In this document: positions 1 through 47,424 of the stretch, piece by piece
Layout of the letters: the number at the start of each line of letters is the position of its first letter
Position numbering within the stretch: position 1 is the first letter of the stretch
DNA from: Prevotella sp. UBA4268
GTDB lineage: Bacteria > Bacteroidota > Bacteroidia > Bacteroidales > Bacteroidaceae
Direction: 5' to 3'
Assembly (NCBI GenBank): GCA_002395135.1
Contig: DGWC01000066.1
Span: forward strand, 1-47,424
Length of the DNA: 47,424 nucleotides
Position numbers and translations under genes: made by a program
The notes under the pieces: generated by a model
Told to the model about the DNA's origin: nothing
What the model saw: the letters and a program-made list of their open reading frames with translations, nothing else
Database searches by the model: none

Positions 1-561
<561 letters not shown>

Positions 562-594
562 GCCCTTGAGGTGACTTTTCAAGAAGCAAGTAAT

Positions 595-634
595 CGGGAG
601 AACCTGCGAAAGTAGGCTCTCCCGTGTTGTTTTA
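595..634 (+). terminator. Probable intrinsic terminator of clpB
   Basis: A GC-rich stem CGGGAGA (595-601) pairs with TCTCCCG (618-624). Inside it, CCTGC and GTAGG flank a GAAA tetraloop, and a T-rich stretch follows. It lies 34 bases after the clpB stop codon. Confidence 0.7.
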
Positions 635-671
635 CAGCAGAACGGATGTCGGATATCGCCCCAACCGAGCG

Positions 672-803
672 GTAAATTATATTAATTTGCTGCGCAATTT
701 AATGTAATTTGAAAAGTAAATTAATGTAATTTGCACGGTAAATTAATATAATTTACTTTTCAAATCAATTTGATCTATCATTCAAATCAATATGATTTGC
801 TGA
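672..803. repeat. 22-bp-period tandem array of 15-nt dyads, six units
   Basis: Six consecutive units of exactly 22 bases start at 672, 694, 716, 738, 760 and 782. Each has a roughly 15-nt inverted repeat of form 6-3-6 and a 7-nt spacer. Dyad examples are AAATTA-TAT-TAATTT (unit 1), AAATTA-ATG-TAATTT (unit 3), AAATTA-ATA-TAATTT (unit 4) and AAATCA-ATA-TGATTT (unit 6). Units 2 and 5 are imperfect. Spacers vary. The array is AT-rich, has no coding potential, and lies between the clpB terminator and the glutamine synthetase promoter. Its function is unknown. Confidence 0.8.
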
Positions 804-964
804 AGCGTTCCGATGCTTTGCTCCGAAAAGAGTGCCTGTTTCGCGGCGGCATTCTCATGCTTTTTCACGGGCAATGCGTTACTCTAATCAGCAGAAGGCA
901 CCGCCGATGCCGGCACGGCCTTTTTTCCTTTTATGCATAAATTATGCAAAAAACGGGTGTTCTT

Positions 965-996
965 TTTGGTGCTGTTCCCTTTTTTATATATCTTTG
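965..996 (+). promoter_or_regulatory. Bacteroidota sigma-ABfr-type promoter of the glutamine synthetase gene
   Basis: The -33 element TTTG (965-968) and the -7 element TATCTTTG (989-996) are separated by 20 bases, matching the Bacteroidota primary promoter consensus. Transcription should start near 1003, giving a leader of about 40 bases before the ATG at 1045. Confidence 0.8.
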
Positions 997-1044
997 CCAG
1001 CAGAATAATAACATAACAGTCTAACTAATTTTTTTATCATAACC

Positions 1045-2550
1045 ATGACAGACCCCATCATTGCAATGAATGCCAACCCCGTGGTGGCCTTCTTGCAGAA
1101 ATCGCCCGAGTCATTTACAAAGGCAGACATCATCCGCTACATCGAGAAAAATGAAATCAAAATGGTGAATTTCATGTATCCCGGTGGCGACGGAAAACTG
1201 AAAACACTCAACTTCGTCATCACCAACATGGCCTATCTCGACACCATCCTCACATGCGGTGAGCGCGTCGACGGCAGCAGCCTCTTCTCGTTTATCGAGG
1301 CAGGCAGCAGCGACCTCTATGTGCTGCCGCGCTACTGCACCGCTTTCGTAGACCCCTTTGCCGAGATTCCCACGCTCTGCATGCTCTGCTCTTATTTCGA
1401 TAAAGACGGCAATCTGCTGGCCAGTTCGCCGGAGAACACACTCGCCAAGGCATCGCGCGCCTTCACCGAGGTGACAGGCATGGAGTTCCAGGCCATGGGC
1501 GAACTGGAATACTACGTGATTTCCGAGGACGAGGAACTCTATCCCGCCATCGACCAGCACGGCTATCATGAGTCGGCTCCCTATGCCAAGACCAACCTCT
1601 TCCGCCAACAGTGCATGCAATACATTGCGCAGGCAGGCGGACAGATTAAATACGGCCACTCTGAGGTGGGCAACTTCAAGCAAGAAGGATTGGTGTACGA
1701 ACAGAACGAGATTGAGTTCCTGCCCGTGCGCGTGGAGGAGGCTGCCGACCAGTTGATGCTGGCCAAATGGATCATCCGCAACCTGGCCTACGAATATGGT
1801 TACAATGTTACCTTCGCTCCGAAGATTACCACCGGCAAGGCTGGCAGCGGACTGCACATCCACATGCGCATAGTGAAAGACGGACGGAACATGATGCTCA
1901 GCAACGGCTCTCTCAGCGAAGATGCGCGCCGCATGATTGCCGGTATGATGGAATTGGCACCCAGCATCACTGCCTTCGGCAACAAGAACCCCACCAGTTA
2001 TTTCCGCCTGGTGCCGCATCAGGAAGCACCCACCAACGTTTGCTGGGGCGACCGCAACCGCTCCGTGCTGGTGCGTGTGCCGTTAGGATGGACCGCCGAT
2101 GCCGACATGTGCTGCATTGCCAATCCGCTGGAGCAGCCGAGCCATATCGACAAGACCATGAAGCAGACCGTGGAGATGCGCTCGCCCGACGGCAGTGCCG
2201 ACCTCTATCAGTTGCTGGCCGGGCTCTGTGTGGCCTGCCGTCACGGCTTTGAGATGCAGAACGCGCTCGAACTGGCAGAGAAGACCTATGTGAACGTGAA
2301 TATCCACGACGCTGCCAATGCCGACAAACTGGCGCAGTTGGCACAACTGCCCGACAGTTGTGTGGCATCGGCCGACTGTCTGGAGCGTCAGCGTGCCGTG
2401 TTCGAAGAGCGCGGCGTGTTCAGCAAGGCGATGATCGACGGCATCCTGCAACAACTGCGCGCCTTCAACGACCAGACACTGCGACGCGACATCGAGCACA
2501 ATCCCGAGGAAATTCAACAACTCGTGGAAACCTATTTCCACTGCGGATAA
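1045..2550 (+). CDS. glnA: Glutamine synthetase family protein (type I-like)
   Basis: Glutamine synthetase condenses glutamate and ammonia using ATP, in the cytoplasm. The protein has 501 residues. The N-terminal beta-grasp part (about 1-110) leads into the catalytic domain, with metal and substrate signatures GELEYYV, HSEVGNFKQE, a KAGSGLHIHM histidine motif, NPTSYFRLVPHQEAP and the RNRSVLVRVP arginine motif. The length fits GS type I rather than the roughly 700-residue GSIII common in this phylum. No conserved adenylylation loop could be confirmed by eye. The start at 1045 fits the promoter and the family's N-terminus. It is monocistronic, with its own promoter and terminator. The upstream 22-bp array could affect its expression, but that is inference. 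Confidence 0.88.
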   Translation: MTDPIIAMNANPVVAFLQKSPESFTKADIIRYIEKNEIKMVNFMYPGGDGKLKTLNFVITNMAYLDTILTCGERVDGSSLFSFIEAGSSDLYVLPRYCTAFVDPFAEIPTLCMLCSYFDKDGNLLASSPENTLAKASRAFTEVTGMEFQAMGELEYYVISEDEELYPAIDQHGYHESAPYAKTNLFRQQCMQYIAQAGGQIKYGHSEVGNFKQEGLVYEQNEIEFLPVRVEEAADQLMLAKWIIRNLAYEYGYNVTFAPKITTGKAGSGLHIHMRIVKDGRNMMLSNGSLSEDARRMIAGMMELAPSITAFGNKNPTSYFRLVPHQEAPTNVCWGDRNRSVLVRVPLGWTADADMCCIANPLEQPSHIDKTMKQTVEMRSPDGSADLYQLLAGLCVACRHGFEMQNALELAEKTYVNVNIHDAANADKLAQLAQLPDSCVASADCLERQRAVFEERGVFSKAMIDGILQQLRAFNDQTLRRDIEHNPEEIQQLVETYFHCG

Positions 2551-2559
2551 TATTTTTTC

Positions 2560-2600
2560 AAGAGGTGAGAATGAATGTTTCTCGCCTCTTTTCTTTTTTT
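2560..2600 (+). terminator. Intrinsic terminator of the glutamine synthetase gene
   Basis: The stem AAGAGGTGAGAA (2560-2571) pairs with TTCTCGCCTCTT (2579-2590), with one G-T pair, and is followed by a T tract. The left arm is nearly the same as that of the terminator at 5004-5040. Confidence 0.85.
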
Positions 2601-2867
2601 TACTCTATTTGTCTTAATTCCATTTCTTTTTAATGTTAAAAAAGTAAAGAATTAAGATTAATGTAAAGTCTTTTTGATATTTTACATAAAAGATGTTAAT
2701 TCTGTTGCTCTTCGTGAACTTATGTGAACAATGTTTAATATTATTTTGTATCTTAACGCAAAGTTTACCAACTTAGCATAAAGACTTAAGGGCGAACAAA
2801 TTGAAAAAATCAGTTTTGCAAGTTGAAAACTGCAGAACTAAATTATGAATTTATTAAAAGACAAGGG
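2601..2867 (+). promoter_or_regulatory. AT-rich upstream region of the first secreted-protein cassette
   Basis: There is no coding potential. A weak -7-like element TATCTTAA (2749-2756) is followed four bases later by AAGTTT-N6-TTAGCAT (2761-2779). The same block, with the same 6-base gap, occurs just after the -7 box of the second cassette (5259-5277), so this is the best candidate start region. No convincing -33 box is visible. Confidence 0.4.
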
Positions 2868-4736
2868 ATGAAAAAACTATTACTTAAACAATGTATGAGT
2901 CTGCTAATAACAATTCTTTTTGGCGGATTGGAAATGCAAGCGCAAGACTATGACGTATCTTATCAGGTTAAGAATACGAAAGAAGACCGTGTTGACGTAA
3001 AAGTAAGGCGAAGCGATAAAAAGTGGACTTATTATTCGTCTGGTTGGGTTGAGGAAGAATATATGGGAGTGGTATTTGGCCGGTGGAATGCAGGAAAGAT
3101 TCCATACGCAACAGGAAGCCATAGTTATATGGTAGATGGGAAGAATAGGCAGGATGCATGGAATGGAGGCCCAAACGGTGAGCCTGCTACAATATATGAT
3201 TTTCAAGGTGTAAATAATTACGCACCAGACGGATTTCAGTATCACAATATTGCCCAAAATGATGGACTAGACGAAAACTATAATGATGGAACTGGAGGCT
3301 TTTTTGATTTAGGCGGTTGGGATGGTGCCGTAGAGTCGCATACCACATTCGATATTCCATGTCGGGGCGGTTATGTGTATTTTGAACCAGCCAAGAATGG
3401 AACGCTTACCGTGTATTTGCTACAGAATGGATGTGTTGACTTCTATGATAAAGAGCAAGACAAGAATGAGTATCAGTATATAAATGGTGTTAGGCAAAAT
3501 ACCCGTCATGCTAAAAATGCTCCCACTGGTTATGTATCATGGCGCCCGGTATTCATTACAGATGAACAAGGAAATGAAATTGAAATACCTGCGTCAAATC
3601 GTGTTGCCGTTGGTGGAACCAGAATGAACTATTCTGATTATAAAGCATATGTAGATTATTATGGTAATAACAAAAAGAAACAAGGCATTTACTTACGTGA
3701 GAGTCCTCATGTCAATCCGAAATATGTTAACTGGATGACTAATGGTGTAAATACAAGTAATGGCGTATGGACACCATCCTCAAGTTCGGATGAAACAAAT
3801 CCTTGGCCAGAGGATGGCGTCGGTAATAGAGTTACACGTGTGCCTAAAAACTTAGGTGGGGGGTACGTCTCGGTGATAAAAGCGTATACCAGATATACTT
3901 TCCCCGTGAAAGCCGGTAAGACATATTTTGTGTTTTCTAACCATTCAAAGATTGGTTTCTGTGGATATGGTTTTAAGGCCGATGCAACACAACCAACTTC
4001 ATCTTTAGAAATCAGTAATAACCAATCTGGCGTTTCGTTCTCTAATGGAACGCAATATAGGCAAGTAACCCTTACTGGTCGCACATTCAATGCCAATACT
4101 TGGACTTCTCTCTGTCTGCCTTTCAGCGTTTCCATCAATCAGATGAGAATCATATTCGGTGAGAATGTCGAAACCGTACACTTTAATCATATCGGCGAAG
4201 AAGATCATGTGGCCTATTTCGACCGCCATGTATACGACCAGATGATTGTGGCTGGTGTGCCGGTGTTCATCAAACCCAGTGTGGATGTCTCGAATCCGAC
4301 GTTCTATAACGTCACCGTCGAATCGCCCGAACCCAAGAATGTGTATAGTGAGCAGTACGGCTATACGTTCAAGGGCGTTTACGGCAGCGAGGACATGGGT
4401 GCGTATGGCTATTTCATCAACGACAAACTGTATTGGCTGAAAGACAAGACGATGGGCAGCGGCAGCATGCGCGCCTATTTCAAGGCCACGAGCGACAATA
4501 CAGGAGCAGGAGCCAAGGCGCTCGCAAACATCTCTTTCACTAAGGTATATGAAGACAGCGACAGCGAGACCACGGGCATTGTGGAGATGCTTTCTGAAAG
4601 AGCAGTGAGGGAAAGCGACGGGTTGTTTGATATTTACAATCTGAGCGGCATCAAGGTGCGCCGTCAGGCAACTTCTACAGAGGGACTGCCCAAGGGCATC
4701 TACGTGGTGAACGGAAAGAAAGTAACGGTGAAATAA
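2868..4736 (+). CDS. Secreted protein with BspA-type C-terminal module, function unknown
   Basis: I chose the ATG at 2868 because it begins a clear signal peptide (MKKLLLKQCMSLLITILFGG, ending near MQAQ). An in-frame ATG at 2823 would put 15 polar residues in front. The mature protein has about 600 residues. Residues up to about 400 match no family I recognise and are rich in Gly, Asn and Tyr. The later part has the recurring Prevotella module with TWTSLCLPFSVS, AGVPVFIKPS, FKGVYG and MRAYFKA. The end is GLPKGIYVVNGKKVTVK, resembling the final strands of type IX (type A) sorting domains. Base composition shifts from AT-rich to GC-richer near 4080, suggesting a mosaic gene. Twenty bases after its stop lies a small acidic-tailed gene; the cassette is repeated at 5509-8477. 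It is likely exported or surface-exposed. Confidence 0.75.
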   Translation: MKKLLLKQCMSLLITILFGGLEMQAQDYDVSYQVKNTKEDRVDVKVRRSDKKWTYYSSGWVEEEYMGVVFGRWNAGKIPYATGSHSYMVDGKNRQDAWNGGPNGEPATIYDFQGVNNYAPDGFQYHNIAQNDGLDENYNDGTGGFFDLGGWDGAVESHTTFDIPCRGGYVYFEPAKNGTLTVYLLQNGCVDFYDKEQDKNEYQYINGVRQNTRHAKNAPTGYVSWRPVFITDEQGNEIEIPASNRVAVGGTRMNYSDYKAYVDYYGNNKKKQGIYLRESPHVNPKYVNWMTNGVNTSNGVWTPSSSSDETNPWPEDGVGNRVTRVPKNLGGGYVSVIKAYTRYTFPVKAGKTYFVFSNHSKIGFCGYGFKADATQPTSSLEISNNQSGVSFSNGTQYRQVTLTGRTFNANTWTSLCLPFSVSINQMRIIFGENVETVHFNHIGEEDHVAYFDRHVYDQMIVAGVPVFIKPSVDVSNPTFYNVTVESPEPKNVYSEQYGYTFKGVYGSEDMGAYGYFINDKLYWLKDKTMGSGSMRAYFKATSDNTGAGAKALANISFTKVYEDSDSETTGIVEMLSERAVRESDGLFDIYNLSGIKVRRQATSTEGLPKGIYVVNGKKVTVK

Positions 4737-4756
4737 AGAATGAGGGAGGAAAGACA

Positions 4757-4978
4757 ATGAAAAATAACGCACAATACATACCACCTGGTACGGAGGTGTT
4801 TCACCTCAAAGTGGAAAATGTGGCCAATATGAACCCGCTGTCGGGAACCAACGTCAGCAACACCGGCGAGGGCGACACTCGCGATCCGGGCTCTATCGGT
4901 CTTGACAACAGCGGCGAGTTCGGCGATATCACGCCCGGTAAGCGCCAAAGCCTGTGGGACGATGATGATGATCTGTGA
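4757..4978 (+). CDS. Small acidic-tailed protein following a secreted protein (copy 1)
   Basis: This 73-residue protein is of a type I recognise only loosely from Bacteroidota genomes and cannot name. It begins MKNNAQYIPPGTEVFHLKVE, has no signal peptide or membrane segment, a Gly/Asn/Thr-rich middle, and ends in SLWDDDDDL. The start is supported by a strong Shine-Dalgarno-like GAGGGAGG upstream, unusual in this phylum. It starts 20 bases after the preceding secreted-protein gene, exactly as its counterpart at 8220 does. The two small proteins share the opening MKN, the YI-x-P-x-TE motif and an ending of LW plus three or four acidic residues. A partner or accessory role for the neighbouring secreted protein is inference. 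Confidence 0.7.
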   Translation: MKNNAQYIPPGTEVFHLKVENVANMNPLSGTNVSNTGEGDTRDPGSIGLDNSGEFGDITPGKRQSLWDDDDDL

Positions 4979-5003
4979 CTTCCGTTACGGACAAATATAT
5001 TCA

Positions 5004-5040
5004 AGAGGTGAGAGATGCCAGTCTCTCATCTCTTTTTCTT
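5004..5040 (+). terminator. Intrinsic terminator of the first cassette
   Basis: The stem AGAGGTGAGAGA (5004-5015) pairs with TCTCTCATCTCT (5022-5033), with one G-T pair, over a 6-base loop, followed by a long T-rich run. Confidence 0.85.
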
Positions 5041-5057
5041 TTGTTTTTATTTTACTC

Positions 5058-5126
5058 ACTCAAGTTTCTGAAGTAGTTAAGTAGTCAGTAGTTAAGTAGT
5101 TAAAGCCAAATGTATGGAGACAAAAT
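5058..5126. repeat. Truncated copy (69 bp) of a dispersed foldback element
   Basis: These 69 bases match 43364-43432 with a single substitution. They contain the repeated GTAGTTAAG words and the end TGGAGACAAAAT. Only the left part of the 190-bp element at 43356-43545 is present: the outer bases of the left terminal repeat and the whole right arm are missing. Confidence 0.9.
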
Positions 5127-5247
5127 GAATGACAAAAATCAATAAGATAGTGACGATAAATGTAATATATTTTTATTTCATTTGATAAATAATGTTAATT
5201 ATTGTGTGCTTTCGTTGATTAAATAATGCTGAACAAAAGAAATAATG

Positions 5248-5277
5248 TAACTTTGCACAAGTTTCGCCGTTTAGCAT
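5248..5277 (+). promoter_or_regulatory. Promoter -7 box and conserved start block of the second cassette
   Basis: TAACTTTG (5248-5255) fits the -7 consensus; no clear TTTG lies at the right distance upstream. AAGTTT-N6-TTAGCAT follows at 5259-5277, as it does upstream of the first cassette (2761-2779). The predicted leader is about 245 bases. Confidence 0.55.
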
Positions 5278-5350
5278 CTTGTTCAGAGAGGGGCGATTAT
5301 TATAAAAATAACATATAACGTATCTTGTATATTAGAATGTATTTTTTGAA

Positions 5351-5443
5351 GGTTTATAGGAAGCATACCGTACACTGTGGCCAAAAGGTTACCGCAGCAA
5401 GAGTGTATTGTTCCCCTCCGCCTGGTCGCTGACCGTCAAAACC
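5351..5443 (+). promoter_or_regulatory. Structured 5' leader RNA, candidate cis-regulatory element
   Basis: The leader between promoter and gene can fold into a branched structure. An outer helix GGTTT (5351-5355) pairs with AAACC (5439-5443). One long arm has GGAA/TTCC (5359-5362 with 5411-5414), TACACT/AGTGTA (5371-5376 with 5402-5407) and an apical GTGGCC-AAAA-GG...CCGC hairpin. A second hairpin, GGTC-GCT-GACC, lies at 5424-5434. The segment is GC-richer than its surroundings. I cannot match it to a named riboswitch or RNA family. Confidence 0.4.
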
Positions 5444-5508
5444 TCATAAAAACTCTCGAATAATAAAATAGCATATAAAATTAATTAACTAATGATATTC
5501 TCAAGCAA

Positions 5509-8199
5509 ATGAAAAAATTGTTACTATTATTGTGCGTTTTCATCTTTGCCTTTGTTGCAAAAGCATCTACGCTTAGTGTTTCCGTAGATGGCAATACAGC
5601 GACTATTACAGTTGATGGAGACGAGTATTATGACTTGAACAACGCCAGTCTATTGGGTGATTCGGAAAGTTCTGTGAGAAATTGCGAGAATCTTGTATTC
5701 GTTGGCAAGTTTAGTAGTGTTCAAGGACTACAAGGCTTTCCTAATGTGAAGAGTGTTGATTACAAGGATGCTCAGTTCCAAGATTATTCCAATATGACAT
5801 TTTCTTATTGGAGGAGTACGATTGAAACTGCAATTACTTCCAAGTTTTGTACTGGTAGAATCGAGCGAGATAAAACATTCGATCAAAACGGTTGTCCAAA
5901 CTTGGTGACGGTAGAGTTTAACGGCGGAATTGTGACTGGTATTTATCAGAATGCTGGTACATCACCTCATCTGAAGAATTTGAAATTCAACGAGGGTGTA
6001 ACAGAAATAACTGATCAGGCTTTTAAAAATATACTTCAAACGGGACAATGTGAAGTTACAGAAATCGTTTTTCCTAAAACTTTGAAAAGAGTTGGAGCAG
6101 AGGCGTTCTTTCAGTGTTCGAATTTAGAGGACGTAACAATGGAAATGCTGGAACTGGAACCAAATGAGTCCTGCACATTTGGAGATTATGCATTTGGTTC
6201 ATGTTTTAATATAAAGCATGTTACTCTATCTGAGGGAGTAGGGGAGATTAGTAAAGGCATGTTTGACAAGTGTGGCATGTTGGAATCAATACGAATTCCG
6301 ACTACGTGTAAAACAATACACGAAGAGGCATTTAATATTTGTGGCAGTTTGCATACTGTGATTATCCCAGAAGGTGTTGAATTAATAGAGAAAAAAGCTT
6401 TTCTGAACTCTGGATTAACAGACATTTATGTAATGGCTACATCTAAGGAAAAAGTACCGAGAATATATGCTTTAAGTAGCGCATCTGATTCTAATGGAAC
6501 ATTTTCCAGTGGTGAAGTATCCGCAAATACGGCGGATCCTTCAGGAACTCATAGGGGTGACATAGAAAACGCCACAGAAGAAGAAATCCTTAAATGGTAT
6601 CAAAATGAATTCTCTAGTGCAGGTCTTGAAGTTGGAGGTGGTAATTGTCTTGTGCAATTGCATTATCCAGAAAGTATGAGGTATTTCTATGATGGCGTTG
6701 ACAATCCTTTGACAGATCAAGTCGAAACAGCAAGTGACTGGTTCTACAAAATGGATCCTTTGCAAGATGCGGATGTAACTGCAAAAACGGATTCTATGAC
6801 AACATGGATTTCTGACGCTTATAAAGCGGGAACAAACCAGCATCCTGTTTTCGGTCCCGATAAGAATGGAAGATATTGGCCAACACGTGTTGATTATCCG
6901 GTTAGGATCCTTTCAGGCAAACCAGCAGATGTGAATGTTCCTACATCTTTGGGATGGCGGCAGTTGCCATTGCAGAAAGTCGCAGGAAATGATGATTTCA
7001 TCTTCACGAAAAAGTATGATAATACTTGGTATACGATGTGTTTCCCTTGGGATATGGATGACAATACATTGTTCCGTGCTTTCAATCAGGACTGCGAAAT
7101 CACAGAATTCGTTGGAGTAGAAGTCATTAAAACGGATGACGAATCGACAGATGACGTTGAGTACAGTTTGGTATTCCATTTTGATAAGGTTGCAAGTACT
7201 TATTATGTAACAGAAAACCATAGAACCGATAGTTTAAGGTATGAACGAATAACTGGGCATACCGAGAATAATAGAGAGACGACCAGAACAGAGCAAGTGA
7301 ACGGCCCTGGTGGTACAATATATAAAAAGTATTATACCTATCAGCGCGTAAAAGGTGATACGGGGCCTGAGTTTGTATATTGGCCGTTTAATCTTCCATC
7401 AGAAAGGAAAAACTGGTCAACGGCACAAAAGGAGATGGTGGATAGGTATGCCAGTATACAGCACTTAATGGTGTATGCAGGGCATCCGTATATGATACAT
7501 CCATCAATCGGTGCTAGTCCTGGAAATCCTGCTGACTGCTCTTTTGCTGGTGTGAAAAAATTGACAACAGATTATAATCAGTTAGCCCTGGATAATGCCG
7601 TGACGAAAATTGCGACAACGGACGGAGAGGCATATCTGAGTAGTGTTGATCATGCAGGTGTAACACCTTTTGTAAATCCTGAGAATGGTGGCGGCGGTAG
7701 TTATACTTTTATCGGTAATGTCGGTGAAAATGCTAAGGACATGTTGGCCCAGTCAAATCCTGCATATTTCCTTGCTGTAACCAATCCAACTGGTGAAGGT
7801 GGAAAAGCAGATAAAACAGATCTTGACCAGATATATCCTAAGTTCTATCGTAAGACATCGGGTGGAGTAGGTAAGTGGTCTCAGTATTCTGCCATTATCT
7901 GTCCAGATGCTAATGCCCTTGCAAATATTGAAGGTTTGGACGGCATGCCAGTAACGCAAACTTCTGGATCCGGTGCGAAAGGTTTTGATGTGGTCTTCGG
8001 CGAATGGGAAGTGGTGACTCCGACTGCTATTGATGAGATTATCGCTGATGCAGAAAGAGCAGACCAGCCTGTAAAGAAAGTGAATATGAATGTTGTGTTC
8101 AACATCAATGGCGAGGTTGTTCGTGAAGGCACTCCTTCTGTAGAGGGACTTCCTAAGGGACTTTATATTGTGAATGGTAAGAAGTATATGGTAAAATAA
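5509..8199 (+). CDS. BspA-like leucine-rich-repeat surface protein
   Basis: This 896-residue protein has an N-terminal signal peptide (MKKLLLLLCVFIFAFVAKAS). Residues of about 120-310 hold BspA-type (LRR_5) repeats, for example LKNLKFNEGVTEITDQAF, VFPKTLKRVGAEAFFQCSNL and IRIPTTCKTIHEEAF. The later part carries the same recurring module as the protein at 2868-4736 (NTWYTMCFPWDMD; VYAGHPYMIHPS), and it ends GLPKGLYIVNGKKYMVK. BspA-like proteins of oral and gut Bacteroidota are surface-exposed and often bind host or bacterial ligands; the ligand here is unknown. The gene is uniformly AT-rich, unlike its core-gene neighbours, suggesting an accessory origin. It forms a cassette with the small gene 20 bases downstream. 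Confidence 0.85.
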   Translation: MKKLLLLLCVFIFAFVAKASTLSVSVDGNTATITVDGDEYYDLNNASLLGDSESSVRNCENLVFVGKFSSVQGLQGFPNVKSVDYKDAQFQDYSNMTFSYWRSTIETAITSKFCTGRIERDKTFDQNGCPNLVTVEFNGGIVTGIYQNAGTSPHLKNLKFNEGVTEITDQAFKNILQTGQCEVTEIVFPKTLKRVGAEAFFQCSNLEDVTMEMLELEPNESCTFGDYAFGSCFNIKHVTLSEGVGEISKGMFDKCGMLESIRIPTTCKTIHEEAFNICGSLHTVIIPEGVELIEKKAFLNSGLTDIYVMATSKEKVPRIYALSSASDSNGTFSSGEVSANTADPSGTHRGDIENATEEEILKWYQNEFSSAGLEVGGGNCLVQLHYPESMRYFYDGVDNPLTDQVETASDWFYKMDPLQDADVTAKTDSMTTWISDAYKAGTNQHPVFGPDKNGRYWPTRVDYPVRILSGKPADVNVPTSLGWRQLPLQKVAGNDDFIFTKKYDNTWYTMCFPWDMDDNTLFRAFNQDCEITEFVGVEVIKTDDESTDDVEYSLVFHFDKVASTYYVTENHRTDSLRYERITGHTENNRETTRTEQVNGPGGTIYKKYYTYQRVKGDTGPEFVYWPFNLPSERKNWSTAQKEMVDRYASIQHLMVYAGHPYMIHPSIGASPGNPADCSFAGVKKLTTDYNQLALDNAVTKIATTDGEAYLSSVDHAGVTPFVNPENGGGGSYTFIGNVGENAKDMLAQSNPAYFLAVTNPTGEGGKADKTDLDQIYPKFYRKTSGGVGKWSQYSAIICPDANALANIEGLDGMPVTQTSGSGAKGFDVVFGEWEVVTPTAIDEIIADAERADQPVKKVNMNVVFNINGEVVREGTPSVEGLPKGLYIVNGKKYMVK

Positions 8200-8219
8200 A
8201 TGTAAGGAGGAACTAAAAT

Positions 8220-8477
8220 ATGAAAAATGTTTATATTGCCCCTGTTACAGAGACCACAAAAATAGAGATATCCTCATTTGTTTGTGCCAGCCCAGTATAT
8301 AGATTGTCGCGATATGCAGAATGGGGAGATGAAGGTACTTATGCACCATCAGAATGGGTGAATGAAAAGAAGCCCACAGAGTCCCTTCCTGGCTATCCTA
8401 AGGTTACGGTGATTATGGACGATCCTGATGATTTGCCAAGCCGTTCCAAGGGCGGCCTTTGGACAGATGATGATTAA
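8220..8477 (+). CDS. Small acidic-tailed protein following a secreted protein (copy 2)
   Basis: This 85-residue protein starts MKNVYIAPVTETTKIEISS and ends in GGLWTDDD, with an additional acidic patch (MDDPDD) near residue 70. It has one cysteine, no signal peptide and no membrane segment. The start is preceded by AAGGAGG, a strong Shine-Dalgarno-like sequence. The 20-base gap from the BspA-like gene is the same as in the first cassette, and the N-terminal motif and acidic Trp-containing tail match the protein at 4757-4978. I do not know a function. A chaperone, anchor or signalling peptide linked to the secreted partner are all possible. Confidence 0.7.
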   Translation: MKNVYIAPVTETTKIEISSFVCASPVYRLSRYAEWGDEGTYAPSEWVNEKKPTESLPGYPKVTVIMDDPDDLPSRSKGGLWTDDD

Positions 8478-8534
8478 CTTCAGATACCAACCGAAGTAGT
8501 ATTAGTTTTTCACAATACTTGAGTTAATTAGTGG

Positions 8535-8571
8535 CGGGATGCTTGCAAGATTGCAAAGCATCCCGTTTTTT
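8535..8571 (+). terminator. Intrinsic terminator of the second cassette
   Basis: CGGGATGCTT (8535-8544) pairs with the AAGCATCCCG that ends at 8565, with the inner bases GCAA and TTGC extending the stem; a T run follows. Confidence 0.85.
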
Positions 8572-8606
8572 GTTGTTAAGTAATGGAGGATTGAAGGCTA
8601 TAGGGT

Positions 8607-8807
8607 TGATGCGATAAATATACTTCAAGAGTCCATATCATATTAAAAGACAGCACTTGCATGATAGAATAACTTAAATGATTTGAAATCATTTCATGGA
8701 AAATTAACGTTTAATTCATGGTCATTATATGTTTATAAAACACGAATTTCCATCAATTAGCCATGAATTTCTCATTAATTCTTTCATGACGGGAATTTAT
8801 CGCATCA
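8607..8807. repeat. 201-bp element with 13-bp perfect terminal inverted repeats and a 22-bp-period core
   Basis: TGATGCGATAAAT (8607-8619) is exactly the reverse complement of 8795-8807. Inside, 8694-8721 and 8761-8789 form a second imperfect inverted repeat of about 28 bases. Between about 8678 and 8788, CATG or CACG words recur every 21-24 bases (8695, 8717, 8741, 8762, 8785) and separate dyads such as ATGATTT-G-AAATCAT and AATTAA-CGT-TTAATT. No coding potential exists. It resembles a miniature inverted-repeat element. It fills the gap between the second cassette and ispH, which otherwise holds nothing recognisable. Confidence 0.75.
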
Positions 8808-8875
8808 GTAGAGAAAGAAACTTGTTGATTGAACTATTGGAGTAGATGAGGAACCATGAAGAAAAGGAGTAAATT

Positions 8876-9739
8876 CTAATACGTATGCTGGGTTTCAATA
8901 TAGTCGCGGCACTCCTCCATGAGCCATTTGGGGGTGCTGGTGGCTCCGCAGATGCCAACAGACTGTATGCCCGTGAGCCACGTCTGCTGGATTTCTGATG
9001 AGTTTTCTACGAGATGGCAGTTGCTGTTCACCTGACAGCACTCGTTGTATAGCACACGGCCGTTGCTGCTCTTATGGCCGCATACGAAGAGGATGAGGTC
9101 GTGCTTCATGGCGAAGGCGCGGATGTTGTGCATGCGGTTGGCCACCTGGCGGCAGATGGTGTCGAAACTCTGAAACTGTGCTTGCGGCGATATGTGCTCC
9201 TTGATATAGAGAATGATGCGGTTGAACTCGTCGAGCGACTTGGTGGTTTGTGAATACAGATAGATGTCGCGGTTGAAATCGAGTTTCTTCACGTCGTCGA
9301 ACTTGGCAATGACGATGGCCTGGCTGTTCGTCTGACCTACCAATCCGAGCACTTCGGCATGTCCGGGTTTGCCGAAGATGACCAGTTGTGCTTCTGGATT
9401 GGCATCGTGTTGGCGTTTGATGCGCCGTTGCAGTTGCAACACCACGGGGCAGGTAGCATCGATAATCTCAATGTTGTTCTGCTGTGCCAGCAGATAGGTC
9501 TCTGGCGGTTCGCCGTGGGCGCGCAGCAATACCTTGACATCATGCAGTTGTTTCATGTCTTCGTGGTTGATGGTGACAAGCCCCAGGTTGCGGAGCCTGT
9601 CACATTCCATTCCGTTGTGCACGATGTCGCCCAGGCAATAGAGCGTGTTGCCCTTTGCCAGTTCTTCTTCGGCTTTCTTGATGGCGGTGGTCACGCCGAA
9701 GCAGAAGCCGCTGCCGCTGTCGATTTCTATCTGTAGCAT
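8876..9739 (-). CDS. ispH: 4-hydroxy-3-methylbut-2-enyl diphosphate reductase
   Basis: IspH (LytB) is the last enzyme of the MEP isoprenoid pathway. It reduces HMBPP to IPP and DMAPP with a [4Fe-4S] cluster in the cytoplasm. The protein has 287 residues, a normal length. The three cluster cysteines are at 13 (GSGFCFGV), 97 (DATCPVV) and 196 (FDTICRQV), close to the positions in the E. coli enzyme. The HGEPPE motif near residue 75 is also typical. It is the last gene of a minus-strand operon, 13 bases after meaB. In Porphyromonas gingivalis the equivalent gene is near cmk and porQ; here those lie about 14 kb away. Confidence 0.95.
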   Translation of the reverse strand: MLQIEIDSGSGFCFGVTTAIKKAEEELAKGNTLYCLGDIVHNGMECDRLRNLGLVTINHEDMKQLHDVKVLLRAHGEPPETYLLAQQNNIEIIDATCPVVLQLQRRIKRQHDANPEAQLVIFGKPGHAEVLGLVGQTNSQAIVIAKFDDVKKLDFNRDIYLYSQTTKSLDEFNRIILYIKEHISPQAQFQSFDTICRQVANRMHNIRAFAMKHDLILFVCGHKSSNGRVLYNECCQVNSNCHLVENSSEIQQTWLTGIQSVGICGATSTPKWLMEECRDYIETQHTY

Positions 9740-9752
9740 GATATGGGAGCGA

Positions 9753-10865
9753 TTATCTCAGTCTTTCTCCTTTCAGTTGTCTGAAATAGAGGTCAAGCAG
9801 GTCGCTGGCAGCGGCGAAACTGGTTTTCTCGCCCAGCAGAATGGTCTGCTCGGCATGCTGTATGCGCTGCTCGATGGTGGGGTTGTTGTAGAACGAATTG
9901 CGCAGATGCTCGTTGATGGTTTCATACATCCACCACTTGTTCTGCTCGTTGCGGCGCAGGTCGAAGTATCCGTTGGCTTTCACAAAGTCGAAATACTGGT
10001 AGATCATATCCCAAATCTCCTTGATGCCAGTGCCGTAGAATCCGCTGTAGCAGAGCACCTTGGGCAACCATCCGCTGTCGGGCATGGGGAAGAAATGCAG
10101 GGCGTTGCGGAAGTTGGTGGCTGCCATCTGGCATTTGTCCACGTTGCTGCCGTCGCACTTGTTGATGATGATGCCGTCGGAAATCTCCATGATGCCGCGC
10201 TTGATGCCTTGCAGTTCGTCGCCGGTTCCTGCCAGTTGGATGAGCAGGAAGAAATCCACCATGGAGTGGCAGGCCGTCTCGCTCTGTCCCACACCTACTG
10301 TTTCCACGAAAATCTTGTCGTATCCGGCAGCCTCGCACAGGATGATGGTTTCACGCGTCTTGCGCGCTACGCCGCCCAGAGAGCCTGCTGTTGGTGAAGG
10401 GCGGATGAATGCCTCTTCGCGCAATGACAGTTTCTCCATGCGCGTCTTGTCGCCGAGGATGCTGCCCTTGGAGCGTTCTGAACTGGGGTCGATGGCCAGA
10501 ACGGCCAGTTTACCGCCGTGCACGTCGAGCACATGACAGCCGAAGGCATCGATAGAGGTGCTCTTTCCGGCTCCCGGCACGCCGCTGATGCCTATGCGCA
10601 CGCTGTTGCCGCTGTAGGGGAGGCACTTCTCAATCACTTCTTGTGCCTTGGCCTGATGTGTGGGGTTCACGCTTTCCACCAGCGTTACCGCCTGGCTCAG
10701 GATGGTGACATCGCCTTTGATGATGCCTTCCACCAGTTCGGCGGCACTGTATTCGCGTCGGCGGAAGCGGCCGCGCCGCAGATAGGGGTTTACTATTGAC
10801 TGTGATGCTACGCCGGCGTTCACCTGCAAGCCTTTATATTCCTCACTGTTCTCTGGGTGTTCCAT
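9753..10865 (-). CDS. meaB: MeaB/ArgK-family GTPase, methylmalonyl-CoA mutase chaperone
   Basis: MeaB is a G3E-family P-loop GTPase that protects and reloads adenosylcobalamin-dependent methylmalonyl-CoA mutase in the cytoplasm. The 370-residue protein has a Walker A GVPGAGKST at 95-103, the DPSSERSKGSILGDKTRM region characteristic of MeaB/ArgK, the switch region FVETVGVGQSE and the guanine-binding NKCDG. The N-terminal extension of about 40 residues is Arg-rich. The mutase subunits are not in the window; a succinate-propionate pathway would use it, which suits Prevotella. It lies 10 bases after the DUF1573 gene and 13 bases before ispH, so co-transcription is likely. Confidence 0.93.
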   Translation of the reverse strand: MEHPENSEEYKGLQVNAGVASQSIVNPYLRRGRFRRREYSAAELVEGIIKGDVTILSQAVTLVESVNPTHQAKAQEVIEKCLPYSGNSVRIGISGVPGAGKSTSIDAFGCHVLDVHGGKLAVLAIDPSSERSKGSILGDKTRMEKLSLREEAFIRPSPTAGSLGGVARKTRETIILCEAAGYDKIFVETVGVGQSETACHSMVDFFLLIQLAGTGDELQGIKRGIMEISDGIIINKCDGSNVDKCQMAATNFRNALHFFPMPDSGWLPKVLCYSGFYGTGIKEIWDMIYQYFDFVKANGYFDLRRNEQNKWWMYETINEHLRNSFYNNPTIEQRIQHAEQTILLGEKTSFAAASDLLDLYFRQLKGERLR

Positions 10866-10875
10866 GGTTATGTAT

Positions 10876-11943
10876 TTATTTGATATTAATATTGATGACT
10901 ACTTTTGATTTCTCTGGGTCGTTGGTGATCATGAGCACACGGGGTTTAGTGCGTGCTCCGCGCAAGGTCTTTGCCTCGGCAGTGATCTTCAGCGTTGCTG
11001 TTTCGTTGGGCAGCAGACGCGTCTTGTTGAGTTTCACTTTCAGTCCGGAAGTGAACATTTGCAGGCTGCTGATGTTCAGGTCGGAGCGTCCCACGTTCTC
11101 GATGGTGATGGTCTCGGTCTTCTTTGCCTTGCCGTTCATGACGAAGTCAACGTTCTCTTGCGAGAGGCGCACCTGCGGCGCATTGGCAAGTTGCGACTCT
11201 GTCATCTCGGTGAAGGCTGGCAAGAGCACGGCCGACACGGGTATTTCTTTCTCGGGGCTCACCTTGTCGCCCGGGAACATGCCGAGGAAGACACTGGTCT
11301 GCGTGAGTCCGTAGTCGCGCAATTTCTTGGAATCGAGAATCACCGACACCGTTCCCTGTCGTCCGGGCATGATGGTGGTGGGCGACACGTTGGCGCTCAG
11401 ATAGGGCGGCAGGTGCATCACCGTGGGCGAAATGGGTTGTGTGCTGCCGTTCAAGATGTGGATTTTCTGCATGGGGCGGTCGCCTCTGTTCACATCGTCG
11501 AACTCGATGTTGTTCTGATCGGCCCGTATATTAACAAAGGTGTAGGGATAGTTACCTGAGAAATCCACCACTTCCTCCATCACAACCCCTCGTATGGATA
11601 GGTAGAAGGGCTTGTCGGAGGCGTTGCTGTAGAGGCCGATGTCTTTCTTGAAGTGTCCCATCTGCTGCGCGTCATAAGTGGCCGATACGGTAAACGCATC
11701 GCCTGCGGGGATGCTGCCCTTGGGGTATTCCACCGTGGTGCATCCGCAACTGGTTCTCACCTTGTTGATCTGCAAGGCACTGTGCCCGCTGTTCTTGAGT
11801 TCGAACTTCACGGTGACGGGGTTCTCGTAGGCCACGTTTCCGCAGTCGATCACCTCATGCTTTGCCGTAATCTGCTGTGCCGAGGCCTGGATGGCGGCCA
11901 TGGCCAGGGCTGAGAGTATGATTGTCTTCTTATTCATAATCAT
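10876..11943 (-). CDS. DUF1573 domain-containing exported protein
   Basis: This 355-residue protein has an N-terminal signal peptide (MNKKTIILSALAMAAIQASA, cleaved near AQQ). The first domain (about 22-115) has the DUF1573 hallmarks FELKNSGHSALQINKV followed by TSCGCTTVEYPKG with the CGC motif. A second immunoglobulin-like half ends in TKPRVLMITNDPEKSK. DUF1573 proteins are abundant Bacteroidota periplasmic or surface proteins of unknown role with an ASH-like fold. The start could be the ATG at 11943 or the one two codons later. It is the second gene of the operon, 18 bases after the alpha-2-macroglobulin gene. Confidence 0.85.
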   Translation of the reverse strand: MIMNKKTIILSALAMAAIQASAQQITAKHEVIDCGNVAYENPVTVKFELKNSGHSALQINKVRTSCGCTTVEYPKGSIPAGDAFTVSATYDAQQMGHFKKDIGLYSNASDKPFYLSIRGVVMEEVVDFSGNYPYTFVNIRADQNNIEFDDVNRGDRPMQKIHILNGSTQPISPTVMHLPPYLSANVSPTTIMPGRQGTVSVILDSKKLRDYGLTQTSVFLGMFPGDKVSPEKEIPVSAVLLPAFTEMTESQLANAPQVRLSQENVDFVMNGKAKKTETITIENVGRSDLNISSLQMFTSGLKVKLNKTRLLPNETATLKITAEAKTLRGARTKPRVLMITNDPEKSKVVININIK

Positions 11944-11961
11944 ATATTGTCTTCTTCGTAT

Positions 11962-14900
11962 TTATTCTACGTGGATGGTCTGCGACTTGCTGCGGCCGGT
12001 GAACTCAGGCGAATAGGCGCACTGGATGGTGCATGTGCCTGTTTCGTAGGTGCCGGCGCGGTCGATGTAGTATTCTGTTTCGATGGTATGTCTGCCTTTC
12101 GACAGTATGTCGATATAATAGTTCGTGGCATTGTCTTTTGGCGAACAGTAGTAGCCCCAGTGGTAGCCGCTCAACTGGTTCACAGGTTCGAGGCATGTAG
12201 CGCGCTTGTCGATGACCTGAACATAGTCGTAGTCGCGGTCGGCCTGTATGGTGATGCGCACCTTCACCTTATCGCCCACATGATAAGCACCGTTGTCTTT
12301 CCTGTTATTGTCGGCGGGCAGAATCTCACGGGTTACCGTGATGCCCGACGCTGCCTGCTCTATGTCTTTGGTAGACTGCATGAACTGGGCATAGACAGCA
12401 CCCCACGACGTGCCGGTGCTGGTCTTTTCGGCAGTAAGTGACTTGGCGTTTCCTGCTGGAAGCGTGGTCTTGACATAGCCCAATCCGGCTGTTGCCTTGG
12501 GCAGTTCGACGGCTTTCCCGTCAACGGCGAACCGTGTCTGCTCCTGCTGGGCGAGTATGCTGGTGTTGCCGTTGAGGAAGGCATAGACGGCATTCACGCT
12601 GTTGATGGGCGTGTCCCATGCCTGTGTGCGCTTCTCTTGCAGCAGCCACCGTTTCATCTCATCGATGGTTTGCTGGTCATAAGGAGTAACCATTGTGAGT
12701 GCTTCGATGACCATCGACTGCGTGGGAATGCGGTAGTCGCACCATGAATAGTGGGCGCGCGGCGAGTCGAAATAGCGTCCCATCTCTTCCTTGTAGACCG
12801 TATATTCCTTCAGACTCTTCACGTATTGGAGCGCCTTGGCGCTCTTTCCCTGTTTGAAGAGCACGACAGCCATCATCGCCTTGGCATAGAGATTCTGTGT
12901 GAGGACTTGTTTCTCCAGATGGTTCATCAGATAGTCGGTGGCTTCCTGCTCTTTGGCAGAGAGGCGCTTGTTGGTGATGGCGTTGATATATACCCATTGC
13001 AGGGCATGGTGGTCGTGGATGTAGAAAGGCTGTTTTTTCTTTTCGAGTTTCTTCATTTCTTCCACTTCCTTGATCACGACATCACTCAAGAACGAATCGG
13101 CTTTGCGCTGCATGCCGGTGGTGTTGGCATCTTCGCTGCCGATGAGCAAGTTCATGCGGGTGAGAAACTCCAGCACTTCGGCCGTCATGCACGGGCTTCC
13201 CGGCATGCCTTCCCACCAGGAGAACGAGCCGTCGCCGTTCTGCAGTTTGTTGAGATGGGCGAGAATCGTGCTCTGGCGGTTGTTCAATGCGTTCTCGTCG
13301 AAGTAGTTTGCCAGTGCTTTCTTCTGGTCGGCTTCGTGTTCGGCATCCAATACCCACGGCGTTTCGTCCAGAACAAGTGTTTTCAGTTGCTGGTTTTTCT
13401 CCAGACTGCTCATCAACGATGTTTCATTGCCTTGCTCACGCTGCCACTGGTTGAACACGGTCTTGATGCGCTCGCTCTGGCTCATGATGTGTTTCCCAAT
13501 GCTGTTGGCATAATAGGCGGCGGCCAGACTGATAGCGTTTTTCTCATCAGCCTTTCCCACAAAGGGCAGTGCCTGCACCATCAGCCATGCAGGATTGTTG
13601 GTGTATTCTACGGTGAGCCTTGGACTAAGAGACGATGAGCCGGCGGTGAGAGCAGACTCAGGGATGAGTTTACCGAGGTCGACGGTCATCGTGCCTGCTT
13701 CGTGCTGCGTGAACGGAACGGTGTTGATTACCATTTCGCGGTCGGGAAGAACGGGCAGATAGTGCTGCTCGCCGTCGCTGAATCCGTCGCCGGCAGCCAC
13801 AATCTTGCAGATGAGCAGGGTGGGGGTGGCTGCGGTGGGTTCGAACTCAAAGACCACATTGGCCGTTTCACCGGCTTTTACACTGAACGGATTCACGGTT
13901 TTCAGGACAGTCTGCTCCGTTTCCGGATTAATCAGTTGCATCATGGCATCGCCGGAAACATCTTTCTCAGCGGTGTTGAATATCTTTGTGGAAATGGTAG
14001 CCTTGTCGCCCATGCGCACAAAGCGTGGCATGTTGGGCTGCACCATCACGTCCTTCTTTGCCACGGAAAGGGCTTCAATCAGTCCGTAGTTCATCTCTTT
14101 GTCGTGGGCAAGGCCGATGAATTTCCACGTGGTAATGCTCTCAGGCAGTGTGAACTTAACACTCACGTCGCCTTTCTCGTTGCAGAGCAGGGCGGGATAG
14201 AAGAATGCAGTTTCGCTGAGGTTTTCACGCACTTGTGCCATGGCCATGCCCTTTCCCTCTGCAGGAACTTCTTCCATGCCGCTGCCGCTGGTGAATTCAC
14301 CGGCATCGGCAAGACTTTCCGTCGCATAATCACTCATGGACATGGCTTCGTTTGACATTTTCGCATTGACAGCAGCCGGAGCACGGGCAGCCATAGCCAT
14401 TTTGGGTGAAACCTCTTCCTTGGCAAGCATTACTTCGCCATTCATTTCATCGTTTGCGAAAGCCCTCATAGATCCTGTATAGCAAAACATTATGCGATTG
14501 ATTTCAGGAGAGATGAAGTGCGAAAGTTCTATGTCTTTCACTTTCAGATGCTGAGGATATTGCTGTCCAGACATGTATTGAGTCGGGTTGTGTGGTTGCT
14601 CCCAACTTGTTCTCGGCATGTTCTGGAACATGCGCAAGTTGAGATTCCACGACATGGGCGACAGATGGTCGAGGCTCTTGTCATACATGGTTGCCATCAG
14701 TTGTGCAGATGCCGCCTTGCCGTCGGGACCTTTTATGTTGAGCGTCCACTCTTCCTTTTGCCCGGGAGTGAGTCTGTCGCGGAAGGTGGTCCATTGCATA
14801 TTCATCTTTTTCTCTGGCAACGGACGTTGGATGGTGGCACTGTGCCTGTAGAGGACCCCGTCTTTCACCCATGCAAAGGTGAGCAGCAATCCCGTTCCGT

Positions 14901-17616
14901 ATTCTTCTTTGTAGGTGAACAGACGCGTTGTGAGGGCATTGCTCTGGTCAATGGCTCCGCTTTCAAGCACCTTGTTGCCGGCAATGACATTATATAATAT
15001 ATGTGTATCGGGGTCGGAGGAGCCCACCTGAATGGCAACGGGCTTCCCGTCGCGCGGGAAAGTGTTGGCCGTTTGATAGAACCAGTCGTGCGTTTCGATG
15101 CAAGGAGTCTTGTCTTTCATCGAGAACACCACGAATTCTTTCTTAACCGACTCGTTTTCGCAGGTGGCTTCGATGGTGTGGCGGCCCGATTTCAGGTTCT
15201 TGGCATGAATGGTGACAGGCTGGTTGGCCTGTGCCAACTTGGGATTCTTGCCGTCGATGGTATATCTCACCGTCCCTTCAATGGGCTGTCCTGCAGCGTT
15301 TCTCAATGAGAAGGAGAACGATTTCAGCGAGTCGCTTTCGCTCTTCTCTGCGATGTCACAGTAGAAGGCAACTGGCTTGTTGCCTAAAGGCACGCTGATG
15401 CTTCCGTCATGGCTCTCTCCGCCCAGGTCGGTCACAGTGGCCTTGGCAATGAAATCGTAGAACCGCGGTCTGCTCATATACTCCTCTTCATCCATGCCAT
15501 TGCCGTCGTAATCGTTTTCCCATGACGGCAGCACCAGTGGAATGTTGATCCGGAACTCTCCTTTTTCGTCGGTCACGGCTTCTCCGTTATCGAGATCTTC
15601 AGTGATGCCGTTGCCCCCCCACCACCAGCACCATGCTGCTTTTCTGCGCTGTATGGAATAACTGATCTTGGCATTTTGCACAGGGACTCCCGCATAACTC
15701 TTTGCGCGGCCGGTAACGGTGAGGGTGTCGCCGTTGGCGTATTTCGTTTTGATTTCGTCAAACTCCACTTCAAACGTGGGGCGTTTATACTCCTCAACCT
15801 GTAAGTTGGCATAGCCGTTACCCAAACTGGTGAGGAAACTGAATGTACCCGTCAGCCCATTTGCAGGCAGGATGAAATCTTCTGAGAAAGTACCATATTC
15901 GTCGGTTTCCACCTCTTTGGTTTTCACTTCTTTGTAGTTGGCATTTCTGAGCGTCACCTTGAGTTTGCGGTTTGCCATGGGCATCGTCTTGATGCCCTTG
16001 GTGGTTGTGAAGCCAATTCCAGAGAGATGGACGGTCTGTCCGGGGCGGTAGATGTGCCTGTCGGTATAGAGTTGCACATTGGTGGAGAAACCTGTTGCCT
16101 CGCTGTAGTAGAAAGCCATTCTCCTTATATATGAAGTGTTGCAGCACTTGTCATCGTCCGTATAGACGTAAACCGAGAAAAAGGGGTTGTCATGTTCTGT
16201 GTAGACAACCTCGCCTTTTTCGTCGCAGGTGAGGATGATGGGTTTGATTGTGTCTTTTCTCCTGTGCTCAGGATATATCTTCACCTTTGCTCCCGGCACC
16301 GGCTGGCCGCTCGTGGCATTCACCACCGCCATACGCGTTTGTCCGCCAGGAAGGCTTTCTGAGATGACGGTCAGGTCGCTCACGTAAACCAGCATTCTCT
16401 TTTCTGGTATTTTCGCGTTATCGGTTTTTGCCGTAAGGAGATAGGCTCCTTTTGACAACGAGGGGATTGTGACATCCTTGCCGTTGAACACTTCATATTC
16501 CTCTCTACCGATAAAACAGGTTGAAAAGGTTATGCTGCTCTCTGGAATAATTCTTTGCTTGATGACCTGGTAATCCTTCTGGTTGTTCACATCGTAGGTG
16601 TTGTCGCCCGTGATGTTGAGGCGCGCGATCTTGAAGTCCACAGACTTGATGTTGCGGAAATTCTCCAACTTGAGGTTGATGGGCTTTCCGGAAGGATTCA
16701 CCGTCTTCTCTAATCGTATGTCGAATTGCGGATAGGTAAGGTCTTTCCGCATGTTGCGCAGTTCGTTCATCCGTTTCCAATCCCCCCATCGGCTGAGTGA
16801 ACTGTCGATATATTGTATGAGTTCTTTGTTCCGTTTCGACATTTCGTTCTGGCGGACACTGCAAATCCTCATATAATTAACGCGTTCCACGGCCACCTCT
16901 CCGCATTCCGTGAGGTCGCCATAGCAGTCAATCAGGGAGTCGAGGGCAGCGATATAAGGAGATCCTTCCAGTTTGTAACTTCGCTGTGCATGCTGCTGCT
17001 TCACCATTTCGAGTGCCGTCATCAGGGCGGCGCGGCGGTTGCCTGCCTTTTCATAATAGGCATGTAAACCCGTGAAGTCGCTTATATGATAGCCCACCAC
17101 GCTCAACAGGTCGTTGCCGAATATCTCACTGTCAGCACCATTTACCACTACCGGCTCAAACTCAGATGCTTTTCTGGAAGCCAGTATGTCAGGATGCAGC
17201 ATGGCTTTCTTGAGATATACTTTTGCCTTTTCGGCATACTTGTCGTCCTCGCTTGTGTTGTTGAGATAGAGTGACCAGATGATGCAATCGTAGACAGCAG
17301 CCAGGGCCAGGTCCTCTTTCTCGGCTTTTATTTCCTGTGCTTCAAAGTTTTGCAATATCGAATCCAGCGAGTCGGGCGACAGCATCAGTTGATATGTGGC
17401 ATGCCTCAGATGGGCCTTGAGCAGATGACCGTATTGTTTTTCCTTGTCGGCTTTCTTGATTATCTTTTCCAGTATGGTCAACTGTGTCTTGGGCAGATCC
17501 TTTTGGACTGCCTCGTCAGACTGTTTCCACAAATCCTTATAACTTTGTCCAAACACAGAAAATGGCATAAGCACAAAAACGATGAGTAACAAATAAAGGT
17601 TTCTTTTCATAATCAC
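11962..17616 (-). CDS. Bacterial alpha-2-macroglobulin family protein without a thioester motif
   Basis: This is a very large exported protein (1884 residues) with a signal peptide (KRNLYLLLIVFVLMPFSVFG). The order fits bacterial alpha-2-macroglobulins: an N-terminal helical region, MG domains with the bait-side strand LYTDRHIYRPGQTVHLSG (near residue 520), the A2M domain with ESITTWKFIGLAHDKEMNYG, a thioester-like helical domain (about 1340-1680) with WWEGMPGSPCMTAEVL, and a C-terminal receptor-like domain. The CxEQ thioester is absent: the matching site reads LPFVGKADEKNAISLAAAYY. The protein may therefore trap proteases or have a structural role without covalent capture. It is the first gene of a minus-strand operon with DUF1573, meaB and ispH. 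Confidence 0.9.
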   Translation of the reverse strand: MIMKRNLYLLLIVFVLMPFSVFGQSYKDLWKQSDEAVQKDLPKTQLTILEKIIKKADKEKQYGHLLKAHLRHATYQLMLSPDSLDSILQNFEAQEIKAEKEDLALAAVYDCIIWSLYLNNTSEDDKYAEKAKVYLKKAMLHPDILASRKASEFEPVVVNGADSEIFGNDLLSVVGYHISDFTGLHAYYEKAGNRRAALMTALEMVKQQHAQRSYKLEGSPYIAALDSLIDCYGDLTECGEVAVERVNYMRICSVRQNEMSKRNKELIQYIDSSLSRWGDWKRMNELRNMRKDLTYPQFDIRLEKTVNPSGKPINLKLENFRNIKSVDFKIARLNITGDNTYDVNNQKDYQVIKQRIIPESSITFSTCFIGREEYEVFNGKDVTIPSLSKGAYLLTAKTDNAKIPEKRMLVYVSDLTVISESLPGGQTRMAVVNATSGQPVPGAKVKIYPEHRRKDTIKPIILTCDEKGEVVYTEHDNPFFSVYVYTDDDKCCNTSYIRRMAFYYSEATGFSTNVQLYTDRHIYRPGQTVHLSGIGFTTTKGIKTMPMANRKLKVTLRNANYKEVKTKEVETDEYGTFSEDFILPANGLTGTFSFLTSLGNGYANLQVEEYKRPTFEVEFDEIKTKYANGDTLTVTGRAKSYAGVPVQNAKISYSIQRRKAAWCWWWGGNGITEDLDNGEAVTDEKGEFRINIPLVLPSWENDYDGNGMDEEEYMSRPRFYDFIAKATVTDLGGESHDGSISVPLGNKPVAFYCDIAEKSESDSLKSFSFSLRNAAGQPIEGTVRYTIDGKNPKLAQANQPVTIHAKNLKSGRHTIEATCENESVKKEFVVFSMKDKTPCIETHDWFYQTANTFPRDGKPVAIQVGSSDPDTHILYNVIAGNKVLESGAIDQSNALTTRLFTYKEEYGTGLLLTFAWVKDGVLYRHSATIQRPLPEKKMNMQWTTFRDRLTPGQKEEWTLNIKGPDGKAASAQLMATMYDKSLDHLSPMSWNLNLRMFQNMPRTSWEQPHNPTQYMSGQQYPQHLKVKDIELSHFISPEINRIMFCYTGSMRAFANDEMNGEVMLAKEEVSPKMAMAARAPAAVNAKMSNEAMSMSDYATESLADAGEFTSGSGMEEVPAEGKGMAMAQVRENLSETAFFYPALLCNEKGDVSVKFTLPESITTWKFIGLAHDKEMNYGLIEALSVAKKDVMVQPNMPRFVRMGDKATISTKIFNTAEKDVSGDAMMQLINPETEQTVLKTVNPFSVKAGETANVVFEFEPTAATPTLLICKIVAAGDGFSDGEQHYLPVLPDREMVINTVPFTQHEAGTMTVDLGKLIPESALTAGSSSLSPRLTVEYTNNPAWLMVQALPFVGKADEKNAISLAAAYYANSIGKHIMSQSERIKTVFNQWQREQGNETSLMSSLEKNQQLKTLVLDETPWVLDAEHEADQKKALANYFDENALNNRQSTILAHLNKLQNGDGSFSWWEGMPGSPCMTAEVLEFLTRMNLLIGSEDANTTGMQRKADSFLSDVVIKEVEEMKKLEKKKQPFYIHDHHALQWVYINAITNKRLSAKEQEATDYLMNHLEKQVLTQNLYAKAMMAVVLFKQGKSAKALQYVKSLKEYTVYKEEMGRYFDSPRAHYSWCDYRIPTQSMVIEALTMVTPYDQQTIDEMKRWLLQEKRTQAWDTPINSVNAVYAFLNGNTSILAQQEQTRFAVDGKAVELPKATAGLGYVKTTLPAGNAKSLTAEKTSTGTSWGAVYAQFMQSTKDIEQAASGITVTREILPADNNRKDNGAYHVGDKVKVRITIQADRDYDYVQVIDKRATCLEPVNQLSGYHWGYYCSPKDNATNYYIDILSKGRHTIETEYYIDRAGTYETGTCTIQCAYSPEFTGRSKSQTIHVE

Positions 17617-17643
17617 GTTATCTTAATTCAATAAGATTAAATG

Positions 17644-17675
17644 CAAAGATACGGAAAATCTTGCACATAGACCAA
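17644..17675 (-). promoter_or_regulatory. Promoter of the alpha-2-macroglobulin operon
   Basis: On the minus strand, TATCTTTG (17644-17651) is a perfect -7 box. A TTG (17673-17675) lies 21 bases upstream as a partial -33 box. The ATG is about 28 bases downstream. Confidence 0.6.
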
Positions 17676-17855
17676 CAAATAAGGCGGATTTTTAGTTTTT
17701 TTACTCATCTTTCGGATGTCGTAAGTGTTTCGGAAGTGTAGAACTTCTGGAATAAGAACAATCTTCCCTGTCTGTTTCAGTGACTATCGGACTGAGGCCG
17801 ATGATGATTTTTTGAAAATATAGCGTCTGTTTTTTCGTTTCTCAATTATTTTATA

Positions 17856-17863
17856 TAACTTTG
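17856..17863 (+). promoter_or_regulatory. Promoter -7 box of the peroxiredoxin/phosphorylase operon
   Basis: TAACTTTG fits the -7 consensus 26 bases before the bcp ATG. The -33 region is T-rich without a clean TTTG. Confidence 0.55.
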
Positions 17864-17889
17864 CACAAAAATATAATTACCAGAAGAAT

Positions 17890-18354
17890 ATGAAAATAGG
17901 AGACAAAGTGCCTGAGTATTTGGGTACAGATGAGGCTGGCCGCGAAATACGCATCAGTGATTTCGCCGGAAAGAAACTCGTGTTGTATTTCTATCCGAAA
18001 GACTCAACAAGCGGCTGCACTGCCGAGGCTTGCAGTCTGCGCGACAATTACAGTGAACTGAAAAAACTGGGCTATGTCGTTGTGGGCGTGAGTGTTCAGG
18101 ACGGGAAATCGCATCAGAAGTTCATTGACAAATATGAACTGCCGTTCCCCCTGATTGCCGATACCGAGAACAAACTGGTGGAAACATTCGGCGTTTGGGG
18201 TGAGAAGAGCATGTACGGCCGCAAGTATTTCGGAACATTCCGCACCACGTTCCTCATCAACGAAGAGGGTGTCGTGGAAAGAATCTTCCTGCCGAAGGAA
18301 ATCAAAACCAAGTCGCATGGCGAGCAGATACTGGAAGCCATTCAGAACTCATAA
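17890..18354 (+). CDS. bcp: Thioredoxin-dependent peroxiredoxin Q (BCP family)
   Basis: This cytoplasmic thiol peroxidase reduces hydrogen peroxide and organic hydroperoxides. It has 154 residues, the normal BCP/PrxQ length. The peroxidatic cysteine is Cys43 in STSGCTAEAC, with the resolving Cys48 five residues later, the classic intramolecular pair of PrxQ. The thioredoxin-fold strand KKLVLYFYPKD precedes it. The active-site arginine is probably in FRTTFLI near residue 119. The start ATG at 17890 is placed well after the -7 box. It is followed 11 bases later by the cellobiose phosphorylase gene, so the two are probably co-transcribed. Confidence 0.94.
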   Translation: MKIGDKVPEYLGTDEAGREIRISDFAGKKLVLYFYPKDSTSGCTAEACSLRDNYSELKKLGYVVVGVSVQDGKSHQKFIDKYELPFPLIADTENKLVETFGVWGEKSMYGRKYFGTFRTTFLINEEGVVERIFLPKEIKTKSHGEQILEAIQNS

Positions 18355-18365
18355 ACATTTAACAG

Positions 18366-20897
18366 ATGATGGAAATGAAAACATATGGGCATTTCGACGA
18401 CAGCGCTCGCGAATATGTCATCACTGATCCTAAAACACCGTGGCCCTGGATCAATTATTTGGGCAATGAGGATTTCTTTTCTTTGATTTCAAACACGGCC
18501 GGAGGCTATTCGTTCTACAAGGATGCGAAGTTCCGCCGCATCACGCGTTATCGTTATAACAATGTGCCGATGGACAACGGCGGACGTTATTTCTATATCA
18601 ACGACAACGGCACGGTGTGGAGTCCGGGATGGAAACCTTGCAAGACACCACTTGATTTCTATGAGTGCCGCCACGGCATGAGTTATACACGCATCACAGG
18701 CAGAAAAGACGGCGTTGAGGCAAATGTGCTGTTCTTCGTGCCATTGAAGAAATGGTGTGAGGTGCAGAAACTTACGTTGACGAACACGTCTGGCCAGGTG
18801 AAGCGCCTCAAGTTGTTCTCATTCATGGAGTGGTGTCTGTGGAATGCCGCTACCGACATGGAGAATTTCCAGCGCAATTTCTCTACCGGCGAAGTGGAAA
18901 TTGACGTGCAGGGGGGCGGCAGCAGTGTGATTTATCACAAGACAGAATACAAGGAGCGCCGCAACCATTATGCTTACTATAGTGTGAACGTGCCTGTTCA
19001 AGGCTTTGATACCGACCGTGAGAGTTTCATCGGACTCTATAATGAGTTTGCCAATCCTGATTGTGTGATGGCAGGAAAGCCTAAAAACAGCGTGGCACAT
19101 GGATGGAGTCCCATCGCCTCCCATTATATAGAGGTGGAACTGCAGCCAGGTGAGCATAAGGATTTCATTTTCCTGCTGGGCTATGTGGAAAATGAGCAAG
19201 ACCAGAAATATGAAACGGGCAGCGATTCGCTGATTACCTCACTGGGCGCACTCGACCATACCATCGTCAATAAGGCGAAGGCAAAGGCTTGTATTACGGA
19301 GTTTGACACCACGGAAAAAGTAGACAAGGCTTTCCAAGAACTGAATGCTTACTGGGATGACCTGCTCAATCGCTACTGCGTGAAGAGCGGCGACGAGCGT
19401 CTCGACCGTATGGTGAACATCTGGAATCAGTATCAATGCATGATAACCTTTAACTTCTCGCGTTCTGCCAGTTTCTTTGAAAGCGGCATCGGACGTGGAA
19501 TGGGATTCCGTGACAGCAATCAAGACTTGGTGGGATTTGTGCACCAGATACCCAGTCGTGCGCGGCAGCGCATCATCGACATCGCTTCCACGCAGTTCCC
19601 TGACGGTGGATGCTATCATCAATATCAGCCATTGACCAAGCGTGGCAATAACGACATCGGCGGCGGATTCAATGACGACCCCATGTGGCTTATCTTTGGA
19701 ACCGTGGCATATATCAAGGAAACGGGCGATTTCTCCATTCTTGATGAGATGGTGCCATGGGACAATGAGCCGGGAACAGAGGTAACGCTCTTCGAGCATC
19801 TCCGCATTTCGTTCAACCATGTGGTAGAAAACCTCGGTCCTCACATGCTACCATTGATTGGACGTGCCGACTGGAACGACTGTCTGAACCTTAACTGTTT
19901 CTCCTGGGATCCCAATGAGAGTTTCCAGACAACAGAGAATAATTCCGTGGGAAGCAAGGCTGAGAGTCTGATGATTGCCGGTCTGTTCGTGGTATGCGGC
20001 AAGGACTATGTGGAACTGTGCCGTGAAATGGGAGCAAAGGGCAAATTGCTGAATGGTAAGGAATACAGTTTTGCTGATGAGGGCAACCGCGCCGAGAAAT
20101 GCGTGAACGACATGGTTGAAGCCGTGAAGAAACACGGATGGGACGGCGAATGGTATCTCCGCGCCTATGATTTCTATGGCAACAAGATTGGTTCGCATGA
20201 GAATGAAGAGGGAAAAATCTTCATTGAGAGTCAGGGTTGGTGCACCATGGCTGGCATCGGACTTGAGGAAGGCATGGTGGAAAAGGCTCTCGACAGTACG
20301 AAGAAATATCTCGACTCTGAGCATGGCATCGTGCTCAACAATCCGGCCTTTACCCGCTATTACGTGGAAATGGGCGAAATCTCCAGTTATCCGGCTGGTT
20401 ATAAAGAGAATGCCGGCATCTTCTGCCATAACAATCCCTGGGTGATTATCGGTGAAACCGTAGCAGGACGCGGCAACGACGCGTGGGAGCACTATTGCAA
20501 AATCTGTCCGGCCTTCATCAAAGACCAGACCCTTCACAAGGTGGAACCATATGTGTATTCGCAGATGGTGGCAGGTAAAGATGCCGCACGTCCCGGTGAA
20601 GGCAAGAACAGTTGGCTTACCGGCACTGCCGCATGGAACTGGTACACCATCACGCAGTTTATTTTGGGCATCAAGCCAACCTATGACGGACTGCTGATTG
20701 ATCCCTGTGTTCCCTCGACAATGAAGGAGTTTTCCGTGAAACGCATATTCCGCGGTGCCGAATATGATATCGTCGTAAAGAATCCTGCTGGCGTGCAGAA
20801 GGGCGTGCGTTCTATCACCGTTGACGGAAAACCGATTGCCGGTCAGTTGGTTGCTGCCGCCGACGGGCATCATCTCGTAGAAGTAGTCTTAGGCTGA
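18366..20897 (+). CDS. Glycoside hydrolase family 94, cellobiose phosphorylase
   Basis: GH94 phosphorylases cleave beta-glucosides with inorganic phosphate, giving glucose 1-phosphate without spending ATP. The protein has 843 residues with no signal peptide, so it is cytoplasmic. The N-terminal beta-sandwich begins [16 protein letters not shown], close to known cellobiose phosphorylases. The catalytic (alpha/alpha)6 barrel shows [40 protein letters not shown] and FNDDPMW. The likely general acid is Asp502 in [10 protein letters not shown]. The overall match favours cellobiose (EC 2.4.1.20) over cellodextrin or chitobiose as substrate, but specificity cannot be proven by sequence alone. Alternative ATGs lie within three codons of the start. 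Its neighbours are bcp and acetyl-CoA synthetase. Confidence 0.9.
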
Positions 20898-20909
20898 TTA
20901 TTCAATTCA

Positions 20910-20941
20910 GAAGGAGCAGGCATGCTGATGTCTGCTCCTTC
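20910..20941 (+). terminator. Hairpin after the cellobiose phosphorylase gene
   Basis: GAAGGAGCAG (20910-20919) pairs perfectly with CTGCTCCTTC (20932-20941) over a 12-base loop. There is no T run, so it may be a weak terminator or an mRNA-stabilising hairpin. Confidence 0.5.
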
Positions 20942-20959
20942 ATAACAACATTATAAACC

Positions 20960-23023
20960 ATGATAAACAAACAGTTATTACATCCGGAAAGTATCGTCGT
21001 GATAGGCGGTTCTAACAATGTTCACAAACCAGGCGGTGCCATTGTGCGCAACATCCTTCAAGGAGGCTACAAAGGTACTCTTCGTGTGGTAAACCCCAAG
21101 GAAGACGATGTGCAAGGCATCAAGGCGTTCCACGATGCCAAGGAGATTCCGCCCACCGACCTCGCCATTCTTGTGGTTGCAGCCAAGTATTGTCCTGATT
21201 ACGTGGAGTTCCTGGCTGCCGAAAAGAGCGTAAAGGCCTTCATTATTATTTCTGCCGGCTTCGGTGAAGAGACGAAGAAGGGTGCCGAATTGGAGCAGCG
21301 CATCCTGAATACATGCGAGCGTTATGGGGCTGCACTTATCGGTCCCAACTGCATCGGACTGATGAACGCATGGCATCACAGCGTTTTCACAAAGCCCATA
21401 CCAACGCTCGACGCGCAGGGCGTTGACTTCATCAGCGGCTCAGGCGCCACCGCCGTGTTCATCCTCGAGTCTGCCGTCACCAAAGGACTGCCGTTCAACA
21501 GTGTGTGGAGCATCGGAAACGGCAAGCAGATAGGCATTGAAGACGTGTTGCAGTTTATGGACGAGAACTTCGATGCTGAGCGCGACAGCAAGGTGAAACT
21601 GCTTTACATCGAGAATGTGGGCAATCCCGACAAACTGCTGTTCCATGCCAGTTCGTTGATTCGCAAGGGATGCCGCATCGCTGCCATCAAAGCCGGCTCG
21701 TCGGAGAGTGGCAGTCGTGCCGCATCGTCTCACACGGGAGCCATCGCATCCAGTGATTCTGCTGTAGAAGCATTGTTCCGCAAGGCCGGCATCGTGCGCT
21801 GTTTCTCGCGCGAGGAACTGACCACCGTGGGGTGTATCTTTACATTGCCGCCCATCAAAGGCAAGAACTGCGCCATCGTTACCCATGCCGGAGGCCCTGG
21901 CGTGATGCTCACCGACGCGCTGAGCAAAGGTGGTATGAACATTCCAAAACTCGAAGGAAAGGTGGCCGATGAACTGAAAGAGCAACTCTTCCCTGGTTCT
22001 TCGGTGGCCAACCCCATAGATATTCTTGCCACGGGAACACCTGAGCACCTGGGCATAGCCATTGATTTCTGCGAGAATCGTTTTGATGACATCGATGCCA
22101 TCTTCGTTATTTTCGGAACGCCAGGACTCGTTCAACTCTACGAAGCATACGATGTGCTGCACAAGAAAATACAGGAATGCAAGAAACCGATATTCCCCAT
22201 CCTTCCGTGTCTGCACACGGCCGGTCCGGAAGTGGCCGAATTCCTGAGCAAGGGACATGTGAACTTCAGCGACGAGGTGACACTTGCCACCGCACTTACG
22301 CAGGTGATGAAGACTCCGCGCCCCGCCGCACCGGAGATAGAACTGTTTGGCGTTGACGTGCCCCGCATTCGTGAAATTATCAGCGGCATCAAGAAGAGCG
22401 GCTATATCGCTCCCGACCTTGTGCACCAGTTGCTCGGTTGCGCCGGCATCCCGATGGTTCCCGAAAAGGTGAGTGCCTCCAAAGAAGAACTGATTGCCTT
22501 TGCCGACAAGGTGGGATATCCCGTTGTGGCCAAGGTGGTGGGACCTGTCCATAAGAGCGATGTGGGCGGTGTGGCTTTGAATATCCGCACACCCGAGCAT
22601 CTCGCCTTGGAGTTTGATCGCATGATGAAGATAAAAGACGCAACGGGCGTGATGGTTCAGAAGATGCTTAAGGGTACAGAACTGTTCATAGGAGCCAAAT
22701 ATGAGAAGCGCTTTGGCCATGTTGTGCTCTGCGGACTGGGCGGTATCTTCGTTGAAGTGCTGAAAGATGTGTCGAGCGGTCTCGCTCCGCTGTCTTACGA
22801 AGAGGCATTCTCAATGATTCGCTCGCTGAAATCATACAAGATTATCAAGGGAACGCGCGGTCAGGCAGGGCTCAACGAGCAGAAATATGCCGAAATCATT
22901 GTGCGCCTGTCCACTCTCTTGCGCTTTGCAACCGAGATAAAGGAAATGGATATCAACCCATTGCTGGCCGACGAGAAAGAGGTCGTGGCCGTCGATGCCC
23001 GCATCCTCATCGAAAAGAATTGA
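20960..23023 (+). CDS. ADP-forming acetyl-CoA synthetase (acyl-CoA ligase), fused alpha-beta subunits
   Basis: This enzyme converts acetyl-CoA (or related acyl-CoA), ADP and phosphate into acid, CoA and ATP, making ATP in fermentation. The 687-residue protein starts with a CoA-binding Rossmann domain (VVIGGSNNVHKPGGAIVRNI). A succinyl-CoA-ligase-like domain follows, with the phosphorylated histidine probably His258 in ASSHTGAIASSD. A C-terminal ATP-grasp domain starts near residue 490 (YPVVAKVVGPVHKSDVGGV) and ends with EMDINPLLADEKEVVAVDAR. This is the fused arrangement seen in several bacteria and protists. Archaeal enzymes are often split. Protein acyltransferases of the Pat family share the layout but add an acetyltransferase domain, which is missing here. 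Confidence 0.9.
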   Translation: MINKQLLHPESIVVIGGSNNVHKPGGAIVRNILQGGYKGTLRVVNPKEDDVQGIKAFHDAKEIPPTDLAILVVAAKYCPDYVEFLAAEKSVKAFIIISAGFGEETKKGAELEQRILNTCERYGAALIGPNCIGLMNAWHHSVFTKPIPTLDAQGVDFISGSGATAVFILESAVTKGLPFNSVWSIGNGKQIGIEDVLQFMDENFDAERDSKVKLLYIENVGNPDKLLFHASSLIRKGCRIAAIKAGSSESGSRAASSHTGAIASSDSAVEALFRKAGIVRCFSREELTTVGCIFTLPPIKGKNCAIVTHAGGPGVMLTDALSKGGMNIPKLEGKVADELKEQLFPGSSVANPIDILATGTPEHLGIAIDFCENRFDDIDAIFVIFGTPGLVQLYEAYDVLHKKIQECKKPIFPILPCLHTAGPEVAEFLSKGHVNFSDEVTLATALTQVMKTPRPAAPEIELFGVDVPRIREIISGIKKSGYIAPDLVHQLLGCAGIPMVPEKVSASKEELIAFADKVGYPVVAKVVGPVHKSDVGGVALNIRTPEHLALEFDRMMKIKDATGVMVQKMLKGTELFIGAKYEKRFGHVVLCGLGGIFVEVLKDVSSGLAPLSYEEAFSMIRSLKSYKIIKGTRGQAGLNEQKYAEIIVRLSTLLRFATEIKEMDINPLLADEKEVVAVDARILIEKN

Positions 23024-23050
23024 GGTTCCAGCATGTGAACCTGTTCCATA

Positions 23051-23095
23051 AAGAGAGCCTGCATGGCATTCACGCTGTGCAGGCTCTCTTTTTTA
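23051..23095 (+). terminator. Intrinsic terminator of the acetyl-CoA synthetase gene
   Basis: AAGAGAGCCTGCA (23051-23063) pairs perfectly with TGCAGGCTCTCTT (23078-23090) and is followed by a T run. It lies between convergent genes. Confidence 0.9.
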
Positions 23096-23116
23096 CTTTC
23101 TTAATGGATGATGTCT

Positions 23117-23806
23117 TTAACGCGTTCTTTCAATAAACTGCTGCATCAGCCATTCGTTTTGTTCGTCAATGGTCATGTGGCTGTTGTCCAGTTCAAGTGC
23201 ATCATCGGCTTTGCGGAGCGGAGACACTTCGCGGTGTGAGTCAATGTAGTCGCGTTCCTGCACATTCTTCAGAATCTCGTCGAAATCGGCTTCCATGCCT
23301 TTGGCTTTCAGTTCGTCGAAGCGGCGCTGTGCACGTACTTCGGCCGAAGCGGTGACAAAAACCTTGAGTTCGGCATGCGGAAACACCACGGTTCCTATGT
23401 CGCGCCCGTCCATCACGATGCCTTTTTCCTCACCCATGCGCTGCTGTTGTGCAACCATAGCCTCTCGCACGAAAGGTAGAGCGGCAATGGGCGACACGCG
23501 GTTGGACACTTCCATAGAGCGGATTTCCTGCTCCACTAGTTCTCCGTTCAGATAGGTGTCGGGCTTTCCCGTTTCGTTGTTCAGTTGGAATGAAATGTTG
23601 ATGTCGGCCATGTGCTGCCTGAGTTCCTCTTCCTTGATGCTGTCATCGTCGCGAAACATGCCTTTGCGCAGGGCGAAGAGCGTTACCGAGCGGTACATGG
23701 CACCCGTGTCAACATAGATATAACCTACTTTCCTGGCCAAGTCTTTCGCCATGGTAGACTTGCCGCATGATGAAAAACCATCGATGGCAATAGTAATTTT
23801 TTTCAT
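23117..23806 (-). CDS. cmk: Cytidylate kinase
   Basis: Cmk phosphorylates CMP and dCMP using ATP in the cytoplasm. The sequence shows the P-loop GFSSCGKST close to the N-terminus, the region [17 protein letters not shown], the conserved [20 protein letters not shown] motif and the RAQRRFDEL helix. The length of about 229 residues is normal. I prefer the ATG at 23806 ([10 protein letters not shown]) because it fits the family start. An ATG four codons earlier at 23818 is equally possible. It follows porQ by a short gap. The porQ-cmk linkage is also known in Porphyromonas gingivalis, which supports both calls. Confidence 0.95.
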
Positions 23807-23830
23807 ATCGTTGTTCATTATGATTCTTAA

Positions 23831-24778
23831 TTATAACTGGAAACTGGCGTTGATAATCAGTGAGTGGGATGAAACGTGGTATTTCCCGTAGGCCAGATTC
23901 AGTTTGAAACGGTCTAAAAGCAAACCGGCACCGATGGCCAAACCGGCTCCGTGGCTGCTGCCACGTTCCTCTCCAACGCTTGTGATGCTCATTTCGTGGG
24001 CGCGGCGGAAACTATATCCCCCTGCCACATACAGTTGCGACGAGAGGATTACATCAACACCTGCCACCACGTGGTTGATGAATCGCTGTTTGAGATGGTT
24101 CATGTCGACCAGCGTGGCCGACAGGCGGAAGGGAGCGCCCGTGAGTTTTTTCGTCACTCCAACCTGCAGGTCGAGCGGCAGTTTGCCATATTCCTCCTCA
24201 TAAGGATCCAGTTCGCCACCCAGGTTCTTTACCACGGCAGATACCGACCACTCTTTCTCTGCATCGTAATAGTTGATGCCGAGGTCTACGCCCAGAGCCA
24301 GTGAACTGAAGTTTCCGATATAGGAATTGATGAAGCGGGCCGTGATGCCGCCGGCAACGTTTGTCCCCAAGGTGTATGAAAGCGTGGCTGCCAATGCAAT
24401 ATCCTTGGCAGTGAATTCACCTGTCGTGATGTTGTTCTCGTCCACCTCCCTGATTTTCCCGTAGTCGAGATATTGCGCCAGCACTCCCACGGACATTCTT
24501 TCTTTCAGTATCTTGGTGAAAGAGGCACTTGCCGTGTTGGCCCCTTCCATGTAGTTCATGTAGTTGAGACAGAGCGAACGGTCGCTCACCGAACTGAGTA
24601 GGGCTGGGTTTGAGGCCGCCAGGGATGCATCGTCTTCAATCACAGAGATGTTGTCACCGCCAAGGGCAGCGGCATGTGCACTCACCGGAATGCGCAGGAA
24701 ATTGTATTCTGTATGGCTTTCCTGGGCAGTCGCAGCAGTCACTATCAGCGTGAAGAGTACGGTTATTAATCTGTTCAT
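23831..24778 (-). CDS. porQ: Type IX secretion system protein PorQ
   Basis: PorQ is an outer-membrane beta-barrel protein of the type IX secretion system that, with PorU, PorV and PorZ, processes and anchors secreted proteins. This 315-residue protein has a signal peptide (MNRLITVLFTLIVTAATA). The PorV/PorQ-like N-terminus is YNFLRIPVSAHAAALGGDN, followed by SLAASNPALLS and alternating barrel strands, ending in the aromatic-poor IINASFQL. The SAHAAALGG and NPALL motifs match this family. The cmk gene directly downstream repeats the P. gingivalis gene order. PorV is the main alternative, but the length and neighbours favour PorQ. Confidence 0.82.
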   Translation of the reverse strand: MNRLITVLFTLIVTAATAQESHTEYNFLRIPVSAHAAALGGDNISVIEDDASLAASNPALLSSVSDRSLCLNYMNYMEGANTASASFTKILKERMSVGVLAQYLDYGKIREVDENNITTGEFTAKDIALAATLSYTLGTNVAGGITARFINSYIGNFSSLALGVDLGINYYDAEKEWSVSAVVKNLGGELDPYEEEYGKLPLDLQVGVTKKLTGAPFRLSATLVDMNHLKQRFINHVVAGVDVILSSQLYVAGGYSFRRAHEMSITSVGEERGSSHGAGLAIGAGLLLDRFKLNLAYGKYHVSSHSLIINASFQL

Positions 24779-24812
24779 TTATTCTGTTTTGCCGAGCATG
24801 TCGGAATTCCTG

Positions 24813-24843
24813 CAAAGTTACTGCTTTTTCGCCGTTCCAACAA
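24813..24843 (-). promoter_or_regulatory. Promoter of porQ-cmk
   Basis: On the minus strand, TAACTTTG (24813-24820) is a perfect -7 box, with a TTG (24841-24843) 20 bases upstream. It is divergent from the tonB promoter. Confidence 0.6.
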
Positions 24844-24900
24844 TCTTTTGTTTAAAAAAATGAGATAGAAGGCTTTTCGGCATAAAAAATAATAAATTAT

Positions 24901-24931
24901 TTTGTGCGGCCGTCAAATTGCATTACCTTTG
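24901..24931 (+). promoter_or_regulatory. Promoter of the tonB-ispA-tatD-topB-porE gene run
   Basis: TTTG (24901-24904), a gap of 19 bases, and TACCTTTG (24924-24931) form a near-ideal Bacteroidota promoter. The leader to the TTG start is about 95 bases. Confidence 0.8.
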
Positions 24932-25032
24932 CATCTGGTTTTTACCATAAAACGGCATTTTGCCCGTTTTATTATGTGGCAAGCGATATTTCAAAAATCG
25001 TCGAGGAAAAGTTGAACGAATAAGTAGCCGTC

Positions 25033-25752
25033 TTGGAAGAGAAGAAATCATATAGAGCCGATTTGGAGCGGAAGAGATCTGCAAGATTCCTTCTGGGGCT
25101 GGCTGTTGCGCTTACGCTTTTCGTCGTTGCAATGGAATTCAAGTACAACGGCATGAGTTTTGAGACCGACGAAATGTTGCTCGACGAACTGGCACAAGAC
25201 ATGGAGATGATGCCAGCCATGGAGCAGAAAGACATGATTGTGATGCCACAGGAGGAGAAAGCGGAGCCGAAGGTGATTGAAAAGGTGAATCCCGTTGAGG
25301 AGGATGTGGCAAAGCAGGTGCCAGACCGCATGGTGGAGAACCAGCAGTTGCTGACAGAAGGCGACGGAGAGAACAACGTTATAGACGAAGAAACACCCAA
25401 TGTGGCACCTGTGGCCGTTGACGAAGACGATAATCCGTTGCATTTCAGGGTGGTGGAGCGTCTTCCTGAGTTCCCCGGGGGTACGCTTGCGCTGATGAAA
25501 TGGCTGAACCAGCAACTGAAATATCCGCCTGCCGCGCAGCGCCAGAAGATACAAGGCACGGTCATCGTTTCGTTTATCGTGAACAAGGACGGCACCACTT
25601 CAGATGCGCGCATCTTGCATTCATCAGCCAAGCCGCTGTTGGATGCCGAGGCTTTGCGTGTGGTTCGCATGATGCCCAAGTGGAGTCCGGGTGAAGATCA
25701 CGGAAAACCATGCCGCACGCTCTTTGCCATTCCCATAGAATTTAGAATATAA
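25033..25752 (+). CDS. TonB family energy-transducing protein, TTG start
   Basis: TonB proteins couple the proton motive force through ExbB/ExbD to outer-membrane transporters. This 239-residue protein has a short cytoplasmic N-terminus, one membrane anchor (about 16-36, RFLLGLAVALTLFVV), an acidic Glu/Pro-rich periplasmic linker, and a C-terminal TonB domain with FPGGTLALMKWLNQQLKYP and GTVIVSFIVNKDGTTSDARI. The start must be TTG at 25033: an in-frame stop is four codons upstream (25021) and the next ATG would remove the membrane anchor. The FPGG motif marks the Bacteroidota subtype. An ExbB/ExbD cluster lies at 38253-40541. Confidence 0.9.
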   Translation: MEEKKSYRADLERKRSARFLLGLAVALTLFVVAMEFKYNGMSFETDEMLLDELAQDMEMMPAMEQKDMIVMPQEEKAEPKVIEKVNPVEEDVAKQVPDRMVENQQLLTEGDGENNVIDEETPNVAPVAVDEDDNPLHFRVVERLPEFPGGTLALMKWLNQQLKYPPAAQRQKIQGTVIVSFIVNKDGTTSDARILHSSAKPLLDAEALRVVRMMPKWSPGEDHGKPCRTLFAIPIEFRI

Positions 25753-25769
25753 TAATCATCATATACATT

Positions 25770-26741
25770 ATGACTGCAAACGAATTACTCTCACTCTTTA
25801 ACCAATATCTGGAGCAGTTGCCTTACGACAGACAGCCCCAGAGCCTCTACGAACCCGTAAAATACGTGCTCTCATTGGGAGGAAAGCGCATTCGCCCCGT
25901 GCTGATGATGCTGGCATACCAGATGTATAAGGACGATCCGAAGGCCATTTTGCCGCAGGCATGCGCTTTGGAGACATACCATAATTTTACGCTTTTGCAC
26001 GATGATTTGATGGACAATGCCAATATGCGCCGCGGTCATGCCACGGTTCATGTGAAGTGGGATGCCAATGCTGCTATCCTCTCCGGCGACACGATGCTGG
26101 CTCTTGCGTTCCAGCGAATGGCTGCTTGTCCTGAAGAGAAGTTGCGCGACGTGATTGATCTCTTCACCGAGACGGTGCTTGAGATTGATGAAGGTCAGCA
26201 GATGGATATGGACTTTGAGAAGCGCATGGACGTGAGCGAAGAGGAATACATTGAGATGATCCGGTTGAAGACCAGCGTTTTGCTTGCATGTGCGCTGAAA
26301 ATCGGTGCCATTCTGGCTGATGCTCCGGCCGAAGATGCCGAAAACTTATATCTGTTTGGCGAGAAAATGGGACTGGCCTTTCAGTTGCAGGATGATTACC
26401 TTGATGTGTATGGTGACCCGAAGGTGTTTGGAAAAGCCATCGGAGGCGACATCATGTGCAACAAGAAAACGTTTATGCTCATCAATGCCTTCAATCTGGC
26501 AACCGCAGAGCAGCGTGCAGAACTGATGAGATGGATAGATGCCGACAATCCGGATGCACAGGAAAAGATTGCGGCCGTGACAAACCTATATAATAAAATA
26601 GGTGTGGACAAACTGGCGCAACAGCGAATCATGCACTATTTCGATGAGAGCCGTGCCTGTCTTGACAAGGTGAAGGTGGACGAGAAACGCAAACAGTTGC
26701 TCTACGACTACACCGACAAGATGATGCATCGCAATAAATAA
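25770..26741 (+). CDS. Polyprenyl diphosphate synthase (farnesyl/geranylgeranyl type)
   Basis: This trans-isoprenyl diphosphate synthase builds allylic prenyl chains from IPP in the cytoplasm. The 323-residue protein has the first Asp-rich motif DDLMD (78-82, in LLHDDLMDNANMRRG) and the second motif DDYLD (208-212, in FQLQDDYLDVYGD). The LGGKRIRPVL motif near residue 36 binds the diphosphate. Chain length cannot be read reliably; the short spacing suggests a C15-C20 product rather than the long-chain quinone side chain. It lies 17 bases after the TonB gene and 15 before tatD. It uses precursors made by IspH. Confidence 0.9.
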   Translation: MTANELLSLFNQYLEQLPYDRQPQSLYEPVKYVLSLGGKRIRPVLMMLAYQMYKDDPKAILPQACALETYHNFTLLHDDLMDNANMRRGHATVHVKWDANAAILSGDTMLALAFQRMAACPEEKLRDVIDLFTETVLEIDEGQQMDMDFEKRMDVSEEEYIEMIRLKTSVLLACALKIGAILADAPAEDAENLYLFGEKMGLAFQLQDDYLDVYGDPKVFGKAIGGDIMCNKKTFMLINAFNLATAEQRAELMRWIDADNPDAQEKIAAVTNLYNKIGVDKLAQQRIMHYFDESRACLDKVKVDEKRKQLLYDYTDKMMHRNK

Positions 26742-26756
26742 ACGGTACGGCGATAT

Positions 26757-27644
26757 ATGAATGGTGAGAATTTGGGAGATTTTTCAATGACAGAAGAAGA
26801 AAGAAAGAACTGTTTTTTCATAGATACGCACGCTCATCTTGACGGCGAGGAGTTTGATGAAGACCGCGACGAGGTGGTAAGACGTGCGCAAGAGGCTGGG
26901 GTGGGGAAGGTATTTGTGCCTGCCATCAACCTGCCTTCTGTAAAAACAGTGCTCGATACCTGTGCGCGTTATCCCGGTTTTGCCTTCCCGATGATAGGTC
27001 TTCATCCCGAGGATGTGAAAGAAGACTGGCGGCAGGTGCTTGCTCAAATGAAAGCCATGCTCTATGACCAGACCACGGAAGGTGAGGTTTTGCCTTCTTC
27101 TCTCAGTGGTCAGCCTGTAGAAAACCGTCAGCCATTCATTGCCATCGGTGAGGTGGGCCTCGATTATTACTGGAGCCGCGAATTTGAAAAAGAGCAGTTG
27201 GAGGCCTTTGAAGAGCAGGTGAAGTGGAGTGTTGAGACGCAACTGCCGCTGATGATTCATTGCCGAAAGGCACAGAACGAGATGGTTCACCTGTTGAGAA
27301 ACTACGAGCGCGAACTCCCAGGCGGTGTGTTCCATTGTTTTACGGGCAATGAAAAGGAGGCCGCCGAGTTGTTGCATTTCGAGCGTTTCGTATTGGGTAT
27401 TGGCGGTGTCCTTACTTTCAAGAAGAGCCATCTGCCAGAAGTGCTGAAGACAATACCCTTGAATCGCATCGTATTGGAGACTGACAGCCCTTACATGGCT
27501 CCTGTTCCGATGCGGGGAAAACGCAACGAAAGTGCTTTTGTGCGCTATGTCATGGAACGTGTTGCTAAGTGTTATCAGGTAGAAACCGAAGCAGTGGCAC
27601 TCCAGACCAACCAGAACGTTGAAAGAGTGTTTCACATTCATTGA
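26757..27644 (+). CDS. TatD family metal-dependent deoxyribonuclease
   Basis: TatD-family enzymes are TIM-barrel metal-dependent nucleases acting on DNA ends in the cytoplasm. The metal site starts with DTHAHLDGEEF near residue 23. IGEVGLDYYW, PLMIHCRKA, GVFHCFTGN and LETDSPYMAPVPMRGKRNES follow in the usual order. The length is about 295 residues, slightly long because of the N-terminus. A second in-frame ATG at 26787 (MTEEERKNC) would give 285 residues and is as likely. It lies in the gene run from TonB to topB. Confidence 0.93.
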   Translation: MNGENLGDFSMTEEERKNCFFIDTHAHLDGEEFDEDRDEVVRRAQEAGVGKVFVPAINLPSVKTVLDTCARYPGFAFPMIGLHPEDVKEDWRQVLAQMKAMLYDQTTEGEVLPSSLSGQPVENRQPFIAIGEVGLDYYWSREFEKEQLEAFEEQVKWSVETQLPLMIHCRKAQNEMVHLLRNYERELPGGVFHCFTGNEKEAAELLHFERFVLGIGGVLTFKKSHLPEVLKTIPLNRIVLETDSPYMAPVPMRGKRNESAFVRYVMERVAKCYQVETEAVALQTNQNVERVFHIH

Positions 27645-27673
27645 TTAAATAGCATTTGACAAGAAGATAGATA

Positions 27674-29746
27674 ATGGTAGTTTGTATTGCCGAGAAACCC
27701 AGTGTGGCGCGCGACATTGCGCGCATTATTGGGGCGAATAGTCAGAGAGACGGGTATATGGAAGGCAACGGGTATCAGGTGACTTGGACATTTGGTCATC
27801 TGTGCACGTTGAAAGAGCCTCATGACTATACTCCGATGTGGAAGGCATGGAGCCTCTCCTCTCTGCCAATGATTCCACAACGGTTTGGCATCAAACTGAT
27901 TGAAGACAAAGGAATCCAGAAACAATTTGCCACCATTGAGCGGTTGATGCAGAGCGCCGACAGCATTATCAATTGCGGCGATGCCGGTCAGGAAGGTGAA
28001 TTGATACAGCGCTGGGTGATGCAGAAGGCACAGGCCAGATGCCCGGTAAAGCGTTTATGGATTTCATCAATGACCGATGAGGCCATCCGAGAGGGATTTC
28101 AACAACTGAAAGACCAGCAGGAATACCAGCCGTTATACCTTGCCGGACTGTCGAGAGCCATCGGTGACTGGCTTTTGGGAATGAATGCCACCCGGCTCTA
28201 TACGCTTAAATACGGTCAAAACCGGCAGGTGCTTTCCATAGGACGTGTCCAAACGCCCACGTTAGCACTGATTGTGAACCGCCAAAAAGAGATTGACAAT
28301 TTTAAGCCGGAGCCTTATTGGGTGCTTTCCACGATTTATCGCGACACGCTTTTCACTGCCACCAAAGGTAAGTTTACCAGTAAGGAGGAGGGCGAGCGTA
28401 GTTTTGAAACCATCAAAGGCAAGCCGTTTGAGGTGAAAAAGGTGGAAAAGAAGAATGGCAAGGAAGCACCCAAGCAGTTGTACGACCTGACTTCGCTGCA
28501 GGTGGACTGTAACCGTAAATACGGAATGAGTGCGGAAATGACGCTCAACATCATTCAGGCTCTCTATGAACGTAAGTTGACGACCTATCCACGTGTGGAC
28601 ACGCAATATCTTTCAGATGATATCTATCCGAAGTGTCCGCAGGTGATGAACGGCCTTTTCCTGGTGAAATATTCCGGAACGCCTGCTTATGCGGAACTGG
28701 TAAGGCCGCTTGGCGGAAAGGCTCTGCCCAAGTCGAAGCGCGTTTTCGATACCAGCAAGGTGACCGATCACCATGCCATTATTCCCACGGGCGTGGTTCC
28801 GCAGGGCATGAGCGACATGGAACGTCATGTCTACGACCTCATTGCCCGCCGTTTCATCAGTGTCTTTTATCCCGACTGCAAGTTTTCTACCACCACCGTG
28901 TTGGGCGAAGTGGACAAAATAGAGTTTAAAGTGACCGGAAAGGAGATTCTTGATCCCGGATGGCGTGCCGTTTATGCGCAGCCGCAGACCGCATCGGTGC
29001 AGCCATCTCTCTCTGCAACAGCCGAGACGGCACCCGATGATGACGAGAAAAAAGAGGATGAGGAAAAGACGCTGCCCACTTTCGTGAAAGGAGAAAGCGG
29101 TGAGCACACGCCCACATTGACCGAAAAACAGACCACTCCGCCACCTTATTATAATGAGGCATCCTTGTTGCGTGCCATGGAAACGGCAGGAAAGTTCGTG
29201 GAAGACGAGGAGTTGCGCGCTGCCATGAAAGAAAACGGTATTGGCCGCCCGTCGTCGCGCGCCGGTATTATTGAGACTTTGTTCAAGCGCCATTATATCC
29301 GGAGAGAGAAAAAACGCCTGGTTGCAACGCCAACGGGCATCGAACTGATTGATATGATCAAGGAGGAACTGTTGAAAAGTTGCGAGTTGACGGGCATTTG
29401 GGAGAAAAAACTGCGTGATATTGAGCATAAGAAATATGATCCCACACAATTCCTTGCGGAATTAAAAGAGCAGATTACCGACATCGTGAATCAGGTATTG
29501 GCCGACAATAGCAACCGACGGGTTGCCGTTACCACCGATGAGGATGTGAAGAAAAAGCGTAGGACAAAGGCTGCGGCCAGTGGCTCAAAGACCAAAAAGC
29601 CGACTGCTGCCACGCAAACGGAGGATAGTCTTGTGGGAAAACCTTGTCCTGTTTGCGGAAAAGGACATATCATTAAAGGCAAGACGGCATACGGTTGCAG
29701 TGAATGGAAGAACGGTTGTACATTCAGACAGCCGTTTGCACAATAA
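27674..29746 (+). CDS. topB: DNA topoisomerase III
   Basis: TopB is a type IA topoisomerase that resolves single-stranded DNA links using a Tyr-linked 5'-phosphate intermediate. The 690-residue protein starts with the Toprim domain (VVCIAEKPSVARDIA, then NCGDAGQEGELI). The active-site tyrosine is Tyr305 in LTTYPRVDTQYLSDD. The later GIGRPSSRAGIIETL motif is also typical. The C-terminus has a basic Lys-rich stretch followed by a zinc-binding element (PCPVCGKGHIIKGK, then YGCSEWKNGCTF). It is co-directional with tatD, 29 bases downstream of it, and followed closely by the PorE gene. Confidence 0.95.
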   Translation: MVVCIAEKPSVARDIARIIGANSQRDGYMEGNGYQVTWTFGHLCTLKEPHDYTPMWKAWSLSSLPMIPQRFGIKLIEDKGIQKQFATIERLMQSADSIINCGDAGQEGELIQRWVMQKAQARCPVKRLWISSMTDEAIREGFQQLKDQQEYQPLYLAGLSRAIGDWLLGMNATRLYTLKYGQNRQVLSIGRVQTPTLALIVNRQKEIDNFKPEPYWVLSTIYRDTLFTATKGKFTSKEEGERSFETIKGKPFEVKKVEKKNGKEAPKQLYDLTSLQVDCNRKYGMSAEMTLNIIQALYERKLTTYPRVDTQYLSDDIYPKCPQVMNGLFLVKYSGTPAYAELVRPLGGKALPKSKRVFDTSKVTDHHAIIPTGVVPQGMSDMERHVYDLIARRFISVFYPDCKFSTTTVLGEVDKIEFKVTGKEILDPGWRAVYAQPQTASVQPSLSATAETAPDDDEKKEDEEKTLPTFVKGESGEHTPTLTEKQTTPPPYYNEASLLRAMETAGKFVEDEELRAAMKENGIGRPSSRAGIIETLFKRHYIRREKKRLVATPTGIELIDMIKEELLKSCELTGIWEKKLRDIEHKKYDPTQFLAELKEQITDIVNQVLADNSNRRVAVTTDEDVKKKRRTKAAASGSKTKKPTAATQTEDSLVGKPCPVCGKGHIIKGKTAYGCSEWKNGCTFRQPFAQ

Positions 29747-29774
29747 TTTGTGGCCATTCGCGTTAATTAGTAGT

Positions 29775-31838
29775 ATGCGAAAACCTGCAATTGTCATAAT
29801 CGTGCTTTCGTGTCTGCTCATGTCTTGTGGAGCAGACAGGAATATGAAAAAGGGTGAGAAACTGCTTGCCATCGGTGAGTATTATGATGCTGCCGAACAG
29901 TTCAAGCAGGCCTATTCGCGCACTCCGGCAAAGGAGCGGGATGAAAGAGGAAAAAGAGCCCTGAAAATGGCCATTTGCTATGAAAAGATTAATGCTACCC
30001 CGAAAGCCATTGCTGCATACAGGAATGTGATTCGCTATAAGCAGGATTATATAGAAACGCACCTTTCGCTGGCCCGCCTGCTATTGAAAAGTGGCAGTTA
30101 CAAAGAAGCCGCGCGCGAGTTTCAGATGGTTTTGGACTCTCTGCCCGACAACCAGTTGGCAAAAGAAGGGCTGAAATCAGCCCAGAGTGCACCGGAAATC
30201 AAGCAACTCGGCTCGCGCTACACCGTTAAGAAGATGGATGTGTTCAACTCCCGGCGTGCCGATTACTCTCCTATGCTGTGCGGAGATGAATACAATCAAC
30301 TGTTTTTCACGTCCACGCGCAACGAGGCTCAAGGGGACGAACTGAGCGGAATCACGGGCGTAAAGGCCGGAGACATCTTCTTTTCGCAAAAAGACGATAA
30401 AGGGAAATGGGGAAAACCGCAGACAATTGACTCTGGGTTGAATACAGAATATGACGAGGGAGCCTGTTGTTTCTCTCCCGACCAGCGCGTGATGTATCTT
30501 ACTCAGTGTGTTACCGATCCATCTTATCCGCGCTATGCCACCATTATGACGTCCAATCGTGCTGATGCCGCGTGGGGAAAACCGTCATTGTTGGAAATAA
30601 CACGCGACACGTTGTCGAGTTATGCCCATCCTGCGGTGTCTCCAGATGGCGAATGGCTCTATTTCGTTTCTGACATGCCCGGTGGGAAAGGCGGTCTGGA
30701 CATCTGGCGCATAAGGCTCACTGCCGCAGGCTTGGGCGGTGTGGAGAACCTCGGCGATCCCATTAATACGGAAGGAAACGAGATGTTTCCAACTTTCCGA
30801 CCCAATGGCGACTTGTATTTTTCTTCCGACGGGCACGCTGGAATGGGCGGTTTGGATATTTTCATTGCAAAGGTGGGCAGTGACGGAAAATACAAACTTG
30901 AGCACCCTGGATATCCCTTGAATTCACAAGGGGATGATTTCGGCTGTACTTTCGAGGGTGCCCACAACAAGGGATTCTTCTCGTCAAATCGCGGTGATGG
31001 CCGAGGATGGGATCATATCTATAGTTTTGAGAATCCCGAAATCATGCAGACGCTGAAGGGCTGGGTATATGAAATGGATGGCTATGAACTGCCGGCAGCA
31101 CAGGTGTATATGGTTGGTGACGACGGTACGAACCTGAAACTGTCTGTGAAAGGTGACGGATCGTTTGAGCAGGTTATCGAGCCCGGCGTCAACTATATCT
31201 TGCTTGCTGCCTGCAAGGGTTTCTTGAATCATAAGGAGGAACTGCGCGTAGAACCGGTAAGTGAGTCGAAAGAGTATACCTTGCAGTTCCCTCTTGCTTC
31301 AATCCGTGTGCCTGTACTGATAGACAATATCTTCTATGATTTCGACAAGGCAACATTGCGGCCGGAGTCAGCAACCTCGCTTGATGAACTGGTGAAACTG
31401 CTGACGGAAAACCCGAATGTGACTATTGAACTGAGCGCTCATGCCGACTATCGTGGCAGTGCCGAATACAATAAACGTCTTTCTCAAAAGCGTGCCGAAT
31501 CGGTTGTTAACTATCTGATTGAACATGGCATCCCTCAAGACCGCCTCACTCCGAAAGGGTATGGTGTGGAAAAGCCAAAAACCATCAGGAAAAAACTAAC
31601 AGAGAAGTATCCTTGGCTCAAGGAAGACGATGTGCTGACAGAGGATTTTATCAAGAAACTGGATGACAAGGAGAAAGAAGAGATTTGCAATCAGTTGAAC
31701 CGCCGCACTGAGTTTATCGTTCTCCGCACAACTTATGGTATGTTCGACGATAAAGGTCAACTGAAGACACTCCCGAAGAGCAAGCCTTCGAGTAAAAAGA
31801 ATGCTGAAGAAGATGACGGCTTCTTCATCTTCGATTAG
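29775..31838 (+). CDS. porE: PorE-like type IX secretion lipoprotein (TPR, PD40, CRD and OmpA domains)
   Basis: The start at 29775 is chosen because it yields a lipoprotein signal peptide, with the lipidated residue probably Cys18 (LSCLLMSCGAD); the longer frame would overlap topB. The 687-residue protein then has TPR-like helices (about 25-140), a six-bladed PD40-type propeller (about 150-430; examples YSPMLCGDEYNQLFFTS and SPDGEWLYFVSDMPGGKGGL), a carboxypeptidase-regulatory-like domain, and a C-terminal OmpA peptidoglycan-binding domain (FYDFDKATLRPES, then ELSAHADYRGSAEYNKRLS). This order matches PorE, which links the PorK/N ring to peptidoglycan. It ends about 40 bases before a convergent barrel-protein gene. 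Confidence 0.85.
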   Translation: MRKPAIVIIVLSCLLMSCGADRNMKKGEKLLAIGEYYDAAEQFKQAYSRTPAKERDERGKRALKMAICYEKINATPKAIAAYRNVIRYKQDYIETHLSLARLLLKSGSYKEAAREFQMVLDSLPDNQLAKEGLKSAQSAPEIKQLGSRYTVKKMDVFNSRRADYSPMLCGDEYNQLFFTSTRNEAQGDELSGITGVKAGDIFFSQKDDKGKWGKPQTIDSGLNTEYDEGACCFSPDQRVMYLTQCVTDPSYPRYATIMTSNRADAAWGKPSLLEITRDTLSSYAHPAVSPDGEWLYFVSDMPGGKGGLDIWRIRLTAAGLGGVENLGDPINTEGNEMFPTFRPNGDLYFSSDGHAGMGGLDIFIAKVGSDGKYKLEHPGYPLNSQGDDFGCTFEGAHNKGFFSSNRGDGRGWDHIYSFENPEIMQTLKGWVYEMDGYELPAAQVYMVGDDGTNLKLSVKGDGSFEQVIEPGVNYILLAACKGFLNHKEELRVEPVSESKEYTLQFPLASIRVPVLIDNIFYDFDKATLRPESATSLDELVKLLTENPNVTIELSAHADYRGSAEYNKRLSQKRAESVVNYLIEHGIPQDRLTPKGYGVEKPKTIRKKLTEKYPWLKEDDVLTEDFIKKLDDKEKEEICNQLNRRTEFIVLRTTYGMFDDKGQLKTLPKSKPSSKKNAEEDDGFFIFD

Positions 31839-31848
31839 TTTTCATTCA

Positions 31849-31885
31849 TTTTGATGTGCTATTCTTTTGATGTGCTAATCAAAAG
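31849..31885. terminator. Direct repeat and hairpin between convergent genes
   Basis: TTTTGATGTGCTA occurs twice (31849-31861 and 31865-31877), separated by three bases. The second copy forms a hairpin CTTTTGAT (31864-31871) with ATCAAAAG (31878-31885). It may act as a weak terminator for porE; no long T run follows. Confidence 0.45.
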
Positions 31886-32922
31886 ATTCTACGCGAGAAA
31901 CGAATGTTGAGTACGGGGAACACTTTCAGTGCCTTGATGACATTAATATATTTCCCAACTTCGCCTTTCACATGCTGCGTGGTGAGATCAGTTCCGTAGC
32001 AGTCAACGCGGGGCGTTCCTCCCCACCACATCACACCGAATTCCAGCATCACACCATATCTCTTGTTGGCTTTCGGTTCATAGTCGCCATAGCCGAATCC
32101 TAAATAAGGTTTCAGCCGGTTTACCTGAACCGATGCCTTTACCATCGCATTCTCGTCGGGAACCAGGAAATAGTCACCCAACTGGAATCCCATTTTTTCG
32201 CGTCCCTCCACAAAGTCGCGCAGGTCAACGTCCATCGTGCTGTTTCCGCCAGTAGGCAGTTTCAGGATATAATCCTGTTCGTTGCCGCTGTTTCCGCGCT
32301 CTACCATGTTGTTATACATACCGACACTAAAGAGTGTAGGGCCGGCTTCGGGCTTGTTGTATGCCTTGGCGATGGTCTTGTTTCCGTAGTAAATACCACC
32401 GGTTAAGAACCATTTCTTGTTGTGGAAAGGGAATATGTCAACCAGCAGACTGGCATTGTGATAACTGGGCTCTCCGTATACGCCTACATATTGTGACAAT
32501 TTGTAGCCAGACATTTCGTAGAACATGTTGGATAGACGTTCAAAGCGAGTTGGTAGGGGATTGCCGTTTTTGTCATATTTTGTTTTTTCTGCCTTATTGC
32601 CCACCGTTAGTTTGAAGTTCGCAGTATGCCTTATCGGGGGCATGATGGAGACACCAGCCCTGATGCGGAAAGTTTCGTCTATAGGCATGGAGAGGTCAAT
32701 GCCAATACCTGTGGTGCCGACTGATAACGCTGCATTCAGATGGTCTGCTAAACTGATGGTGCCGTTTGGCTGCCCCTGTCCGGCCGACAAATCGGAACCA
32801 TTTACCGTTTCGTTGGTTCTGACATTTATTGTTGCATTCTTCTGTTCTTGTGCCGTTACATTGAGAAAAGCAATGGCTGCGATAACACTTGTTAGTATCT
32901 GTCTTAGATGTTTAGCATTCAT
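31879..32922 (-). CDS. Outer-membrane beta-barrel protein, function unknown
   Basis: This 347-residue protein has a signal peptide (LRQILTSVIAAIAFLNVTA, cleavage near AQE). The body consists of alternating amphipathic strands with the typical GFGYGDYEPKANKRYGVMLEFGVMWWGG stretch interrupted by turns, and it ends in the aromatic NIRFSRRIF, a barrel-assembly signal. I cannot name a specific family. Bacteroidota barrels of this size are often generic porin-like or transport accessory proteins. It has its own promoter (32966-32996). Its stop codon lies inside the hairpin shared with porE. It is GC-rich like the core genes, unlike the AT-rich patch upstream. Confidence 0.75.
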   Translation of the reverse strand: MNAKHLRQILTSVIAAIAFLNVTAQEQKNATINVRTNETVNGSDLSAGQGQPNGTISLADHLNAALSVGTTGIGIDLSMPIDETFRIRAGVSIMPPIRHTANFKLTVGNKAEKTKYDKNGNPLPTRFERLSNMFYEMSGYKLSQYVGVYGEPSYHNASLLVDIFPFHNKKWFLTGGIYYGNKTIAKAYNKPEAGPTLFSVGMYNNMVERGNSGNEQDYILKLPTGGNSTMDVDLRDFVEGREKMGFQLGDYFLVPDENAMVKASVQVNRLKPYLGFGYGDYEPKANKRYGVMLEFGVMWWGGTPRVDCYGTDLTTQHVKGEVGKYINVIKALKVFPVLNIRFSRRIF

Positions 32923-32965
32923 ATATAATAAGGTGTCAAGTTTAAGAATAAGACTAATCAGTGTG

Positions 32966-32996
32966 CAAATATAATTTAAAAAAACAAATGTACAAA
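32966..32996 (-). promoter_or_regulatory. Promoter of the barrel-protein gene
   Basis: On the minus strand, TTTG (32993-32996), a 19-base gap and TATATTTG (32966-32973) form a near-ideal promoter. It lies inside the 3' end of the truncated gene at 32976-33338. Confidence 0.75.
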
Positions 32997-33338
32997 GATT
33001 TTTGTGAAAAGATTAAAGATTATTAGTTCAGAATGGATAAAATCGCGTACCTTTTGTGCATAAAGGCTGTTCGGAGGATTGAGAAAAATCAGAGTTACGA
33101 ACTGGCGGTAACGGTTCTCATTAAAAACGTGAGTATCACCTCCAAATCGGCTCCTTGCGCCAGTCTCCAGTGAATTTTCTTTATGTTCATTACCTTGCCA
33201 AGATGGATTAATGCCTGTAATGAGCAATTCCGCCCTTTTTGGCTCTGCAAACACGAAGCCTCTTTCCTTGACTTCAGGTTCCAAGTCATATTCCTTCCAA
33301 ATCTTTTGGAGGCGAGCGTCAATTTCAGTAATTGTCAT
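32976..33338 (-). pseudogene. Truncated uracil-DNA-glycosylase-like protein
   Basis: The first 85 residues look like a real conserved protein; AELLITGINPSWQG resembles the GxNPS motif of uracil-DNA-glycosylase-superfamily proteins. After about residue 86 the sequence (LNPPNSLYAQ onward) becomes unconvincing. The last 13 or so residues, Phe- and Lys-rich, are simply read from the promoter of the next gene. A full-length member would need about 100 more residues, so I treat this as a gene that lost its 3' end. It is AT-rich, follows the 347-residue gene by 10 bases, and was probably its operon partner. Family assignment is tentative. Confidence 0.5.
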
Positions 33339-33348
33339 AAGCCTAATC

Positions 33349-34392
33349 TTAGAAAGGTAAATCTTCTTTTATCGTTTTCAGGTTATCTGACAGCGTAAAC
33401 GAACTAACAAGTTTCGCTATTGCTGGATTTCTTGTAATCATTTTATCCAAAATCTCTGGTGCATCGGCGCTGTTCATGTATTCGTCATTCTCTGGTGCTG
33501 GTTTTTCATACTTGTGCCAGTACTGTGCCTTGCCAATCTGTTCTGCAGTTTTATTAAGTTTCTTGAAAGGTAAATCTTCCGTAGTCTTCTTGTATTTATC
33601 ATCTAATGCATGGTATAGGTATTTAAGTCCAATAGCGATACGTTTATCATGATATTCATCATCGCTTATGGTCTCTTTGTCTAATCCTTTTAATTCCTCG
33701 CCTTGATACATCGTAAACATTACATGCTCATTCCAATTCTCAATAAACTTAACAATGTCATAGAGTCCTAAAAGACTGATAATAAATTTGAGAGACGCCA
33801 TATGATCTATATCCTCGATGCTAAAAGCCACACCTCTACTTTTGCGATGAACTCTGAAAATCCATTCTTGGTCGGTCGTGCAATAATCATGAAGCGATTT
33901 GAAAAAGATGTCCTTGGCTTCTTCTGCGTTTACCTCTCGATGGGTATTAAGCATAACAAGCAGATACTCCTTGGCGTTTAACTTTGATTTATCAATTTGG
34001 TATGTCGGTTCTTCCGCAAGTCGTTGACAAAGATGGTAATACCCGTTGACCTCTTCGAGTAGAGCAGCATTCTGTCTTACATACTCGATTGGAAAATACT
34101 GGATGACAGACCATGCACATACATTCTCGTGATACTTCTCCCAAAGAGCCTTAACAGGTTCCAAATAGCAGTCATCCCACTGGCGGTATATTTTACCATA
34201 AGCCCATTTTCTGTCGCTCTTGCTCGATTGGAGAAATGCATGAATGATACGTTTCTGGTCTTTCCAGTCCAAATAGTCAAAGCGTTTCTGGATTTCCTTG
34301 CGAGCATCAGTAACTTTTCTGCTCTTTTTATCGTTAAACCACTTGATAAGTGTTGTTATAGGACGATTGCGTGGTATTTGTTGGTAGGGCAT
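33349..34392 (-). CDS. Uncharacterised 347-residue cytoplasmic protein
   Basis: I do not recognise this protein. It has no signal peptide or membrane segments. It is rich in Lys, Asp, Tyr and Trp and appears mostly helical; examples are the N-terminal RKEIQKRFDYLDWKDQKRI and the Trp-containing KWAYGKIYRQWDDCYLEPV. No catalytic motif is apparent. It is AT-rich compared with the flanking core genes. The ATG follows a -7 box by only five bases, so the mRNA may be leaderless. It shares an apparent operon with the truncated glycosylase-like gene downstream. The context (AT-rich patch, gene remnants) suggests an acquired accessory gene; a defence-related role is only a guess. Confidence 0.7.
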   Translation of the reverse strand: MPYQQIPRNRPITTLIKWFNDKKSRKVTDARKEIQKRFDYLDWKDQKRIIHAFLQSSKSDRKWAYGKIYRQWDDCYLEPVKALWEKYHENVCAWSVIQYFPIEYVRQNAALLEEVNGYYHLCQRLAEEPTYQIDKSKLNAKEYLLVMLNTHREVNAEEAKDIFFKSLHDYCTTDQEWIFRVHRKSRGVAFSIEDIDHMASLKFIISLLGLYDIVKFIENWNEHVMFTMYQGEELKGLDKETISDDEYHDKRIAIGLKYLYHALDDKYKKTTEDLPFKKLNKTAEQIGKAQYWHKYEKPAPENDEYMNSADAPEILDKMITRNPAIAKLVSSFTLSDNLKTIKEDLPF

Positions 34393-34397
34393 AGGTG

Positions 34398-34405
34398 CAA
34401 AATTA
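34398..34405 (-). promoter_or_regulatory. -7 box immediately before the 347-residue gene
   Basis: TAATTTTG on the minus strand fits TAnnTTTG, only five bases before the ATG (34390-34392). TTGG (34422-34425) upstream is a poor -33 box at 16 bases. If used, transcription would begin at or within the first codons. Confidence 0.45.
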
Positions 34406-34444
34406 AGCGAAATTATTCATTCCAATTGGTTGTCATCTCTAAAT

Positions 34445-34472
34445 CAATCATCTGACAAATGATTGTTTTTTT
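34445..34472 (+). terminator. Plus-strand intrinsic terminator without an upstream gene
   Basis: CAATCAT (34445-34451) pairs with ATGATTG (34459-34465), followed by seven T residues on the plus strand. No plus-strand gene lies upstream, so it is either a remnant or stops antisense transcription. Confidence 0.5.
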
Positions 34473-34600
34473 CAGGACAAGAACTGCAGCCAGTACTTGG
34501 TTTCTTTGCCGTCGCAGAGCACATGAATGTGCATTCGCTCCTCCTCGTTGGAGTATATCTTGAACGTATATTCGCTTTCGCGTCTAAATACTGCGCTCAT
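34472..34600 (-). pseudogene. DUF4160-like protein, truncated (42 residues)
   Basis: The ATG at 34598-34600 (MSAVFRRESEYTF) is chosen because a perfect -7 box TAAATTTG sits 20 bases upstream (34621-34628, minus strand), which excludes the longer upstream frame. The sequence FKIYSNEEERMHIHVLCDGK followed by ETKYWL matches the start of DUF4160 proteins (typical pattern with PHIHV and AKFWL). Full members have about 80 residues, but here translation stops four residues after the KYWL motif. It is probably a remnant of a DUF4160-DUF2442 pair, which are common small-gene pairs. It lies at the edge of the AT-rich patch. Confidence 0.5.
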
Positions 34601-34926
34601 AGGCTCGTTGCTTTTGGGTGCAAATTTACGAAAAGTTTCATAAATAATGGGCATTTCAAAAGAATATATACAAAATAGCAGGTCTTTAGCCAATATAATG
34701 ACGAGAGAAGAAGCAAGTTATAGAAATCTCACTTTAGTAAACGCTTGAAACTTGGTATAAGCCTTGTCAATGATGGTCCTTTAGAGAAGAGCCTCAATGG
34801 TACAGTCGTTAGCGCAATAACCATTCCGGGAATATATCACTACGCAAATCCACGTCTAATTTCGTTAATTCTCCAAAATCGCTTTTTTTTCTCAGCATAA
34901 TTTCGTAACTTTGGGGGCTTTTACAG
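34601..34926. other. Gene-free region with divergent promoter boxes
   Basis: This stretch of about 325 bases holds the -7 box TAAATTTG of the DUF4160-like remnant (minus strand, 34621-34628) and TAACTTTG (34906-34913) just before the methyltransferase gene. Between them I see nothing recognisable: no conserved ORF and no repeat. It may be decayed coding sequence. Confidence 0.5.
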
Positions 34927-36264
34927 ATGATTATGCAACTTCCTGACGATTTCATACGGCAAACCAGACAGATGATGGGCGAAAGGCGATGGTCTTTGCT
35001 TGAAGAGGGATTGCTATCGCAACCTCCTGTCAGTGTGCGCTTCAATCCCCGAAAGGTGAATGCTGAAGATGTTTCGTTAGATAGGGTTCCTTGGAGCCGT
35101 TATGGCTATTATCTTGGCAAACGTCCTAATTTTACGTTTGATCCCTTGTTGCATGCAGGAGTCTATTATGTGCAGGAAGCGTCATCCATGTTCATAGAAT
35201 ACGTCATCCTGTCACTTGTAAAAGAGCCGGTTGACATGCTCGACATGTGTGCTGCTCCCGGAGGGAAATCAACCGCAGTTCGCGCTGTCTTGCCAGAGAA
35301 TAGCATATTGGTGAGCAACGACCCCATGAAGGTGAGGGCGCAGGTCTTATCAGAAAACATTCAGAAATGGGGCTATCCCGGTTCTGTTGTGACCAACAAC
35401 TATCCGGCCGATTATCGCAAGAATGGGCTCCTTTTTGATGTGATACTCTGCGATGTCCCCTGTTCTGGCGAGGGAATGTTCCGTAAGGATCCGGCATCCA
35501 TTGATGAATGGAGTCTTGCCAATGTGGATAAATGCCAGATGTTGCAGCGTCAGATTGTTGACGATGCGTGGCATTGTCTCAAGCCAGGCGGCTTGTTCAT
35601 CTATTCTACATGCACGTTTAATACCAAAGAGAATGAGGAGAACATTGCATTCTTCATGGAGACGCTCAAGGCAGAAATCGTAGATTTACCCGTAAAAGAG
35701 GAATGGGGCATCACGGGTTCGTTGCTTCCAGGATTCAATCACCCCGTTTACCGTTTTATTCCTGGTATCACTCAGGGTGAAGGGCTTTTCATGTGCGTGA
35801 TGAGAAAACCTGGGGAAATGAATACAGGAGGCAGCGCCAAGTCGTTAAACAATGTCAGTAAGTTGCATGTGATCTATGACAATATCGCGCTTGACGGCAG
35901 ACCGGAGAAGCACAATGAGCCAAAATCGGCAAAAAACAGCCGCCCTTGCCGCCGTGCTGAGGCGAAAAACACGGGAAAAGACAATATCCCACAGCATGCG
36001 GAAGCCCTTTCCGTGAATCATGACTACGGACGATATCCGCATGTAGAACTATCGTATGCCAGTGCCATTTCATACCTGCGCAGAGAGGCCATCGCCTTAT
36101 CGTCGGATGTGCCGCGTGGAATGGTCGTTGTAACATTCCAAGGTCATCCCCTCGGCTTTGCCAAGAATGTCGGCAACCGCGCAAATAATCTCTATCCACA
36201 GAACTGGAAAATAAAATCGACATATATACCTTCAGAATATGAGACAATACTTAGACTTGCTTGA
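34927..36264 (+). CDS. RsmF-like RNA cytosine-C5 methyltransferase (NOL1/NOP2/Sun family)
   Basis: This SAM-dependent enzyme methylates cytosine C5 in rRNA. The 445-residue protein has the SAM-binding motif [12 protein letters not shown], the [12 protein letters not shown] motif with the second catalytic cysteine, and the YSTCTFN motif with the first catalytic cysteine, in the right order. The C-terminal region (about 370-445) has an RsmF-like RNA-binding domain with [10 protein letters not shown] and [20 protein letters not shown] linker of about 60 residues before it is Lys/Arg-rich. An alternative ATG lies two codons in. Its 3' end overlaps thyA by 26 bases, implying translational coupling. 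Confidence 0.9.
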
Positions 36265-37033
36265 CCGCATCCTGACGGAAGGCATAGAGAAAAGCGACCG
36301 CACTGGAACAGGTACCATCAGTATCTTCGGCAATCAGATGCGGTTCAATCTGGATGACGGATTCCCGCTGCTCACAACAAAGAAACTGCACCTGAAATCC
36401 ATTATCTATGAACTGCTCTGGTTCTTGAAAGGCGATACCAACGTGAGGTATCTTCAGGAGCATGGTGTGAGAATATGGAACGAATGGGCTGATGAAAACG
36501 GCGAACTCGGTCCTGTATACGGACATCAGTGGCGTTCATGGCCCGACTATAAGGGTGGCACCATCGACCAGATACAGTATGTGCTCGACCAGATTCGTAA
36601 CAATCCCGATTCGCGTCGTATGATTGTCAGTGCCTGGAATGTCGCCGAAGTGAACCAAATGGCATTGCCGCCGTGCCACACCATGTTCCAGTTTTATGTT
36701 GCCAATGGCAGACTTAGCCTGCAACTCTATCAGCGCAGTGCCGACACTTTCCTCGGTGTGCCGTTCAACATTGCCTCTTATGCACTTCTGCTTATGATGA
36801 TGGCGCAGGTGACAGGTTTGAAGGCAGGCGATTTCATCCATACTACAGGCGACACCCATCTCTATCTGAATCATCTTGATCAGGCTCGTCTGCAACTCAC
36901 GAGGTCGCCGCGTCCGCTGCCTCGCATGAAGATAAACCCCGATGTAAAGGACTTGTTCGATTTCAAGTATGAAGATTTCCAACTCGAGGGATACGACCCC
37001 TGGGATCATATCAAAGCCGACGTGTCGGTATAG
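36239..37033 (+). CDS. thyA: Thymidylate synthase
   Basis: ThyA methylates dUMP to dTMP with methylene-tetrahydrofolate, producing dihydrofolate, in the cytoplasm. The protein has 264 residues, the same length as the E. coli enzyme. Typical stretches are [32 protein letters not shown], the catalytic Cys146 in [13 protein letters not shown], and [20 protein letters not shown]. The C-terminal [12 protein letters not shown] matches. The start overlaps the rsmF-like gene. The folA gene follows after 50 bases, completing the thymidylate/folate cycle, a conserved pair in many bacteria. Confidence 0.97.
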
Positions 37034-37083
37034 CATGTATACCATGACATACGATAAACCACATTTCTTTAGCGATACAACAC

Positions 37084-37587
37084 ATGACCGTTAACATCAT
37101 TGCTGCCGTGGCCAAGAACCGCGCCATTGGCAAAGACAACAAACTGATATATTGGCTGCCCAACGACCTGAAGCGTTTCAAGGCACTAACCACCGGGCAT
37201 ACCATCGTAATGGGGCGGAAGACATTCGAAAGTCTGCCTAAAGGAGCCCTCCCTAATCGTCGTAACATTGTGCTTACCCGTTCTGCAAGGCAGTTTCCAG
37301 GGTGCGATTGCTATTCGTCGCTTGAGGAAGCGTTGCTTCATTGCGAACCAGACGAAGACGTGTTTATCATTGGCGGTGCTTCCGTTTATCGTCAGGCCCT
37401 CTCTCGCGCCGACCGTCTCTACATGACCGAAGTGGAAGATACGCCTTCTGAGGCAGATGCCTTCTTTCCTCCCTACGATGATTGGAAGAAGGTTAATGAG
37501 GAACATCATCCTGCAGACGAGAAGCATCTTTACGAGTATACTTTTGCTGATTACGTTAAAAACGTGGATGGCGAACCAAAGGAATAG
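37084..37587 (+). CDS. folA: Dihydrofolate reductase
   Basis: FolA reduces dihydrofolate to tetrahydrofolate with NADPH in the cytoplasm. The 167-residue protein has IIAAVAKNRAIGKDNKLIYW, LKRFKALTTGHTIVMGRKTF, ESLPKGALPNRRNIVLTR and FIIGGASVYRQAL in the expected order, with acidic Asp (near residue 27 in most DHFRs) replaced by the local KDNKLIYWLPNDL pattern, where Asp28 or the following Asp could serve. It is the third gene of a methyltransferase-thyA-folA run and ends at a strong terminator. Confidence 0.95.
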   Translation: MTVNIIAAVAKNRAIGKDNKLIYWLPNDLKRFKALTTGHTIVMGRKTFESLPKGALPNRRNIVLTRSARQFPGCDCYSSLEEALLHCEPDEDVFIIGGASVYRQALSRADRLYMTEVEDTPSEADAFFPPYDDWKKVNEEHHPADEKHLYEYTFADYVKNVDGEPKE

Positions 37588-37604
37588 ATGGTCTTTACGT
37601 CAAG

Positions 37605-37646
37605 AAAAAAGGAATGAGAAAACCGTTCTCATTCCTTTTTTCTTGT
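37605..37646 (+). terminator. Bidirectional terminator between folA and the Lrp gene
   Basis: Positions 37605-37620 pair perfectly with 37626-37641 around a 5-base loop. The A and T runs at both ends allow termination in both directions, serving folA and the convergent Lrp gene. Confidence 0.9.
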
Positions 37647-37664
37647 TTTTCCTCTCATCTTTTC

Positions 37665-38147
37665 TCATTCCTCGTCTTCTACAGGAATGCCGGCAATTGA
37701 CAACTGGCGGTCGAAAGCCGAGCCAAATGAGATGATGGTTTCGCTGCGGGCCAGTCCTAAAGGCTGAAGTTTGTCGTGGATGATATTCAGCAGATGATGA
37801 TTGTTCAACGCATATATCTTGATGAACATATCATAGTCGCCTGTCGTATAGTGGCATTCCACCACTTCCGGAATGTTGCGCAGTGCATCGACCACAGAGT
37901 CAAAATCTTCCGGATTCTTCAGATTCAGCCCTACGTAGGCACACGTTTCATACCCAACACGTTCTGGATCGATTACAAACTGCGAGCCTTTGAGAACGCC
38001 AAGATTGTTCAACTTCTGAATGCGCTGATGGATGGCAGCCCCGCTAACGTTACACACACGTGCCACTTCCAAGAATGGAATTCTGGCATCTTCGGCGATA
38101 AGCCTTAGAATTTTCTTGTCAAGTAAATCTAAACTGTGATGTGCCAT
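37665..38147 (-). CDS. Lrp/AsnC family transcriptional regulator
   Basis: Lrp/AsnC proteins bind DNA as multimers and respond to amino acids. I start at 38147 (MAHHSLDLLDKKILRLI) since the longer frame runs through the promoter at 38174-38205. The protein has 160 residues. An N-terminal helix-turn-helix spans about 8-55 (VARVCNVSGAAIHQRIQKL). The C-terminal RAM ligand domain has YVGLNLKN, VVECHYTTGDYDMFIKIYA and a terminal GSAFDRQLSI. It has its own strong promoter. The regulated genes are unknown; autoregulation would be typical of the family. Confidence 0.93.
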   Translation of the reverse strand: MAHHSLDLLDKKILRLIAEDARIPFLEVARVCNVSGAAIHQRIQKLNNLGVLKGSQFVIDPERVGYETCAYVGLNLKNPEDFDSVVDALRNIPEVVECHYTTGDYDMFIKIYALNNHHLLNIIHDKLQPLGLARSETIISFGSAFDRQLSIAGIPVEDEE

Positions 38148-38173
38148 TTTTATGTTTTTTCTGTTCCTATTTG

Positions 38174-38205
38174 CAAAGATAACATTTTTTTTCCAAAACA
38201 ACAAA
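38174..38205 (-). promoter_or_regulatory. Promoter of the Lrp-family gene
   Basis: On the minus strand, TTTG (38202-38205), 20 bases, and TATCTTTG (38174-38181) fit the consensus exactly. It fixes the start at 38147. Confidence 0.85.
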
Positions 38206-38252
38206 CAATTTTATATAAAAAAAGACACATTCTGTTGTAATTTATAAGTTGT

Positions 38253-38714
38253 TTATCTGTTAATTGCTGAATAATTAACAGTATAAGCCCTGGCTCGGCG
38301 CAGCATTTGTTTGACGTCGGTGATGGTTCCCATGTCGGTATTGCGGTCGGCTTTGATGCTTACGGTCATCTGCTGAGCATCCTCGGGAAGCATCGTTATG
38401 CGCTCTTGTTCAACGAATTCGCTGATTTCTTCCATGCGTGCGAATTTGTCGTTCAGTTGGATGCAAGTGGAGTCTCCATTTGTTTTGCCAAGCAAAGAGG
38501 TCAGGGGCTTTCCGATATAAATATGTGTAACGGCCGATTTCCGGGTGAGTTTGGTCAGTTCCGTGCCAGCCGGCACTTGGTAAGCCACCTTCAAAGGTAC
38601 GCTCCGCATGTGGGTAACAATCATGAAAAAAAACAACACTGTGAAGATCAGATCGGGCATGGAAGACATGTTCAATCCGGGTATTTCGTGGTGTCTGCGC
38701 TGGAACATGCTCAT
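38253..38714 (-). CDS. exbD: ExbD-like biopolymer transport protein (second copy)
   Basis: ExbD proteins form, with ExbB, the proton-driven motor that energises TonB. This 153-residue protein has a short cytoplasmic N-terminus, one membrane segment (about 19-36, SMPDLIFTVLFFFMIVTHM) containing the conserved membrane Asp, and a periplasmic domain ending with TDMGTITDVKQMLRRA. It overlaps the previous exbD by four bases (ATGA type), so translation is probably coupled. The last codons lie in an inverted repeat (38257-38281) that may help termination. Confidence 0.9.
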   Translation of the reverse strand: MSMFQRRHHEIPGLNMSSMPDLIFTVLFFFMIVTHMRSVPLKVAYQVPAGTELTKLTRKSAVTHIYIGKPLTSLLGKTNGDSTCIQLNDKFARMEEISEFVEQERITMLPEDAQQMTVSIKADRNTDMGTITDVKQMLRRARAYTVNYSAINR

Positions 38715-39256
38715 TCTGTGCCTCCTTTCTGCTCACCCCTGAGCGCCGTGTGATACACTTCGGCAATGCGTTGAGGGAAATCTGAGATTACTTGTTGCCG
38801 TTCATTCTCCGAGCAAGCATCCAAGACATGTCCGAACCGCTTCTTTGCGAGCGCGTCTCTCACAGAATGGTATGCGGCCACCACCTCGTTTTGCATGTTG
38901 AAATAGGCATCATAACTGGCCTTCCTGTCCACATCTACAGAGATGACATGCTCTGCCGGATTCTTGCAGGCAGAGAGAAACCCTTCTGCCACCTTTCTGA
39001 GTGATGCCAATTCCACTGGGTTTTCGTCAACAAGCAGGCTCCCGTCTTCTTTCATAACGATGCGCATTACATTCTCTCGTGCTACGTCGGTCACCGTGAT
39101 TTCTTTCTTGTTGTCCTCTGGAGGCAGTTGACGGGTAATGCCCTTGTCAATGTCCATCGATGTGGTGACAAGAAAGAAGATCAGTAGCATGAATGAAATA
39201 TCCGCTGTCGAAGTGGTGTTCAGCACTGGAATGGTGCGCCTGTTTTGTCTGAACAT
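38711..39256 (-). CDS. exbD: ExbD-like biopolymer transport protein (first copy)
   Basis: This 181-residue protein starts MFRQNRRTIPVLNTTSTADI and has one membrane segment (about 19-37) with the conserved Asp in TADISFMLLIFFLVT. Its periplasmic part is longer than in the second copy and contains SVDVDRKASYDAYFNMQNEV. Two consecutive ExbD genes after ExbB are common in Bacteroidota and may build hetero-oligomeric motor complexes. It lies 9 bases after the small membrane-protein gene and overlaps the next exbD by four bases. Confidence 0.9.
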   Translation of the reverse strand: MFRQNRRTIPVLNTTSTADISFMLLIFFLVTTSMDIDKGITRQLPPEDNKKEITVTDVARENVMRIVMKEDGSLLVDENPVELASLRKVAEGFLSACKNPAEHVISVDVDRKASYDAYFNMQNEVVAAYHSVRDALAKKRFGHVLDACSENERQQVISDFPQRIAEVYHTALRGEQKGGTE

Positions 39257-39265
39257 ACGGTTTCT

Positions 39266-39655
39266 TTATGAGTTAGATGCTTCTGGTTTGGAGACTTTTG
39301 AATTGCGTCTGCAATAGCCGGATATAGAGAAGACGATGCCAATGACTGCTATCACCAGCAAAATGAGTGAGGTATTGATGAGCATGTCGGATGTTTTCAG
39401 CCAGAACCGCTGTGCATATTCAGTGCCGTTCACGTGCATGGGCGCTGCTGATCCGCTCAGGAAGGTAACCAGCAGACTGACCACCAACAGCACAACGGTG
39501 GCTCCGGCAATCTTTCTTGCCGGAATGTGGTTGTCGTTGCTGGCCATGCCGTTGCGCATGCGCAGTGCTTTAACTGCCGACCAAGCAATGGCTGCCACGG
39601 CGGCCAGGATGGCGGCATACATCAATGCCAGTTCTATGTCGATAATCCTGCTCAT
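39266..39655 (-). CDS. Small three-helix membrane protein in the ExbB/ExbD operon
   Basis: This 129-residue protein starts at MSRIIDIELALMYAAILAAV; the longer frame adds a polar extension that overlaps exbB. It has three predicted membrane segments: about 9-28, 49-70 and 93-115. It ends with a polar, Ser/Lys-rich tail. I do not recognise a family. Its place between exbB and two exbD genes, with gaps of about 10 bases, suggests a subunit or assembly factor of this motor, but that is inference. Confidence 0.75.
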   Translation of the reverse strand: MSRIIDIELALMYAAILAAVAAIAWSAVKALRMRNGMASNDNHIPARKIAGATVVLLVVSLLVTFLSGSAAPMHVNGTEYAQRFWLKTSDMLINTSLILLVIAVIGIVFSISGYCRRNSKVSKPEASNS

Positions 39656-39668
39656 CGTTCTTGTCTTT

Positions 39669-40541
39669 TTATGGTTGCTTGTTGTGCTTATAAGCCACAA
39701 TCATGTCGAGCATGGAGATGGCTGATTCCTCCATCTGACTGGTCAGATGCTCAATCTTTGAGAGGATATAATTATAGAACACCTGCAATATCAAGGCCAC
39801 GATGATACCGAATATGGTGGTGATCAGTGCCACTTTCATACCGTCGGCCACGATGGTGGGACTGATGTCGCCAGCCTGCTGAATGCGGTCGAAGGCCATT
39901 ACCATGCCAATCACTGTGCCCAGGAATCCCAGCGAAGGAGCCATGGCGATGAAGAGTGTAATCCATGAGCACCCCTTTTCCATGTTTGCCTGCTGCACGG
40001 CACCATATCCGGCAATGCTTCGCTCAATGTCGTCCATGGGCTCGTCGATGCGAAGCAGACCCTGATAGCAGATGGAGGCCACCGGCCCGCGGGTCTCCCT
40101 GCACAGTTTCTTCGCTTCTTCCACGTTGCCATCCATCAGCACTTTCTCCACGTCGGCCACCAGTTTCTTGGCATTGATTTCGCATAGGCTCAGGTAAATG
40201 ATGCGCTCTATGCAGAACGCAAGGCCCAGCACCAGGGTGAGAGCCACCAGCGACATGAAGGCCGGATTGCCTTCCACGAATTTCGTTTTCAACTGACTGT
40301 GCAGCCCTGCGCTCTCTTCAATGCTCACCTCATCACCGTTATCGGCATTGGGCAGCGTCACATTCATGCTGGCTGCCATAGAGTCGAGCATGGCCGAATC
40401 GGCCTTTGCTTCCACGGAGTCGTGCTTTACGGTTGGCGCGGCCTTTGCTTGCGTGCTGTTTTGAGCCATTACGGGCATGGCTGCCAAGAGTAAGAGTAGA
40501 AACGAAATGATGGATTTTCTAAACAGATGATTCTTCTTCAT
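39669..40541 (-). CDS. exbB: ExbB/TolQ/MotA-family proton channel protein
   Basis: This inner-membrane protein forms the proton-channel part of the Ton motor. The start at 40541 (MKKNHLFRKSIISFLLLLLA) is chosen because the longer frame would run back through tRNA-Ser. The 290-residue protein has an N-terminal signal-like segment and a periplasmic extension before the core, as is usual in Bacteroidota. Core helices start near 100 (FMSLVALTLVLGLAFCIERI), with the two channel helices in ITLFIAMAPSLGFLGTVIGM and ALITTIFGIIVALILQVFYN. It heads the operon with the small membrane protein and two exbD genes, and probably works with TonB at 25033. Confidence 0.92.
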   Translation of the reverse strand: MKKNHLFRKSIISFLLLLLAAMPVMAQNSTQAKAAPTVKHDSVEAKADSAMLDSMAASMNVTLPNADNGDEVSIEESAGLHSQLKTKFVEGNPAFMSLVALTLVLGLAFCIERIIYLSLCEINAKKLVADVEKVLMDGNVEEAKKLCRETRGPVASICYQGLLRIDEPMDDIERSIAGYGAVQQANMEKGCSWITLFIAMAPSLGFLGTVIGMVMAFDRIQQAGDISPTIVADGMKVALITTIFGIIVALILQVFYNYILSKIEHLTSQMEESAISMLDMIVAYKHNKQP

Positions 40542-40603
40542 AAACAATCGGAGTTTCAACGTGCATTTCCTCAATACGGGAACATGGAATAAAAACCAAG
40601 GCG

Positions 40604-40691
40604 CGGAGAGACCGGGATTCGAACCCGGGATACCCTTTAGGGGTATACACGCTTTCCAGGCGTGCCTCTTCAGCCACTCGAGCATCTCTCC
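40604..40691 (-). tRNA. tRNA-Ser (anticodon GGA)
   Basis: A full tRNA cloverleaf of 88 bases can be folded on the minus strand. The acceptor GGAGAGA pairs with TCTCTCC (the 3' strand, 40605-40611 on the plus strand). The anticodon arm CACGC-CTGGAAA-GCGTG presents GGA, which reads UCC and UCU. A long variable arm (TATACCC/GGGTAT-type) marks it as class II serine. The T loop is GTTCGAATCC. Discriminator G is at 40604, and CCA is not encoded. It lies 63 bases upstream of exbB, in the same direction. Confidence 0.97.
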
Positions 40692-40709
40692 TTGTGTCTT
40701 GAACGGCTG

Positions 40710-40717
40710 CAAAGGTA
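40710..40717 (-). promoter_or_regulatory. Promoter -7 box of tRNA-Ser and possibly exbB
   Basis: TACCTTTG on the minus strand fits the -7 consensus 18 bases before the tRNA. No clear second promoter lies between the tRNA and exbB, so read-through from this promoter is plausible. Confidence 0.5.
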
Positions 40718-40807
40718 CTCTTTACTTTCCGATTTTCAGCACCTTTTTATATTAAATAATCTTAAGCAATTGTTTTTTTCGTGCCTTTGTAGCCTTTCCG
40801 CCAGTCT

Positions 40808-41797
40808 TTACCAGTATTTCCACGTGTTGGTCTCGCCCATGTATTCTACGTTGACTTGTTGGTTGCTCATCCATGCTTTCACCTCATCAGAGGTGCCTTC
40901 CAGACTGTCTTCGACGGTTATGTTGATACACCCCTCGTTCCAGAAGGTGAGGAAATGATAGTTGACCTCCTTCCACATTACGAGTCCGAAGAATGCCGGA
41001 TGGGGTTGCACCGTGTAGTTGTGGTCCACATAGAACATACTGAGTGGCTTTTCTGTTTGGTAGTGCATGCGCATCTTGGGTTCTGCCACGCTTTCCATAT
41101 CGCCCGTACCTTTTATATTGAAGGTTGTCCATGACAGACTCTTGTCTGATGACAATTGCTCGTCGATGTCAATGGAAAAATCGTTGTCAATGCTGATAAA
41201 GGACTCGGCATAATTACCGAGTTCTTCGCTGCTGAGAGCCTTGTCAGCCTCTCTGAAATAGAACATACATTTGGGAGTGCCACTGGCTTTCACCGTCCAT
41301 TGGTTGTCTGCCGTTGCGGTAATCTGATAATTGCATAGCAGCGTGTCGGCCAGGGTGTTGCGCGATGACCGTTTTTCGTTCACGGTAGCGGTGACGTTCC
41401 ATTGCGTACCTGCTTGGGTGAGCGACTGCTGTGCCTCATCAGCATCGATGCAGATGAGGTATTCGGCCGTTTGCCCATCCATTGGGAAGTTGCGCATCAC
41501 GTAGCGTTGCTTCCCGCTGTATATGTCTTTTTCCTTGACGATTTTCACATGTTCAAAGTAGAGACGGTCAATCGAGTCGCGCCCCTCAGTAGTCTCCTGC
41601 CTGACATATTTGTTGAAATAGTATACCAGCGCCAGCACGTCGGTGTGTTTGTTCAGGCTTTCCTTCACATAGTCGTAGGCCTTTTTCCCAGCCTGTGTGT
41701 CGCTGTTTGCCTCCCAGTCGTCATCCCAATCGCATGTCATGGCGGATGTGAGGATGGTGAGGCAGCATATCATCATGTAAACCAGTTGCTTTTTCAT
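40808..41797 (-). CDS. Probable surface lipoprotein, function unknown
   Basis: This 329-residue protein has a signal peptide ending in TILTSAMTC, so the mature start would be Cys22. This lipobox is somewhat degenerate. The next residues, DWDDDWE, are strongly acidic, like the lipoprotein export signals described in Bacteroidota for transfer to the cell surface. The body has no recognised domain; segments such as MHYQTEKPLSMFYVDHN and FFGLVMWKEVNYHFLTFW suggest a beta-rich fold. It starts 27 bases after the barrel-protein gene, so the pair are probably co-transcribed and may act together in the outer membrane. Confidence 0.7.
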   Translation of the reverse strand: MKKQLVYMMICCLTILTSAMTCDWDDDWEANSDTQAGKKAYDYVKESLNKHTDVLALVYYFNKYVRQETTEGRDSIDRLYFEHVKIVKEKDIYSGKQRYVMRNFPMDGQTAEYLICIDADEAQQSLTQAGTQWNVTATVNEKRSSRNTLADTLLCNYQITATADNQWTVKASGTPKCMFYFREADKALSSEELGNYAESFISIDNDFSIDIDEQLSSDKSLSWTTFNIKGTGDMESVAEPKMRMHYQTEKPLSMFYVDHNYTVQPHPAFFGLVMWKEVNYHFLTFWNEGCINITVEDSLEGTSDEVKAWMSNQQVNVEYMGETNTWKYW

Positions 41798-41824
41798 GTG
41801 TCTCAGTATTTTTCTTGTTTGTCG

Positions 41825-42610
41825 TTAAAATATTCTCATGGGCTTCCCGTTGCGTGGGTTCACGCCGTGCTTGTATGGCTGTTTGCTGTCGTAGTCCTTG
41901 TATTTTTGCCTTGCCGTATGCGGTATGTCGTTCTGGAGTTTGATGCCGATGCCGCAGCGAAAGAATCCGAGGTCGCCCACACCCAGTTCGCAGAACAGGC
42001 TGCTGTTGCTGCTCATCCACATCGACATACCTATATATGTGAACTGAATGGCACCTTTCACCCGATGGTGGTATTGCGTTTCGTTGCTGCGCTTGCTTCT
42101 GTCCATACTCACGCCTGCTGCCGCTTCGGTATACAGGCGCAAACGGCTGCGCGTGGTGTAATAGTATCTCACCGACGGCATGAGCACGATGCTGTTTCTC
42201 ACCATCTTCTTCACCGTCTCGTTATTTGCCTTTGTCAGTAGTGCCGACTGGCGCGGATGATAGCCAGCCATGATGCCTGTATACCAGTGTTTAGACCATC
42301 CGTAGCGGTAACTCAGTGCGTAACTGCCCTGATAGTGGTCTTCTTGGCGGGCATATTTTAGCCGGTTGTAGCGCTCCATAGGTGACAACTCGCTGTAGTA
42401 TTCTTTTCCAAACATCAGCCGGTCATTGTTGTTGAAGTCGTTGTCGATGCATCCCGTTCCGATGCTCAAGTCGATTTCATGCCTTGGAAAACAGACTTCT
42501 TCCTCCAGCCATTTGAATCCAGTTGCATCGATGATCTCTTCCTGTTGCGCATGTGCAGTTGCCGAAATGGCAAGCATGGACAGGAATAACCAAGTCTTTT
42601 TCATCTTCAC
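41825..42610 (-). CDS. Outer-membrane beta-barrel protein, function unknown
   Basis: This 261-residue protein has a signal peptide (KKTWLFLSMLAISATAHA, cleaved before QQEE). Alternating aromatic strands follow, for example GSYALSYRYGWSKHWYTGIM, VLMPSVRYYYTTRSRLRLY and ELGVGDLGFFRCGIGIKL, typical of an 8-10 strand barrel. It ends in KPMRIF, whose final Phe fits a barrel signal. I cannot assign a specific family. It is the first gene of a pair with the lipoprotein at 40808-41797. No promoter consensus is evident upstream. Confidence 0.72.
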   Translation of the reverse strand: MKMKKTWLFLSMLAISATAHAQQEEIIDATGFKWLEEEVCFPRHEIDLSIGTGCIDNDFNNNDRLMFGKEYYSELSPMERYNRLKYARQEDHYQGSYALSYRYGWSKHWYTGIMAGYHPRQSALLTKANNETVKKMVRNSIVLMPSVRYYYTTRSRLRLYTEAAAGVSMDRSKRSNETQYHHRVKGAIQFTYIGMSMWMSSNSSLFCELGVGDLGFFRCGIGIKLQNDIPHTARQKYKDYDSKQPYKHGVNPRNGKPMRIF

Positions 42611-43020
42611 TCGTTTTTAATTGATTAAAGGTTTTCGCCCATTTAAACGCGCCCTTTGAATGAATCTTGCACGCAGAAAGTGTGTTTTTCTCGTGAAAAC
42701 TAACTTTTTTAGCATGAGTTCGAGAGGTAAGTCGCAGCAAAGAGCCATTTTTTTTCGCTGATGTCAAGACTCACTGACGTCTTTTCGTGCGGCCATTCAT
42801 GATAAGGCAGGACCGGCGAAACCGAGCGGTTCTTGTGCATGAAATTGTCATGGAAATTCTGAATTAATGGCTCTCATACGGCCAGTGGTGGCCACGGACA
42901 ATCAATTGGGCGCGAAATACGCGAATTATAGAACTCTTCATATAACTCGTTGATTAATAATTGATTATGGCGGAAGCAGTTTTTCCATGGACGAGGAAAT
43001 CAGGTTTTTGCTGGAAAAAA

Positions 43021-43130
43021 CATAGGTTTTGGGTTGCAAAAACATAGTTTTTGAGGTGCAAAACCATAGTTATTGGGCAGTGAAACCATAGTTTTTGAAG
43101 GGTAAAAGCATAGGTTTTGCATGGCGAAAT
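43021..43130. repeat. 22-bp-period tandem array, five units plus degenerate flank
   Basis: Five consecutive units of exactly 22 bases start at 43021, 43043, 43065, 43087 and 43109. Each begins CATAG and has a run of T, then G, then an A-rich end. The best unit (43043) holds the dyad TTTTG-AGGTG-CAAAA (15 nt) plus a 7-nt spacer. A related but degenerate unit precedes it (42999-43020). Fixed positions are the CATAG, the TTTTG and the final AAA; the middle varies. Confidence 0.85.
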
Positions 43131-43355
43131 GTGCTTCGCGGTAATGATTCTTTACGTTTCCGCGTTTGTAATGTTCATTTTTCACAAAATCCGTTTCTAT
43201 TTCGAAGAAAAACACCGACATGGTTTTGTCGCGTTTTTTTCGAATCATCAGCCTGCATCTCAATGGCGGCCTCAGTCGGTCGGTATCAGCATTGGTGGCA
43301 TGAAAAAGCATGAGCCGAAGACACAATCCGAGAGATGGTTGGTCTTGGCTTTCAC

Positions 43356-43545
43356 ATATTATAACTCAAGTTTCTGAAGTAGTTAAGTAGTCAGTAGTTA
43401 AGTAGTTAAAGCCAAATGTCTGGAGACAAAATATCAGCAAACCAAGTAATGGCTTCACTACTGACCGAAGGACGAGCGAAGCGATCACTACTTAACTTCT
43501 AAACTACAAAGAAGTTGAGCGAATGCGAAACTTGAATTATAATAT
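43356..43545. repeat. 190-bp foldback (MITE-like) element with 19-bp terminal inverted repeats
   Basis: The first 19 bases (43356-43374, ending CTCAAGTTTC) are the reverse complement of 43527-43545 with one mismatch. Inside, GTCAGTAGT pairs with ACTACTGAC and GTTAAGTAGT with ACTACTTAAC, so most of the element can fold into one long stem. Positions 43364-43432 recur at 5058-5126 with one change. It has no coding capacity and lies about 100 bases upstream of the lipoprotein-sigma operon. Confidence 0.85.
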
Positions 43546-43644
43546 ATGCACGTGAAAGAAGTTTTTTGAAAAAAGTGTGAAAACTGATGCAAGTTTTTCC
43601 CTGCTTTTGCGTTTAGATGATAGAAAATGTAAAAAACAAGAGGA

Positions 43645-44229
43645 ATGAAGACATGCTCTAAACTGATACTGGCTTTGATGGCTGCGGTTTTCATCATCGC
43701 GGGTTGCGCGGTTGAAGACGACGACAACGGCTATGATCCGGTTGCAGATTATACAACGAATAACAATTCCGGCAGCCATATCTATCGCGGAGTATGGTCG
43801 GTTGACGGCGTGTTGGCCGACAGTTGCGTGGTAGAAATCCGCGGTGCGGGGCAGGTGGAGTTTAATCCGATGCCGTGGCAGGCACTGTTGAGGCAGACTG
43901 AAATGAGGGAAAATGTTGGTTCCAAGACTAGTCCGGTGAAACTCGTAGGTGCCGCATCAGCATCCTTTGCATACATGCCCACGGGCTACAGCGCCAACGT
44001 GTCGTATTACAACATGGAGGCTCAAGACTTTGACTTTGAGTGCACGCTGCAGGGGATTACCCACCAGATGCATGTGAAGATAAGCGGAATGCCGGTGCTG
44101 GTGGCCGACTATCAGAAAGGCACGGTAACGGCCAAGTTCACCGTGAAGGATATATATGACGGAGAACAGAGTATAATGGCTTCGGGCAAAGAGCCGATAT
44201 CTATTACGTTTCAGGCGAATATGAAATAA
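43645..44229 (+). CDS. Lipoprotein of the ECF sigma operon, function unknown
   Basis: This 194-residue protein has a lipoprotein signal peptide (MKTCSKLILALMAAVFIIAG, then Cys21). The acidic AVEDDDN right after the Cys resembles a surface-export signal. The rest appears beta-rich with no domain I recognise; the pattern SHIYRGVWSVDGVLADSCVV and the late KGTVTAKFTVKDIYD suggest a DUF-type calycin or Ig-like fold, but I cannot confirm that. Only three bases separate its stop from the sigma-factor start, so the three genes form an operon. A sensory or target role linked to the sigma system is inference. Confidence 0.75.
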   Translation: MKTCSKLILALMAAVFIIAGCAVEDDDNGYDPVADYTTNNNSGSHIYRGVWSVDGVLADSCVVEIRGAGQVEFNPMPWQALLRQTEMRENVGSKTSPVKLVGAASASFAYMPTGYSANVSYYNMEAQDFDFECTLQGITHQMHVKISGMPVLVADYQKGTVTAKFTVKDIYDGEQSIMASGKEPISITFQANMK

Positions 44230-44232
44230 TAA

Positions 44233-44817
44233 GTGGGCACAGAACAGCAACTATTAAACGACATACAACTCGGCGCAAGAGGGGCGCGGCGGCAACTCTA
44301 CGACCGTTATGCAGGATACTTGATGGCAGTCTGCATGCGCTACCTGGCCAATCGCGAAGCGGCGCAGGATGTGTTGCAGGAGAGTTTTATCAAGATATTC
44401 ACCTCAATCAGTCGTTTCAACTACCGCGGCGAAGGGTCGCTTAAAGCCTGGCTGACGCGCCTGACGGCCAACGAATCGGTGAACTGGTTGCGCAAGGAGC
44501 ATAGCAAGAACGAATGGACAGGGCTGATGGAGGAGGAGAGCAGCGGGTTCTTGGCGGCCGACGAGGAGGCTTTTGCAGCCGGTGATGCCGAACCTGATGT
44601 GGGAAATCTGTCGATGGCCGAACTGCAACGGCTGATTGAAGAGTTGCCTGCGGGCTATAGGGCGGTGTTCAACATGTTCGTCTTCGAGCAGCGAAGCCAC
44701 AAAGAGATAGCCGCCCTGCTGGGAATCAAGGAGAATACGTCGGCATCGCAGTTGCTCAGAGCGAAGAAAACGCTTGCCAGAAAGATAGAAGAACTGATAA
44801 AACAAAAAAGAAAATGA
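44233..44817 (+). CDS. ECF-type RNA polymerase sigma factor, GTG start
   Basis: ECF sigma factors direct RNA polymerase to stress or envelope promoters. The 194-residue protein has a sigma-2 region (about 18-85: LYDRYAGYLMAVCMRYLANR, ESFIKIF, GSLKAWLTRLTANESVNWLR) and a sigma-4 region (about 125-180: LIEELPAGYRAVFNMFVFEQ, SHKEIAALLGI). The start must be GTG at 44233 because an in-frame TAA immediately precedes it and the first in-frame ATG would cut into sigma-2. The 3' end overlaps the anti-sigma gene by four bases (ATGA), a sign of translational coupling. Confidence 0.93.
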   Translation: MGTEQQLLNDIQLGARGARRQLYDRYAGYLMAVCMRYLANREAAQDVLQESFIKIFTSISRFNYRGEGSLKAWLTRLTANESVNWLRKEHSKNEWTGLMEEESSGFLAADEEAFAAGDAEPDVGNLSMAELQRLIEELPAGYRAVFNMFVFEQRSHKEIAALLGIKENTSASQLLRAKKTLARKIEELIKQKRK

Positions 44818-46199
44818 AACAGGAAGAGTGGACATCGAAACTACGCAATCAGATGGCAGACTTCGAAGAGGCTGTCCCAGAAGGATTGTGGGAGCAGATT
44901 GAGCAGGCTCTTCCTGCGGAAGAACTTGCTGTAAATGAGTTAGGCGGCCGTGAAAAGACTGATGATGCCGGGAGCCAAAGCGGCAAGGCGAGGACAGTGC
45001 CGATGTGGAGACGCGTGGCGGCAGCAGCCGTGGCAGCCTTGCTGTTGTCTGGTGGTGCGTATCTGTATCATGAAAGGTCGGCCGACAGACATCTGGTTTC
45101 GCAGCAGACAATGGTGCAGCCAGCAGAAGAAAACGGCACGGCCGGCACCACCGTCTCAGACCGCGAGACAGACCTCTTGCCAGAACCTGCGGATGCGCCT
45201 CTGCTGGCACAGACACCCGCGGCGAGATTGTCGCGCGCAGTGAAGGCGGCTATCGAGGGTGAGCAGGTTGCCTCTGACGGGCTTTCGCTGCAGGGCCTTT
45301 CACTGAAAGAGGAGGAATTGCCAAGAGAAATTACCGCCCATGAAGCACGGGTAGAGCCCATGGCCAACGCCGCATCGGATGATACGGATGCCCGGAGAGA
45401 TCAAACCGAGAGTAAGACCGATGCTATGCGCAACGAAACAGCCCGCCATGCCGGTGTGGCAGCGGTGCGCCGATATGATGCCGGCCATGCTGCCAGCGGG
45501 AAGACGGTAATGGCAAAAGAGGAAAAAGCACAGCGCTTTTCGATGTCGCTCTATGCCCAGAATGTGGCAGGCGGTGGGGGAGAGCAGGCCAGTCCTGTGA
45601 TGATGAACACCCCGATGAATGGATACAGCATGACAGAATTCGCCACTACAAGCAGCATGGCATCTTCCTTGGCCAAGAAATCTGCTCCCATTTATCTGTC
45701 TGACTATGAAGAGAAGAGCCATCACAAACAACCAGTTGCCTTCGGTCTGTCGTTGGCCTGGCAACTTACTGACAGAATGGCCTTGCAGACCGGTGTGAAC
45801 TACACGAGACTCTCTTCGCAGTTCACCAAGAAAATGAGGAGCAGCGTGCTCGTAACTGACCAGCAACTGCAATATTTGGGCGTTCCGGTGCGCGTGAGTT
45901 ATCTTGTTTGGCGGATGAAATCGCTGAGTGTCTACGGTGTCGCGGGCGGTGAGGCCGACGTGAATGTAAAGGCGAAGACAAATACAGACGGTATTGAGAG
46001 CCGCTTGACCAAAGACCGACTGCAGTTTTCTGCCGATGCCGCAGCAGGCATACAGTATCATTTCCTTTCGAAACTATCGCTCTATGCAGAGCCCGGCCTG
46101 AAATACTATTTCGACAACGGCAGCACCATAGAGAATATATACAAGGAAAAACCGCTCCAGTTTAGTTTGCAGATGGGCGTGAGATACGACCTGAAATAA
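44814..46199 (+). CDS. Dual membrane-spanning anti-sigma factor (Dma-like)
   Basis: The 461-residue protein combines three parts. A short acidic cytoplasmic domain (about 1-60, EEWTSKLRNQMADFEEAVPE) probably binds the sigma factor encoded upstream. A single inner-membrane helix follows (about 65-86). A long, low-complexity Ala/Glu-rich periplasmic linker (about 87-300) leads to a C-terminal outer-membrane beta-barrel (about 300-461, FGLSLAWQLTDRMALQTGVN to LQFSLQMGVRYDLK). This layout matches the Dma family of dual membrane-spanning anti-sigma factors described in Bacteroides thetaiotaomicron, tied to outer-membrane vesiculation. The assignment rests on layout and on the paired ECF gene. A terminator follows. 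Confidence 0.82.
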   Translation: MKQEEWTSKLRNQMADFEEAVPEGLWEQIEQALPAEELAVNELGGREKTDDAGSQSGKARTVPMWRRVAAAAVAALLLSGGAYLYHERSADRHLVSQQTMVQPAEENGTAGTTVSDRETDLLPEPADAPLLAQTPAARLSRAVKAAIEGEQVASDGLSLQGLSLKEEELPREITAHEARVEPMANAASDDTDARRDQTESKTDAMRNETARHAGVAAVRRYDAGHAASGKTVMAKEEKAQRFSMSLYAQNVAGGGGEQASPVMMNTPMNGYSMTEFATTSSMASSLAKKSAPIYLSDYEEKSHHKQPVAFGLSLAWQLTDRMALQTGVNYTRLSSQFTKKMRSSVLVTDQQLQYLGVPVRVSYLVWRMKSLSVYGVAGGEADVNVKAKTNTDGIESRLTKDRLQFSADAAAGIQYHFLSKLSLYAEPGLKYYFDNGSTIENIYKEKPLQFSLQMGVRYDLK

Positions 46200-46221
46200 A
46201 GCACACATGATAGATATTTTG

Positions 46222-46260
46222 AAAAAAATTGGTGATTTTATAGCGATTACCAATTTTTTT
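46222..46260 (+). terminator. Terminator of the ECF sigma operon
   Basis: AAAAAAATTGGT (46222-46233) pairs perfectly with ACCAATTTTTTT (46249-46260), followed by more T. The A/T-rich symmetric ends allow action in both directions. Confidence 0.85.
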
Positions 46261-46262
46261 TG

Positions 46263-46270
46263 TATATTTG
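46263..46270 (+). promoter_or_regulatory. Promoter -7 box of lutA
   Basis: TATATTTG fits the -7 consensus directly after the terminator of the upstream operon, 54 bases before the lutA ATG. No clear -33 TTTG is seen at the right distance. Confidence 0.5.
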
Positions 46271-46324
46271 CAGATGAATCTTTAACTTAGAATCTATTAT
46301 TAGCGAACTTTATATAATAATAAC

Positions 46325-47062
46325 ATGAGAATCGGTTTATTTATCCCATGCTATGTGGACGCCGTATACCCAGAGGTGGGCGTTGCCACATACAGGCTCT
46401 TGAAGAGTCTTGGTCTGGACGTGGAATATCCGCTGAACCAGACGTGCTGCGGACAGCCGATGGCTAATGCAGGCTTTGAAAAGCAGGCAATACCATTGGC
46501 TGAGAAGTTTGAAGACAAGTTCAAGGGTTTCGACTATGTAGTCGCTCCGTCAGTGAGTTGCACCGCATTTGTGAAAATTAACTATCCGCGTTTGCTCAAA
46601 GGCAAGCACGAATGTACTACTTCCGACAAGATAATGGATGTTGTTGAGTTCCTGCACGATGTGGTGAAAGTGAAGAAATTGCCGGGACGGTTCCCCCATA
46701 AGGTGAGTCTGCACAACTCTTGCCACGGAGTGCGTGAGTTGGGATTGAGTTCTCCCAGCGAGCAGCATGAGGAGAAATTCAATAAAATCAAGGATTTGTT
46801 GGAATTGAAAGAGGGCATTGAGGTGGTAGAGCCTGAGCGTCCTGATGAGTGCTGTGGCTTCGGCGGAATGTTCTCCGTGGAAGAGACAGCCATCTGTGAG
46901 CAGATGGGTAAGGACAAGGTGAAGCGCCACATGGATACCGGAGCAGAATACATTACCGGTCCCGACTGCTCTTGTCTGATGCACATGGCTGGCATTGCCC
47001 GCAAGCAAGGCAAGAAGATTGAGTTTAAACACGTCGTTGAAATATTAGCAAGTGGACTTTGA
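46325..47062 (+). CDS. lutA: LutA/YkgE-family iron-sulfur protein for lactate oxidation
   Basis: LutA is part of the LutABC (YkgEFG) complex that oxidises L-lactate to pyruvate, with cysteine-rich (CCG) domains binding an Fe-S or heterodisulfide-type cluster. The 245-residue protein has two CCG motifs: Cys41-Cys42 in NQTCCGQP and Cys176-Cys177 in DECCGFGG. It also has SVSCTAF and LHNSCHGVRELG. The N-terminal RIGLFIPCYVDAVYPEV is typical. It is followed by lutB, but 187 bases separate them instead of the usual few, and that gap holds a 172-bp foldback repeat. Confidence 0.92.
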   Translation: MRIGLFIPCYVDAVYPEVGVATYRLLKSLGLDVEYPLNQTCCGQPMANAGFEKQAIPLAEKFEDKFKGFDYVVAPSVSCTAFVKINYPRLLKGKHECTTSDKIMDVVEFLHDVVKVKKLPGRFPHKVSLHNSCHGVRELGLSSPSEQHEEKFNKIKDLLELKEGIEVVEPERPDECCGFGGMFSVEETAICEQMGKDKVKRHMDTGAEYITGPDCSCLMHMAGIARKQGKKIEFKHVVEILASGL

Positions 47063-47067
47063 AAGGG

Positions 47068-47239
47068 AAAAGGGAACAGTGAAAAGTGAAAAATTTGCTT
47101 CCGCTGTCCCAATGTGAGAATTAACAAGAGTATTAACAATTATCAAAAGAAAAAAGATGAATGGAAAGAAGTGCGAAAGCCGCTCGAACTTTGGTTGACT
47201 GAGCGGAAGCAAATTTTTCACTTTTCACTGTTCACTTTT
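47068..47239. repeat. 172-bp foldback element, 38-nt arms with 37 matches
   Basis: The arm 47068-47105 is the reverse complement of 47202-47239 at 37 of 38 positions. The arms include AGTGAAAAGTGAAAAATTTG followed by CTTCCGCT. The 96-base loop is AT-rich and has no repeat or gene that I recognise. It fills the space between lutA and lutB and could form a large hairpin in the mRNA. It starts five bases after the lutA stop and ends ten bases before lutB. Confidence 0.9.
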
Positions 47240-47249
47240 ACCTTAGATT

Positions 47250-47424
47250 ATGAGTACACAACATAGCAAAGCGGCCAAGGAGTTCTTAAAGGACCAGCAA
47301 TACGCCCACTGGCACGATGCCACGTTCTGGGCAGTACGAAGCAAGCGCGACCAGATGGCCTACGGACTGGACGAGTGGGAGCAGTTGCGTGAGAAGGCGT
47401 CGGCCATCAAGCGCCACACCATCA
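47250..47424 (+). CDS. lutB: LutB-family lactate utilisation iron-sulfur protein, N-terminal part
   Basis: An ATG at 47250 opens a frame that runs off the end of the window. The 58 visible residues begin MSTQHSKAAKEFLKDQQYAH and continue with FWAVRSKRDQMAYGLDEWEQ and LREKASAIKRHTI, matching the start of the LutB/YkgF family, whose [4Fe-4S]-ferredoxin domain lies later. It follows lutA as expected. Only the first part is present, so no cluster motif can be checked. Confidence 0.85.
   Translation, partial: MSTQHSKAAKEFLKDQQYAHWHDATFWAVRSKRDQMAYGLDEWEQLREKASAIKRHTI

Follow-up and report, generated by a model that had tools for sequence, protein, structure and literature searches.

A 22-bp dyad array between clpB and a glutamine synthetase gene belongs to an intergenic element dispersed through the genome of a rumen Prevotella

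Contig DGWC01000066.1 of Prevotella sp. UBA4268 belongs to a draft genome (G000) of 3.15 Mb in 108 contigs that is 84.7% complete. We analyzed this contig (C104) over its full 47,424 nucleotides, which we call the window. An array of short inverted repeats lies between the 3' end of clpB and a glutamine synthetase (GS) gene whose product has its closest named records mostly in rumen Prevotella. The features that bear on the array are as follows.

1..561, plus strand: 3' end of clpB (Pfam ClpB_D2-small, AAA_2)
595..632, plus strand: candidate intrinsic terminator of clpB, a hairpin GGGAGAACCTGC..TAGGCTCTCCC followed by a T-rich stretch (by eye; probable)
674..754, no strand assigned: canonical core of four AT-rich (AT) dyads, at 674, 696, 718 and 740, with inner spacers GCTGCGC, GAAAAGT and GCACGGT
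762..798, no strand assigned: two extra AT dyads, subtype AAATCA...TGATTT, sharing the 22-bp register (dyad scan)
806..864, no strand assigned: three weaker flanking units, at 806, 828 and 850, in register and resembling the GC-richer B units that flank other copies (phase and half-site resemblance)
989..996, plus strand: TATCTTTG, candidate -7 box, some 190 bp past the array (by eye)
1045..2550, plus strand: glutamine synthetase gene (Pfam Gln-synt_C, Gln-synt_N)
37665-38204, minus strand: Lrp/AsnC-family regulator gene (Pfam PF01037, PF13404)
43016..43118, no strand assigned: second array, five 22-bp dyads of the GAAACCATAGTTTTT / AAAACATAGTTTT type, a different family (dyad scan)

The array lies beyond the probable clpB terminator at 595..632. 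The box at 989..996 resembles the consensus of the Bacteroidetes -7 box. An Rfam search of the window returned tRNA only, with no match to the array above the gathering score.

The six 15-nt dyads of the array start at 674, 696, 718, 740, 762 and 784, with every step equal to 22 bp, and span 674-798. Four of the six are perfect 6-3-6 inverted repeats, and the other two have one mismatch. A sequence-only reading of this DNA had described six 22-bp units with internal dyads upstream of GS, and these proved to be real: at lag 22, the intergenic region between clpB and GS had a dyad-chain score of 13.0, and the highest of 1000 dinucleotide shuffles scored 4.5. When the AT-rich array itself was shuffled 300 times, the top score over lags 16-30 was 5.5. 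The same reading had reported two other arrays in the window, one of which stands, at 43016-43118, while no further one appeared at the thresholds used. A requirement for four consecutive dyads with at least 20 of 24 pairs, applied to the window over lags 16-30, returned lag 22 alone and the GS-upstream array alone. The units at 806, 828 and 850 pair weakly (1-3 of 7 pairs), and the B-unit pattern that they resemble is itself drawn from 80 flanks.

The second array (43001-43125) represents a dispersed family of its own, with matches in 5 of 20 sampled stretches of this genome (L031, L036, L041, L043 and L045). Another dispersed repeat, about 70 bp long (CTCAAGTTTCTGAAGTAGTTAAGTAGT...), lies in the window at 5056-5130 and 43364-43432; these two copies are 98.6% identical, and the sampled stretches L049 and L031 have it as well.

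We scanned for the architecture with a score based on self-complementarity alone, applied to the window plus 20 stretches chosen by position (447 kb; 9 of the 20 stretches, L031-L050, contain between 2 and 215 N letters each). At lag 22 this blind scan detected 18 chains, and the other ten lags from 17 to 27 had none; at a looser threshold there were 24 chains at lag 22 against one elsewhere, at lag 25. Another form of the scan gave matches at lags 33 and 44 too, 44 being twice the period and 33 being one and a half times the period, as dyads centered on the spacers would give. Among 80 GS-carrying contigs of related bacteria (682 kb), seven lag-22 chains marked six loci, one of them in two phases, and the other lags from 16 to 30 yielded one chain each at 18 and 27 and otherwise none. 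No lag-22 chains were seen in 300 kb of three complete genus genomes, at 15 other GS loci of the genus (65 kb, about 1.5 kb per side), across 20 genus genomes (229 kb), or across samples of 40 other families (520 kb). Given these empty samples, the lag-22 architecture is patchy rather than general.

The array upstream of GS is not private to this gene: it is a member of an intergenic repeat dispersed through the genome of this rumen Prevotella. A BLAST search of positions 660-810 against the same genome gave at least 91 matches with both strands counted, as seen in the best 40 of 82 candidates. An exact pattern describing two neighboring AT dyads occurs 180 times in G000, 105 times in G006, the closest relative among the genomes searched, and 37 times in G216. 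In all, 8 of 299 genus genomes, G000 included, contain this pattern, with a single pair in each of G035, G047, G187 and G244 and two in G339, and reversed-pattern controls gave 0. When the spacing was left free between 17 and 29 bp, it was exactly 22 bp at 26 of 27 plus-strand places, which were the first listed per genome and include several neighboring pairs of one array; the sole exception, in G187, was 25 bp. The claim that the spacing stays constant while the dyad sequence changes is upheld within the genome, between species and between families.

The usual number of dyads per module is four. Exactly four AT dyads were present in 33 of 43 modules in G000, 28 of 33 in G006 and 10 of 12 in G035, counts for which detection required at least three dyads. 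With no minimum set and at most two mismatches allowed per dyad, the position-chosen sample and the window together contained one chain of two dyads, two of three, 14 of four, one of five and one of six, so that four-dyad chains made up 14 of the 19 multi-dyad chains. The sample also contained 110 single dyads, mostly attributable to chance (a local shuffle gives 73). The spacers, as read from the alignment, recur by position: (G)AAAAG, CTGAG, AAAAG, CACGG, then CTGAA or CTTTTC. CRISPR arrays combine near-identical repeats with long unrelated spacers, whereas here, on reading the units, the dyads differ and the 7-nt spacers recur.

The dyad score, averaged over modules, has maxima at 22, 33, 44, 55 and 66 bp outside the core and has reached background some 99 bp out in G000 and some 77 bp out in G006, the peak at 66 bp having a z score of 9.2 in the former and 7.9 in the latter. 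In the G035 flanks the sole signal, at 22 bp, is weak and not significant (z 2.3). Column composition over 80 flanks places information in the three outer units, weakly in the fourth, and little from the fifth outward. From the phased peaks and this composition, the typical element here consists of three GC-richer dyads, four AT dyads and three more GC-richer dyads in one 22-bp register, with a core of about 90 bp and a total length of about 220 bp with flanks.

None of 88 modules lay inside an open reading frame as predicted with a simple ORF caller. The genes flanking the 43 modules of G000 were co-directional in 19 cases, convergent in 12, divergent in 9 and not determined in 3, and 26 of 82 determined modules, about a third, lay between convergent genes. 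We considered enrichment between convergent genes and rejected it, as gap counts show no strong orientation preference: among gaps of at least 200 bp in the sample, those with a module were co-directional in 9 cases, convergent in 5 and divergent in 2, and those without were 30, 13 and 19, respectively. No flanking promoter would be expected between convergent genes.

We compared 32 module loci of G006 with the available stretches of G000. Six G006 sites had flanks matching the position-chosen sample, and at five of the six a module lay in the same gap of G000. By eye, the module orientation in these five shared gaps was the same in one, opposite in three and mixed in one. This pattern fits repeated homogenization or re-insertion at permissive places, a suggestion and no more, since long gaps are limited in number and the comparison started from the G006 modules. 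A further orthologous pair, L008 and L180/L197, had totals of nine and six AT dyads. Between clpB and GS, G006 has other genes and no AT module, and a short array of another type lies about 0.8 kb upstream of its GS gene.

An AsnC-family gene on another contig of G000 (C85; L355, 1457-2177) is divergent from a gene of the methionine synthase type (product assigned by eye), and an AT module follows the 3' end of the AsnC-family gene at a distance of about 165 bp. Nothing clear was found in the region upstream of this gene, and it was set aside as a partner of the module because G006 has no such neighbor at that place.

Of the six loci found among the GS-carrying contigs, one (L051) matches G006, and four of the other five, L072 excepted, were taken to their own genomes. 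These four other Prevotella-group genomes (G100-G103) each have dispersed families built on other dyads with the 22-bp period kept. In G100 (L069), the best 40 of 139 candidates are all 96-100% identical, and the element has five dyads, placed centrally in about 500 bp of conserved sequence (10 of 21 loci compared). No convincing end repeats were found for this element, in an alignment where some loci were of mixed orientation and the boundaries were rough. Copies of the G100 repeat (for example, L226-L245) are near-identical, about 500 bp long and often at contig ends, and for the latter reason the repeat probably breaks the assembly. In G101, Prevotella conceptionensis (L128), 13 of 14 loci examined had 4-6 strong dyads within conserved flanks (best 40 of 257 candidates). 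In G103 (L054; best 40 of 84 candidates), all 12 copies examined had five dyads by eye, and automatic chaining of the same 12 copies counted five dyads in 7, six in 3, and seven and eight in one copy each. G102 (L091) gave 11 candidates, and dyad number ranged from 3 to 6 among the eight examined. By eye, the dyads of these four families are unlike those of the window and unlike each other, apart from the outer letters of the G102 dyads (AAATT...AATTT), which resemble the window's.

One explanation of the dyads is that their symmetry is kept for base pairing, as RNA hairpins or DNA cruciforms, and the sequence-only reading had likewise proposed that compensating changes on both sides maintain it. 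The array does fold more stably than its shuffles (z -7.0 as RNA, -5.4 as DNA), and folds of this strength are expected of any array of palindromes. Among 170 AT dyads, however, mean pairing was 6.08 of 7, against 6.09 when right halves were shuffled among dyads, and the values for the 40 distinct AT dyads were 5.70 and 5.71. With pairs 1-4 and 6 near-invariant, this test rests mainly on pairs 5 and 7. Pair 5 (T-A 91, T-G 32, C-A 26, C-G 19 and other 2 among the 170 dyads) shows a slight excess of pairing (z +2.1; odds ratio 2.1; Fisher P 0.058), and pair 7 shows a deficit (z -3.5). In unit 3, oriented across 33 modules, the mismatch C.A (15) exceeds C-G (1), the remainder being T-A (13) and T.G (4). 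G.T and A.C mismatches are similarly numerous, a comparison that is uninformative on an RNA role because strands are mixed. The GC-richer flanking dyads behave differently: pairing in 227 distinct B dyads was 3.35 of 7 against 3.07 (sd 0.08) when shuffled, with the outer four pairs at expectation and the inner pairs above it (pair 7, 0.515 versus 0.39, z 4.2), and the third B unit alone gave a z score of 5.2. Pair 7 of the G103 family is also paired above its shuffles (z 2.7). Symmetry is therefore matched near the center of the B dyads, and the AT dyads show no such matching. Some symmetry constraint exists, given the pair 7 excess in the B dyads and in the G103 family; the idea of compensation finds no support in the AT dyads and is not wholly wrong for the inner pairs of the B dyads. 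A long hairpin joining unit 1 with 4 and unit 2 with 3 was tried and rejected, as in neither of two genomes did whole units pair more often than expected by chance: middle triplets were complementary at frequencies of 0.18 (units 1-4) and 0.03 (units 2-3) in 33 modules, where 0.20 and 0.18 were expected, and in G006 at 0.29 and 0.04 in 28 modules, where 0.38 and 0.23 were expected. Since the window array also lies past the probable clpB terminator, we consider selection for base pairing improbable despite the strong predicted folds and the matched inner pairs.

Still less probable is that the array serves as an operator for a regulator of GS. Its place about 190 bp upstream of the promoter-like box of this gene and the presence of an Lrp/AsnC-family gene in the window would suit such a role, and the description of the array as upstream of GS is correct as to position. 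That position looks incidental, however, since the module is dispersed (43 places in G000, of which 12 are between convergent genes) and the closest relative has none between its clpB and GS genes, and for these reasons we set the operator aside as the main reading; nor was a 22-bp array present at any of 15 other GS loci of the genus (about 1.5 kb each side). We give least credence to REP/BIME elements mobilized by a RAYT (Y1) transposase. The modules resemble them in being many-copy intergenic palindromes, dispersed through the genome (PMC3733652), and the carrier G006 has one match to the Y1 transposase family (Y1_Tnp, PF01797), as does G028. The available text of that survey, however, gives REP elements spacers of variable length, tagged ends and Y1 transposases, whereas here the lattice is exactly 22 bp, no GTAG or CGTC tag was seen by eye, and no PF01797 match was found in G000 (84.7% complete) or in the carriers G035 and G047.

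Among published elements, the nearest that we found is BrickBuilt, a minisatellite MITE from Porphyromonas gingivalis (Klein et al. 2015, PMC4596501), as described in the accessible part of that paper: a 23-nt unit repeated 1 to 22.8 times between a leader and a tail. Both are dispersed, intergenic elements of Bacteroidales with a short tandem core, the BrickBuilt text mentions short stem loops arising from dyad symmetry, as here, and the conserved flanks around the repeats in the G100 and G101 families add to the likeness. The two differ in that the unit here is 22 nt, lag 23 giving 0 chains, and in that the number here is mostly exactly 4; the accessible text describes no exact dyad lattice. 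Three of the four BrickBuilt marks that we looked for were absent, and intergenic placement was present (0 of 88 modules in an ORF). The BrickBuilt terminal sequence GAGACCTTTGCA was sought within 350 bp of the 43 modules, where the best match had one mismatch in one case, two in one case and three or four in 41; one shuffle control per module gave two mismatches in one case, three or four in 41 and five in one. Matches resembling GAGACCTTTGCA in the window numbered 5 against 4.66 expected, the level of chance. As for a leader or tail of the BrickBuilt type, columns farther out than the phased flanking units carry little information in our family. The same text also mentions 22-nt tandem direct repeats in P. 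gingivalis W83, giving no sequence; these are of equal unit length and from the same order of bacteria. Within the literature covered, which left out most subscription papers, only papers on Porphyromonas MITEs and the REP survey were relevant to such arrays in Prevotella or Bacteroidetes.

The BrickBuilt precedent bears directly on the main rival explanation, a passive minisatellite MITE with no bound protein, shaped by slippage and quasi-palindrome correction and tolerated between genes. The conserved flanks around the arrays of the dispersed G100 and G101 families speak for it, as do the nine versus six AT dyads at an orthologous site, the orientation that differs at 3 of 5 shared sites (judged by eye in a position-chosen sample), and the 3 to 6 dyads among eight copies in G102. 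Against it are the usual four dyads in three species, the continuation of the 22-bp register into flanking dyads of other sequence and the single period common to different families. Passive spread explains dispersal, but it does not easily explain the usual number or a register common to different dyads, and we hold it to be possible but on the unlikely side.

The reading that we prefer, at a probability of roughly 0.55, is a lineage-specific repeat of the MITE kind, with a core in which putative dimer sites form a lattice along one DNA face. Sites on one face of the DNA are the simplest reading of the 22-bp period. The two-turn spacing, AT dyad halves that need not match, the usual number of four and the tolerance of the lattice for changes in dyad sequence all fit dimer sites. 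Most likely, a protein dimer would recognize each dyad as a degenerate site, and the fixed 22-bp spacing would place dimers on one DNA face, such that several could bind together. Four dyads would suit an octamer of four dimers that wraps or stiffens DNA in the manner of Lrp/AsnC proteins, and the element itself may have been spread or homogenized in a MITE-like way, by copying or gene conversion. Among the points against this reading are the above-shuffle pairing of the B dyads and of pair 7 in G103, the slight excess at pair 5 of the AT dyads, the non-significant flanks of G035, the stable predicted folds, and the roughly one third of modules that lie between convergent genes.

By analogy, Lrp-like proteins offer the closest working model, four dyads equaling four dimers. 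Their sites are described as degenerate, imperfect palindromes of 13-17 bp with centers two or three helical turns apart, and their octamers are described as wrapping DNA, with relatives of BarR having 4-5 sites per octamer (available text of PMC2995911 and PMC10201364). The 15-nt dyads spaced at 22 bp here follow this rule for sites as stated in the accessible part of PMC2995911. The Lrp/AsnC arrays in these sources are single promoter regions, whereas here the lattice is copied genome-wide. Each of the 10 genomes searched has PF01037 (Lrp/AsnC), even where the sampled stretches showed no array.

A bolder proposal is that Prevotella-group chromosomes repeatedly evolve, starting from unlike sequences, dispersed two-turn dyad lattices of near-fixed number, which would act as platforms where an octameric protein wraps DNA and organizes the chromosome or insulates neighboring genes. 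Between lineages, the dyads and the specificity of the protein would turn over, and the geometry would stay fixed. We regard this proposal as tentative and rather doubtful. To our knowledge, little is known of the nucleoid proteins of Prevotella. If a protein does bind these lattices, they would represent a natural repeated experiment in selection of DNA geometry rather than sequence, and would offer a handle on the organization of the Prevotella chromosome. If no protein binds, the common 22-bp period and near-fixed unit number would need a copy mechanism that counts. Either way, arrays of this kind are easily mistaken for local operators.
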